From a virus: 41,778 nt of DNA. The notes beneath the pieces are model-generated. The model was not told where the DNA came from, ran no database searches, and saw only the letters and a program-made list of their open reading frames with translations. The stretch's first letter is position 1. Every line of letters starts with the position of its first letter. The stretch covers positions 1 to 41,778 of the IMG/VR virus record IMGVR_UViG_3300028563_000035. One strand, written 5' to 3'. This document shows positions 1 to 41,778 of the stretch, in pieces. The position numbers and the translations under genes are program-made.

Positions 1-204
1 GGCTGTAGAGCTGGCTGCGGAGCTGGCTGTCGAGCTGGCTGTAGAGCTGGCTGCGGAGCTGGCTGTCGAGCTGGCTGCGGAGCTGGCTGCGGAGCTGGCT
101 GTAGAGCTGGCTGTAGAGCTGGCTGTAGAGCTGGCTGTAGAGCTGGCTGTAGAGCTGGCTGCGGAGCTGGCTGTAGAGCTGGCTGCGGAGCTGGCTGTAG
201 AGCT
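1..204 (-). repeat. 17 tandem copies of a 12-bp coding repeat
   Basis: Seventeen consecutive 12-bp units (ggctgNNgagct read on the plus strand) differ only at one codon. On the coding strand that codon is TAC (9 units), CGC (6) or GAC (2), so the repeat encodes SQLY, SQLR and SQLD. The array continues off the window. The rest of the unit is almost invariant, consistent with recent unequal expansion or conversion. Confidence 0.95.
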
Positions 205-463
205 GGTCTTTTTTCTTATTTTTCTCCGGTCCGTTTTTCAGCAACAAAAAGACAAAATTGACCGCCAATTCACACATTGCTGGCGAAGAAAAATGCAGGA
301 TAAGCGGGCTCTCTTTTCCAAGCCTCTTGTAGAAACCACGAATGACTTCGTCGCCAGCCCCAAAATCAGCGGGCTCGCAGGAAAGCCCTACCTGAAGCCA
401 TTCGTCTCGAAATGAAACAAGCCGTGCTTCCTGCTCTGAAGTCAGCTTTGTAATCTTGCCCAT
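1..463 (-). CDS. DUF6745-like tetrapeptide-repeat protein (partial)
   Basis: This ORF starts at ATG 463, with a good ribosome-binding site (CAGGGGAG, about 10 nt upstream), and runs off the window edge without a stop. About 85 non-repetitive residues resemble the start of DUF6745-type proteins (RDEWLQVGLS, EPADFGAGDE). They are followed by at least 17 tandem SQL-x tetrapeptides, where x is Tyr, Arg or Asp. The frame stays open through the whole repeat. Similar SQLDSQLR-type repeats occur in that family, whose function is unknown. A promoter-like motif lies 28 nt upstream of the start. The 3' end is not visible, so total length and C-terminal domain are unknown. Confidence 0.8.
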   Translation of the reverse strand, partial: MGKITKLTSEQEARLVSFRDEWLQVGLSCEPADFGAGDEVIRGFYKRLGKESPLILHFSSPAMCELAVNFVFLLLKNGPEKNKKKDQLYSQLRSQLYSQLRSQLYSQLYSQLYSQLYSQLYSQLRSQLRSQLDSQLRSQLYSQLDSQLRSQLYS

Positions 464-490
464 AGCCGCAAATTCTCCCCTGATTCAACT

Positions 491-502
491 TCAAACATAC
501 GC
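491..502 (-). promoter_or_regulatory. GCGTATGTTTGA promoter-like motif
   Basis: The 12-mer GCGTATGTTTGA lies 27 nt upstream of the repeat-protein start (ATG 463), between it and the terminase stop. The identical 12-mer occurs at 34765-34776, also just upstream of a gene start. The TATGTT core resembles a -10 element. No matching -35 box is obvious. Confidence 0.5.
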
Positions 503-525
503 AGCTTCCGTAATCCGGAATTACC

Positions 526-2646
526 TCAAATTCCGTAATGTGCCGCCACCGACCGCACGGGCGGCTTGTAGGCGTTCTCATCTTCCAAGGCCGCACTGGC
601 CTCGTCGCCCCGAATCAGGAGGCCGTTCTCCCGAGACCAGGACAGAAACTGAGTCACGGTATCGTGCAAGTCGTCATGAGGCGCTTTCGGAAAGCTCTGG
701 CTCTCCTGAATGACCAGGTCTGACCACCGCGTATCCGGAGCCCAGACGCAGCCGTCCGTAAACAGCGGCACCACAGAGTGCGTCCGCGAGACCTTATCGC
801 CTATAGGCTGGAGCAACTCTGGAGCCCAGTTCTCCCGAGCGTAAAGCCGCGTGATTTCCTGAGCCACGTCACGCCCCCTCGTCTTATCCTCAATCAGAAG
901 CCGCTTTACCTTGTAGCGCCTGCACGTGTCAGCAACCCATTCCACCAAGCCCCAGGCCTCTTTCTGACGGTGGTCAAAGTTCAGCTTTGGTTCATTGGGT
1001 AGCGCAGACGTGAGCTTGCCATGAAGCGGGAGCCGCTTACGCCAGGCAAACATCAACATGGCGCGGCGGTTCTTGTTGCGGTCCTGCCAGATGCCCCAGA
1101 CCGTCAAGGCGTTGTAGTCGTTCTCCTGCTTCTCGCCGTAAGACGTATCAAGGCTGGCAACGACGAGTTCGCATTGTGGAAATTCCTTACGCTCGCCTGA
1201 CCACTCCAGACCGTAACGCTGAGCCTCCTGAGCGTCCCAGGTCTGCCACCAATCCCGCTTGATGATACCACCGCCCTTAGGGACCGGGGCCTGCTGTAAG
1301 CGTCCAGCGGCCATGTAAGGACCAAGGCGGGACTCAATGCGCTTGACCTCGACCTCGCCGAAGCGCTCTGGCCACATAAGCTCGTCTTCTTCAACACGAG
1401 GATCTTCCCAAGGCTCCTCATCTGAATACTGCGGGAGCTTGACCGTAACGTTGTGACGTGCAACGTCGTGCCGCATTGGGATCATCAGGTGAACCCAGTC
1501 CTCGTCATCGCTGTCAAGGATGACCCCGGAGAGGTCCTGCTCGTGCAGACGCTGCATCACGACAACGATGGCGCTTTCCTTGGGGCTGTTAAGGCGAGTG
1601 GATGAGAGCTCTTTCCACCAACTGGCAACTTTGTTGCGGTCGGCGTCTGTCTCAACAACCTTTTCAGTCTCTGTGTTGTGTGGATCGTCGCAGTTGTGGA
1701 CTAGAATTCCTTCAGCAAAGTAGTTGTGGCAAGGCTCCACCCGGAGGTTGTAGGTCTGTTCTTCCCAACCAACTTCCTTAACAGACGTGACAACTTTTTT
1801 GTCTAAGTCAGACCCATAGAGCAAGTCATCTTCATCGATAGTTTCTGCGGGGACGTAGCCACGCCCCCAAACAAAAACGTGGTGGTCTGCTGTACACCGA
1901 AGAGAGCCCCCCTTCCAAGTAATTTCTACAATCCGGTTGCCAGGGTTCTTTTCGTATTTCTCAATCGTTTGCCAACAAATTGTTCCCAACTCAGAAAGAC
2001 CGGCAATCTTGACTTGAAGCCTCTCTGTAACAATTTCTCCAATAGGCAACAATCCGCGATCTGTTAAGACCCGCTCCTTGTAAGGAAGGCAAATGATGAT
2101 GTCACCACCCAACCCTAGCAAGCTGCCGCCAACCGATGTTGACTGCCTTGCACCACCCTTATCGTTGTCGAAGTCCGACTTGGTATTTTGATCTTGCGTC
2201 AAATTAAACCGCCCACCCCAATGCCCTTGATACCAAGGACTAAGCGTAAGGCGACGCATCTTATTTGCACTACCAAGCGCGAGCGGGGCGTTGTAACTGC
2301 CACAGAGAAACTTTACCTTAGGTCCAGACCAAAATGTTTGAATGCTCCGAGCCCACACCCAGGCAGGCCAGCAAATGGATGCTACCGTCGTCTTGGAACA
2401 GCGGGGTGGGATGTTGATAAGAAGGCGTGGGATCTGGCCTAGAGTAACCGCCTCTAGGTGATCGCACATTGCGTCGAGTGCCCAGCTAGGCTGGAACGTT
2501 GAAGAATCAACCGACGTCCAAGCAGTCTGAACAAACTCAGTAAGGCTCTCTTCGCACCGCTCACGCTCCTCGACCTTAGAGTACAGCGCAAGCTTGCGAT
2601 GCAACGATGCTAACTTTTCCTGATTGATTTGTGGAGCAACTTGCAC
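526..2646 (-). CDS. Terminase large subunit, intein-containing
   Basis: This is the ATPase/nuclease motor that packages phage DNA. The N-terminal ATPase has a Walker A-like PPRCSKTT (residues 80-87). The Walker B region (GGDIII then DDPHNT) is split by a 133-residue intein (residues 186-318). The C-terminal nuclease shows acidic motifs SLDTSYG, LIEDKTRG and PHDDLHDT. After splicing the mature protein would be about 573 residues, normal for TerL. The small terminase lies two genes upstream in the same direction. Removal of the intein is needed for ATPase activity, because it separates the acidic residues from the preceding beta strand. TerL identity is confident from motif set and neighbourhood. 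Confidence 0.93.
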   Translation of the reverse strand: MQVAPQINQEKLASLHRKLALYSKVEERERCEESLTEFVQTAWTSVDSSTFQPSWALDAMCDHLEAVTLGQIPRLLINIPPRCSKTTVASICWPAWVWARSIQTFWSGPKVKFLCGSYNAPLALGSANKMRRLTLSPWYQGHWGGRFNLTQDQNTKSDFDNDKGGARQSTSVGGSLLGLGGDIIICLPYKERVLTDRGLLPIGEIVTERLQVKIAGLSELGTICWQTIEKYEKNPGNRIVEITWKGGSLRCTADHHVFVWGRGYVPAETIDEDDLLYGSDLDKKVVTSVKEVGWEEQTYNLRVEPCHNYFAEGILVHNCDDPHNTETEKVVETDADRNKVASWWKELSSTRLNSPKESAIVVVMQRLHEQDLSGVILDSDDEDWVHLMIPMRHDVARHNVTVKLPQYSDEEPWEDPRVEEDELMWPERFGEVEVKRIESRLGPYMAAGRLQQAPVPKGGGIIKRDWWQTWDAQEAQRYGLEWSGERKEFPQCELVVASLDTSYGEKQENDYNALTVWGIWQDRNKNRRAMLMFAWRKRLPLHGKLTSALPNEPKLNFDHRQKEAWGLVEWVADTCRRYKVKRLLIEDKTRGRDVAQEITRLYARENWAPELLQPIGDKVSRTHSVVPLFTDGCVWAPDTRWSDLVIQESQSFPKAPHDDLHDTVTQFLSWSRENGLLIRGDEASAALEDENAYKPPVRSVAAHYGI
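1693..2091 (-). mobile_element. Mini-intein in terminase Walker B
   Basis: The intein runs from Cys186 to Asn318 of the host protein (133 residues). It opens with a CLPYKERV-type block A, contains a TADHHVF block B-like histidine motif, and ends GILVHN followed by Cys+1 of the extein. There is no room for a homing endonuclease, so this is a mini-intein that can splice but not home. Splicing residues Cys1, Asn-last and Cys+1 are all present, so it looks active. It interrupts the ORF in frame. Confidence 0.9.
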
Positions 2647-2649
2647 GCA

Positions 2650-2982
2650 TTACCGCACTTGCAGAAGCTTGATGTTTTCTGCTTTCGGCCCCGGCTTACC
2701 ATCAGCGACAATAGCGTCGTAAGCCACCTTGTCGCCCGTCGTCACGGTGCCTTCAATACCTGAGCGCTTCAGCGCCTTGGCGTGCAGAAACACATCAGGA
2801 CCGCCGCCATTAGGCTTGATAAAGCCGAAGCCCTTCTCACCATTGAAAAACTTGACCGTACCCTCGGAACGCTCACCATCGCTAGTCATTTTCGCTGCAC
2901 CTTCTGGTTCTGTCTCGTAATCGCTGACGAATTGCCTGGCTGCGTAACGTGTGGCTCTCTTGTCCACAGAAGACCACCGCAC
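2650..2982 (-). CDS. Cold-shock-domain protein
   Basis: This is a single-stranded nucleic-acid-binding protein. The C-terminal two thirds is a cold-shock domain with the RNP-like signatures GTVKFFNGEKGFGFI and DVFLHAKAL. An N-terminal extension of about 30 residues lacks recognised motifs. The GTG at 2982 has a strong Shine-Dalgarno (TTAAGGGGTG, 9 nt spacing). An internal ATG at 2889 would give just the domain and has a weaker site (AGAAGG). It sits between the two terminase genes and may act as an RNA chaperone on phage transcripts. A GTATGTCTA promoter-like variant lies about 25 nt upstream. Confidence 0.85.
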   Translation of the reverse strand: MRWSSVDKRATRYAARQFVSDYETEPEGAAKMTSDGERSEGTVKFFNGEKGFGFIKPNGGGPDVFLHAKALKRSGIEGTVTTGDKVAYDAIVADGKPGPKAENIKLLQVR

Positions 2983-3004
2983 TTACCAACACCCCTTAAG
3001 AAAA

Positions 3005-3016
3005 TAGACATACCGC
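3005..3016 (-). promoter_or_regulatory. Variant GTATGT promoter-like motif
   Basis: Minus-strand GCGGTATGTCTA matches the shared GNGTATGT motif with one inserted base. It lies about 22 nt before the GTG start of the cold-shock gene, inside the end of the small terminase gene. Confidence 0.3.
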
Positions 3017-3625
3017 TCAATGCGTCGTCTTACCGTTGCTACCCTTTGGCGCTACACCAATCGGCAACTGTGCAACAATATCCGTAATCCCGAGCTCAGC
3101 AGCTTCCTTGCGAATTTCATCCAGCAACTGCGCCGCCGTCAAGTTGGCAACGTCCACCTTGCCTGTGTGGCGGTAATCCTGAACGTCGCGCCACTTCTCC
3201 GGGTTGCGGTTCTTGAGCCAGAAGATGCAAGCGGTGGTGTCAGGTGGGAAGTGCTTACGAACTGGATAACGAATGATGGCGCCATTAGCCAGAATCTTGA
3301 CCTCTTCGGTGTCAACCGTGTAGCCTAAGGCGCGCTGGGCTAAGGAGCGCTCCACCTTGGGGTCGAAAACCGCATTCTTGCCCTCACGGACAGCCGTGCC
3401 AAATTCCGGATGAGCAGAGTACCACCCCTTAATCGCAGAGGTACTGACACTAAAGGCGTCAGCCAGAATATCATCGGTTGCGCCTTGCTCAGCAAGAATA
3501 CGCGCCATCTTGGCAAACTCAGACTTGTACTTGGACTTATCCAGCTGGGGAACGCCGGGCTTACGACCACGGGTCTTGCCACCGAGATTGCGACGGGGCT
3601 TTTTTGTTAGTCTTACACGTTCCAT
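3017..3625 (-). CDS. Terminase small subunit
   Basis: This 202-residue protein is the probable DNA-recognition subunit of the packaging motor. Residues about 35-95 form a helix-turn-helix type domain (ILAEQGATDD, then FSVSTSAIKGWY, then HPEFGTAVREGK), as in terminase small subunits. WLKNRNPEKWRD near residue 140 is a signature seen in TerS-like proteins. The N-terminus is very basic (KKPRRNLGGKTRGRK). It starts at ATG 3625, overlapping the stop of the NusG-like gene as TAATG, so the two are translationally coupled. The large subunit lies one gene downstream. Confidence 0.85.
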   Translation of the reverse strand: MERVRLTKKPRRNLGGKTRGRKPGVPQLDKSKYKSEFAKMARILAEQGATDDILADAFSVSTSAIKGWYSAHPEFGTAVREGKNAVFDPKVERSLAQRALGYTVDTEEVKILANGAIIRYPVRKHFPPDTTACIFWLKNRNPEKWRDVQDYRHTGKVDVANLTAAQLLDEIRKEAAELGITDIVAQLPIGVAPKGSNGKTTH

Positions 3626-4131
3626 TACACTGCTTCCAGTAGGTCTTCGCCAATAAGTATGCGCGTTTGCCGACCGAGTAATTGCAACAATACCTTAACA
3701 CGATCAGAAGGGCCTATGCCGTCCCATATGCCGTTAAAACCAACAAAAGGACCAGAACTAACCCGCACTGCATCCCCTTGAGCAAAGCGGCTGGCATTGG
3801 GTTTAGGAAGGACAATGACACCGTTAGAGTTTTCACGAGCGCGAAGTTGTTCAATTGCAGAATCTGGCATAATAGCCGGAGACTGGCCTTGCATCACGAT
3901 GCTGGCAACTCCAAAGGTTCCAGTGATACACCGCCAGCGGCCATCAGTACGTACAAAGAGATAGCTAGGAAAAAGAGGCTGTAGCTTCTGACGCTTCTGG
4001 CCCCGAACAACCTCTTCCGTCATAGTCATTGGCGTATACGGCTCAAAGCCCTGACGGGCAATGTTCTCAGCCGCCCAGCGTTCCCGCTGAGCCTTTGTCT
4101 TTGCAACGAACCACGATTGTCCCACCGACAT
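3625..4131 (-). CDS. NusG/RfaH-like transcription factor
   Basis: This 168-residue protein has the two-domain layout of NusG paralogues. The N-terminal NGN domain (WFVAKTKAQRE, then PLFPSYLFVR, then TGTFGVASIV) would contact RNA polymerase. A KOW-type C-terminal domain (GDAVRVSSGPFVGFNGI) follows. RfaH-type proteins suppress pausing and termination. Here the gene heads the terminase operon, so it may be an antiterminator for packaging or late genes (inference). There is no Shine-Dalgarno; a TATACT hexamer stands 6 nt before the ATG, suggesting a leaderless message. Confidence 0.85.
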   Translation of the reverse strand: MSVGQSWFVAKTKAQRERWAAENIARQGFEPYTPMTMTEEVVRGQKRQKLQPLFPSYLFVRTDGRWRCITGTFGVASIVMQGQSPAIMPDSAIEQLRARENSNGVIVLPKPNASRFAQGDAVRVSSGPFVGFNGIWDGIGPSDRVKVLLQLLGRQTRILIGEDLLEAV

Positions 4132-4137
4132 GTGGCA

Positions 4138-4143
4138 AGTATA
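4138..4143 (-). promoter_or_regulatory. -10-like TATACT close to a start
   Basis: TATACT (5 of 6 to the sigma-70 -10 box) is separated from the ATG of the NusG-like gene by exactly 6 nt and no ribosome-binding site lies between. The same geometry recurs at 8671-8682 and 31617-31628. Confidence 0.35.
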
Positions 4144-4184
4144 AAACGCTGGGACGGTAAGATAAAGGCTTGCGTTAAAACGCG

Positions 4185-4469
4185 CTAAGAGCGACTCGCA
4201 CGAAGTTTTTCTTTGCCCTTACCTGTCAGACGCATAATACGACCAATTGGCCAAAAGCAGCCATCCGACTTGCGACCGTACCACTGCACAAAATCAGTTC
4301 CGTTGAGCATTGCTAGATGCGCGGCGTCCACTCGGTCCTTCCGGCTAGGCGAATTACGCCGAGCTACAGGATCGGAGTGAAAAATCTCAAGGCCGCTACC
4401 AGCGCTACCGAGCGCAAGCCAGCCTTCGCCAACTTCCTCCAGGTGCTCGCCGCGCTCCAGCTTTCTCAT
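4185..4469 (-). CDS. Hypothetical phage protein
   Basis: The product is 94 residues, starting MRKLERGEHL and ending in a basic tail (KGKEKLRASRS). A longer reading from 4526 was rejected, because its first residues (SQVQILPLRP) are the translation of the neighbouring tRNA-like T-arm. ATG 4469 has a modest GGAAC site 6 nt upstream. WYGRKSDGCFWPIGRIMRL suggests a small folded domain with aromatic residues. No family is recognised. It lies between the tRNA-like cluster and the NusG-like gene. Confidence 0.6.
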   Translation of the reverse strand: MRKLERGEHLEEVGEGWLALGSAGSGLEIFHSDPVARRNSPSRKDRVDAAHLAMLNGTDFVQWYGRKSDGCFWPIGRIMRLTGKGKEKLRASRS

Positions 4470-4493
4470 GTCGGTTCCGCTAATACTACAAAA

Positions 4494-4556
4494 TGGTCGG
4501 AGAGGCAGGATTTGAACCTGCGACACCCCTGCTCCAAGACAGGTTCATACTCTCGA
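4494..4556 (-). tRNA. Degenerate tRNA-like element, possible Pro(TGG)
   Basis: A perfect T-arm (GCAGG, TTCAAAT, CCTGC), a 3' acceptor strand CTCTCCG and an encoded ACCA end are visible. The anticodon arm CCTG/CAGG encloses an 8-nt loop, TCTTGGAG, with a T33-like base before TGG. The 5' acceptor strand TCGAGAG pairs imperfectly, and only about 3 nt separate it from the anticodon stem region, so there is no D-arm. It may be a decayed tRNA, the 3' half of a split tRNA, or an unusual D-armless molecule. Confidence 0.4.
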
Positions 4557-4558
4557 AT

Positions 4559-4594
4559 TGGTGCCCCGACGGCACTAGCCTAGACCGTCGGGGC
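4559..4594 (-). ncRNA. 10-bp hairpin ending in ACCA
   Basis: GCCCCGACGG and CCGTCGGGGC form a perfect 10-bp stem around a 12-nt loop. The next four bases are ACCA, as at the 3' end of a tRNA, which makes it look like an acceptor minihelix. There is no T-run, so it is a poor intrinsic terminator. It separates the permuted tRNA-like module from the D-armless element. Confidence 0.45.
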
Positions 4595-4641
4595 GACGCC
4601 GCGACTTCATCCAGTCCTCGGCATTTAATGCACAGCGTAAT

Positions 4642-4722
4642 ATTCAGGATGAGCGCTTTTCCACTAAGCTACCCGCGCATAAGAGTTGGCGCGCGGGGTT
4701 GGATTTGAACCAACGTCTCTCA
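4642..4722 (-). tRNA. Circularly permuted tRNA-like module B
   Basis: Transcribed leftward, the order is: anticodon-stem 3' strand TGAG, variable AGAC, T-arm (GTTGG, TTCAAAT, CCAAC), acceptor CCCGCGC, GCCA, an 8-nt spacer, acceptor GCGCGGG, TA, D-arm (GCTT, AGTGGAA, AAGC), G26, and anticodon-stem 5' strand CTCA. The acceptor strands match 7 of 7 and the D- and T-arms are textbook, but the 3' half precedes the 5' half. The joined anticodon loop lacks T33, so a decoding identity cannot be given. No conventional partner half for either part lies nearby. Confidence 0.55.
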
Positions 4723-4810
4723 AGCTTTTTGCTGCACACGTCGATAGGACCAGCACGGCAATGCTCAGCTTGGGGTGAAGAATCTGAACTTGAGCGCGAG
4801 CAAGGCCTTC

Positions 4811-4900
4811 GCCTTCCGTGTGCCGTTCCGGGATCCCCCGGTTGGTCGGGGGAGGAGGATTCGAACCTCCAGCTCGCATGTTCAGTTTCACATTCAGGCT
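4811..4900 (-). tRNA. Circularly permuted tRNA-like module A (type II, Ser-like)
   Basis: Transcribed leftward: GCCT, a long variable region with an ATGT/ACAT stem, T-arm (GGAGG, TTCGAAT, CCTCC), acceptor TCCCCCG, ACCA, a 2-nt spacer, acceptor CGGGGGA, TC, a 3-bp D-stem CCG/CGG with a GG-containing loop, A26, AGGC. The acceptor matches 7 of 7 and GCCT/AGGC can form an anticodon stem. A 3-bp D-stem and long variable arm are features of type II tRNAs such as Ser. The anticodon itself cannot be reconstructed with confidence. Confidence 0.5.
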
Positions 4901-4911
4901 GAGATTCTCGG

Positions 4912-5649
4912 TTACTCCTTGAGCAAGTAGTTGAAGACAGCTGCGCCAACGTTCGGCGACTCAATCTCGTCGTTCATATTGGCAGCTTCGCGCGCGTCCT
5001 TGATTGCACGCAAAAGCTTATCGACACGAGCCAGAAGCGCCTGCTTTTCCGTTGCAGGAAGCGCACCACTCTGCTTCACGCTAGACCAGTACCCAGCCAG
5101 AACATCATCAGTAATCATCTGAGTCTGAGCAGGGTGCTCAGGCGTTGCCGCGTAAAGCACGATAGGCCGCTGCACCTTCTTAGTCCGGTGCGTCTGTGTA
5201 ACGTTGCTCTTGTAGATACCAGCGTTGGCGTCCAGCGTCCAATCCTCGGCGCTATCCAGAACTGGGAGACAAGCGACAAACGTACGAATGTCGGTCAGCT
5301 GCTTCTCCATAAAAAGCAGGTAGCTGACCGGAGCATTGGAAACGATGACGCTATCGTCAACCGTAACGGTGCCGTGCGCAATGCAATTCGTCCAGTCCTT
5401 GCGTGCCGTTACAGTCATAAGCTCAGTTGTGAGCCGCTCAACATTCTTCAGAATGTGAGTGGCGACAAACTGGACCCGCTTGCTTTCGCCGGGGAGCTTC
5501 TCGCCTTCCTCATCAACGGGCTGGTAAGTTTTGGAAAAGCCGTTGAACAGCTCCGGCTTCTGCGCCGCCTTGTGCAGCTCTGAAATTTCGCTGTAAGTGC
5601 GGGACTTGATGCCCTTCTCAACAGCAATGATCTGATTCAACTTAGCCAT
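4912..5649 (-). CDS. DUF7873-like phage protein
   Basis: The 245-residue protein opens MAKLNQIIAVEKG, closely resembling a family of phage proteins also seen in actinobacteriophages (DUF7873-like). Their function is unknown. Other family-like stretches are ISELHKAAQKPELF, SYLLFMEKQL and GYWSSVKQSGALPA. It has no signal peptide or membrane segment and looks mostly alpha-helical. ATG 5649 follows a strong GAAGGAGACA site and a promoter-like motif 36 nt upstream. It is the last gene before the tRNA-like cluster, and its stop lies about 10 nt from module A, so both may share a transcript. Confidence 0.7.
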   Translation of the reverse strand: MAKLNQIIAVEKGIKSRTYSEISELHKAAQKPELFNGFSKTYQPVDEEGEKLPGESKRVQFVATHILKNVERLTTELMTVTARKDWTNCIAHGTVTVDDSVIVSNAPVSYLLFMEKQLTDIRTFVACLPVLDSAEDWTLDANAGIYKSNVTQTHRTKKVQRPIVLYAATPEHPAQTQMITDDVLAGYWSSVKQSGALPATEKQALLARVDKLLRAIKDAREAANMNDEIESPNVGAAVFNYLLKE

Positions 5650-5685
5650 GAAACTCTGTCTCCTTCAAGCCTTCTGATTCACAAC

Positions 5686-5697
5686 CAACACATACGC
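5686..5697 (-). promoter_or_regulatory. GCGTATGTGTTG promoter-like motif
   Basis: This copy of the shared GNGTATGT motif lies 36 nt upstream of ATG 5649, in the 57-bp gap after the RecA-like gene. Confidence 0.45.
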
Positions 5698-5706
5698 GCG
5701 TGATTC

Positions 5707-6735
5707 TTATCCGTATTTCCGACGTCTCGGTGCAAAACGCTTCTCCACGTCCGCCCAAGCCGCTACAGTTGCAGCCGTGACCAAAGCCTCCTTAGCGTGG
5801 CGTTCAGCGCCGCTAAGCCCCTCAATCTGCTCCAGATAAGCGTCGATCCCCGCTTCCTTGAGCGACAGCCGATCAAGGGCCTTGACCTCCGTCAAAAAGT
5901 CTAATGATGCCTCAATGTCAGCCACACCATATCCGAAGATAAGACTGAACTCACACTCGCGGGACGTCAGTCCAATCTTGTTTTTCTTACATCGGGCCTT
6001 GATACGAACACCTACTGCCCGTTTGACCCCGCCCTCGGTCCGCTTGATCGTCTCCATATGGCTAAGCCAAAGCGCGTGGGTAGCGTAGAAATCTAGAGCC
6101 TTGCCGCCACTCCGCTTATGCTTTTCGCCGAATGTTACCCCGATGTTATCTCGCACCTGCGAAATCACCATAAGCGCCACATTGGTCTGCTTCAAGCGAC
6201 GTATAAGCTGGCGGAACAGCTTGCCGAGCATCTTCTGCTTCTCTAAGCCGAACGTACCCTTAGAGGGGTCTCGCTCCAGCTCAGCGCGAGAGGTGAGGGC
6301 GTCCAAAGAGTCAATGATGTAGAGCCCTGGAACCTTTTGCTTTTCGCAGACCGCGAGGCACGCATCCAAGTCCTCGAAGATATCCTCGATCGTGTCCCAA
6401 ATCGTGCCTATGCCTTCAGAGCCGAAATCAACCCGTTTAAGGGGCAGACCAAGGTCTTCAGCGTAGGCCTCATCAAAGGCCGCCTCTGCCTCACGATACC
6501 AAATTTTTCCCTTTGGGTACTTTTGAGCGAAATTGGCGCAGGCTTCAATAGCAAGGAGAGTTTTTCCGACAGCTTTATCGCCGATTACATTGGCTACCCT
6601 CCCTAAGGCCCAACCATCCCCCAGGACACAGTCCAGCAGCGTACACCCCGTCGGGATGAACTGAATAGTCTTGGGTTTGGGGAAATACAGCCCCAAACCC
6701 TCCTTTGCAGGCCCGTTTAACCGGACACGCTCCAT
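5707..6735 (-). CDS. RecA/UvsX-like recombinase
   Basis: This 342-residue P-loop ATPase catalyses strand pairing in homologous recombination and recombination-dependent replication. Walker A is GDKAVGKT (residues 52-59), preceded by IPTGCTLLDCVLGDGWALGR, the usual RecA lead-in. Walker B is GLYIIDSLDAL. VALMVISQVRDNIGV matches the following RecA core strand, and HKRSGGKALDFYA resembles the L2 region. The N-terminus (MERVRL) is identical to that of the small terminase. The gene directly follows that of the ssDNA-binding protein, as expected for partners on single-stranded DNA. Confidence 0.9.
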   Translation of the reverse strand: MERVRLNGPAKEGLGLYFPKPKTIQFIPTGCTLLDCVLGDGWALGRVANVIGDKAVGKTLLAIEACANFAQKYPKGKIWYREAEAAFDEAYAEDLGLPLKRVDFGSEGIGTIWDTIEDIFEDLDACLAVCEKQKVPGLYIIDSLDALTSRAELERDPSKGTFGLEKQKMLGKLFRQLIRRLKQTNVALMVISQVRDNIGVTFGEKHKRSGGKALDFYATHALWLSHMETIKRTEGGVKRAVGVRIKARCKKNKIGLTSRECEFSLIFGYGVADIEASLDFLTEVKALDRLSLKEAGIDAYLEQIEGLSGAERHAKEALVTAATVAAWADVEKRFAPRRRKYG

Positions 6736-6744
6736 TTAGCCCCC

Positions 6745-7776
6745 TCAGCGCTGCGAGCGCGTCTTCAGGCGCTCCAGGCTACGTCGGGCGCTAGCCACTG
6801 GCGAAACGTCCTCCACGGGCTCCGCTGGCTCGCTACGGCCCCTTCTAGCGGGGGTCGGCTCAGGGTCTGCACCACCTTCATCCAAAAGGGCGCGACGACG
6901 GGCTGAACGGGGGTCGGGTTCAGGCTCTGCCCGCCCACCCCGACCGTTCCGGACTACAGGCTCGTCAACTACGCCATCTTCCATAGGATCGGCAGCAATA
7001 ACCCGACGCGAGGCCCCCCGGACCGGCTGTTCGGTAATCACGCCGTCCTCGTCAACGACTTCCTCTGTATCCTTAGCCACAGCCTTACCGAAAAGCACCT
7101 TCTCGATATGCGCGGCGTCGTAGTAATTCAGAACCTCAGGCAGCGCATGCTCTTGAATGTAGGACAACCAGCGTTGCTCCAGCTTCTGATCGTCATTCAA
7201 CGGAGTGGCGTCGCGCGAGACCTCAACCCCTGTGTACTTCGTGTTGGTCATCGTGGTACCTGCACGATGGAAAACAACGTCGTAACCCTCCTCAGGGTCA
7301 TCGATCAGAATAGGCGTGTCGTTCTTCTTGTCTACAGAACGAGTGTTGATCTCACGGTAGAGCGTCTTCGGAATGAACCAGACCTGAGGGCCAGCCTTCT
7401 CATTATCGCGGTCAATGACCCAGCAGAGGTTGACGCCACGGGGACGGAGCTGATCAGACTCTTCCTTATCAGCCGCCTTCAGCCGAGCCTCACAAACCGG
7501 GCAAGGCTCATTCTTCATCTTGTCCAGGCAGAGATAGCGAGAATTGTCAGGACCGACACCGTAATGCAGATAGACCTCAATGTCCCAGCCATCACCCCAG
7601 CGCTCAGTGTCTTCCCACCCTGGAGGAAGAATTCGAACACAGGACTCGCCTTCCTTGACCTTGAAGGAGGGGATATCGGGGACAACGACACTGTCGTACA
7701 TTCCACCGCCGCCCTTGGAGCGCCTGACAACTGATTCCACCGTACGGTCTGCGCCACGATAAACAAACTTAGCCAC
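6745..7776 (-). CDS. gp32-like ssDNA-binding protein
   Basis: This probable single-stranded DNA-binding protein has a zinc-binding cluster (CLDKMKNEPCPVC with an upstream His), as in T4 gp32-like proteins. The stretch VRILPPGWEDTERWGDG is typical of the phage family. The C-terminal third is acidic, then Arg/Ser-rich and disordered, rather than the purely acidic tail of gp32. An ATG at 7785 is only 2 nt from GGAGG. The GTG at 7776 has a 9-nt spacing and is the likelier start. Neighbours are a RecA-like recombinase and a UvsY-like candidate. Confidence 0.8.
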   Translation of the reverse strand: MAKFVYRGADRTVESVVRRSKGGGGMYDSVVVPDIPSFKVKEGESCVRILPPGWEDTERWGDGWDIEVYLHYGVGPDNSRYLCLDKMKNEPCPVCEARLKAADKEESDQLRPRGVNLCWVIDRDNEKAGPQVWFIPKTLYREINTRSVDKKNDTPILIDDPEEGYDVVFHRAGTTMTNTKYTGVEVSRDATPLNDDQKLEQRWLSYIQEHALPEVLNYYDAAHIEKVLFGKAVAKDTEEVVDEDGVITEQPVRGASRRVIAADPMEDGVVDEPVVRNGRGGRAEPEPDPRSARRRALLDEGGADPEPTPARRGRSEPAEPVEDVSPVASARRSLERLKTRSQR

Positions 7777-7781
7777 TGTGA

Positions 7782-7925
7782 TCATCCTCCGTTGATTTTA
7801 TGCAGCACACGCCGCAGGTATTCGAACTTGGTGCGAAAATAGGCAAAGCTACCCGCGCGTACGACAACATACGCAAGGCCAACTATCCAAAATGAGATAA
7901 GCACGAGGTAAAGGACTTCCTGCAT
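7782..7925 (-). CDS. Small single-pass membrane protein
   Basis: A 47-residue ORF starts MQEVLYLVLISFW. Residues about 4-22 are hydrophobic enough to span a membrane, followed by a basic cytoplasmic-type tail (RTKFEYLRRVLHK). It fills the gap between two genes. The AAGGA before ATG 7925 is very close, and its own 3' end supplies the GGAGG of the next gene (TGA overlapping ATG). Function is unknown; a membrane anchor or small host-interaction protein are guesses. Confidence 0.5.
   Translation of the reverse strand: MQEVLYLVLISFWIVGLAYVVVRAGSFAYFRTKFEYLRRVLHKINGG
7863..7874 (-). promoter_or_regulatory. GCGTATGTTGTC promoter-like motif
   Basis: This motif copy lies inside the small membrane-protein ORF, about 85 nt before the ssDNA-binding protein start. 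It could serve that gene. Its coding location makes it less certain than the intergenic copies. Confidence 0.35.
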
Positions 7926-7928
7926 TCC

Positions 7929-8486
7929 TTAAGCCTGCTCTACAAGACGGCGGCGCTTGCGCTCATTGTTGGCAGCTACACGATTCTGCTCAGAAAGCGA
8001 AGCACGAGCCTGACCAGCGCCGCCCTCCATTGCGGAGTCATGCCGCTGAGCGATGTAGAGCGCCACAAGCTCCCGAAGCATGAACGAGCGCTGTGAGAAC
8101 GCCTCCTTCAGCGCAAGCCATTCATCAGCCGCTTGGCGAGCCTCAAGGTAAGTGCGCTGGGAGTCCTGAACAGCGGGCAGCGTGCGCAGCTTGTTCTGAA
8201 GCGCGCTCTCAGTCATCTTCTCTTCAGCTGCAATAGCCTTAGCCCGAAGGTCTTGGTCGAGCTTAGCCTGGAGCTCCTCGAACGCCAACTTGGCCGCGTC
8301 GCGGTCTGAAGACGCTAACACTAAGGAACGAGCAACATGGTAAAAACACTCTGGCTGCTCAATCAGGCAGTCATCAAGTGCATCCTTATCAATTGCCAAA
8401 AATTCCTTGTAGCGATCAAGCGTTTCACCACTGCTCTTAGATTTCACTTCAGCGACCTTCGGCTGCACTGTAACTACGCCCTTCAT
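7929..8486 (-). CDS. Helical protein, candidate UvsY-like mediator
   Basis: This 185-residue, largely helical protein has a conserved-looking core (LDDCLIEQPECFYHVARSL, then KLDQDLRAKAIAAEEKMTES, then AFSQRSFMLRELVALYIAQR). It resembles small phage proteins often placed beside RecA-like and ssDNA-binding genes and proposed as UvsY-like recombination mediators. That role is inferred from neighbourhood and helical pattern only. The start at ATG 8486 is chosen because GGAG is 6 nt upstream; an ATG at 8498 precedes that site. A basic tail (NNERKRRRLVEQA) ends the protein. Confidence 0.6.
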   Translation of the reverse strand: MKGVVTVQPKVAEVKSKSSGETLDRYKEFLAIDKDALDDCLIEQPECFYHVARSLVLASSDRDAAKLAFEELQAKLDQDLRAKAIAAEEKMTESALQNKLRTLPAVQDSQRTYLEARQAADEWLALKEAFSQRSFMLRELVALYIAQRHDSAMEGGAGQARASLSEQNRVAANNERKRRRLVEQA

Positions 8487-8487
8487 T

Positions 8488-8667
8488 TCAATCTCCATTC
8501 TTATCGTCTAGAGCCTTCAAAGCCAGCTCGCAAAACTTAATGTTTAACGAAACGGTGATTTCCCAAGCTTCCTCTGACATCTTATCAAGCTTCATTGGCC
8601 CAACAATTTCGGCTAGCGCTACCTGCGCATCCAAAATTCCGCGAGCGTATTCCAAGCGTCTAACCAT
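8488..8667 (-). CDS. Small helical hypothetical protein
   Basis: A 59-residue ORF, MVRRLEYARG to DDKNGD, fills the gap between the clamp loader and the UvsY-like gene. Its stop overlaps the ribosome-binding site and start of the next gene. The sequence is amphipathic helical. There is no clear Shine-Dalgarno. Instead a TATGTG hexamer lies exactly 6 nt before the ATG, suggesting a leaderless transcript. Function is unknown. Confidence 0.55.
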   Translation of the reverse strand: MVRRLEYARGILDAQVALAEIVGPMKLDKMSEEAWEITVSLNIKFCELALKALDDKNGD

Positions 8668-8670
8668 TAC

Positions 8671-8682
8671 CTACACATACTC
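8671..8682 (-). promoter_or_regulatory. GAGTATGTGTAG promoter-like motif
   Basis: The surrounding GAGTATGTGTAGGTAATG is nearly identical to GAGTATGTTTAGGTCATG at 31611-31628. In both the hexamer ends 6 nt before the start codon. Confidence 0.45.
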
Positions 8683-8683
8683 G

Positions 8684-9631
8684 CTAGCTTAGGACCGCAC
8701 GCCCACAAGCCAGAACCAACGGGGAAGCGCCGTCAGCCGGGTTGAAAGGCGTGTCGAAGCAAGACAGCAATTCCAATCCACGGCCAGCTGCCGCCTCATT
8801 CTTGGAGCCTAGAATAGTCTTCGTAAGATACCCGCGAATCAGGTGCCGCACCGATTCAGGGCTGGTGTCTTGAAGCCCGTTCAAGAGCCGCTGAACCTCA
8901 GCCCAGTTGCTGCCTTTGACCAAAGCGCGAGCCAAGTCAATTGCCTCAGCCGCCGCGCTTGCAGACCGCAGAAGCTCCTGAGCCTCCTTCACGTTCTTGA
9001 CGCCAGAGCAGACCGCAAGGTTAGCTAAGGCTTGTCGCGGAGAACCCTGAGCTTCCTCAGCGCAAAGGTCTACAACTTCTTCGGCAACCGCAAGCTTCTC
9101 CTTAGCCACAACGCTGTCAAGCAGCGTCAGCAATTCCGTTACCGGAACAGGCTTGAGATCGTAGCAGGTGCACCGCGTGCGAATGTTGGCGGGAACACGC
9201 TGGGGTTCTGTGGTACAGAGTATCCAGAAAATCCAAGCTGCGGGTTCTTCCAAAGCCATCAACAAGCTGTTCCAAGCCTGCTTCGAGAGCATATGCGCCT
9301 CATTACAGATAATGACTTTGACAGTGCCTTCACCTAAGGGTCGGTAGCGCAGCCCCTCAATAACAGCGCGCATATCATCTACGCCCGTTTGAGAAGCCAC
9401 GTCGATTTCAATGAGGTCCATTCCACCAGCGCACCCAACCTCTTTGGCAACGATGCGAGCAAGCGTGGTCTTGCCAGTACCCGAAGGGCCAGTGAATAGG
9501 AAGGTCTTGCTACCGCCCTTCTTGAGAAGGGCCTGGAGCGAACGCACCACAGCAGCTTGTCCGACAATCTCTGAGAACTTCGTGGGACGATATTTTGTGA
9601 TGAACGCTGTATCAACCACCGTGACACCCAT
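8684..9631 (-). CDS. Clamp-loader AAA+ ATPase, DnaX-like
   Basis: This 315-residue AAA+ protein resembles DNA polymerase III gamma/tau and replication factor C. It opens with the clamp-loader box YRPTKFSEIVGQ, then Walker A GPSGTGKT (residues 48-55). Walker B reads ICNEAHML, with Asn where Asp is usual. The sensor and arginine-finger region is CTTEPQRVPANIRTRCTCYDL (TRC in place of SRC). It would load the sliding clamp encoded at 12942-13976. ATG 9631 or TTG 9640 could be the start; both lie inside the preceding gene and neither has a good Shine-Dalgarno, so coupling is likely. Confidence 0.88.
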   Translation of the reverse strand: MGVTVVDTAFITKYRPTKFSEIVGQAAVVRSLQALLKKGGSKTFLFTGPSGTGKTTLARIVAKEVGCAGGMDLIEIDVASQTGVDDMRAVIEGLRYRPLGEGTVKVIICNEAHMLSKQAWNSLLMALEEPAAWIFWILCTTEPQRVPANIRTRCTCYDLKPVPVTELLTLLDSVVAKEKLAVAEEVVDLCAEEAQGSPRQALANLAVCSGVKNVKEAQELLRSASAAAEAIDLARALVKGSNWAEVQRLLNGLQDTSPESVRHLIRGYLTKTILGSKNEAAAGRGLELLSCFDTPFNPADGASPLVLACGRAVLS

Positions 9632-9983
9632 CGCATGCAATAAGCGGCTGGACCGGACGCTCTGGGTCTAAGACGCTCCACAAGTCTCCCTGCTGACGAC
9701 TGTCCACGACACAGCTTTCAATCTTGTACCGCCAGACCTTGAAGCCGTGACCGTTCAGCTCTTGGACAAGCTCTTGGGTACGCTTGGCAAGATCATCAAT
9801 GTTCTTGCTATGGCCTGTCATGAACGTATCACGCTGCGAAGGCTTTTCTGGCCCTTGGTCCTTAAGCATAACAAGGTGTGCCAGCTTGAACCCAAAAATC
9901 TTGGCAAGGCCACTGGCCCGTTCACGCTCCTCTCCCAAGATTGGAGAAATCGTGATGTGCGCTTCTAGATAAAGATTAGTCAT
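9612..9983 (-). CDS. Conserved phage protein of unknown function
   Basis: The 123-residue product starts MTNLYLEAHITISP and contains RDTFMTGHSKNIDDLAKRT and FKVWRYKIESCVVDSR, a pattern I associate with a phage family of unknown function. ATG 9983 is preferred: GGAAG lies 7 nt upstream and the polymerase stop TGA is 1 nt before it. The longer reading from 10025 is not supported. It sits between the DNA polymerase and clamp-loader genes and overlaps the latter, so a replication link is plausible but unproven. Confidence 0.65.
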   Translation of the reverse strand: MTNLYLEAHITISPILGEERERASGLAKIFGFKLAHLVMLKDQGPEKPSQRDTFMTGHSKNIDDLAKRTQELVQELNGHGFKVWRYKIESCVVDSRQQGDLWSVLDPERPVQPLIACDGCHGG

Positions 9984-9984
9984 T

Positions 9985-12540
9985 TCATTTCTTCCATTGG
10001 TCTGAACTGAAAACGCCAAACTCACTCATTTCCGCCCAGTTCGTTCCGATAGCGCCTTCGACCGTAATCGGCACATTGATCCAATCGAACTTAGGAAACA
10101 GCATGATGTCTAAGATCTTCTCAGCAACGATGTCCACACGCTTCTCTGGAACACGAACGAATGTAAGATCGTCGTGAATATTGATTTCGCACTGAAGCTC
10201 AGGGTCTCCTGTTTCACTTAAGTCGCACATGACTGAAAGTACAATTTCTGCGGCCGTCCCTTGGATCGGTGCATTGAATATCTGGTTCGTTGACAAGGGT
10301 CCATGTCGCCTACGTCCCGTCAGGCACTCAGTGTAACCATACTGGCGGTAGAACTCTAACTGGCGTTCCTGCCATTCCTTGACACCAGAAAACTGTTTCC
10401 AGAACTCCTCATACAACGGCTTGATGACATGCTCTGGGATCTGTAAGTACCCAGCCGCCGAACTAAGCCGAGCACCGAAGAAAAGCGGAAATACCCACTG
10501 GTTTTTCACGTCAGTGCGGAAGTCCTTCATCGTCTTCTTGTCAGTCAGATTCTTCTTACCCCCAACGCGCGTTGGATATGCTCGCGCTAGGCGCTCCGCC
10601 CATTCAGCATGAACATCATAACGTTCCCAAAGCGCTTTGCTAAATCTCTTATCCTTTGTGAACATGCATATCACACGGGCCTCAATCTGGCCTTCGTCGA
10701 AGGCTAAAATCACGCACTCCTTCTCAGCTACAACTGGCTTGCGAACCTCCTTAGCATCACTGTCCCGCTTGGGAAAATTTTGCAGGCTCGGACCGTCTAC
10801 TGACAAACGTCCTGCTTCTGAAAACACCGTATTGAACACCGCATGAAGCTGCCCATCTGGGTAGAGCGTTGGAGCTCCAACTGCAAGGGGGTCCACGTAA
10901 GTTGACTTCAGTCGGTTAACACCCCGTAGCTCAATCAGAAGCTTGGATAAGGGGTGGTTGATCTGCTCCAGCACGCTTTCATCTGCGGAGTAGCGTTTCT
11001 TCTTGGTGTATTTGTCCTCAACCAGAATTTCTGAACGGTTGAGCATATCCTTGAAAACGTAGATCACATCGGGATTGGACAGCGGCTTGAAATCTGTGTT
11101 CTTCCTACGCTTGAAGTCAGCAATAATCGGAAGCGCTGAAATCTGCGCAAGAATCTTCTTAAGCTGGGCGGAGTACTTGTCCTGGAGCCGCTTGACCTCG
11201 ACCTGATCAACAGGGAGACCTCTGATTTGGGTGAGGACACAAGTCGGAACCCGGCGAAGTGCTAACCCATAAGCCTCCTCTAGTCCTTCTTCCTTGATCC
11301 GTTCCGCCTGCTTTTCCCAGAGCAGCGCATGGTAGCGCGCATCTGGTGCATTGTACTGAAGAACAGCCTCAATCGGCGTCTCCGCTAAATTAGCCCGGTC
11401 CACACCTGACATCTTCTTCAGATTGAAGCCAAAGTACTGCTGGATCAGGAACTCAAGGCTGAACGGTCCGGCCTTCTTGTTGCCCTTACGCTCATCCAGG
11501 ATACACGCCTGCGCCTGGGTGTCTTCCCAGATACCAGCACGAACGTACTCCAACCCAAAGACGACCCCGGACCACTCAAGCTCGAACGCCAAGTTGTGGA
11601 CAGCCTTGACGCCTTTGGCTGTCTTCAGGAAATGCTTCCAAGCTGCAACAACTTCTTCACGCTCGAAGGGAGTCCAAGGCGCTTCTGGGTGGTCTAAGGG
11701 GAAGGCGATGGCACGGGTGGCGGTGGCCACAGCTATCGTCAGAATCTTAGCGCCTGCTGACATAGCACGAAGGCACGACGTTTCGTAGTCCACCCCAATA
11801 ACAGGCTGCTGAGCCGCCCACTTGAGCGCCTGCTTGACCGCTAGGACGCCCATAGCGCCGCCCTGAGTGATGGTCTCTACGCCCCGCCTGACGTCAGCGG
11901 CTGTGTGAACCACCGCCTCAGGGAGCGTCTCAACCTCGCTGAAGGCCCGTTTGAGATCGAACGCAAACATGCGCTCTTCTTCGCTGCCAACAGCGTTATC
12001 CCCGCGCCGCTGCTTCAGCAAATACTCAGGATGCTGAAACGGATAATACCAGCAGGTATGCGCGCCCACCTTCACCGGCATTCTACGGCCACGCCAGAGC
12101 GTGATGCCATTGAAACTGGAGACCCAATCTAATGGTGTACTTCCAAATCCGAAGATCGCCTTTGGGCGAGAGCGCTCTATGTCAGACGCTACACTCGGAC
12201 GACAACATTCCAACTCTGTGCGTTCAGGTGTAGCATCCTGCGGAGGCCTGCACCGCACTGTGTTATTGAACCGGACCTTGTCCTTGAAGCGGCGAGGGAT
12301 ATGAGCGTGGAGGAGTTGACCAGCCTCACCAGAAAACTGTTCCTGCTCCGCAATGTCTGGTGTCGCCGCAGCATCACCCAAAATATACACCAAAGGATGT
12401 TCAGTGCCTGTGGGCTTAAGTTTCCCATTCTTTGTAGAAGTTAAGGGGCACGCACGACATTCCAACTGATGCAGGAGCGCGATGTCACTTGCGCTCCTGA
12501 GGTTGACGGTTGGCTGGGACGATAGGAGTGAGGACACCAA
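9985..12540 (-). CDS. DNA polymerase A fused to UDG-like domain
   Basis: This is the replicative polymerase, about 850 residues. Residues 1-190 form a uracil-DNA-glycosylase superfamily domain with the family 4 type iron-sulfur cysteines (C28, C31, C97, C112/C113), ILGDAAA and NTVRCRPP. Residues about 245-420 are a 3'-5' exonuclease with VDYETS (D251, E253). The rest is a family A polymerase: motif A FDEGQIEARV, motif B around KNQWVFPLFFGA, motif C INIHDDL. SPO1-type phages have a comparable UDG-PolA fusion. The start is TTG 12540 or GTG 12537, 1-4 nt after the lipoprotein stop. Confidence 0.9.
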   Translation of the reverse strand: MVSSLLSSQPTVNLRSASDIALLHQLECRACPLTSTKNGKLKPTGTEHPLVYILGDAAATPDIAEQEQFSGEAGQLLHAHIPRRFKDKVRFNNTVRCRPPQDATPERTELECCRPSVASDIERSRPKAIFGFGSTPLDWVSSFNGITLWRGRRMPVKVGAHTCWYYPFQHPEYLLKQRRGDNAVGSEEERMFAFDLKRAFSEVETLPEAVVHTAADVRRGVETITQGGAMGVLAVKQALKWAAQQPVIGVDYETSCLRAMSAGAKILTIAVATATRAIAFPLDHPEAPWTPFEREEVVAAWKHFLKTAKGVKAVHNLAFELEWSGVVFGLEYVRAGIWEDTQAQACILDERKGNKKAGPFSLEFLIQQYFGFNLKKMSGVDRANLAETPIEAVLQYNAPDARYHALLWEKQAERIKEEGLEEAYGLALRRVPTCVLTQIRGLPVDQVEVKRLQDKYSAQLKKILAQISALPIIADFKRRKNTDFKPLSNPDVIYVFKDMLNRSEILVEDKYTKKKRYSADESVLEQINHPLSKLLIELRGVNRLKSTYVDPLAVGAPTLYPDGQLHAVFNTVFSEAGRLSVDGPSLQNFPKRDSDAKEVRKPVVAEKECVILAFDEGQIEARVICMFTKDKRFSKALWERYDVHAEWAERLARAYPTRVGGKKNLTDKKTMKDFRTDVKNQWVFPLFFGARLSSAAGYLQIPEHVIKPLYEEFWKQFSGVKEWQERQLEFYRQYGYTECLTGRRRHGPLSTNQIFNAPIQGTAAEIVLSVMCDLSETGDPELQCEINIHDDLTFVRVPEKRVDIVAEKILDIMLFPKFDWINVPITVEGAIGTNWAEMSEFGVFSSDQWKK

Positions 12541-12912
12541 TTACCGCACGTCAATGGTCGGCACAATCACCGACGGGTTGAACGTCACCCGATAGTGATA
12601 GACGCTAACCTTAGCGGGCTCCATCTGCTCAGAAAAGTATGTGACGTTGTCGGACAAGCCGAGGAAGTGCTTCTTGTAGTCGTTTGGCCCTACCTTGCAA
12701 GTGACCGTAAGTTTCTTCGGCTCGTGAAGCTGCGAACACAGCCCCTCAATCACCAACATGTACTTGTCTGTAATGCCGTTGTAGAAAACAATTCTGCGAT
12801 TGACCCCAAAGTTGTCGGCCACTTGAGACAAATTATAGGATGCCACGTCGGCCTCTCTAGAACACGCAGCCAATCCAGCTGCAAGACACAAAACCGCAAC
12901 AGATTTCAACAT
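12541..12912 (-). CDS. Phage beta-sandwich-type lipoprotein
   Basis: The 123-residue product has a lipoprotein signal peptide: MLKSVAVLCLAAGLAAC, with the LAAC lipobox and Cys17 as the acylation site. The mature part (RIVFYNGITDKYMLVIEG, CKVGPNDYKKHFL) resembles the small beta-sandwich lipoproteins widespread in phages of Gram-negative hosts. It would sit at the periplasmic face of a membrane. A role in superinfection exclusion is only a possibility. It is an island of envelope function within replication genes. The start is preceded by GAGGAGAATTGCT. Confidence 0.8.
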   Translation of the reverse strand: MLKSVAVLCLAAGLAACSREADVASYNLSQVADNFGVNRRIVFYNGITDKYMLVIEGLCSQLHEPKKLTVTCKVGPNDYKKHFLGLSDNVTYFSEQMEPAKVSVYHYRVTFNPSVIVPTIDVR

Positions 12913-12941
12913 AGCAATTCTCCTCGGGTTTCTGATTCAGA

Positions 12942-13976
12942 TTAAAGACTTGCAGCAATGTACGTGAAGTTAGGTTCACCATACAGAACCAATGAACCTT
13001 CCGTCAGCGAGAAGCTCTCAGCGTAAGCCAAGGCCCGGCGCACCAGCGCAGCCCGCAACCTAGCCTTAGCGGCAGGATGCTTACCCTCCAGCGGCAGCTT
13101 CTCCGAAAGCGCGCCAAGAGCGTAGTCGCCGGTCAGGATTAGCGTATCCTTTTCCACAGCGACTGTGACCTCAGCGTCCTTATTCCCAGCCAGAATCTCA
13201 GCCCGCTCCAAGGCGCTGGCCAACCCAGCAGGAAGCGCAACCGACTTCGAGTGCTTAGTGAGGCTGCGATCCACAATCTTGGAAAGGTCGTCCGCTGCTG
13301 ACAGGTCCAGCACATTGGAGTAGAAGCTGATGCCTTCGCCTTCAGCAATCGTGCAGTCCTTCGCCAAGGTCAGGCTCACGCCTTCAGGCGCTTGCGCTAC
13401 GATCTCAGCTGCGAAGTCACGTGGCAACAGAACCTTGACGCCACTAGCCGCCTTACCCTCAACCAACACCCGCGCCATGGTGGCTGAGTCCGTGCTGTAA
13501 AGCTCCAGACCGTCCTCACCACTTTGCAGCATGACGCCGTGATGCTCCACCCGCGTAGCAGGCGTAGCCTTGATGAAGAGCGTCTTACGCAAGCCTTCGA
13601 TGAAGTCTTCACCCAAAGAGAGCGTGGTTACGCCCTTAGGGTATTTGGCTGGGAACGGCCACACCTTGCGCGCTGCTTCAAGGGTAGCCAGCTTGCTGGA
13701 AGATTTGCCGAGCTTGACCGCGAGAGCTGTACCGTTGGGCTCCAGCGATGCCTCCTTCAAGGCAGATGTGCCTAAGAGGCCGATCAGCTGCGAACCAGGA
13801 ACGCCACAATCCAGTTCTGTCTTGAGCACCAGCTTGATGCCGAAGCCGCCGTCGTAAGCGTAGGCTGCGCCCTTGTCAAACCAGAAGTGGCTCAACTCTT
13901 GCACAACGCCGCCTGCACTCAAGGCAGGCTTCAGCTTGACCAGCTCTGCAACGAACTCTTCTCTGTCAACCAACAT
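12942..13976 (-). CDS. Sliding clamp, DnaN-like
   Basis: The 344-residue protein has the length and beta-rich character of a polymerase III beta clamp. The most clamp-like segments are VEHHGVMLQ, LELYSTDSATMARV, LPAGLASALERAEILAG and the C-terminal YAESFSLTEGSLVLYGEP. It would encircle DNA and hold the PolA-type polymerase. Context fits: a clamp loader and polymerase lie directly downstream. ATG 13976 overlaps the methyltransferase stop (TGATG), indicating coupling. Sequence similarity to bacterial DnaN is low, so identity rests on segment pattern plus neighbourhood. Confidence 0.75.
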   Translation of the reverse strand: MLVDREEFVAELVKLKPALSAGGVVQELSHFWFDKGAAYAYDGGFGIKLVLKTELDCGVPGSQLIGLLGTSALKEASLEPNGTALAVKLGKSSSKLATLEAARKVWPFPAKYPKGVTTLSLGEDFIEGLRKTLFIKATPATRVEHHGVMLQSGEDGLELYSTDSATMARVLVEGKAASGVKVLLPRDFAAEIVAQAPEGVSLTLAKDCTIAEGEGISFYSNVLDLSAADDLSKIVDRSLTKHSKSVALPAGLASALERAEILAGNKDAEVTVAVEKDTLILTGDYALGALSEKLPLEGKHPAAKARLRAALVRRALAYAESFSLTEGSLVLYGEPNFTYIAASL

Positions 13977-14687
13977 CAGAACTTTCCTCTACTCGGTTTG
14001 GTAAGTAACAATTTCTGCTTCCGTTTTGGCGTGGGCTTTTGAAAAAGATCTGGTTCCGTCAAAGCCTTTTCGATGCGCTTACACGCCCCATCAAAGTACG
14101 GTTCCGACTGTTCAATCCCAGTAAACTTACGGCCCAACTTGACGGCGGCCACGCCAACACTACCGCTGCCCATATAAGGGTCTAAGAACGTCTCACATCT
14201 TGGCAAATAATTTATACACCAGACATACAATTCAACGGGACGCTCACAAGGATGGTCAGATTCCGCTTTCTGGGCAACCGTAAAATTGGTCCACGGAATT
14301 TCAACGACCTCAGTCTTTTGATAATGAGTACAACTCGCGATATCCGCCTTACTAAAGTTAGGCATCTTTTGTCGCTTAACCCAAACGATTGCGCCACCAC
14401 GATCCTCAAAGCAGTTGAAGAAGTTAGCGCCCCATATGATCCGATGAGTTGACATACGCTTGAGCGTCTCAAAAACGTCTGAAGGGGGGGGGCAGATCGT
14501 TCCATTCAACAGCTCTTCCATAACCAACGCCCCGCCCCATTATTCGCCCAGTTGTTTGCACAAAATTACCAACGCCAAAAGGGGGATCCGTTACAACAGC
14601 ATCAAACTCCCCAAGTGTAGGTAGTATTTCCCGACAGTCGCCAAGATAGAGCGTGACCCCTTCAGATAGGGTTTCAATGCGGCTCAT
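13976..14687 (-). CDS. DNA methyltransferase (beta class), frameshifted at a G9 tract
   Basis: An SAM-dependent N6-adenine or N4-cytosine methyltransferase is split into two frames. The first 67 residues ([17 protein letters not shown] = motif IV) stop at 14469. The second frame carries on from [10 protein letters not shown] to [13 protein letters not shown] (motif I) and [12 protein letters not shown]. Motif IV before motif I marks the beta class. The break is exactly at nine consecutive G (C on the coding strand, 14484-14492). Eight would restore one 236-residue ORF. It may be phase-variable, rescued by slippage, newly mutated, or a sequencing error. ATG 14687 overlaps the DUF3310 stop. Confidence 0.85.
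14484..14492 (-). repeat. Homopolymeric G9/C9 tract in methyltransferase
   Basis: Nine consecutive G on the plus strand encode Pro-Pro-Pro at the frameshift point of the methyltransferase. It is the longest homopolymer I noticed inside a gene in the window and a natural slippage site. Confidence 0.95.
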
Positions 14688-15142
14688 GCCCTCTCAGCAT
14701 GTTTGTTTGAATCTGTCAGAGGCACGGGCTTAGCGTCTGCCAGCGCCTCAGCCTCGTCCATCAACAGGAACAGCAACGCCCGCGCCGCCTCAAGGTCTTG
14801 AACCTCAGTCCAAGTGCATAGCGCCAGAATGTAGGCGCGCTCAAGGTCTGTGAGATTGTTAGCGGTGCTGAACTCGGCAACGGCTTGTACTCTATCATCA
14901 AAGGACAATATACCGCCTAACGCCAAAGCCTGCGATCCACCAACCTCAATGCGCTTGTTCAGGTACGACAGTGACTTTTGCAGGTCCAGAAGTCCACCCT
15001 TCTCACGCCAGCGAACTGGGTACTTTGTCGCCTGACCGAGCAAATAATCAAGGTTGAGAAGGATCGTCAAATCCCAATGGGCAAATCCTTTCTCATTGTG
15101 GTAATGTGAACCGCCGACCTGCATATCGTTTGCTGAAGTCAT
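14684..15142 (-). CDS. DUF3310 protein (possible nucleotide kinase)
   Basis: The 152-residue product carries the DUF3310 signature near its start: QVGGSHYH, then an HWDL segment, then [17 protein letters not shown] and [16 protein letters not shown]3310 proteins are often annotated as nucleotide kinases in phages, though biochemistry is thin. The start is ATG 15142, overlapping the upstream stop as ATGA with AAGG 8 nt upstream; the longer reading from 15214 lies in the neighbouring gene. It belongs to the nucleotide-metabolism block. Confidence 0.8.
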
Positions 15143-15714
15143 GCTACCAACCTTATCTTCTTTTCTGCCATTGCAACCGTACGCTCTGGAGCGCCGTAAA
15201 GAACTTCCTGCCAAGGGTCTGTCACAACCGCTGTCAAGCGTGACGCCAGCGCCGTAAACGCCTTAGGCCGTACTCGCCGGAGCAAATCAGCATTCGTAAC
15301 GAACAAACGGAATATCTCTGCAAACCACTCAGCCGCATTTGGAGCATAGCCTGTCAAAGCGGGCTCACCCGTTGCCGTCATCACACTGACACTGTAATCA
15401 CCAAAGTACGAACCTTTGCTCTTACTGAACGTGTAGTCCACGCAATGCCCAAGCTCGTGTTGGATTACACCATAGGGCGTCCTATCAATAACATACCCAG
15501 GCCAAGACCACGCACGGTTCGCTCTTCCCTCCGAAGCACACTTCTCAACACAGATAGCGATGTAATTTGGCCGGTAGTATGCACAAGCCTGAAACCGCCA
15601 GTCCGCTTTCGAAACAATGCGAACCTCAGGCATTTCAAGTTTGTTGCTCGCACAGAAGCGCTCAGCCAGCTTAATACCGCTCTTAAGAAGATCGTCTTTG
15701 GTAAAAGTAGCCAT
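15139..15714 (-). CDS. Zincin-type metallopeptidase-like protein
   Basis: This 191-residue protein has an HExxH zinc motif (GVIQHELGHCVD, residues about 92-103) and a downstream NAAEWFAEIFRLF helix that could give the third glutamate ligand. This is the layout of small phage zincins. No signal peptide is present, so it would act in the cytoplasm. The substrate is unknown; similar genes sit among phage early genes. Start ATG 15714 lies directly upstream of the thymidylate-synthase-family stop. Zincin assignment is good; true proteolysis is inferred. Confidence 0.75.
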   Translation of the reverse strand: MATFTKDDLLKSGIKLAERFCASNKLEMPEVRIVSKADWRFQACAYYRPNYIAICVEKCASEGRANRAWSWPGYVIDRTPYGVIQHELGHCVDYTFSKSKGSYFGDYSVSVMTATGEPALTGYAPNAAEWFAEIFRLFVTNADLLRRVRPKAFTALASRLTAVVTDPWQEVLYGAPERTVAMAEKKIRLVA

Positions 15715-16788
15715 TTAGGCTGTCTTCAGCTTTGCCATACGCCTGTCCATCCAGTCCCAAGCCCCCTGCCGCCAATCCGGAGCCATTGTGTCCGCTTCAA
15801 TCAGCGTTCGTACCGCACGCTTCCGCTCTCCAAGTTTCCAGCGCTCGTGCGCCAACAGAAGCGGAACAGCAGTTGTCTCAAACCACGAATTTCGAAACAC
15901 AACCGAACCAGCGGGCCTGCCGTCAGCCCACGCCATGAATGTCTCCAGATCGTCATCCCAGTGACCCCAGTCATTACCCATTGGATGCGTCCCAGGGTAC
16001 GTTGGCGGTTCAAGAAGTTGCTCACCAACCTTAGCAAGAACATCAAGATACGCGTGAAAATTGAAACTCACTTGTGAATAAGTACCAACCTTGACCCCAA
16101 TGCGGCCTGCGAGGTACTCAAGGAGCATGCTGAAATGCACGGCATTCGCGCCGTAACAGCCGTAGATTGCGTCATTGCTGCGGCACGTTACCATCATGTC
16201 TAGGTAAGGCACGAGCTCTTGGTGAGCACCCCCCATTCCATTGGCATAACTCATCCCAACGGTTTCAATTTCTGAGCGAACTCGCAAACAGATATTGAGA
16301 TTGCATGGGACATCCTTCTTCTTGACGTCCAAATCGGAACACGGGTCCCACATCTGAATGACTGCGCGGCGCTCATCATGATTCTCTTTCAGCAACCTTA
16401 CAGCCACGTCAAGCTGGTCTGGAAGAACGTCGTGCCCGCTCCACTCCAGATCAAAGTGCTTGCGCCAGCGGTAGCCGTAAGCTCCGTGCTGATTCCCGTC
16501 GTCCTCAGCAAACCGCTTTGAGAAGTCGGAGACAAAGCGGTCTAGCCACGTTGCGTCCCGCCGTCCAGAAAGCATCCAAAGTGCCTCAAAAACATGGAAT
16601 ACAGGATTTGCGTCACGCTTAGGATCGAACAGCACGCGCTCCCAAGGCTTGGAATAGACTGTTGTAACAGGTGTAGGCGCAACGAGCACTCGCCCGGCGC
16701 GTGAGTCCTGCTCAACACCGACTTGCCTCAGGTAGCGTAGGCCCTGAATGTAGGCATCGTTTACTCCTTGGCAATGCAGAACGTGCAT
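15715..16788 (-). CDS. Thymidylate synthase family (possible dUMP hydroxymethylase)
   Basis: The 357-residue ThyA-fold enzyme has the catalytic Cys in DVPCNLNIC. CRSNDAIYGCYGANAVHF covers the region that contacts the base, and VGTYSQVSFNFHAYL follows. In phages with modified thymine this family makes 5-hydroxymethyl-dUMP instead of dTMP. Sequence alone does not separate the two activities. Five genes downstream encode hypermodification functions, which favours the hydroxymethylase reading. The C-terminus is longer than classical ThyA, as in other phage members. Confidence 0.85.
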   Translation of the reverse strand: MHVLHCQGVNDAYIQGLRYLRQVGVEQDSRAGRVLVAPTPVTTVYSKPWERVLFDPKRDANPVFHVFEALWMLSGRRDATWLDRFVSDFSKRFAEDDGNQHGAYGYRWRKHFDLEWSGHDVLPDQLDVAVRLLKENHDERRAVIQMWDPCSDLDVKKKDVPCNLNICLRVRSEIETVGMSYANGMGGAHQELVPYLDMMVTCRSNDAIYGCYGANAVHFSMLLEYLAGRIGVKVGTYSQVSFNFHAYLDVLAKVGEQLLEPPTYPGTHPMGNDWGHWDDDLETFMAWADGRPAGSVVFRNSWFETTAVPLLLAHERWKLGERKRAVRTLIEADTMAPDWRQGAWDWMDRRMAKLKTA

Positions 16789-16792
16789 TTAC

Positions 16793-17314
16793 TCAACTCT
16801 CCAACAAAGCGTGAACACCCTTAACATACTTAGCGATTGCAATCTGGTCCTCAGGCGGAAGCTTTGGTGTCAAGGCTTCGAGTGCCTTGCTGATGTCGTC
16901 AACAATTGGCGCTCCAAACTTGTTTCCTAAGGCAAGTTCCATTGCTCCAAACTCCAACATTTCTAGAAGATCACAGCAGCGGCACCTTACCTTCAACAAG
17001 CCCTCAAGCTCTAAGTCTGGACCGCCCATTTCTCTGACAGCGTCTTTCTCGACACGGTCGCAAACCGCTTTCAGGTCTGAGTTACGCGCCTTAACCGGGA
17101 ACGGAAGGTCTCCTAGAACAAGTTCGCCCAGATCGTGCCAAATAAAATACATCGTAACTTTAGGCGAGGGAGGACCGAACACACTCGCCCAAATTCTGAT
17201 ACAATGATAGCTGTGCTCAGCGACCGTTTGACGTTGAAGCGTTACCCACGCATGATATCGTATTGTGCCTCCAGCAAGGCGCGGATTGGTTAGGACTTGT
17301 GCGCGTGAAATCAT
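16793..17314 (-). CDS. HD-domain nucleotidase, YfbR-like
   Basis: This 173-residue HD-domain phosphohydrolase has VAEHSYHCI followed by FIWHDLGELVLGDLP, the metal-binding His/His-Asp layout of YfbR-type 5'-deoxynucleotidases. It would dephosphorylate deoxynucleoside monophosphates, fitting a pathway that reshapes the dNTP pool toward a modified base (inference). A Cys-rich stretch (KVRCRCCDLLEM) is unusual for the family. It starts at ATG 17314, overlapping the stop of the upstream gene, and precedes the thymidylate-synthase-family gene by 4 nt. Confidence 0.8.
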   Translation of the reverse strand: MISRAQVLTNPRLAGGTIRYHAWVTLQRQTVAEHSYHCIRIWASVFGPPSPKVTMYFIWHDLGELVLGDLPFPVKARNSDLKAVCDRVEKDAVREMGGPDLELEGLLKVRCRCCDLLEMLEFGAMELALGNKFGAPIVDDISKALEALTPKLPPEDQIAIAKYVKGVHALLES

Positions 17315-18186
17315 CAGTATGAAGTTTCCGGTTTATAGCGAGAGCGAGGGCGTCCTTCACCTGATTTTACTCTGAGATACTTGTCTGTTTCGCATAATGC
17401 CGATTGGCACGATTGCAAATCCAAATCTTCATACTCTGATCCAAGCTCTTGGATCAAAACCTTACGCCAACCCTGAAGCATCTCACACCAAGCCTCCATG
17501 CTCGCGGGCTTCTGCTTCAATGGAAGACCTAGCAATCGGTTGTGCCCTCGAATTGATCCTGGCCCCATCGGGGTCCAAGTATACAAGTCTGTAGCGTTGC
17601 ACAGAAGAGGCGTGTACGTCCAGTCCGAAATTACCTGACCAGACATGAACCCGCCCATATACCGCGCTGTCTTTAGAACTTCCCACACTCTCTGAACAGA
17701 CTGTGTCTCAAATGACGCCAGCAGCGGCTTCTTGATCAGAGTCAAATTCTTATCAATGACCACTGTAGAAATAGCGAGTCCCTTATTCAGCCCGGTGTCT
17801 TTCGGAGGGACAACCGTATAAGCCCCCGTCCAGGCCTTCTGAGTTTCTCTGCGCTCCTCAATGGCTAGACCTACATTGATCAAAGACAAAGTCTTTCGCG
17901 GCCAAAGCTTCTCATCCCTAAGAGCCTGGAGCGTTGGCGGCCAATTGACCCACCGACACAGCGCAGTGAACTGGATGAAGCTCCAAGGGCTGAAGGCCTC
18001 TTGCTGCGAGAACACGTTCTTGATCAACCACTGACTGACACGGTCGTCTTTTCTGCGAAGATTACAGAAACGAAATGTGCGAAAAATTGGGTCTTGCGTC
18101 CACTCCCATTGCGGAAGCCCAGCCGCCTTACGCTTGCGAATCTGCTCGCGCTCCTTCGCCCAATAGATCAGCGGCTCCAGGTTCAC
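17314..18186 (-). CDS. 5-hmdU DNA kinase helical-domain / aGPT-Pplase-like protein
   Basis: The N-terminus (WAKEREQIRKRKAAGLP, WTQDPIFRTFRFCNLRRKDD, RVSQWLIKNV) matches the helical domain associated with 5-hydroxymethyl-dU DNA kinases and with alpha-glutamyl/putrescinyl-thymine pyrophosphorylases. These belong to a DNA-glycosylase-like fold in phage thymine hypermodification systems. Such proteins flip or handle modified bases within DNA. The partner P-loop kinase is the next gene upstream, overlapping it by GTGA, so a function normally found fused is split here. Which of the two subfamilies it belongs to is not decided. Confidence 0.75.
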   Translation of the reverse strand: MNLEPLIYWAKEREQIRKRKAAGLPQWEWTQDPIFRTFRFCNLRRKDDRVSQWLIKNVFSQQEAFSPWSFIQFTALCRWVNWPPTLQALRDEKLWPRKTLSLINVGLAIEERRETQKAWTGAYTVVPPKDTGLNKGLAISTVVIDKNLTLIKKPLLASFETQSVQRVWEVLKTARYMGGFMSGQVISDWTYTPLLCNATDLYTWTPMGPGSIRGHNRLLGLPLKQKPASMEAWCEMLQGWRKVLIQELGSEYEDLDLQSCQSALCETDKYLRVKSGEGRPRSRYKPETSY

Positions 18187-18746
18187 TTTGCGCTCCGAAG
18201 CAGCGCTACCAACTGCTGGCTATCTCGCGCAGGCTGTAGGTTAACAACGCGAGCTTTCCGCTCTAGCAACTTTGCCTTGTGCCGAACCACATTCTGGTGT
18301 TTCTTAATCACATTCTTTGGGTCAAACTCGCGAGCGTCTGCACGTTTGGCCCTACGCGACTTAACGTTCTTGATGCAGTCCTCTAGGGAAGTGGTCATAA
18401 ATGCATAGACTGGTTCGCAGTTGAGCTTATCCATCAGCGCACCAACGCGCCCGTGGCCTGAACTGATAATCACACCTTCAAACACAATGTGACCCTTCTT
18501 GGCGTACCGCTCGATAAGCTCCAGCAAAACTTCGTATGGCTGAATTTGGTCACATCCGCCCGTCGGGGTGTGATAGGGACCGAGAACGTAGGTGGGCTTC
18601 TTGACGCCCTTGATTTTGCACTCATACGCCTCTGGGTAACGCGGCCCCAGAATCCCGTAGATTGGAACGCCCTTGAAGTCGTCGATAAGAGACCTGACCA
18701 GCGTCGATTTGGCCGATCCGTTTGTGCCACGCACCGAAATTTGCAC
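18183..18746 (-). CDS. P-loop kinase, probable 5-hmdU DNA kinase
   Basis: This 187-residue P-loop kinase has Walker A GTNGSAKST (residues 7-15), a GPYHTPTGGCDQI loop and FEGVIISSGHGR. In hypermodifying phages a kinase of this type phosphorylates the 5-hydroxymethyl group of hmdU in DNA. That creates a pyrophosphorylated intermediate for nucleophilic replacement. GTG 18746 is preceded by GGGAG at 7 nt. The gene overlaps the helical-domain gene downstream. It is a paralogue of 18749-19318: both share the TGGCD motif and the early Walker A. Substrate is inferred. Confidence 0.75.
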   Translation of the reverse strand: MQISVRGTNGSAKSTLVRSLIDDFKGVPIYGILGPRYPEAYECKIKGVKKPTYVLGPYHTPTGGCDQIQPYEVLLELIERYAKKGHIVFEGVIISSGHGRVGALMDKLNCEPVYAFMTTSLEDCIKNVKSRRAKRADAREFDPKNVIKKHQNVVRHKAKLLERKARVVNLQPARDSQQLVALLRSAK

Positions 18747-18748
18747 CG

Positions 18749-19318
18749 CTAAGCTCCCAACAGTTCTAGGAGCTTCGGCAGCGCAGCTTGCCGATCAACC
18801 TTGACCACGCGAGCACCAGCGTCGCGCATCTTGGCACAGTAATTCGTAGCACGGCCGTAGTTTCCAACCGTATTGGTCTTTGTCTGAAGCTTGCCTTCGC
18901 CACGCTCAGCGCGGCGCTCGTCAATGGAGGCAATGCAAGCTGCTAGCGGCGTCGTAAGCTGTAGCACGTAGAACGGAACGTCAAGTTCCTGGACCAGCCT
19001 AGGACCGCGCGTCATGTTCATCACGAAGAGACCTTCGTAGAGAACATGAACCCCCTGAGCGCTCATATTCTTAACCAACTCAAACACCTGCTCAACGTCG
19101 TGAATCGTATCACAACCGCCCGTTGGGGCCTCATAATGACCCGGTATGAAGACGTTGTGCTTCAGCTTCTTCTTGAGGTCAAACAGATAGCCAATCGGTG
19201 CTTCGCGACCGTCTACGTGCTGAACCTCTTCGGTTCCATTCTTACGCGCCCAAGCTAGGAAAGAGCGCATTAGATAGCTCTTTCCCGCTCCGGATGTTCC
19301 TGCTACTGTAATAATCAC
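18749..19318 (-). CDS. P-loop kinase, second paralogue
   Basis: This 189-residue P-loop kinase has Walker A GTSGAGKS (residues 7-14), GHYEAPTGGCDTI and VLYEGLFVMNMTRGPRL, aligning by motif with the upstream-encoded kinase. The segment between Walker A and the TGGCD loop differs (HVDGREAPIGYLFDLKK), suggesting a different substrate or step. Start is GTG 19318 with AAGGG 7 nt upstream, overlapping the Rossmann-enzyme stop. A second kinase could phosphorylate the hmdU monophosphate to the pyrophosphate, or act on a free nucleotide. Confidence 0.72.
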   Translation of the reverse strand: MIITVAGTSGAGKSYLMRSFLAWARKNGTEEVQHVDGREAPIGYLFDLKKKLKHNVFIPGHYEAPTGGCDTIHDVEQVFELVKNMSAQGVHVLYEGLFVMNMTRGPRLVQELDVPFYVLQLTTPLAACIASIDERRAERGEGKLQTKTNTVGNYGRATNYCAKMRDAGARVVKVDRQAALPKLLELLGA

Positions 19319-20064
19319 AACTCAACCCTTACAATTGGGTCAGGGTTTTCGATGAACCGAATATTGAGCTTTGCCTGCTTCCTCGCGAACAAAAGGAAGG
19401 CGGTGTCTCGAAAGTAAGCCACTTCAACCAACCACCAGCCCCCGTGCTTCTTGTGAAAGAGCTTCGCCAGCGCCTTAAAGTACTCGGTTGGATCGTGAAT
19501 CTCTGTCCCAACGTACTTCAAATACGTTCGATAAGAAGACTCGCCATACCGGAAGTAGAATACTGAGCAATCGTTCAGAATTACAAACTTCTCAGCGGTG
19601 TCAAAAGCCCGGTCAACAGCTTCAGTGTAAGGGCCTTGCAGGTAGCGCTTCAGCGTCAGATTATTGAAATCCAAAAAGATAGTGTCTGCTGTCGGAAGCG
19701 GCATTTCAAGTACATCAAGGCCCGTCGGGGTCCCATAAAAATTGAGCTTAAGAATCTTCTGACAGCTTTCGTCAGCGTCGTTCAAGTAAAACTTACTACT
19801 ATTTGCTAGAATCCGAACGCTAAGGCCTACCCCTGCCATTGGCTCCGCCAGAGAACTGTAACCACCCAGCTTCAACATTCGCGTCTTGAGGGCTTCAAGG
19901 CAGAGCAGCTTGGCGGGAAGCTTGTTCGCCAGATAGCCTTTCTTCTTCAGCCGCGAGACCAGCTTAGCAACGTAGGGTGTGTTGCCGTCAAACGCTCCAG
20001 TCTCGACCAAAGCGAGCTCTGGCGGAATAACAATTGGTGCGTAACCCCGGACACAGACTTTCAC
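19315..20064 (-). CDS. Rossmann-fold methyltransferase-like protein
   Basis: The roughly 249-residue protein has LAEPMAGVGLSVRIL, a glycine-rich SAM-binding type motif I, then FYLNDADESCQKIL and TIFLDFNNLTLKRY (an acidic motif IV-like strand). It lacks the DPPY/NPPY of DNA amino-methyltransferases, so it may act on something else or be a related fold. The start GTG 20064 overlaps the stop of the amino acid:DNA transferase gene (GTGA). It lies between that gene and the two kinases, so a role in thymine hypermodification is likely but undefined. Confidence 0.6.
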   Translation of the reverse strand: MKVCVRGYAPIVIPPELALVETGAFDGNTPYVAKLVSRLKKKGYLANKLPAKLLCLEALKTRMLKLGGYSSLAEPMAGVGLSVRILANSSKFYLNDADESCQKILKLNFYGTPTGLDVLEMPLPTADTIFLDFNNLTLKRYLQGPYTEAVDRAFDTAEKFVILNDCSVFYFRYGESSYRTYLKYVGTEIHDPTEYFKALAKLFHKKHGGWWLVEVAYFRDTAFLLFARKQAKLNIRFIENPDPIVRVEL

Positions 20065-21209
20065 GACCAAATATTCCGATCAAATGGGTTGTCAAACTCA
20101 GGCCAGCGCTTCGACATCATGATCACGTGGCCGGTCTCTCGATAGTAATTCTGCTTTGCAGGAACAAGGCCGGGGTCCTTAGGGCAGTATTCCAAGAGTA
20201 GATGCTCAGGCTGACAATCCGCTCGGCATTCCCAGAACTGCTCGACAGCCTCTTTACCCCAACGTTCTTCCGCCAGCTTGATGCGATCGTGGAACATGTC
20301 CTGATAGCAATTAGGAAAGCGCCTGTTCTTTCTATGCCAACTTTTGAACGTGCACAGAGCGCTCTCTAGGGTGAAATACCCTACATCCCTAGGGTCAACC
20401 CGCTTATTGGATTTGACGCGCTCTCGGGCCTCCTCAAGGAGGCTGAGGGCCTCCTCCTCTAGCCATACAAACTCGGCTTCAGTGTAGTCACCCTTGAAAC
20501 CTGTCTCTTTGTACCAGTCCATATCGTCGCGACCCAGAACCTTAGCCAAACCGTTGCGATGCGAGCGCGAACCAGGGAGGTCTCTCAGAAAAAGAGTGCT
20601 ACAGGCGATATCCACCCCCATGATGCGAAGGTACTCTGAGTAGGAGAACGCCGATAAGCGCCCGAACGTGTAGAAGTCTGCGCGTAGTGCAGCCCACAAA
20701 GCTGAAAACGAAGATTCTCCAGCTAGCCTTCCAAACTTTGCAAAGTAGGCTTTCTGCGAAGACTGCACCAGCTTTGTGTAACACTCAACTGCCTTGACAA
20801 AGTCCTTCTTGTGGTAGCGACGGTCTGTGTCCCAAGCGAGACGATCGTAGTGCTTGTCAAACCAGGGCTTCAGTTTGGAAGTTTTGACTTCTGCAAGGGT
20901 TGGGAAAGCCTCAAAAATCAACCAACTGGTTACAATATTCTGCGTGTTGCCGTTAAGGTAAGCTAGCCAAAGCCTCTGTTCAACATCCAGCTTATGGCGC
21001 TTCGCCAACCAGGGCATAACGTAGTAAACGCACCCTGGATGCGAGCGGTTCTCTAGGTGAAACTCATAGAAGCGGAGAAAGACTTCTCGACGGTACTCCA
21101 GCTTCCGGAAGTCAGCACCTAGCGGGAGAACCTTCTGTTCCTCAGAACAGCCTCGACCCGGCAGGCGCGGGCCTTGCGCCTGAGGACGCTGGGGCTCTGA
21201 CAAGAGCAT
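20061..21209 (-). CDS. Amino acid:DNA transferase (AADT/ADDT-like)
   Basis: This 382-residue protein resembles the amino acid:DNA transferase family of phages with hypermodified thymine. Recognised stretches are FYEFHLENRSHPGCVYY, DVEQRLWLAYLNGNTQN and DTDRRYHKKDFVKAVECY. Such enzymes are proposed to attach an amino acid to the activated 5-methylene group of pyrimidines in DNA. About 30 N-terminal residues, rich in Pro/Gly/Arg/Gln, precede the family-like part. Position beside the helical-domain protein and kinases is the expected context. Family call is good; chemistry is inferred. Confidence 0.75.
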   Translation of the reverse strand: MLLSEPQRPQAQGPRLPGRGCSEEQKVLPLGADFRKLEYRREVFLRFYEFHLENRSHPGCVYYVMPWLAKRHKLDVEQRLWLAYLNGNTQNIVTSWLIFEAFPTLAEVKTSKLKPWFDKHYDRLAWDTDRRYHKKDFVKAVECYTKLVQSSQKAYFAKFGRLAGESSFSALWAALRADFYTFGRLSAFSYSEYLRIMGVDIACSTLFLRDLPGSRSHRNGLAKVLGRDDMDWYKETGFKGDYTEAEFVWLEEEALSLLEEARERVKSNKRVDPRDVGYFTLESALCTFKSWHRKNRRFPNCYQDMFHDRIKLAEERWGKEAVEQFWECRADCQPEHLLLEYCPKDPGLVPAKQNYYRETGHVIMMSKRWPEFDNPFDRNIWS

Positions 21210-21220
21210 GAAAGGTATGG

Positions 21221-21820
21221 TCAGCCAACCGTGATATTGCCAAGGGTTTTATCCCAGCGAATGTGGTGGCGCGGCACCCCCGCCTCAATGGCGTCCTGCA
21301 CCGTCATTCCAGCCTTGTACTTGTCAAACCAGTCAGCGCTCTTGGAGCCCTTACGGAAGGGGTTCTCCTTGGCAACGATCTTGATCTTGTCGCTGGAAAC
21401 GAACAAGCCACGAGGGCCAGGAGCGGTCTTGGAACCGTTAGCCGCCTTGGCCTTCTTCTCGGCCTTTGGGGGCTTTGCGGCTTTGGCGGGTTTGGCAACT
21501 TTCGGAACCTTCTCCTTGCCCTTCTTCGGCTTCTTGGGAGCAGCTTCGATAGCGTCTTCCAACTCAGCTTGCTTCGGCTCACCACTCAAGTCCAGGTCTT
21601 CAATTCCAGACGGAAGGGGGAGCTCAGTCTTTTCCTCTATAGCGGAAAGGGCGGAATTCACCCAAGCCTGAGTCGGCTCAGAAAGGCCCTGCCACTCGTC
21701 GTCCTTGACGTTATTGGCCGCCCTAGCCAGCCGATTGGCAAAAGCCTGGGGCGTGTCGCCGCTCTTGGTCTCAACATCAACCACAGCGGACAGTTCCGCC
21801 ACCACCGAATTCACCGCCAT
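21221..21820 (-). CDS. Lys/Ala-rich linker protein, possible DNA-binding
   Basis: The 199-residue product has three parts. An N-terminal helical domain (QAFANRLARAANNVKDDEWQ, LSEPTQAWVNSALSAI) resembles a phage family of unknown function. A linker of about 60 residues rich in Lys, Ala and Pro resembles histone-H1-like tails. The C-terminal domain ends HHIRWDKTLGNITVG. The basic linker suggests nucleic-acid binding. A promoter-like motif lies 31 nt upstream of ATG 21820, with GGGAGAAG as ribosome-binding site, so it may be the first gene of the hypermodification transcript. Confidence 0.65.
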   Translation of the reverse strand: MAVNSVVAELSAVVDVETKSGDTPQAFANRLARAANNVKDDEWQGLSEPTQAWVNSALSAIEEKTELPLPSGIEDLDLSGEPKQAELEDAIEAAPKKPKKGKEKVPKVAKPAKAAKPPKAEKKAKAANGSKTAPGPRGLFVSSDKIKIVAKENPFRKGSKSADWFDKYKAGMTVQDAIEAGVPRHHIRWDKTLGNITVG

Positions 21821-21851
21821 CTGGCACTTCTCCCTGAAGCCTTATTTCAGA

Positions 21852-21863
21852 CTACACATACGC
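21852..21863 (-). promoter_or_regulatory. GCGTATGTGTAG promoter-like motif
   Basis: The motif lies in the 45-bp gap upstream of the Lys/Ala-rich protein gene, 31 nt before its ATG. It is a good candidate promoter for the genes reading down through the hypermodification block. Confidence 0.5.
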
Positions 21864-21865
21864 GA

Positions 21866-22033
21866 TCAACGCTCTTCCGTCAGACCAGGGCGAATTTCCT
21901 GCTCTTCCGCCCCAAGATCTTCATGCCACAAACCGGGGCGAATCTCTTGAGCCCGCTCAAGCCTTTCAAGTTCAGCTTCAGAACGCTCAGGCGCAAGCCC
22001 TGATCGAATATTTCGGTCGATTTTAGTTTTCAT
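21866..22033 (-). CDS. Small protein with three IRxGL repeats
   Basis: A 55-residue protein starts at ATG 22033 behind a strong TAGGAG site at 7 nt. It contains three copies of a short motif: NIRSGLAPE, EIRPGLWHED and EIRPGLTEER. The spacers are acidic. No family is recognised. Repeated short linear motifs in a small acidic protein suggest multivalent binding to one partner. A longer reading from 22135 was rejected because it runs through the upstream gene and has no ribosome-binding site. Confidence 0.6.
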   Translation of the reverse strand: MKTKIDRNIRSGLAPERSEAELERLERAQEIRPGLWHEDLGAEEQEIRPGLTEER

Positions 22034-22043
22034 TGCCAAACTC

Positions 22044-22415
22044 CTACCGAACCATAAGCGGCGGTCGGGTCGTAATAATAGTGCGAAGAACCTTGTCATC
22101 CTCACGCACGTCTTTAACCCATTCAATGTGACCATCTGCCATCTGAACGAGCGAGACCTTCACAGCGTCAGAGCGGGTTGGGTCGCAGAGCTCCTGCTCA
22201 ATGATTTTGCCTTTGGTAGGCTGAAAAGATGCAGCGCGCTGCATGTAAACCTCACGGTTCGAAGGGTCTTGCTTTGAAACGTCTCTAGCAACCTCGCCAG
22301 CAATTTTCATCATCGAAAACGCTATCGTTGCATCAACTTTGCTTTGCCAATCCAGCACCTTTTCGCGCAACTCAGCAGAGATTGCACCGTCAAGCGGCTT
22401 GTTGAGGTCGCTCAT
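22044..22415 (-). CDS. Hypothetical phage protein
   Basis: The 123-residue product, MSDLNKPLDG to TTRPPLMVR, starts at ATG 22415, just after the stop of the sigma-like gene (GGGTGA as possible ribosome-binding site). A helical N-terminal half (KVLDWQSKVDATIAFSMMK) is followed by a more beta-rich half (SLVQMADGHIEWVKDVRED). No motif or family was recognised. It is co-oriented and nearly contiguous with the sigma-like factor and the IRxGL protein. Confidence 0.55.
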   Translation of the reverse strand: MSDLNKPLDGAISAELREKVLDWQSKVDATIAFSMMKIAGEVARDVSKQDPSNREVYMQRAASFQPTKGKIIEQELCDPTRSDAVKVSLVQMADGHIEWVKDVREDDKVLRTIITTRPPLMVR

Positions 22416-22419
22416 TGGT

Positions 22420-23022
22420 TCACCCAAAGTGGGCCTTCAGCTTGCCCACAATGTCCGTATCTTCCGAGACGCCCAGCACCCGAGCATAGAACTCGTTGGT
22501 CGTCTCCCGCACCATGAAGTGCTTGGCGCGCTTACGGTCAAATTTGAGCAGGTCGGCACCGTCCTGAACCAGAAGCTGGATCAGCTGCTTGAGTTCAGCC
22601 GGAGCGGAAGCCAGCAGCGTCATGAACGTGCCTTCTTCAGGCTGTGAGGGCAACAGCGCATCCCAAGCCGCGTTCGTCCCAGCCGCCTCAAACTTAGGGA
22701 ACTGGGACACAGCGCGCTCATGAACCGCCATGCGCTTGGAGGCTAAGGTCGAGATGTGGTTGAAGAAGGCGCGCTTGACGAGCGCCATGAGCCACTTTTT
22801 CTGACCCGCGAGGGTTGGTTCGTGCTTCTGGATTCTTGGTAGGTACCGAGTTCGACAGCGGTAGTAACAGAGATAGCCGTCGGCAATTAAATCGTCGAGT
22901 TCGTACCACTCCGCCATTTTCCAGAACTCGCGCTTGGCGGTGTTGACGATATAGCCGCGAGCGCCTTCATCCAGAAAGGGATCATCTTTGGCGGCTGCGA
23001 GGAACGGATCTTGCTTAGTCAT
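22420..23022 (-). CDS. Sigma-factor-like protein
   Basis: This 200-residue protein has a sigma-70 region 2-like segment: YIVNTAKREFWKM, then LDDLIADGYLCYYRCRTRY, then KKWLMALVKRAFFNHI (residues about 25-95). Region 2 binds core RNA polymerase and melts the -10 element. The C-terminal part (FDRKRAKHF, NEFYARVLGVSEDT) could be a degenerate region 4. Phages use such factors for middle or late promoters, and the shared GNGTATGT motif in this window is a natural target (inference). ATG 23022 has GGGG at 7 nt; TTG 23028 is less likely. Confidence 0.65.
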   Translation of the reverse strand: MTKQDPFLAAAKDDPFLDEGARGYIVNTAKREFWKMAEWYELDDLIADGYLCYYRCRTRYLPRIQKHEPTLAGQKKWLMALVKRAFFNHISTLASKRMAVHERAVSQFPKFEAAGTNAAWDALLPSQPEEGTFMTLLASAPAELKQLIQLLVQDGADLLKFDRKRAKHFMVRETTNEFYARVLGVSEDTDIVGKLKAHFG

Positions 23023-23179
23023 AGTCAAACCCCTGTTTCTGACGCCCGCAAAGGCGTTGCCAAATTTTGCGTCCAGACCAGCAGGCGAACTCTGCTGGAC
23101 GCCCCAGAGTTTTGCGGATGGTGATCTTAGGGCCGAAGGGAACGCGATACCGGGGAAGCCCGCGTGAGCCGAAAGTCAC
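23015..23179 (-). CDS. Small basic hypothetical protein
   Basis: This ORF overlaps the sigma-like gene start by 8 nt and ends QKQGFDYD. GTG 23179 with AGG 7 nt upstream gives 54 residues; ATG 23206 is an alternative but overlaps a GTATGTCT promoter-like variant (23203-23208). The product is basic (FGPKITIRKTLGRP, SGRKIWQRLCGRQ). Nothing in it is recognised. It is the only content in the gap between primase and sigma-like genes. Confidence 0.4.
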   Translation of the reverse strand: MTFGSRGLPRYRVPFGPKITIRKTLGRPAEFACWSGRKIWQRLCGRQKQGFDYD

Positions 23180-23270
23180 CAACTCGCCTACCGTTACACA
23201 AGACATACTGTAGCAAATCGCATCAAGCAAAAATAGCTTGCCTGAATTCCGAGAGGAAGTAAAGGACCAC

Positions 23271-24296
23271 CTATTCGTCAAGGATTTCAAGGGCTAAGCG
23301 CGTAGCCGCCTCGCCACTCAGCGCGCCTGGGTCGTCGGTTCCCTGTGGCATTTTCAGGACCTGACACCGCACCCCTGAAAGCGCACTCAGAATGCGTAGG
23401 CGCTGAAACTCAGCGTCCTCATCCAGAAGCAGATAGACCTTGCCGAAGCGGGAGGCGAGCTCCTGAGCCTCCGCCACTTGAGACGGGTAGACGTTCAAGC
23501 CAAACAGCGCCGTAGCGTAGACCCCGAACGGGTAGCCGAAAGCCGTGAGCTTGAGCGCGTCGAAGGGGCCTTCCACAAGAACCAACGCCCTAGGGTTCTC
23601 GACTGACCAAAGCAGCGGTAGGCCGAACAGCGTGTTGTTAGCCGCCACTTTAGCAACCGGCGCTTCGCCTTGCATCCTTAATGTGCGGTAACGCGGCTGA
23701 ACGTCAGCCCGTATCGTTCTCGCCGTCCAGCTCAGCAAGTCGCCATAGCGATCATAAATCGGGATAACGATACGCTGAGCATAGAGGCCCTTGAGCGCGT
23801 AATGAAGGCTGTAGTTCTTCGCCAGCCAGCGGATTTGAGCGTCTCTGTAGCCCCGTTCGCGCAAATAAGCCCAAAATGGGGCGGCTAGAGGGCTATCGTT
23901 CAACAGAGGCTTGAACTCAGGGAGCAGCCGTAAGGCCGTTTGGAGGGGTGCTGAAGCGGTTTTGGAGTCCAACCCCCGTAGGGCTAGGGCGGAGGCCTCA
24001 AACGCGCTCAGCGAGGGCGCTAGGGGCGCTGTACCACCAACAAGGCGTTGGGCCTCCTGCACCGAACAATGCAGAAGCTGGCGGATCAGCCGAATTGGCG
24101 ACTTACCCCGATGAGCGGAATTACGGAGACATCCCCACCCCGCGCCATTAAGCGATACCCCCAGGTGCTGCGAGGGATCGTTTTCGCCACAAAATGGGCA
24201 TTTGACATTCAGATTGCCCGAAGACGTGTTGGGGCCGGACGTGACATACTCAATCCGGTGTTGGCGTAGGAAGCGTGGCCAATCAAAGCTTGGCAT
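23271..24296 (-). CDS. DNA primase with zinc finger and Toprim domain
   Basis: The 341-residue primase has an N-terminal zinc-binding domain (CPFCGEND, C33 and C36, then C56 and H62). This is followed by a helical linker and a Toprim catalytic core (LVLVEGPFDALKL, then YLLLDEDAE). It would make RNA primers for lagging-strand synthesis with the DnaB-like helicase encoded at 27175-29460. ATG 24296 is preferred; the reading from 24335 adds 13 residues inside the upstream gene. LSWTARTIRA and RYRTLRMQGE also fit DnaG-type proteins. Confidence 0.85.
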   Translation of the reverse strand: MPSFDWPRFLRQHRIEYVTSGPNTSSGNLNVKCPFCGENDPSQHLGVSLNGAGWGCLRNSAHRGKSPIRLIRQLLHCSVQEAQRLVGGTAPLAPSLSAFEASALALRGLDSKTASAPLQTALRLLPEFKPLLNDSPLAAPFWAYLRERGYRDAQIRWLAKNYSLHYALKGLYAQRIVIPIYDRYGDLLSWTARTIRADVQPRYRTLRMQGEAPVAKVAANNTLFGLPLLWSVENPRALVLVEGPFDALKLTAFGYPFGVYATALFGLNVYPSQVAEAQELASRFGKVYLLLDEDAEFQRLRILSALSGVRCQVLKMPQGTDDPGALSGEAATRLALEILDE

Positions 24297-24672
24297 ACTT
24301 TTCAATGATTGCCAACTGTTGCTTAGACATAACAATTCCTGCCTGCTTAGCGTAACTCATCAACTCACCACAAACGTGCTTATGCCCCTCCCGCTTTTTC
24401 TTTTTGTCGTATGCCGCTTCAAGTTTCTTGTATTCAGTCTTCTTCATCTTCCCAAGACGCCAAAGCTTTTCGGCAACATGAACCTCAGCTCGGCTCCCTT
24501 GACCGTAATAACGACGAAAGAAATCAACATCATTGGTTCCAACGCGACCATCAGGCAGCAGCGCCCACACGGCCCTACCCCCAGTAATAATGCTGACAGC
24601 CTTCCTAGCAATATGATCACGAATGTAGATAACTTCAACTCCAAACAATTGACGAGGCCAACGAACGCCCAT
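24283..24672 (-). CDS. Hypothetical phage protein
   Basis: The 129-residue product starts at ATG 24672 with an excellent GGAGGG site. An N-terminal segment (WPRQLFGVEVIYIRDHI) precedes a very basic stretch (KMKKTEYKKLEAAYDKKKK). No family is recognised. It overlaps the primase start by about 14 nt, so coupled translation with primase is likely. A nucleic-acid-binding role is possible from charge alone. Confidence 0.55.
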   Translation of the reverse strand: MGVRWPRQLFGVEVIYIRDHIARKAVSIITGGRAVWALLPDGRVGTNDVDFFRRYYGQGSRAEVHVAEKLWRLGKMKKTEYKKLEAAYDKKKKREGHKHVCGELMSYAKQAGIVMSKQQLAIIEKYAKL

Positions 24673-24681
24673 TTTCCCTCC

Positions 24682-24894
24682 TTATGCCAGCTTCTGTGTA
24701 GCTAGCACCGGCAACAGATCGCCAATGAGCGCGCTGTGCTTTTCCTTGCAGTCATCACAATACATACACAGCGTAAGGCTGTCATATTTTCGGAGCAAGC
24801 TGCGCGGAGCGGCAAAACCAACGCTCACGAGCCGCCCGGTTTTGGGGCAGAGACAGCCCCACTCCTGGTCCTGGTCGAAGGCAACGACGTTCAT
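24682..24894 (-). CDS. Small cysteine-pair protein
   Basis: The 70-residue product has CLC in its N-terminal half and CMYCDDC in the middle, which together could bind one zinc ion. Its ATG overlaps the stop of the SNF2 helicase gene (ATGA), so it is coupled to that gene. No family is recognised. Confidence 0.6.
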   Translation of the reverse strand: MNVVAFDQDQEWGCLCPKTGRLVSVGFAAPRSLLRKYDSLTLCMYCDDCKEKHSALIGDLLPVLATQKLA

Positions 24895-26456
24895 GACAGA
24901 AGCACCTTTTCTGGGTTTCGGAGGAGCGCCTTCATCAAATCTTCTCCGTCCAAGTGAAAATCGAGAACCTTCTCATCAACCGTACCCTCACAAATCAAGT
25001 CATACAAAAACACGGTTTTCTCCTGACCGTCCCGGACGAGACGGCGCTCAGCCTGTTCTCTGTCGATCACGCCCACAGCCGACTCATAGAAAAAGCAATA
25101 ATTCGCGTGATGCTGCAATCCGTCGATTGACATGCTTCCAATCTGATTTTGCAAAACTGCTATGGGGCGCTCTGACTTCGCAAATCGCGCTAGCTCTGCC
25201 TTACTATCCTTCGTCCCTGACCAAAGCCAAATAGGCTTATGCCCTAGCGCCTTCAACTCTTTGACAATCCGCCTACCACTATGTGTGTAAGCGTAAAATA
25301 CGCACGCCCCGGAGCCCTCAGGTACTTCCTCAACCAATTCCAGCAGCCGCTCCAACTTCGGGTTCTCCTGGAACTCAATTTCAACACGCTCTGAATTCTC
25401 ATCATCTGTCTTGAACCCCACAAAACCAGAGCTGATCTGCCGCATCCGCAGGAAGGCGTTCTTCATCTCACGCAGATTGCCCCGTGCCGCGATGACCTGC
25501 TTAACCACACGCTCGTAATATTGCTGAGCCTCACCACTGAACGCCACGACCTCCCGGATTGGAACCACCTTCGGCATATCGATGCACTCAGCCGCCGCGT
25601 AGGTAATGGAGCGGTGGCGGATCATCTGTGCCAGTTGGGGCTTCAGCTTGTCCTTGAATGTGTACTCCTTGGAATAAGGCCCGCCCCAGAAGCTCGGCTT
25701 CTCAGTGAAGAACGCAGCGCGGAATAGCCCTAGTGTTTCACCTAGGGTTTCACCACCGTCAATCAGGTAGTGCTGCGCCCAAAGCATTGTGGGGTCACGC
25801 CCAAACGGTCTTCCTGCTAAAGCGTAGCGCACCTTGGCACGGTCCCGCAACCACTCCACCATTTTGAATGAAGCGCTATTGTGCGAACCCACGCGCGTAC
25901 TTTCATCGAGGACAATGGCGTTGCCCCACTGTGAGAGCTTCTCCAGCTTCTTGCGGTTGAGCTTGAACTTCTGCTTACCTTTGGACTGAACACGATCGCA
26001 GACCATCGCAAGAGCACCAGGATAGGGAACCAACACCAAGCCGTCTTCAGCCTCCTCAAGCTGTTTCCATTTCTGCTCAGAAGAGCCCGCTAGCGCCACA
26101 AGCGGTAGGTCGATCTCAAAGCGCTTGAGCTGCTTCTCCCAAGTATCGAACGCCTTGTCGCTTGTCACGAAGATCAAAGCGCGCTTGATGACCCCACACT
26201 GAAACCAATACCGCAGCAACTCTAGAGACAAAATTGTCTTGCCGACACCCATATCTAGCCAATAGCAGAATTGGGGGCGGGCCACGCCAATAAGGAAGCA
26301 AGCTCGTTGATGGACCCGAAGTTTTGGGTTCAGGTTGGGTCTGGGAACAAGGCTGGCAATCTCAACGTCTAGCTGCTCTGCACTAAGCTCCTTGACCCAA
26401 AGATGATCATCTAAGGATCGCTTCAGGTAAGCCTTGACCGCCGCCTCTGGGATCAT
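24891..26456 (-). CDS. SNF2/DEAD-like superfamily 2 helicase
   Basis: The 521-residue SF2 ATPase has motif I LDMGVGKT (residues 67-74), motif II VLDESTRVGS, motif III-like YALAGRPF, and motif VI DREQAERRLVRDGQ. The layout is like phage SNF2-type helicases that remodel DNA or replication intermediates. Start ATG 26456 overlaps the stop of the upstream gene (ATGA); the longer reading from 26621 lies inside that gene. DEST replaces the usual DEAH/DEXX box, as is common in this group. Confidence 0.85.
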   Translation of the reverse strand: MIPEAAVKAYLKRSLDDHLWVKELSAEQLDVEIASLVPRPNLNPKLRVHQRACFLIGVARPQFCYWLDMGVGKTILSLELLRYWFQCGVIKRALIFVTSDKAFDTWEKQLKRFEIDLPLVALAGSSEQKWKQLEEAEDGLVLVPYPGALAMVCDRVQSKGKQKFKLNRKKLEKLSQWGNAIVLDESTRVGSHNSASFKMVEWLRDRAKVRYALAGRPFGRDPTMLWAQHYLIDGGETLGETLGLFRAAFFTEKPSFWGGPYSKEYTFKDKLKPQLAQMIRHRSITYAAAECIDMPKVVPIREVVAFSGEAQQYYERVVKQVIAARGNLREMKNAFLRMRQISSGFVGFKTDDENSERVEIEFQENPKLERLLELVEEVPEGSGACVFYAYTHSGRRIVKELKALGHKPIWLWSGTKDSKAELARFAKSERPIAVLQNQIGSMSIDGLQHHANYCFFYESAVGVIDREQAERRLVRDGQEKTVFLYDLICEGTVDEKVLDFHLDGEDLMKALLRNPEKVLLS

Positions 26457-27172
26457 CCTGAAGCCGACTTTGCCTCTTGCACTGCCTGCGCAGGCAACTT
26501 GCGCCACATACCCCTGAGACCGTTCTCGACGTGTCCTGTCTTCTTGAGGTAATTTAAGGATTGGCTGACGTGCTGACCCGACATTCCGGACAGCTTTGCA
26601 AGCTCGCCCAACGAGGTCCAAACTCCGGGCCTCAATGCATTCAGCAAAAGGTCTTTACGCTTCCCGCGATTGCCTGAAGCTTTCTGTGGTTCAAGTTGCG
26701 GGAAGGATACAGTAACCGCCTCTTCTTGATGAGCCTCAATCTTTTGCGGAAGCTCAAAACTCACCGCCATGGACACCTTGGCGTTTGCCAGCCGAGCCAG
26801 AACCTCGTTCAGCTTAGCGTCTAGGTCACCAACCCAATCCAGCAGCCCTGCGAAGTCCTCTTCCAACTTCTTAAGACGAACAGCGCCTAGGTCGTCAGGA
26901 CGAGGCAGGGACATCGCCCTCTGGAACTGAACCACCTGCGGCGGGGGTGGCTGAACGCCGTCCTCTCTCAGAAGACGCCGCGTATCGCTACGACAATTCA
27001 GAGCGCCACGATGATCAGACGGTGTTTTTGGAACAATGATGAAGCGCTCTTTCCCATTTGCGTAGCGCCACCGCACCTCCATGTGCTTACCGCGCTCACC
27101 CAGCACGCCTTGAATACCGAAGCGTGAGAGCTCAGAAATCACCGCGTCTATGTGGTCGTTCTTGATTCCCAT
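26453..27172 (-). CDS. HicA-like N-domain plus winged-helix protein
   Basis: This 239-residue, two-domain protein. The N-terminal 65 residues (FGIQGVLGERGKHMEVRW, IIVPKTPSDHRG) look like the small dsRBD/HicA-like fold found in phage proteins. The C-terminal part (WTSLGELAKLSGMSGQHV, SQSLNYLKKTGHV) is a winged-helix DNA-binding domain. A linker with Pro-rich and coiled-coil character joins them. It probably binds DNA or RNA in replication or regulation. ATG 27172 has GGGGAG upstream and lies 2 nt from the helicase stop. Confidence 0.6.
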   Translation of the reverse strand: MGIKNDHIDAVISELSRFGIQGVLGERGKHMEVRWRYANGKERFIIVPKTPSDHRGALNCRSDTRRLLREDGVQPPPPQVVQFQRAMSLPRPDDLGAVRLKKLEEDFAGLLDWVGDLDAKLNEVLARLANAKVSMAVSFELPQKIEAHQEEAVTVSFPQLEPQKASGNRGKRKDLLLNALRPGVWTSLGELAKLSGMSGQHVSQSLNYLKKTGHVENGLRGMWRKLPAQAVQEAKSASG

Positions 27173-27174
27173 GC

Positions 27175-29460
27175 TTAATTCTCCCCATCTAACGCAACGC
27201 TGCCGCCAGCAGCGCTCTCCAAGCCCTCCCAGTAGTCGTTACTGAGAGCGGCTGACGATAAGACATACGCGCCGGTTGCATACGACTGCGAAATCACGAC
27301 CTGGGTCCCTTTTGGGGCATTGCGCGCGTGTTCAACCGTCAGGCGGGCTAAGCCCCGCTTCGCCTCCTCGTCAGTCTGACTATACGTCAAAACCGTGTCA
27401 GCCGTAAAAACCTTGCTGATGTCCTCTGTCACGTCAGTACTGCTGACCCGCTTGGCACCAATGCTGGACCGGCCTGATTGTGTGGGAGTTACTAAAGCGA
27501 GATTACGCTCGACCGCTAAGCCCCGCAGCTCCACAAAGATGCGCCCCAAAGCCAAGCGGAAGTCGGTAGTTCCTATGCGAAAAAGGTCCGGGTAGTCTAC
27601 GATTAACACGGTAGGAATGAACTTCTGCGTAAGCTCCAGGTAGTCCAAGTACCCCTTGAGCTGGGAAACTGTCAGCGTACCTGAAGGAAATGCCTTGATC
27701 ACAAGGCGGCCAAACCTTGCGCCCCAGAGCTTAACCTTGTTCCTGAGAATCTTTCGGATTGAGGGGTCACCAAAATCAAGGCGGGGGCGGACTCTTCGAG
27801 ACTTGAAGCTGATCAATCGCCCAAGGTCATCCAACTCCAAGGTAGTCTTGACAAATTGGTCGTCTCTTGTCGCAATCCCAAAGAAGCTCTGGTAGTATCT
27901 TCCGAGTACCTCTTCCTCTGACATCTCAAGGCTGACGTGAACCACACGCTGCTTTTGCAGCAACGCCTGCTTTCCAACGTGAATGCAGTACCAAGATTTT
28001 CCTGAGTTATGTACGAAAACCCCGTTTGCCACGAAGTTGTTCGTGCGAATGACACTTAAGTCATAAACGTCACGAGCCCCAATCTTTTCAATTGAGACTA
28101 CTCCATGGTTCTGGATAAAATGCCCTTTCTCGTTTCTGAGCCTTTTCTTAGCAACCTCAGAGCACGCTTTCGATATCTTCCGTCGCACCTTCTTGCTGTG
28201 GTTTTTACCCTTCATCCCTTTAGGGTGAATACCCGTAATCCTCCAACCCGCCGTGCCCTCCTTATTGCGCTCGCCCAGATGGTAGCTTGCATGCTCCCGC
28301 GCCTCCATCCACTCAAGATTATCTGTGTTACTGTTATTCCGATTATGGTCTTTGTGGTGAGCAAAATCTCCCTCACGAGGAGGGCCGTAAAGCTGCTCAC
28401 ATATAAAACGATGCTCTCCTTCTCCCAAAGAGGGAGAACCAGTCCAACTTATGTTTGAATAGGCAAAAGCTGGCTTACCCGAAGATCGACGATAGAGAGA
28501 CTTAAGAGAATCTCCTGGCTTAAGCTCTCCAAGCTTTCTCCAAGTACCATCAGAAAGAAGAACAAGATGTTCATAAGTGCCAACAAGCTCCAATGGGGGT
28601 AGGTATTTTGCACGTACTGTTCCTCCCCCACGACGACCCGTCTTTTGACGCAACTTAGCATCAAGTCGAATACGATAAACAGGAGCGCGTCCTACCTTCC
28701 AGACCTCAGACACCCAAGACAAACACGGACGGTCTTTTTCAAAATCCCAACTGTAGGTCCAAAATTGCTTGCCCACCAAATCTTTAATCGGAATCCCTTG
28801 CGGGTAGTCCGTCAGATTACGAGGGCAGTCAATGAGAGTGTCTTCAACAAGACAGTTTTTCGGAGCAATGTAAAGCAATTGACGCTTGGCCACTGGGCCT
28901 ATTCCGAGATGATCCAGCTCTGGAATATTTAAGGTAATATTGCCTTCTTCACGCTCCTGGAAAACCGAGGACTTCTCAACATCCTTGAGGAACGTACCTG
29001 CATCCAGCGTATGCTGACGGAACCGCAAGGCATTGTTGAGAATACCCTCAACCTCTGAGACCGCCTCCTCACCGCCTTGCAGGTAGCGCTCATTGGCCTC
29101 TAGAAGAGCGGTCTTGAGCTGTTGTGCCCTGACAAAGTCTTGCGTACGGGAGACAACGTACTCAGCATTGACCGCCTCCGCCTGTGCAGAGAGGTTGACC
29201 AACGTTCGCCTAAGCAGGTGCGTCTTGCGGTCGCTGGGGTCTAGCTTGGCCCGGGAGAAGAGCTGCTCCAGGTGGGCAGCGCCGGGAGGCTTACCAAACT
29301 TGCGGCGGTACTCAATGACCGGAGCGGCGATCTCATGATAGACGCCTGAGAAGTGCTCTGGCTGGACCTGTGCAGCCACCAGCGCGCCGTGCTGGGCGTT
29401 GAACGCCAACACCGCCAGGACAGACTCTTGCAGCGCTTCGGTGAGGGGTTCTGACGCCAC
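27175..29460 (-). CDS. DnaB-like replicative helicase with HNH intein
   Basis: This replicative helicase is encoded as a 761-residue precursor. The N-terminal 200 residues are the DnaB-type helical domain. Walker A is split: YIAPKN, intein, SGKSW. The RecA-like domain continues with RVVHVSLEMSEEEV (the DnaB-type SLEM motif) and VLIVDYPDLFRIG (Walker B). Removing the 283-residue intein leaves about 478 residues, normal for DnaB-like proteins. The start is GTG 29460. Without splicing the P-loop is destroyed, so helicase production depends on intein activity. Confidence 0.9.
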   Translation of the reverse strand: MASEPLTEALQESVLAVLAFNAQHGALVAAQVQPEHFSGVYHEIAAPVIEYRRKFGKPPGAAHLEQLFSRAKLDPSDRKTHLLRRTLVNLSAQAEAVNAEYVVSRTQDFVRAQQLKTALLEANERYLQGGEEAVSEVEGILNNALRFRQHTLDAGTFLKDVEKSSVFQEREEGNITLNIPELDHLGIGPVAKRQLLYIAPKNCLVEDTLIDCPRNLTDYPQGIPIKDLVGKQFWTYSWDFEKDRPCLSWVSEVWKVGRAPVYRIRLDAKLRQKTGRRGGGTVRAKYLPPLELVGTYEHLVLLSDGTWRKLGELKPGDSLKSLYRRSSGKPAFAYSNISWTGSPSLGEGEHRFICEQLYGPPREGDFAHHKDHNRNNSNTDNLEWMEAREHASYHLGERNKEGTAGWRITGIHPKGMKGKNHSKKVRRKISKACSEVAKKRLRNEKGHFIQNHGVVSIEKIGARDVYDLSVIRTNNFVANGVFVHNSGKSWYCIHVGKQALLQKQRVVHVSLEMSEEEVLGRYYQSFFGIATRDDQFVKTTLELDDLGRLISFKSRRVRPRLDFGDPSIRKILRNKVKLWGARFGRLVIKAFPSGTLTVSQLKGYLDYLELTQKFIPTVLIVDYPDLFRIGTTDFRLALGRIFVELRGLAVERNLALVTPTQSGRSSIGAKRVSSTDVTEDISKVFTADTVLTYSQTDEEAKRGLARLTVEHARNAPKGTQVVISQSYATGAYVLSSAALSNDYWEGLESAAGGSVALDGEN
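28006..28854 (-). mobile_element. Intein with HNH homing endonuclease
   Basis: The intein spans residues 203-485 of the helicase precursor (283 residues). It starts CLVEDTLIDC and ends GVFVHN before Ser+1. GTYEHLVLLSDG is the block B-like region. The middle holds an HNH endonuclease (FAHHKDHNRNNSNTDNLEW), so this element can probably both splice and home. The insertion point inside Walker A is a classic conserved target for inteins. Confidence 0.92.
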
Positions 29461-29463
29461 GCC

Positions 29464-29667
29464 TTAAGCCTGGTTATCTTTAGCGCTTTTCTGAGCAGCC
29501 TTATACTCCTCTAAAACACACAGTGCAGGCCAAACGTCGGACATAACCTTAACCGGGTCTGAGCCGCTTAGAATCAGACCTATATACGTATCTGAAGTAA
29601 CGCGCAACCCACCGTCCGGACGACGCGCCAACGTAAGTCCTATGAGTTCCTGACCGCCTATTTTCAT
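29464..29667 (-). CDS. Small hypothetical protein
   Basis: This 67-residue protein, [10 protein letters not shown] to AKDNQA, starts at ATG 29667, overlapping the stop of the SLOG gene. No motif is recognised. It precedes the DnaB-like helicase by a few bases and is co-transcribed with it. Confidence 0.55.
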
Positions 29668-30014
29668 CGCTTTACCTCTAAGACCGGAACGCCAGCCGCC
29701 ATAGCTTTACGCACCATGTCGGCCGTGCCACGCCCACCGGGGAACTTCACCACCAAGTCTGGCTTGCCCTCAACCAACATACGCTGATTTCTAATTGGAC
29801 CCGCTGCATTGCCGTCACGCTTCCAATACGCTGCATAAACCTTGTACGGAACGCCGCGCTCTCTTGCCCAAGCGCCCGCCAGAGAGTCAGCGCCGTTAGC
29901 GCCGCCATGTATGAGCAACCCGATTGGGTTGATGGCATGAACTTGATCCAGAGTGCGGAACAACGTTCGCTTGTTGTCGTAGTCACGCCCGCCAGTGACG
30001 AGAACGGTTTGCAT
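29664..30014 (-). CDS. SLOG/YpsA-related protein (DUF2493)
   Basis: The 116-residue protein has a Rossmann-like SLOG fold. [14 protein letters not shown] begins it, [16 protein letters not shown] is the family nucleotide-binding loop, and [13 protein letters not shown] follows. These proteins (DUF2493, cpYpsA-related) are thought to bind nucleotide-derived ligands such as ADP-ribose. Phage copies may act in nucleotide signalling or counter-defence (inference). The ligand cannot be predicted here. Confidence 0.85.
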
Positions 30015-30019
30015 TGTTC

Positions 30020-30199
30020 TCAGTAAACGTCGAGCGGCTTTTCCGCACCGTAGCCAAACTGGGTGTATACGTGCTCATCGCACCGAGAACAATTCCAAAA
30101 CCGAAACCAGCGCGGTTTGACATTTGGCAAATTGTGCGTTGGTTCCCACTTAGTCGCCACCAGCTTATGCCCAATTAGAAAACAAACCAGCCGTTTCAT
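30020..30199 (-). CDS. Small DUF1660-like protein
   Basis: The 59-residue protein starts [13 protein letters not shown] and has a CSRC pair later, a pattern like DUF1660-type prophage proteins with a possible zinc site. GGAGG upstream fits either GTG 30202 (8 nt) or ATG 30199 (11 nt). Function is unknown. Confidence 0.5.
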
Positions 30200-30252
30200 C
30201 ACAGTTTTAACCTCCAATCAAACCTTACACGCTCTCGCGCGTTAGGCTGGTT

Positions 30253-30471
30253 ATGATCAACACACTCATATCAATCGTCATCTACCTGCTTATCGCCGGA
30301 TTGATCTGGTGGGCTGTAACCACCATACTCGGTGTGATCCCCGTACCAGAGCCGATCAAGACGGTCATCAACGTGATCATGATCGTGATTCTCTGCCTGA
30401 TTGTGATCTACGCCCTGTTGCCGCTGATTCCCGGAGTGGGAGGCCACCCCCTCGGACTCTCGCGGTGTTGA
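30253..30471 (+). CDS. Small two-helix membrane protein
   Basis: The 72-residue product has two hydrophobic segments (about 5-27 and 37-58) joined by a short loop (PVPEPIKT). It resembles Thivi_2564-type small membrane proteins. It is the only plus-strand gene in the leftward half, and its C-terminus overlaps the convergent gene 30377-30946 by about 95 bp. Small two-helix phage proteins include holins, but no lysin lies nearby. It is transcribed opposite to the replication genes, so it must have its own promoter. Confidence 0.65.
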   Translation: MINTLISIVIYLLIAGLIWWAVTTILGVIPVPEPIKTVINVIMIVILCLIVIYALLPLIPGVGGHPLGLSRC

Positions 30472-30946
30472 GGCAAGACCCCAGCAAACCACTCTCCCAG
30501 TAGCCGGGGAAACTCTCCTCTAAAGCTACTGGGATTTTGTCTATGTTGATGAGCACGGTCTTGGGGCCAACGGGGACACGTATTTTCTTAAGGTAGCTGA
30601 TCAGAACGCTAGCGCCAAGAGCGCCAAGCGAGCGTAATTCATTGAAGGTGGTTAGCTTAGCCTTACTAGCCCCAAGCAACAAGTGTTGGCACAACAAACC
30701 AGACTGCGCTGCATAGCCTGCTGGAATAAGCGCCTTAGGCAAAGGGTAGTTCTTCAGCCATAAGCCCTGACGCCTCAACTCATGCGTCAAACCCTCCAAC
30801 AACCAATCATGATCAGAGCGCTGAGGAGCTGCGCTGGCTTCACCTGCCAAGCCCAGCAGGAAGTTGGCGCGGTCACGTATCTGTGTCAGCTCTCTATGGT
30901 TCAACTGCGGCAGGTGGGCTAGAAGTTGCGCCAACGGTTTGGTCAT
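30377..30946 (-). CDS. Hypothetical phage protein
   Basis: The 189-residue product starts MTKPLAQLLAHL (ATG 30946, GGGG about 9 nt upstream; an ATG-less extension to 30961 is possible). It is helical in its first half. VLISYLKKIRVPVGPKTV and FPGYWESGLLGSCL suggest a conserved C-terminal domain. The last 30 residues are Arg/Ser/Gly-rich and lie antisense to the membrane-protein gene, so the true conserved part probably ends before the overlap. The start lies about 50 nt inside the upstream regulator gene. No family is recognised. Confidence 0.55.
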   Translation of the reverse strand: MTKPLAQLLAHLPQLNHRELTQIRDRANFLLGLAGEASAAPQRSDHDWLLEGLTHELRRQGLWLKNYPLPKALIPAGYAAQSGLLCQHLLLGASKAKLTTFNELRSLGALGASVLISYLKKIRVPVGPKTVLINIDKIPVALEESFPGYWESGLLGSCLNTARVRGGGLPLRESAATGRRSQSGRESRS

Positions 30947-31613
30947 TTCGAACGGCCCCAACCTGATTTAAGAATTCATCCTGAACTTCTGGTGTCAGGC
31001 TCTCCCACAAAGACTTCAGCGCAAAGAGCTGGCGCTGAATAGATTCTTCGTGCTGCCGCAATAAAGTTTCACGTCTGCGGTCTAGCCGCTCAAGCTCTTC
31101 TTGTATCGAAGTTTTTCGTGGTCTCCCTACCGTCAGTTGTCTCACACGCTCTCGCGTAATTCCGTGCTGGTTGCCAACAAACTGTAACGTTGCACCCGCT
31201 ATCCGCTTTGCGATCATTTTCTCATTCCGAGAAAGCGCCAAGGAAGCATCAATCTCTGCACAGGTAGCAGCAATTTCAGTAAAACGCCGCTCGCCCTCTT
31301 CCTTGCTGAGAAGCCGACAACTCTCATGCTGCTTCTCGCGCCAAGCGTGACATTCCTCAAGAAACTCATTGGCAGATAGCGTTGAAACTCGCTCACGTAT
31401 ATGCGGCGGAGCCCAGCCCAAAGCCCGCGAAACGTATTTAGAACGCCGCAAACCTAGGTGCAGCACTTTCTGACGAACTGTACCTTCATCACGACCTAAC
31501 ACCCGCGCAATTTCTATCGTCGGTGCATATTCCAAATACATTTTTGTGAGAAGAGCAACTTCTTCAGGCGTGAAGCGCCGAATCGTTCTATGTGGAGGCA
31601 ATTTCTGATCCAT
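30894..31613 (-). CDS. HTH regulator with GcrA/Myb-like and sigma-4-like segments
   Basis: The 239-residue protein has a Myb/GcrA-like N-terminal domain (FTPEEVALLTKMYLEYAP, then IARVLGRDEGTVRQKVLHLG). A second helix-turn-helix in the middle (QHGITRERVRQLTVG) resembles sigma-70 region 4. The C-terminal half is a predicted coiled coil (ELERLDRRRETLLRQ). It is probably a DNA-binding transcription factor of the phage. Its ATG has no Shine-Dalgarno but follows a promoter-like motif by 3 nt, consistent with leaderless translation. Confidence 0.65.
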   Translation of the reverse strand: MDQKLPPHRTIRRFTPEEVALLTKMYLEYAPTIEIARVLGRDEGTVRQKVLHLGLRRSKYVSRALGWAPPHIRERVSTLSANEFLEECHAWREKQHESCRLLSKEEGERRFTEIAATCAEIDASLALSRNEKMIAKRIAGATLQFVGNQHGITRERVRQLTVGRPRKTSIQEELERLDRRRETLLRQHEESIQRQLFALKSLWESLTPEVQDEFLNQVGAVRNDQTVGATSSPPAAVEP

Positions 31614-32058
31614 GACCTAAACATACTCCCTCTAAGAGAGGCACAGAAGACCTACGGTTCTTGTTGTTTTCCTGTACCGTAGCCCAACGCAGGTTCTTTC
31701 TGCGACAGTCCAGCTCATTGCCATTCTCGTGATCAACCAGCGTGTGGAATAAGCTCGGCGGAATTGAGCCAGTACGTTTGTGTATCGCAACATGTAAGTA
31801 TTCTGGAGCCTTGTAACGAGCTCCGTTGCTGAGAGACCGCCTTGCATAGACCTTCTTGCCAAAGCGGCGCTTGTGCGGCTTGTTGGCGTGCCATTTCCAT
31901 TGACTGAAGTACCAGTAGTCCTCTGCGTCAACGAGTGCCCAGGTCTGTGCACGGTCGTCAAGGTAGATGCGGTATTCGTGCGTGTCTTCTAAGGACCAAG
32001 TGTTGGGGTCGAAGAAGTCCACAGACCCCTTAGCGCTTCGGGCGGAACAGTCGAACAC
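31588..32058 (-). CDS. HNH homing endonuclease
   Basis: The 156-residue free-standing homing endonuclease has an AP2-like DNA-binding part (YFSQWKWHANKPHKRR, KVYARRSL) followed by LHVAIHKRTG and the HNH motif TLVDHENGNELDCRRKNLRW. The start is uncertain: GTG 32058 lies within the upstream gene, while GTG 32022 has AAGGGG very close. It overlaps both neighbouring genes by about 26-29 nt, which suggests invasion between two existing genes. Confidence 0.85.
   Translation of the reverse strand: MFDCSARSAKGSVDFFDPNTWSLEDTHEYRIYLDDRAQTWALVDAEDYWYFSQWKWHANKPHKRRFGKKVYARRSLSNGARYKAPEYLHVAIHKRTGSIPPSLFHTLVDHENGNELDCRRKNLRWATVQENNKNRRSSVPLLEGVCLGHGSEIAST
31617..31628 (-). promoter_or_regulatory. GAGTATGTTTAG promoter-like motif
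   Basis: The motif lies immediately upstream of the HTH-regulator ATG, with TATGTT ending 6 nt before it. It is inside the 3' end of the HNH gene. The geometry matches that at 8671-8682. Confidence 0.45.
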
Positions 32059-32428
32059 CGTCTATCACGCTTGGGTAGCTGCGCGCCTCAAACGCGAACG
32101 CAGCGCCTTTGTCATAGAATATTTTGGCGCTGTCATCGTCTGCATCTATTGCACTAAGTGTAAGCTGGGCAAAGTAGCGGCTGATGTCTGGGTAATTGAA
32201 TCCGCCTTCGCCATCGATTTCTCTAAGTCGGCTGTAGTAAGTATCGAAGGTTTCAACGATGCGCTTATTGCGCAGGGTTAATGGGCGAAACCTATCAGCC
32301 AACATTCCTGACGTTTCAAAGAAGCCCTCAGAAAAGGATGCAAAGCCATCTGACAGCTCCTTGATCTGACCAATCGACAGGTCGAAAACCACCCAGTCCC
32401 CAACCTTCCAAACACCAGCTTCAGCCAT
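32030..32428 (-). CDS. Hypothetical phage protein
   Basis: The 132-residue product starts MAEAGVWKVGDWV at ATG 32428, behind TAGGGGTGG at 5 nt. The reading from 32518 has no such site. The fold is unknown. SRLREIDGEGGFNYPDIS and FYDKGAAFAFEARSY are notable segments. Its stop overlaps the HNH gene. No family is recognised. Confidence 0.55.
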   Translation of the reverse strand: MAEAGVWKVGDWVVFDLSIGQIKELSDGFASFSEGFFETSGMLADRFRPLTLRNKRIVETFDTYYSRLREIDGEGGFNYPDISRYFAQLTLSAIDADDDSAKIFYDKGAAFAFEARSYPSVIDGVRLFRPKR

Positions 32429-32615
32429 TGAATCCACCCCTAGCATAATCCACTGAGCGCTCTTGGCGCTCAATGTCTTGGTCAGCTCTGACACACCGCC
32501 GCCCATGCACTGGATCATAAGGGTCTAGGCAGCGGAGGTCGAACACCGGACCCGACAGGCTTAGTAAGCAGGCCTCACAGCGGCAGTTACGTAGTTCAGG
32601 ATCAATCGCGAGCAT
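32421..32615 (-). CDS. Small Cys-containing protein
   Basis: The 64-residue product, MLAIDPELRN start, carries CRCEAC and a later cysteine, so it may bind zinc. ATG 32615 has GGGG about 7 nt upstream and lies inside the preceding zinc-ribbon gene. Its stop overlaps the next start. Function is unknown. Confidence 0.55.
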   Translation of the reverse strand: MLAIDPELRNCRCEACLLSLSGPVFDLRCLDPYDPVHGRRCVRADQDIERQERSVDYARGGFNG

Positions 32616-32766
32616 TGCGCCGCCCCTTTGGCATTGGTAGCGCGCTGGACGGAACATCAACGCACACAGCTGTTTTGCTGCAAATCTCGCAAGGACCGCG
32701 CGACTGACTCATGTAGAACTCATAAGGCCAATCGTTTTTGTTGGCGCAAGGCTCACAGTAGAACAT
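32602..32766 (-). CDS. Small zinc-ribbon protein
   Basis: A 54-residue protein, MFYCEPCANKNDWP start, has CxxC (C4, C7) and CxxC (C26, C29) plus C35, a clear zinc-ribbon layout seen in many small phage proteins (PCEIC, CVDVPSS). ATG 32766 has a GGGGAG site 8 nt upstream. It may act as a small nucleic-acid or protein-binding zinc module. Confidence 0.7.
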   Translation of the reverse strand: MFYCEPCANKNDWPYEFYMSQSRGPCEICSKTAVCVDVPSSALPMPKGRRNARD

Positions 32767-32769
32767 GTG

Positions 32770-32961
32770 TTAAACTCCCCTTGTCAGATCTTTCAATACA
32801 CGCACAACATACGCATGATAGGCGGGGCGGTCCTCAAACGACACCACCTTGAACGGCGGGTAGTCGTTACGCTCATGATAGCCGCCAGAAATCGCGCGTT
32901 CAATATAGCGCGCTTGCTCTAGCGTGATAATCTTGTTGTAGGTGGGGTTCGGAGCGGGCAT
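32770..32961 (-). CDS. Small hypothetical protein
   Basis: The 63-residue product starts MPAPNPTYNKIITL at ATG 32961, 1 nt after the stop of the preceding gene, so coupling is likely. DYPPFKVVSFEDRPAYHAY suggests a compact domain. The reading from 33033 lies inside the upstream gene. No family is recognised. Confidence 0.55.
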   Translation of the reverse strand: MPAPNPTYNKIITLEQARYIERAISGGYHERNDYPPFKVVSFEDRPAYHAYVVRVLKDLTRGV

Positions 32962-32962
32962 A

Positions 32963-33286
32963 TCACAGGTTCTTCTGAACCCAATCCGCAATCTGCTTGA
33001 AAGACTTTCGGCTTTCTGGCAGAAAACCTCCAAAGCGGTGCTCCCCGTCGTTCATAAACACCAGCTTCTCAAATGTGGGCTTACGCAATCCTGCTTTGAA
33101 GCCGCGAGGAGGCTGATTTTCGTCAGCTACATCTTTCAGAGCTTCAGTAGAACAGCCCTGGATACGCGCAAGCACGCCCAAGCAGCAGTACTTACCGTCC
33201 TTGTATAATGATCCACGCCCTTGGCGAAATTTGCCTGAACGCAACGCCTTTATCCAAGCTGCTTTCAGTTTCGGTTTCAGTGCCAT
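32963..33286 (-). CDS. Conserved phage protein of unknown function
   Basis: This 107-residue product has the pattern WIKALRSGKFRQGRGSL then YCCLGVLARIQG, a family common in phages of Gram-negative bacteria with unknown function. RFGGFLPESRKSFKQIADW closes the domain. ATG 33286 has an AAAGGAGCG site. The two adjacent cysteines are typical of the family. Confidence 0.7.
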   Translation of the reverse strand: MALKPKLKAAWIKALRSGKFRQGRGSLYKDGKYCCLGVLARIQGCSTEALKDVADENQPPRGFKAGLRKPTFEKLVFMNDGEHRFGGFLPESRKSFKQIADWVQKNL

Positions 33287-33297
33287 CTAACGCTCCT

Positions 33298-33501
33298 TTA
33301 AGGCTTGATCTTGCTCAGTTCAACACAGAAGTACACCGGCCGTGCCGAGACCACACGTTTGGGCGCGAAGAACGCCTTCTCCACAGCCATACTTTCGCAA
33401 GCACCCTCGTCTGGATAAGCACTCATGAATTGCGTCTTGCTGATCGTAGCAACGCCCAGCGGGGGCCAAGCCATGAGCATGTAGAGAAGGGCGTATTTCA
33501 T
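33298..33501 (-). CDS. Small exported protein
   Basis: This 67-residue product begins with a hydrophobic signal-like segment (MKYALLYMLMAWPPLGVA), so it may be exported or membrane-tethered. The mature part has two cysteines that could form a disulfide in the periplasm (GACESM, YFCVEL). GGAGTAAAGG lies upstream of ATG 33501. Function is unknown. Confidence 0.55.
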   Translation of the reverse strand: MKYALLYMLMAWPPLGVATISKTQFMSAYPDEGACESMAVEKAFFAPKRVVSARPVYFCVELSKIKP

Positions 33502-33510
33502 ACGTAACCT

Positions 33511-33909
33511 TTACTCCGAAGTGATTCCAGGAGAAGCCTTTTCAAGGACCTCTCGAACCTTGGCGTGATCATGCGTAGTCGTGTAGCCGTACTTGTACAG
33601 TTCGAGTAGGAGTGCCAACATTTCCGAAGGTTCTGGTATCTCGATTTCAGTCTCGAAGGGTACGTCAAGCCCCATTCCAATGTAAGGGCCAAACTCTCGC
33701 ATCAAAGCCCAAAGCTGCCACTCCGACCAGCCCTCTTTATCCTCGACCGGCGCGTGGTACTCTTTATCCTCGACCGGCGCGTGGTACTCTGGAAGTTCAA
33801 TAGAAGTACCTTTAGCAAAACTGTAAAGCTCATCGTGGTTCTTGCGGAGCGCAGCGCGGCCTTCGTTCGTAAGCCGCACCTTGACCTTATTATTGATATT
33901 GAAACGCAC
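33511..33909 (-). CDS. Hypothetical protein with 9-residue tandem duplication
   Basis: The 132-residue product starts at GTG 33909. VKVRLTNEGRAALRK is a winged-helix-like N-terminal segment. EYHAPVEDK is repeated exactly twice in the middle, encoded by a perfect 27-bp duplication. The C-terminal half is helical (EMLALLLELYKYGYT). No family is recognised. Confidence 0.55.
   Translation of the reverse strand: MRFNINNKVKVRLTNEGRAALRKNHDELYSFAKGTSIELPEYHAPVEDKEYHAPVEDKEGWSEWQLWALMREFGPYIGMGLDVPFETEIEIPEPSEMLALLLELYKYGYTTTHDHAKVREVLEKASPGITSE
33733..33786 (-). repeat. Perfect 2 x 27-bp tandem duplication
   Basis: The 27-bp unit is repeated twice without mismatch (33733-33759, 33760-33786). It keeps the reading frame and adds nine residues. 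The absence of divergence indicates a recent event. Confidence 0.9.
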
Positions 33910-33912
33910 GCT

Positions 33913-34227
33913 TCAGGTTCCGATCTTCTTTGCCACGAGCTTACACGCAGCAATGACATCGCTGGCTGCATTACCGCTGATTACGTTGCGTATGCCGTCA
34001 GTGCCAAGCCGTGCAAACTGAGTGATAGCCTCTTCCAGCTTGCGCGCCTCTGAGGTCTCCTCGTCGTGGATTTTATGGGCGAGCACACAGATGCGGTCCC
34101 ATCTGGTGGCGATCAGCTTGCGGAGTTGTAAAGGAGACATAGTTCCCGAACACGCTGCGTTAAGGACCAGCGCAAGCGCGTAAGCTACATCTTCCTCATT
34201 TTTAGCGGAGTAGCCAAAAGTACACAT
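33913..34227 (-). CDS. Hypothetical phage protein
   Basis: The 104-residue helical protein, MCTFGYSAKNEEDV start, follows a good CAGGAG site. LRKLIATRWDRICVL and RKLEEAITQFARLG suggest an all-helical bundle. No family is recognised. Confidence 0.55.
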   Translation of the reverse strand: MCTFGYSAKNEEDVAYALALVLNAACSGTMSPLQLRKLIATRWDRICVLAHKIHDEETSEARKLEEAITQFARLGTDGIRNVISGNAASDVIAACKLVAKKIGT

Positions 34228-34503
34228 TCAAACATTCTCCTGTTCGGCCACAGCTAAGGCAGCTTGTAGACCAATTCTGAGGCACTCCATCTCGCACCGC
34301 TCTGCCCGGGCCTCATCAGTCATTTCAGACACCATACAGCGAAAGATCTCCTGAGACCCGTAAGGCTTGAACACGTCACGAATGACATGAACGGGGTTGG
34401 TTGTGTCTCTACCGTAGGTGAACCCCTGAATACGGTCAGGCTTCATTGCTTCGAGAGCAGCGCGGAGCTGGGCGTCTGTGATTAAGAGAGGTCTAGAGGT
34501 CAC
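34228..34503 (-). CDS. Hypothetical phage protein
   Basis: A 91-residue protein, its start overlapping the stop of the gene at 34500. LLITDAQLRAALEAM resembles openings of small phage proteins with a helical N-terminus. No function can be assigned. Confidence 0.55.
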   Translation of the reverse strand: MTSRPLLITDAQLRAALEAMKPDRIQGFTYGRDTTNPVHVIRDVFKPYGSQEIFRCMVSEMTDEARAERCEMECLRIGLQAALAVAEQENV

Positions 34504-34739
34504 TTATGAGAACCTTCCGAACGCCAAATACGCTCAAGGACCGCTATATATTCTTCCATGGAGTCGGTGCTCAGGTATTTCAGGATAGCCCGAGCAAAGA
34601 CTTCAGGGTCTTCCGCCATAAGGTCAACAGCGTCCCGAAGCTTCATCGAACCAGCTTCAAGGTGAGGCTCAACCAGTTCCAGGCATTCCCGGAGCTTGTC
34701 AGCGATTTCCTCAGCGTCTTCAGATTCGATCTTAGTCAT
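34500..34739 (-). CDS. Small acidic hypothetical protein
   Basis: The 79-residue acidic helical protein, MTKIESEDAEEIAD start, lies downstream of a promoter-like motif that is 25 nt before its ATG, with AGGGGAC as ribosome-binding site. It is probably the first gene of the leftward group of small genes. No family is recognised. Confidence 0.55.
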   Translation of the reverse strand: MTKIESEDAEEIADKLRECLELVEPHLEAGSMKLRDAVDLMAEDPEVFARAILKYLSTDSMEEYIAVLERIWRSEGSHK

Positions 34740-34764
34740 TGCTGTAATTGTCCCCTATTTCGAA

Positions 34765-34776
34765 TCAAACATACGC
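34765..34776 (-). promoter_or_regulatory. GCGTATGTTTGA promoter-like motif
   Basis: This is identical to the 12-mer at 491-502. It overlaps the last codons of the HNH gene and stands 25 nt before ATG 34739. Confidence 0.5.
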
Positions 34777-35496
34777 TTCAGGCTTTTTCCCGTGCCTGTC
34801 CCACAGATGCTGGACAGCGCCCGCTCGCGAAAAGAATAGTTTTGCGCACACCGCGCACGGAAACTTTTTGGAGGTCTTATTCGGGGCCTTACGGTTATCT
34901 CTCATGGCACGAGCACGTCTCGCTGGCGTAACCGCAACAGGTTCAGGTTCCGGAGCTGGCTGATTCCAAGGCAAATCCTCGGTCAGCTTTTTCTGCATGA
35001 TCTTGCGCCACTCTTTAGTTGCTTCCGCAAATGAGAGGTCATGCTTATTAGCGAACGCATGCAGGTCTTCGTGACAAGGACGACAGACAAGGCACAAGTC
35101 AGAAAGCCTTTCCACGCCCAGCCGTGCGTAAGTTCTATGGTGAACGTCAAACGGCCCTCGCGGCGTTGAACAGCAGTAGCAAATCTTCCTAGGCAAGCTT
35201 TCAAGAAAACGCCACTTTGTCCGTTTCCAGGCCCAAGAACTCATGTATTCATGGTATTGAGCACGGGTAAGACGAACGCGCGGCTCAGGCTTTTGTGGCG
35301 GCAAATAGCCCTCCTGACGCAGTCGTTCTTCAATAACCGCTGCCTCAGCTTTCGATAGAGTTCTACCAGCGTTAGCAGCGCCTAGTGTAATTCCCTTCAA
35401 CCCTCTTTGGTTGTCCAATTGCTTATGAGACAGCCCCCGCAGCTCAGGGCGGTATCTAGCCTTCACCTTCCTGTTGTAATACGCTTTACTGCTCAT
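34765..35496 (-). CDS. HNH nuclease with C-terminal C2H2 finger
   Basis: This 243-residue protein has an HNH nuclease core framed by zinc cysteines: CYCCSTPRG, FDVHHRTYARLG and CLVCRPCHEDLHA. A separate C2H2 zinc finger lies near the C-terminus (FPCAVCAKLFFSR then VQHLWDRH), which probably helps target DNA. The N-terminal 80 residues are basic. It may be a mobile endonuclease or a host-DNA nuclease. It is the first leftward gene from the divergent region; ATG 35496 has an AAAGGAT site. Confidence 0.8.
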   Translation of the reverse strand: MSSKAYYNRKVKARYRPELRGLSHKQLDNQRGLKGITLGAANAGRTLSKAEAAVIEERLRQEGYLPPQKPEPRVRLTRAQYHEYMSSWAWKRTKWRFLESLPRKICYCCSTPRGPFDVHHRTYARLGVERLSDLCLVCRPCHEDLHAFANKHDLSFAEATKEWRKIMQKKLTEDLPWNQPAPEPEPVAVTPARRARAMRDNRKAPNKTSKKFPCAVCAKLFFSRAGAVQHLWDRHGKKPEAYV

Positions 35497-36082
35497 TAGA
35501 TTCTATCCTTTTACCCAGCTACTACACTTGTCTACTACCCTCAGCCCACACCTCCCCCTCCGCTACCCTCCCCTCCCACTTGCCCCAGGCCGGTCGGCCG
35601 CCTAGGCAAATAAAAACGCGGGGAACGCGGATCATAAGGCAGTGATATCCAGCCCCTATAGCCGGTGCTTTATTAGCCTGGAGCCTCAACCAGGTCCCCT
35701 GTGCGGGAGTTGGACCCGACACGAGCAGGAGGGTATAGGTTTTACTCAGTTCGCTGTCAGCTTATTCACAATCCACTGACACGGTCGGATAACCCTACGG
35801 TATGCCCCGCTTCTGTGTCGGAGTCCACCGGGGTAGAGAACCGGGGGCTTTGCTGGTGTCCTATAAGTCAGAACCAGCTTTCTGAGAGCAGAAAAGCGTC
35901 CGCTACTACCGTGGGGCTCACTGATCTAAAAGCCTCCGCCGCCAGACGCCCCTTATTTCTTAAGGGCCGGAATGGGAGGTCACAGCATAGGGGAACAGGA
36001 ACCGGTAGGAGACCCGCTGTGACGCCTATCAGAACGCCTGAGTTTTATCCCAAGCGCTGACGGACCAGCGGAAACTTTTTAA

Positions 36083-36150
36083 AGGGGGCTAGCGTTACCA
36101 AGCGAGAAGGGGTATATGAACCCTTATTACTTGGTGACCGTCCAGCCCCT
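36083..36150 (+). ncRNA. Three-tier nested hairpin
   Basis: An outer stem AGGGGGCT/AGCCCCT (one bulge), a middle stem GTTACCAAG/CTTGGTGAC (9 bp with one G-T) and an inner stem AAGGG/CCCTT are nested in 68 nt. This looks like a folded RNA or cruciform-forming DNA element. Confidence 0.55.
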
Positions 36151-36168
36151 AAGCTTTCGTGGTCATCA

Positions 36169-36201
36169 GCTCCCGCCAGGCTTCAGCACCTGAGCGGGAG
36201 C
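36169..36201 (+). other. 8-bp GC-rich hairpin
   Basis: GCTCCCGC and GCGGGAGC flank a 17-nt loop. No T-run follows, so it is not a standard terminator. It lies about 85 bp before the rightward promoter-like motif. Confidence 0.4.
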
Positions 36202-36284
36202 AGCCTTTATAGGCCCTAGTCATACGCCTAGTAAAGCCCCCGTCGCAGCCACAGTTTTAACCTTGTACCTCAATGGTGCGCCGC

Positions 36285-36296
36285 GCGTATGTTGTT
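36285..36296 (+). promoter_or_regulatory. GCGTATGTTGTT promoter-like motif (rightward)
   Basis: This is the clearest plus-strand copy of the shared motif. It lies just upstream of the first rightward ORFs and is the natural candidate to drive the ribozyme-containing operon. Confidence 0.5.
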
Positions 36297-36322
36297 CTTG
36301 GATAACACGTCCGAGATCGCTG

Positions 36323-36560
36323 ATGGCCCGCCCTCTCCGCAAAACCTACTCACCAACCGGAGCGTCACGATCAGGAGGACGGCTCGATTACCTACGAGGT
36401 CTGGGATCTGCGGCCTGACAGCTATCGGCGCTTGTGTTCGCTGAACGAATGGAATGATGGTGGTTCTGAAGATGATGAGGAGCGCGAGATCAGTACCGCT
36501 AAGGAAGACGCTGAGCTGATCGCCTGCGCGCTGAATTTGATGAACGAGAGCTTACTGTGA
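36323..36560 (+). pseudogene. Small ORF with frameshift or non-standard start
   Basis: A protein-like reading (ITYEVWDLRPDSYRRL to ALNLMNESLL) runs to TGA 36560, overlapping the next GTG start. It has no ATG, GTG or TTG in frame after the last stop. An AGGAGG stands 8 nt before an ATT at 36387, a rare start codon. Alternatively, the ATG at 36323 (MARPLRKTYSP) would reach the same frame by a single frameshift. Function is unknown; the end resembles small phage proteins ending AELIA-ALN. Confidence 0.45.
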
Positions 36561-37102
36561 AAATCTGGTTTACCGCCGATCACCACTTTGGGCACAAACG
36601 TATCATCGAGCTTGCCCAGCGCCCTTTTGCGTCCGTTGAAGAAATGGATGAGGAGATGATCAAGCGCTGGAATTTGCTGGTAGCCCCTGAGGACTTAGTC
36701 TATCATCTAGGTGATTTTGCCTTTGCAGACCACCAGCCCTACCTTGACCGGCTGAATGGCCAGAAGAGCCTAATTCTAGGCAACCACGACCACTCTAACC
36801 GCGTCAAGAAGGCTAAGGGCTGGTCAACCATTGACAGCCTACTACACGTTGATGTTCTCGGTGAGGAAGCGCCTATCGTGCTTTGTCACTACGGAATGCG
36901 CGTCTGGAACCGCTCTCACCACGGAGCGTTGCATTTTTACGGGCACAGCCACGGCACACTTCCAGGTGATAGCCAAAGCTGTGACGTTGGAGTGGATTGC
37001 TGGGCCTACGCCCCGGTAGTCCTTGAGGAGATTAAGGCGCGGCTCCTGACCCTACCGAAACGGGGGTTGCCCGACCACCACACCCCAAAAACGGCCCTCT
37101 AG
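36557..37102 (+). CDS. Calcineurin-like metallophosphoesterase
   Basis: The 181-residue phosphoesterase has all metal-site motifs: FTADHHFGH (D8, H10), LGDFAF, LGNHDHSN, LCHYGMRVW and YGHSHG. It would hydrolyse a phosphomonoester or diester, possibly a nucleotide or end-modified nucleic acid. GTG 36557 overlaps the preceding stop. It is the first clearly recognised gene of the rightward operon. Confidence 0.9.
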   Translation: MKIWFTADHHFGHKRIIELAQRPFASVEEMDEEMIKRWNLLVAPEDLVYHLGDFAFADHQPYLDRLNGQKSLILGNHDHSNRVKKAKGWSTIDSLLHVDVLGEEAPIVLCHYGMRVWNRSHHGALHFYGHSHGTLPGDSQSCDVGVDCWAYAPVVLEEIKARLLTLPKRGLPDHHTPKTAL

Positions 37103-37567
37103 AGGGGCCTCTCCAGGGCGTGTTTTAGCTCCTGAGCCCCTAGCCAAGCCGCCCCAACCCGTTTCAGGCGCTCCAGGGCCGATTTCCAGCCGATTGCAGG
37201 GCCTTCTAGACTAGGGTCGGTTTAGAGGGGCTGTCTTGTAAGTTATTAACCGGCCATAAAAAGAATTCCAGATAGGGCTTTACAAGACTTCCGAATTAGG
37301 GCATAAGAGGGTCAAGAGCAAGAAACCCTGGGACCAGCCCTAAGCACGCTTAAAGGATCTGACTTGTGCGCTGTTACAGCGAGTAGGCACAAAGGCCCTT
37401 AAGGGCCGCGCCGAAGCGGGCTGTAAGTGTAGCGCGGTTTCAAGCAGGTAAACCGGGGTCTTGAGAGCGGATTTCTCAAGAGGCCCTTCGGTTCAGGCGC
37501 ATCTCAGACCGCCGCATCTCAGACCGCGCCGTTCTATCAAACACCCAAACTTCCAACGTATGAGTTT
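37103..37567 (+). other. Intergenic region before ribozyme 1
   Basis: About 465 bp without a supported gene. A GGCCCTCT/AGAGGGGCC hairpin right after the phosphoesterase (about 37093-37109) may be a terminator or processing stem, though the following T-run is short and displaced. CGCATCTCAGACCGC is repeated twice at 37498-37527. A weak ACGTATGAGTTT motif near 37557 may be an internal promoter. Confidence 0.5.
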
Positions 37568-37636
37568 AAGGCGAAACGGCGCTAGTTTTTGAGCGCCGTC
37601 TCCGGCTGTTTAGGCAATCCGGATTGATAAGCCAGC
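37568..37636 (+). ncRNA. Type II hammerhead ribozyme 1 (variant core)
   Basis: Order is GGC, GAA, stem III ACGGCGCT/AGCGCCGT, cleavage base C37600 (GUC), stem I TCCGG/CCGGA, then TTGATAA and GCC. The core differs from CTGATGA at two positions: C3 is U and G8 is A. These two bases pair with each other in the active fold, so the change keeps a pair (U-A for C-G). G5, A6, U7 and A9 are kept. It sits 6 nt before the CCATAGGAGA leader of the next gene. Confidence 0.75.
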
Positions 37637-37659
37637 CTAACCCATAGGAGAGCATGACT

Positions 37660-37869
37660 ATGACCTTAGAGCCGAAAATCTTTGCAGCCGCCGATGCCAA
37701 GCTTCGCATCAGAGGCAGCTTCACCTACAATGATATTGAAGAAGTGCTCGGTGAAATCTACAAAGTTGGCGACGACAAGCCAACCATTGAAGACGATGAA
37801 ATGCATGAAATGGTGAGCGAACTTCACCAGCACTACGTGGATTTGAAGCTCGTCAAAGAGGGCGAGTAA
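37660..37869 (+). CDS. Small acidic hypothetical protein
   Basis: The 69-residue product starts MTLEPKIFAAADAK. ATG 37660 is chosen over ATG 37654, because its 9-nt spacing from AGGAG matches the other genes of this operon. It is acidic (TIEDDEMHEMVSEL). No family is recognised. Ribozymes lie both immediately upstream and immediately downstream. Confidence 0.6.
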   Translation: MTLEPKIFAAADAKLRIRGSFTYNDIEEVLGEIYKVGDDKPTIEDDEMHEMVSELHQHYVDLKLVKEGE

Positions 37870-37876
37870 ACTAGTC

Positions 37877-37943
37877 AAGGCGAAACGGCTTCACACTTAC
37901 TTTGAAGCCGTCGCAGCGTAACCGCGCTGCCTGATGAGCCTAA
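37877..37943 (+). ncRNA. Type II hammerhead ribozyme 2 (canonical)
   Basis: All core parts are present: stem II AGGC/GCCT (open), GAA, stem III ACGGCTTCA/TGAAGCCGT (9 bp), cleavage triplet GTC with C37912, stem I GCAGCG/CGCTGC, and CTGATGA (37931-37937). The predicted cut is between 37912 and 37913, leaving a stem-I hairpin at the 5' side of the next message. The CCATAGGAGA leader follows 2 nt after the ribozyme. Confidence 0.93.
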
Positions 37944-37961
37944 TCCATAGGAGATACAGCG

Positions 37962-38156
37962 ATGCGCCTTCCCAAAGGTTTCAAAAAGAGGCCAATCACC
38001 AACGAGAACCTAGAGCTTCTCAAGAAGGCTTGGGAGCTCCCCGACGATGAGTTCGCAACTGACGCTGAAGCTTGGAAGTCCATCCCGGAAGAGGAAGGCT
38101 GGACCCGCCAAGCCACAATGGGCACCGTTATGGACTGGATGGCTGGCCCTCCTTGA
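37962..38156 (+). CDS. Small hypothetical protein
   Basis: The 64-residue product starts MRLPKGFKKRPIT, with AGGAG 8 nt upstream in the shared CCATAGGAGA leader. ELLKKAWELPDDEFATDAE looks like a helical domain and GWTRQATMGTVMDWM closes it. No family is recognised. Confidence 0.6.
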   Translation: MRLPKGFKKRPITNENLELLKKAWELPDDEFATDAEAWKSIPEEEGWTRQATMGTVMDWMAGPP

Positions 38157-38167
38157 GGTTCAAAATC

Positions 38168-38263
38168 ATGCTTAAATCCTTCCTCTACGGCCTGTGCGAG
38201 TTCGCCTCAATCTCGCTTAGCCTCGCCGCGTTGTTTGTGTTCCTTGCACTTTACGCCACCTGA
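38168..38263 (+). CDS. Tiny membrane protein
   Basis: A 31-residue ORF, MLKSFLYGLCEFAS start, is hydrophobic over most of its length (SISLSLAALFVFLALYA), a single membrane span. GAGG stands 9 nt upstream. It forms a pair with the preceding gene between ribozymes 2 and 3. Confidence 0.55.
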   Translation: MLKSFLYGLCEFASISLSLAALFVFLALYAT

Positions 38264-38265
38264 AA

Positions 38266-38338
38266 CTGCCGAAACGCCGCTTGACCTGAGAGCGGCGTCG
38301 TTGCTTCGCCTAGTCCACGAGCAGCCTGATGATGGCAC
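38266..38338 (+). ncRNA. Type II hammerhead ribozyme 3
   Basis: Core: TGCC, GAA, stem III ACGCCGCT/AGCGGCGT, GTC with C38299, stem I GTTGCT/AGCAGC, CTGATGA (38326-38332), then T and GGCA. Stem II (TGCC/GGCA) forms only with one extra T after A9, a mild departure from the consensus that could slow cleavage. The CCATAGGAGA leader follows about 16 nt downstream. Confidence 0.85.
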
Positions 38339-38369
38339 GGACTGAACCTGAATCCATAGGAGACTACAA

Positions 38370-38552
38370 ATGGCTACTCGCTTATGTCCTTGCGGCTCAG
38401 GCAAAGAGTCGTTTTGGCAAAATGATGCTCGTGGCATTCCACTCTGCCGAACATGCACCAAATGTCACCGCGAAAAGATGAAGCGTTACCGACCGGAGGT
38501 TCTGACCAATCCCAATTACTATGCTGATGAACCCATTGAGGACGCGTCATGA
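38370..38552 (+). CDS. SEC-C-like small zinc protein
   Basis: The 60-residue product begins MATRLCPCGSGKES, the CxCGSGK start of SEC-C zinc motifs, followed by CRTCTKCHREK with further cysteines. It would bind zinc and perhaps nucleic acid. AGGAG lies 7 nt upstream in the shared leader. Its stop overlaps the next start (ATGA). Confidence 0.65.
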   Translation: MATRLCPCGSGKESFWQNDARGIPLCRTCTKCHREKMKRYRPEVLTNPNYYADEPIEDAS

Positions 38553-38881
38553 AAGAAACCTATCCAGCCCCCAAAGCGGGGCGCACACGCCACCTGAGCG
38601 TTGTCGCTAGCAACGCCGCGCGCACAGCGGAGTATGGTGACTCGCTGGCTGCATTCGAAGAGCGCATTTTCCGAGGCGCGATCTGCTTCAACGTCGTGCG
38701 ATTCGGAGTTCCTGCCGGATCGGAATGCCAGACCACCGATAGCTTTCCACGCGCTCTGTGGTTGGCACACCAACAGCCAAGAACGCTGATCTATGTTGTG
38801 TCTAGCGACGGACGGGCGTTCTGCATGTCGCACAAGGACTACGGCAAGTTCGCCCTCATTTGGCAGGAGACGCACAAATGA
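38549..38881 (+). CDS. Hypothetical phage protein
   Basis: The 110-residue product, MKETYPAPKAGRTR start, is coupled to the preceding gene by ATGA. TLIYVVSSDGRAFCMS and YGKFALIWQE suggest a beta-rich domain. No family is recognised. Confidence 0.55.
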   Translation: MKETYPAPKAGRTRHLSVVASNAARTAEYGDSLAAFEERIFRGAICFNVVRFGVPAGSECQTTDSFPRALWLAHQQPRTLIYVVSSDGRAFCMSHKDYGKFALIWQETHK

Positions 38882-39108
38882 CTGACGACAACGAAGCTTG
38901 GTCGCCAACAGCGCTAGTCGTATGTAAAGTTTGCCAATTGTTTTGGCTAGTTTTCGTGCTTAGTGGATGCACCTACATCGTGTTTTGGATGAATCAGCAC
39001 GGTGCTTGGTACGTACTTGCAGTTCTACTTTGTTGTAGCGATTGTAAAGCATACCGCTCCCCAGCACAGATCCGAGAGTGGGCCAAACTACCCAAAGACA
39101 GCCAATAA
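38878..39108 (+). CDS. Membrane protein with flanking CxxC pairs
   Basis: The 76-residue product starts MTDDNEAWSPT at ATG 38878, overlapping the upstream stop. Two hydrophobic segments are bracketed by CKVC and CCSDC, which could pair to bind a metal on one membrane face. The reading from 38860 is inside the upstream gene. Function is unknown. Confidence 0.6.
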   Translation: MTDDNEAWSPTALVVCKVCQLFWLVFVLSGCTYIVFWMNQHGAWYVLAVLLCCSDCKAYRSPAQIREWAKLPKDSQ

Positions 39109-39116
39109 TCTGCGCA

Positions 39117-39177
39117 AGGCCGAAATGGCCGGGCAATCCCCGGCCATCCGAGCGTGATGCGCTCGCTGATGAGGTCC
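39117..39177 (+). ncRNA. Type II hammerhead ribozyme 4 (canonical, ATC site)
   Basis: Stem II GGCC/GGTC (one G-T), GAA, stem III ATGGCCGGG/CCCGGCCAT (9 bp), cleavage triplet ATC with C39148, stem I CGAGCG/CGCTCG, and CTGATGA (39166-39172). The predicted cut is between 39148 and 39149. It fills the gap before the DUF932 gene, whose CCATAGGAGA leader is at 39197-39206. Confidence 0.92.
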
Positions 39178-39212
39178 AGTCCTGCACCTTATGCTTCCAT
39201 AGGAGACTGACA

Positions 39213-40247
39213 ATGCACAATATCGACATGACCCACAACCGCGCCAACATTGCCTTCCTGGGTTCGCGCAACGACGTCTGGCATCGCCTGGGTCAGGAAA
39301 TGCTGTCCGGAATGGACTCCGCTGCTTGGGCTAAGGCGGCTGGCCTGGAATGGGAAGCCGTGAAGGTCCCCGCTATCGCTTCCCTGGAAGGTGCGCAGTG
39401 GGACCACATTCCGGCTGCGAAGCGCTTCGCTCATGTTGCGGACCGCTTCTTCATCGCGCGGAATGACACCGCTCAGATTCTCTCGCCCGGTACGGTGTCG
39501 GACGTCTACCAGCCGCACCAGCCCAAAGCCGTGTTGGATTGGTTCGACCGCTACATTGCGGTAGATGACCGCTTCCAGCTCGACGTTGCCGGTTCGCTCA
39601 AGGGCGGTGCGATCATCTGGGCGACGGCCACCTTCCGCGAGCCGCTGAGCGTGGCTGGCGACAAGCACGTTGCGAGACTTCTGATGACCACGACGTTCGA
39701 TGGTTCTGGGGCGACGATCAACCAAGGAACCATGACCCGCACCGTGTGCAACAACACGCTGAACGTTGCCTTGATGGATAAGCGCGCTGTGATCCGCACT
39801 CGACACAATACGAAGTTCGATGCCAAGCGGGTTGGCAATGAGCTGGCTACGGTGGCGCAAGGCTTTGCTGAGTACAAAGCGGTGGGCGACGCCTTGGCTG
39901 CGAACAGCATGGCGAAGGAGGAGGTCTCTGACTTCTTCAAGCGGTGTCTGGATATTCCGCTGGAGGCGAAGGCGGAAGAGCTCTCGACCCGTAAGCTGAA
40001 CCAGTTCGAAGCACTGGGCTCGGCTTACCGTACCACAGCAGCTGAAGGTGCCTCTGGCAACGCCTGGGCGGCTCTGAACGCCATTACGCGCTACGTGGAT
40101 CACGACCGCGCGGTGCAGAACGGCGACAAGACCAAGGATGAAGCGCGCTTCACGTCGGCCCAGTTTGGGTCGGGAGCTTCTCTGAAGTCCAAGGCGATGG
40201 AGCTCCTGATGCCGCGTATCAAGGACAAGGTCCTGGTCGCTGCGTAA
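39213..40247 (+). CDS. DUF932 / phage-plasmid-like protein
   Basis: The 344-residue product resembles the DUF932 family (TIGR03299-type 'phage/plasmid-like' proteins). Examples are DVWHRLGQEM, WAKAAGLEWEAVKVP and INQGTMTRTVCNNTLNVAL. The function of the family is unknown; members are common on phages and plasmids. ATG 39213 is 7 nt from AGGAG in the shared leader. Directly upstream is ribozyme 4. Codon use here is more GC-rich at third positions than in the neighbouring small genes, consistent with high expression or separate origin. Confidence 0.8.
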   Translation: MHNIDMTHNRANIAFLGSRNDVWHRLGQEMLSGMDSAAWAKAAGLEWEAVKVPAIASLEGAQWDHIPAAKRFAHVADRFFIARNDTAQILSPGTVSDVYQPHQPKAVLDWFDRYIAVDDRFQLDVAGSLKGGAIIWATATFREPLSVAGDKHVARLLMTTTFDGSGATINQGTMTRTVCNNTLNVALMDKRAVIRTRHNTKFDAKRVGNELATVAQGFAEYKAVGDALAANSMAKEEVSDFFKRCLDIPLEAKAEELSTRKLNQFEALGSAYRTTAAEGASGNAWAALNAITRYVDHDRAVQNGDKTKDEARFTSAQFGSGASLKSKAMELLMPRIKDKVLVAA

Positions 40248-40261
40248 ATTCCGACAATGAC

Positions 40262-40294
40262 TGAGGCGCGTATGGTTGAGCTGTACGCGCCTCA
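40262..40294 (+). other. 11-bp perfect hairpin containing a promoter-like motif
   Basis: TGAGGCGCGTA and TACGCGCCTCA form a perfect 11-bp stem. GCGTATGGTTGA (40268-40279), a near match to the GCGTATGTTTGA motif, lies in the 5' arm and loop. This gap lacks a hammerhead, unlike the preceding ones. The hairpin may be a terminator, RNase site or regulated promoter. Confidence 0.55.
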
Positions 40295-40334
40295 AGCTTT
40301 GCTTTCTACAGAAACCCCATAGGAGAGAACGACA

Positions 40335-41192
40335 ATGGAAATCCAGATTACGGAACCGATGGTTACCAAGTTGCTGACAGTTGTGGACGCAGGCCTTGTG
40401 AAAGGCGTTGGCATTCCACAGCCCGGCCAGATGTGTGTCGAAGCGGCAGTGTGCTACGCGCTTGATTTGCCTCACGGCGACGACCCCGGCTGCGTTGCGC
40501 AATCACTGCGTAACCTCAAAATCCGCCTGAACGACTCCAACTGGTCGTCCAATGAAGCCCGTGCTAAGGGGCTGCGGCGGCTGGCGGTTGTCCAGCTTGG
40601 TAGTCTTGGTCATCTTGACGAGAAGGCGTTTGTCGCAAAGCTGGTTGACTACGCTATTCGCGTTTCCACACCACAGGCTTTGAGAGCCGCTGCGTCTGTC
40701 CATAAGGACGAGAAGCATAAGGCAGCTTTGTACGAAGCAGCGAACCGTTGTGAGAAGGAAGGAACGCGAGAAGCCGCTAAGGCAGCGAAGACTGCTGCTG
40801 CTTATGCTTATGCTTATGTTGCTGATGCTGCTTATGCTGCTGATGCTGCTGCTGATGCTGCTGCTGCTGCTGATGCTGCTGCTGCTTATGCTGCTGCTGC
40901 TGCTGCTGATGCTTATGCTGCTGATGCTTATGATGCTGCTGCTGCTGCTTATGCTGCTGCTGCTGCTGCTGATGCTTATGCTGCTGATGCTTATGATGCT
41001 GCTGCTGCTGCTGATGCTTATGCTGCTGATGCTGATGCTTATGCTGCTGATGCTTATGATGCTGCTGCTGCTAGAAATGCGGCCCGCGACAAAGCTCTTT
41101 CCGACTACGCGGAGGTCGTTGTTCAAATGCTGATCGAGCTGAAGGCCCCTGGCTGTGCGTGGCTTTGGATGACTGAGCAGACGACTGCATAG
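40335..41192 (+). CDS. Phage protein with Ala/Asp/Tyr repeat domain
   Basis: The 285-residue product has a conserved N-terminal domain (PGQMCVEAAVCYALDLPHG, then KIRLNDSNWSS, then LRRLAVVQLGSLG), then about 90 residues made almost only of Ala, Asp and Tyr, then a folded end (DKALSDYAEVVVQM). Homologous phage proteins with similar low-complexity tails are familiar to me,  function unknown. The repeat is probably a long helix. ATG 40335 has AGGAG 9 nt upstream. Confidence 0.7.
   Translation: MEIQITEPMVTKLLTVVDAGLVKGVGIPQPGQMCVEAAVCYALDLPHGDDPGCVAQSLRNLKIRLNDSNWSSNEARAKGLRRLAVVQLGSLGHLDEKAFVAKLVDYAIRVSTPQALRAAASVHKDEKHKAALYEAANRCEKEGTREAAKAAKTAAAYAYAYVADAAYAADAAADAAAAADAAAAYAAAAAADAYAADAYDAAAAAYAAAAAADAYAADAYDAAAAADAYAADADAYAADAYDAAAARNAARDKALSDYAEVVVQMLIELKAPGCAWLWMTEQTTA
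40796..41072 (+). repeat. GCT/GAT/TAT codon-repeat tract
   Basis: The tract is built from GCT, GAT and TAT codons in irregular order, with longer direct copies such as ATGCTTATGCTGCTGATGCT repeated several times. The nearly exclusive use of one codon per residue indicates growth by slippage or unequal recombination at the DNA level. Confidence 0.9.
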
Positions 41193-41327
41193 GCTATAAC
41201 TTGAACACTGAGTACGGCGGTCGAGTGGGACAGCGTTTTAACCTTTCGCGTTTTCCCCTCTCCTATGGAAGGAGCCGCCCGGACCCTTTCCGTGCATCCG
41301 GGCATTTGATTTTGGAGAACTAAAGCT
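41193..41327 (+). other. Intergenic region with leader-complementary 10-mer
   Basis: The 135-bp gap contains TCTCCTATGG (41259-41268), the exact reverse complement of the CCATAGGAGA leader used by five upstream genes. It is followed by a GCCCGGA/TCCGGGC hairpin (41277-41303). The next gene uses a different ribosome-binding site (TTTGGAGAAC). No hammerhead core is seen. Confidence 0.6.
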
Positions 41328-41591
41328 ATGACCAAGATAAACACTATGAAGGACCTCTGGCGGCCGATTGCAGAACTTAAAGACAAGTACGCTTCTGGGT
41401 TGCTGTTGTGTGCGCCAGAACTTATCGACCTCGACTGCAACCCAGAAGGTATCGGTATGGGTTATTGGCAAGACGGCGGTGGCGTTGATGGGGGTAACGC
41501 TTGGCTGTGCGCCAAGTGGAGCATGACCAACGACGAATGGTATGAGAAGGAGTGTAACCCAACGCACTTTATCCAAATGACAGGGCCGTAA
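41328..41591 (+). CDS. Small hypothetical phage protein
   Basis: The 87-residue product, MTKINTMKDLWRPI start, contains LLLCAPELIDLDCN and CAKWSMTNDEWYEKE, a pattern seen in small phage proteins related to DUF551-like sequences. ATG 41328 follows GGAGAAC. Function is unknown. Confidence 0.6.
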   Translation: MTKINTMKDLWRPIAELKDKYASGLLLCAPELIDLDCNPEGIGMGYWQDGGGVDGGNAWLCAKWSMTNDEWYEKECNPTHFIQMTGP

Positions 41592-41778
41592 TGAAACTCT
41601 GGCTAAACCCTGACCGCTGCCTGCCTCCCCACAAGGTAACGCACCCAAATAAGCTGGAGGAACTCAAGGCAGACATGCTCGCCAACGGCTGGCGCTTGGG
41701 CGAACCAATTCTCTTAGGGTATTGGGATGAGCAAGCCCGCAAGGTCCAGCTTGTCTCTGGTTCACACCGTTGGGCTGA
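41591..41778 (+). CDS. ParB-like N-terminal domain protein (partial)
   Basis: The ORF starts at ATG 41591, overlapping the upstream stop as TAATG, and runs off the window. LEELKADMLANGWRLGEP then VQLVSGSHRW matches the ParB/Srx N-terminal domain, whose GS/GxHR motif binds nucleotide. Phage members can be nucleases, partition-like proteins or modification enzymes. Only about 62 residues are visible. Confidence 0.6.
   Translation, partial: MKLWLNPDRCLPPHKVTHPNKLEELKADMLANGWRLGEPILLGYWDEQARKVQLVSGSHRWA

Follow-up and report, generated by a model that had tools for sequence, protein, structure and literature searches.

We find four type II hammerhead ribozyme motifs in a virus record of 41,778 bases from IMG/VR (the whole of this stretch is referred to below as the window), which lie in the same direction within 1.6 kb and bound a succession of gene blocks. 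Our preferred interpretation is that these are genuine hammerheads which probably partition the message of an operon into separately stabilised block mRNAs, in the manner of the engineered insulator RiboJ. The anatomy of the motifs, their positions, the block structure that they follow and the recurrence of such motifs in other phages are features of the sequence itself.

Identification and anatomy of the four hammerheads

A descriptor following the type II order (stem II, GAAA, stem III hairpin, NUH, stem I hairpin, CUGANGA, stem II) was run on both strands of the 41.8 kb record, and returned exactly four motifs, all on the + strand, with no fifth on either strand. Their scores ranged from 16 to 23, versus 12 and 14 for the best matches in 60 dinucleotide-preserving shuffles of the genome, which yielded 0.03 motifs per window (two weaker chance matches in total). 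An initial annotation had placed four such motifs in successive gaps at the same coordinates, and the C17 positions that it predicted (37600, 37912, 38299 and 39148) are identical in the descriptor output. PaP3 and Bcep176, intended as positive controls, gave no descriptor match; both are listed as core variants by Perreault et al. (2011, PMC3088659), and since core changes of this kind are not accepted by the descriptor, it undercounts variant hammerheads.

When the Rfam model RF02276 (Hammerhead_II) was applied in E-value mode to the interval 37.0-39.8 kb, it recovered the same four motifs and nothing else, with 32.5 bits for HHR1, 27.4 for HHR2, 21.5 for HHR4 and 20.0 for HHR3. The covariance check suggested in the initial annotation was borne out in part: all four motifs are ranked by the model, but all four fall below its gathering cut-off of 37 bits, at which Rfam returns nothing in the whole window. 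A whole array can, as here, slip under the Rfam cut-off. An independent covariance model (R1), built from 11 equal-length hammerheads of other viral contigs only, found all four in a scan of the window (HHR2, 49.2 bits, E 4.7e-11; HHR4, 44.1 bits, E 1.1e-9; HHR1, 36.5 bits, E 1.3e-7; HHR3, 22.7 bits, E 6.5e-4), the next best match having an E-value of 0.2. Given these E-values and the outcome of the shuffles, the four motifs are real and not products of chance. The two models, RF02276 at sub-threshold scores, strongly support their identification with this type of ribozyme, the type II hammerhead, and we assign them to this structural class from their sequences, an assignment made without Rfam curation.

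GAAA and the A15.1-U16.1 pair are present in 4/4 motifs, and the NUH site (with H17) is GUC in three and AUC in one, as had been described; the stem III lengths of 8, 9, 9 and 9 bp (HHR1 to HHR4) likewise agree with the 8-9 bp claimed. The CTGATGA-like strand attributed to every motif is CUGAUGA in HHR2, HHR3 and HHR4, with an extra U between A9 and stem II in HHR3, and UUGAUAA in HHR1, so that the description held only partly. In HHR1 the change is a double exchange of C3-G8 to U3-A8 which preserves the 3-8 pairing, and this covariation is found in nature, with in vitro activity cited by Perreault et al. 2011 (PMC3088659). The statement that stem sequences differ completely was too strong, as AAGGCGAAACGGC...GCCGTC is common to HHR1 and HHR2. 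Minimum-energy folds show the type II arrangement for HHR2 and HHR3, and the minimum-energy fold of HHR1, computed without a pseudoknot, is not a hammerhead.

A tertiary contact between the loop of stem I and the 3' tail is common, although not universal, in type II hammerheads. Possible pseudoknots of this kind comprise 6 bp in HHR1 and 6 bp, including one G-U, in HHR3, with shuffled-loop P-values of only 0.04 and 0.07 respectively. No such pseudoknot was found in HHR2, where a stem I of 7 bp carries a small apical loop, or in HHR4, and both belong to a small-loop class of stem I. In a set of 66 small-loop hammerheads, window members counted, the apical heptamer seen most often is GUGAUGC, that of HHR4. 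Because HHR2 and HHR4 lack the pseudoknot and HHR3 scores weakly, some of the four ribozymes may be slow.

Gene blocks and their shared leader

Each hammerhead is followed by an exact copy of CCATAGGAGA, 3-20 nt downstream (Table 1), confirming the leader reported at 2-20 nt. The genes behind these leaders form four blocks. Single-gene and two-gene RNAs had been proposed; blocks of one and two genes do exist, and they are followed by one of three genes and then by the DUF932 gene. Hammerheads precede the first block and occupy the next three non-coupled junctions and 0/3 coupled junctions, the junctions within blocks being ATGA overlaps or a gap of 11 nt. The leader shows the same distribution: it precedes five first-of-block genes, 0/3 coupled genes and 0/19 of the leftward genes inspected, with approximately 0.04 sense copies expected by chance. 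Some 20-36 nt separate each hammerhead from the start codon of its block, and the predicted cut falls 49-70 nt before that codon. The window would present a ribozyme-based partition as a repeated cassette of ribozyme, shared leader and coupled gene block.

Table 1 Hammerheads, leaders and gene blocks of the rightward operon (all + strand); hammerhead positions count the paired bases of stem II
Feature	Positions	Strand	Details
HHR1, type II hammerhead	37570..37633	+	stem II GGC/GCC; stem III 8 bp; GUC; C17 37600; stem I 37601-37623; core strand UUGAUAA (U3-A8) 37624-37630
HHR1, putative pseudoknot	37610..37640	+	loop I UUAGGC 37610-37615 / tail GCCUAA 37635-37640
CCATAGGAGA leader	37642..37651	+	after HHR1; Shine-Dalgarno of 37654 gene
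Block 1, 71-aa ORF	37654..37869	+	no family match
HHR2, type II hammerhead	37878..37941	+	stem III 9 bp; GUC; C17 37912; core CUGAUGA
CCATAGGAGA leader	37945..37954	+	after HHR2
Block 2 gene 1, 64-aa ORF	37962..38156	+	
Block 2 gene 2, 31-aa hydrophobic ORF	38168..38263	+	11 nt past previous stop; different RBS
HHR3, type II hammerhead	38267..38337	+	stem II UGCC/GGCA; stem III 9 bp; GUC; C17 38299; core CUGAUGA; extra U 38333 between A9 and stem II
HHR3, putative pseudoknot	38311..38344	+	loop I UAGUCC 38311-38316 / tail GGACUG 38339-38344
CCATAGGAGA leader	38354..38363	+	after HHR3
Block 3, three ORFs with ATGA overlaps	38370..39108	+	38370-38552 (60 aa), 38549-38881 (110 aa), 38878-39108 (76 aa)
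HHR4, type II hammerhead	39118..39176	+	stem II GGCC/GGUC; stem III 9 bp; AUC; C17 39148; stem I apical GUGAUGC; core CUGAUGA
CCATAGGAGA leader	39197..39206	+	after HHR4
Block 4, DUF932 protein, 344 aa	39213..40247	+	PF06067 E 8e-40; phrog_1221
Plain 15-bp hairpin	40262..40294	+	without hammerhead core; precedes fifth leader
Fifth sense CCATAGGAGA leader	40317..40326	+	precedes 40335-41192 gene

At the fifth boundary a strong terminator-like hairpin lies ahead of the leader, as if replacing the ribozyme. The gene that follows (40335-41192) encodes a protein of 285 aa with a long Ala-Asp-Tyr repeat, for which the coding sequence is a degenerate tandem repeat (40792-41072), and has no family match. 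In the gap after this last leader gene, CTCTCCTATGG (41258-41268, + strand; the single antisense leader copy is at 41259) is an exact antisense of the leader, an 11-mer expected about 0.001 times in this 4.3 kb, and its transcript could pair with all five leaders. A different observation concerns three other phage loci (L143, L169 and L201), in which CCATAGGAGA or CATAGGAGA directly adjoins stem II and the CCA of the leader can pair with a loop I UGG; a pseudoknot strand that became joined to a Shine-Dalgarno sequence may be the origin of the shared leader.

The operon runs rightward from approximately 37.57 kb, and the leftward genes of the record include a terminase, a DNA polymerase, helicases and a thymidylate synthase. 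A search upstream of HHR1 gave no convincing sigma-70 promoter, the one match in the region (2.3 expected) lying inside the first gene. Among sequenced bacterial genomes, the nearest terminase relatives found are in Bradyrhizobium and Aureimonas (42-44% identity), and an alphaproteobacterial host is therefore likely. A nucleotide search of phage records detected no relative, and a query with the 110-aa protein likewise detected none. Most phages that carry related DUF932 (60-74% identical) or terminase genes have no hammerheads: none was found near the four DUF932 genes or in 12 of 13 relative records. Consequently, the array is not needed for the DUF932 or terminase genes and looks like a lineage-specific addition. 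Elsewhere in the record, in the terminase large subunit (526-2646, -), residues 184-319 or thereabouts look like a mini-intein (Intein_splicing E 4e-8, under the Pfam cut-off) that the relatives L219, L221 and L223 lack; the gene for a DnaB-like helicase (27175-29460, -) harbours an intein of the HNH-endonuclease kind (Intein_splicing E 1e-11; HNH_3 E 5e-7); and the end of the record (1-206) carries 17 copies of a 12-bp repeat (GGCTGTAGAGCT).

Type II hammerheads in other phages

One exact pattern, applied without any requirement for stems, matched at least 120 stretches in viral contigs, and among the matches listed stems III and I both form in 98 of 129 unique instances, versus 0.4 when spacers are shuffled. 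This stem-blind test replaces a covariation count on our set A2, which was rejected as circular given that pairing was already a requirement of the descriptor used to choose its members. The descriptor itself identified 252 unique motifs in the collected viral loci, window included. A one-base insertion after A9 of the HHR3 type is carried by 35 of these 252 (U in 33, mostly with stem II GCC), and the extra U of HHR3 therefore looks like a recurrent natural variant. Where a ribosome-binding site could be identified (189 phage hammerheads), the median distance to the downstream start codon is 24 nt (IQR 21-28).

Large arrays occur in the Streptomyces phages Janus (NC_054660) and phiELB20 (NC_041849), in which the descriptor finds 11 and 10 type II hammerheads respectively over approximately 8 kb, most of them above the RF02276 cut-off. 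No ribozyme feature appears among the annotated features that we viewed in the two records. An incomplete literature search found no report of hammerheads in Streptomyces phages, and we do not claim that these arrays are unreported. Of the gaps of at least 50 nt, 10/10 in Janus and 9/11 in phiELB20 (19/21 together) contain a hammerhead, versus 0/23 of the shorter junctions; this rule is partly forced by size, because a gap below 50 nt is too small for a 60-nt motif, yet the size limit does not account for the near-complete occupancy of the large gaps. As in the window, most independently translated genes have a ribozyme some 20-30 nt ahead of the start codon, whereas the copies are more numerous than our four and the CCATAGGAGA leader is absent.

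Probable processing of the operon message and its significance

The array is best read as processing a polycistronic message, for which there is a direct precedent in prophages. Tandem type II hammerheads were described in 2011 from prophage operons of Agrobacterium tumefaciens (the ardA triple array), Azorhizobium caulinodans and Clostridium scindens, and self-cleavage of tandem prophage hammerheads was demonstrated both in vitro and in E. coli (Perreault et al. 2011, PMC3088659); 4 of 18 consensus hammerheads were inactive in vitro in the same study (PMC3088659). Those arrays likewise place several hammerheads beside single genes or short blocks of a phage operon, and processing of long transcripts was proposed for them, so the present array is not new in kind. 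It differs in that its four members share one ribosome-binding leader and clearly match the blocks of translational coupling, and in that it is known from sequence, whereas cleavage was assayed in the earlier work. To this the present analysis adds the coupling-block rule, a leader common to the blocks, the small-loop class and, as test systems, the arrays of the Streptomyces phages.

By analogy with such systems, each hammerhead would fold as the polymerase passes and cut the transcript 3' of C17, leaving an upstream fragment that ends in the stem III hairpin with a 2',3'-cyclic phosphate and a downstream fragment that starts with the stem I hairpin and a 5'-OH, the end chemistry known for the hammerhead class and presumed for this phage. 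The long message would in this way become separate mRNAs of 1-3 coupled genes, with hairpins at the processed ends and a standard leader, and the blocks would be free to differ in stability and translation. Cleavage, stabilisation and insulation in the present phage are what we infer, and the arrangement would be a natural counterpart of RiboJ, a hammerhead-derived insulator which raises transcript level approximately twofold in E. coli (PMC6206723). RiboJ also sits upstream of the ribosome-binding site, where it shortens the leader so that a 5' hairpin remains (PMC6206723), a role that position suggests for the present hammerheads; it was, however, engineered from a plant satellite RNA and is used as a single copy after a promoter. 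Other natural comparisons are less close. The hammerhead of the lytic haloviruses HF1/HF2 (HHphage) likewise directly precedes a start codon, lying 13 nt ahead of an early helicase gene, and has a mapped transcript 5' end near its cleavage site (PMC3088659), but it is reported as a single copy with a core insertion in an archaeal virus. The HDV-like theta ribozymes of gut phages are also phage-encoded self-cleaving RNAs, but are reported to have another fold and to be tied to tRNA-based recoding (PMC10879173).

Several alternative hypotheses may be weighed against partition of the message. The main gain could instead lie in end chemistry, with hairpin ends bearing 5'-OH or cyclic phosphate evading host RNases such as the 5'-monophosphate-dependent RNase E, rather than in the separation of genes. 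The type II architecture does put a hairpin on either side of the cut, and the increase in transcript level with RiboJ (PMC6206723) would fit, yet protection alone leaves the placement at block boundaries unexplained; we regard it as unlikely to be the main gain, and it is compatible with partition as an accompanying effect. Less likely still, the ribozymes could be regulated, with a ligand or condition altering folding or cleavage and so switching access to the ribosome-binding site. Perreault et al. propose possible regulation of slow phage variants (PMC3088659), and our hammerheads are only 3-20 nt from the leader, but their short loops offer little space for an aptamer, and cleavage hardly alters the predicted accessibility of the Shine-Dalgarno sequence, either in the window or in 110 further phage cases (Wilcoxon p 0.12). 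The same near-constancy led us to reject simple masking of the Shine-Dalgarno sequence by the ribozyme.

It is very improbable that the motifs are non-functional or selfish relics, duplicated and tolerated in gaps. The existence of relatives without hammerheads and the 5' half common to HHR1 and HHR2 speak for such an origin; however, the cores are intact, with the compensated U3-A8 exchange, all four motifs are on the sense strand, their stems vary yet remain paired, and spacing is similar in the arrays of unrelated phages. Finally, that these are plain terminators or attenuators resembling hammerheads by chance is scarcely credible, despite the terminator-like hairpin before the fifth leader, given a full core with three stems, E-values down to 5e-11 and 0/4 hammerheads among terminator-like sites, and we have dropped a terminator reading for the four hammerheads while retaining it for the hairpin at 40262.

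If partition by ribozymes is accepted for the window, it may, more tentatively, represent a general layer of expression in many phages, with one hammerhead per translationally independent block acting co-transcriptionally in place of internal promoters, terminators and RNase processing; we consider this possible without yet favouring it. The positional rule, that is, hammerheads at non-coupled junctions and at a near-fixed distance from the start codon, together with the cultured Streptomyces phages, makes the role of tandem phage hammerheads, a question raised in 2011, directly testable. If confirmed, such partition would provide a natural precedent for the ribozyme insulators of synthetic biology.
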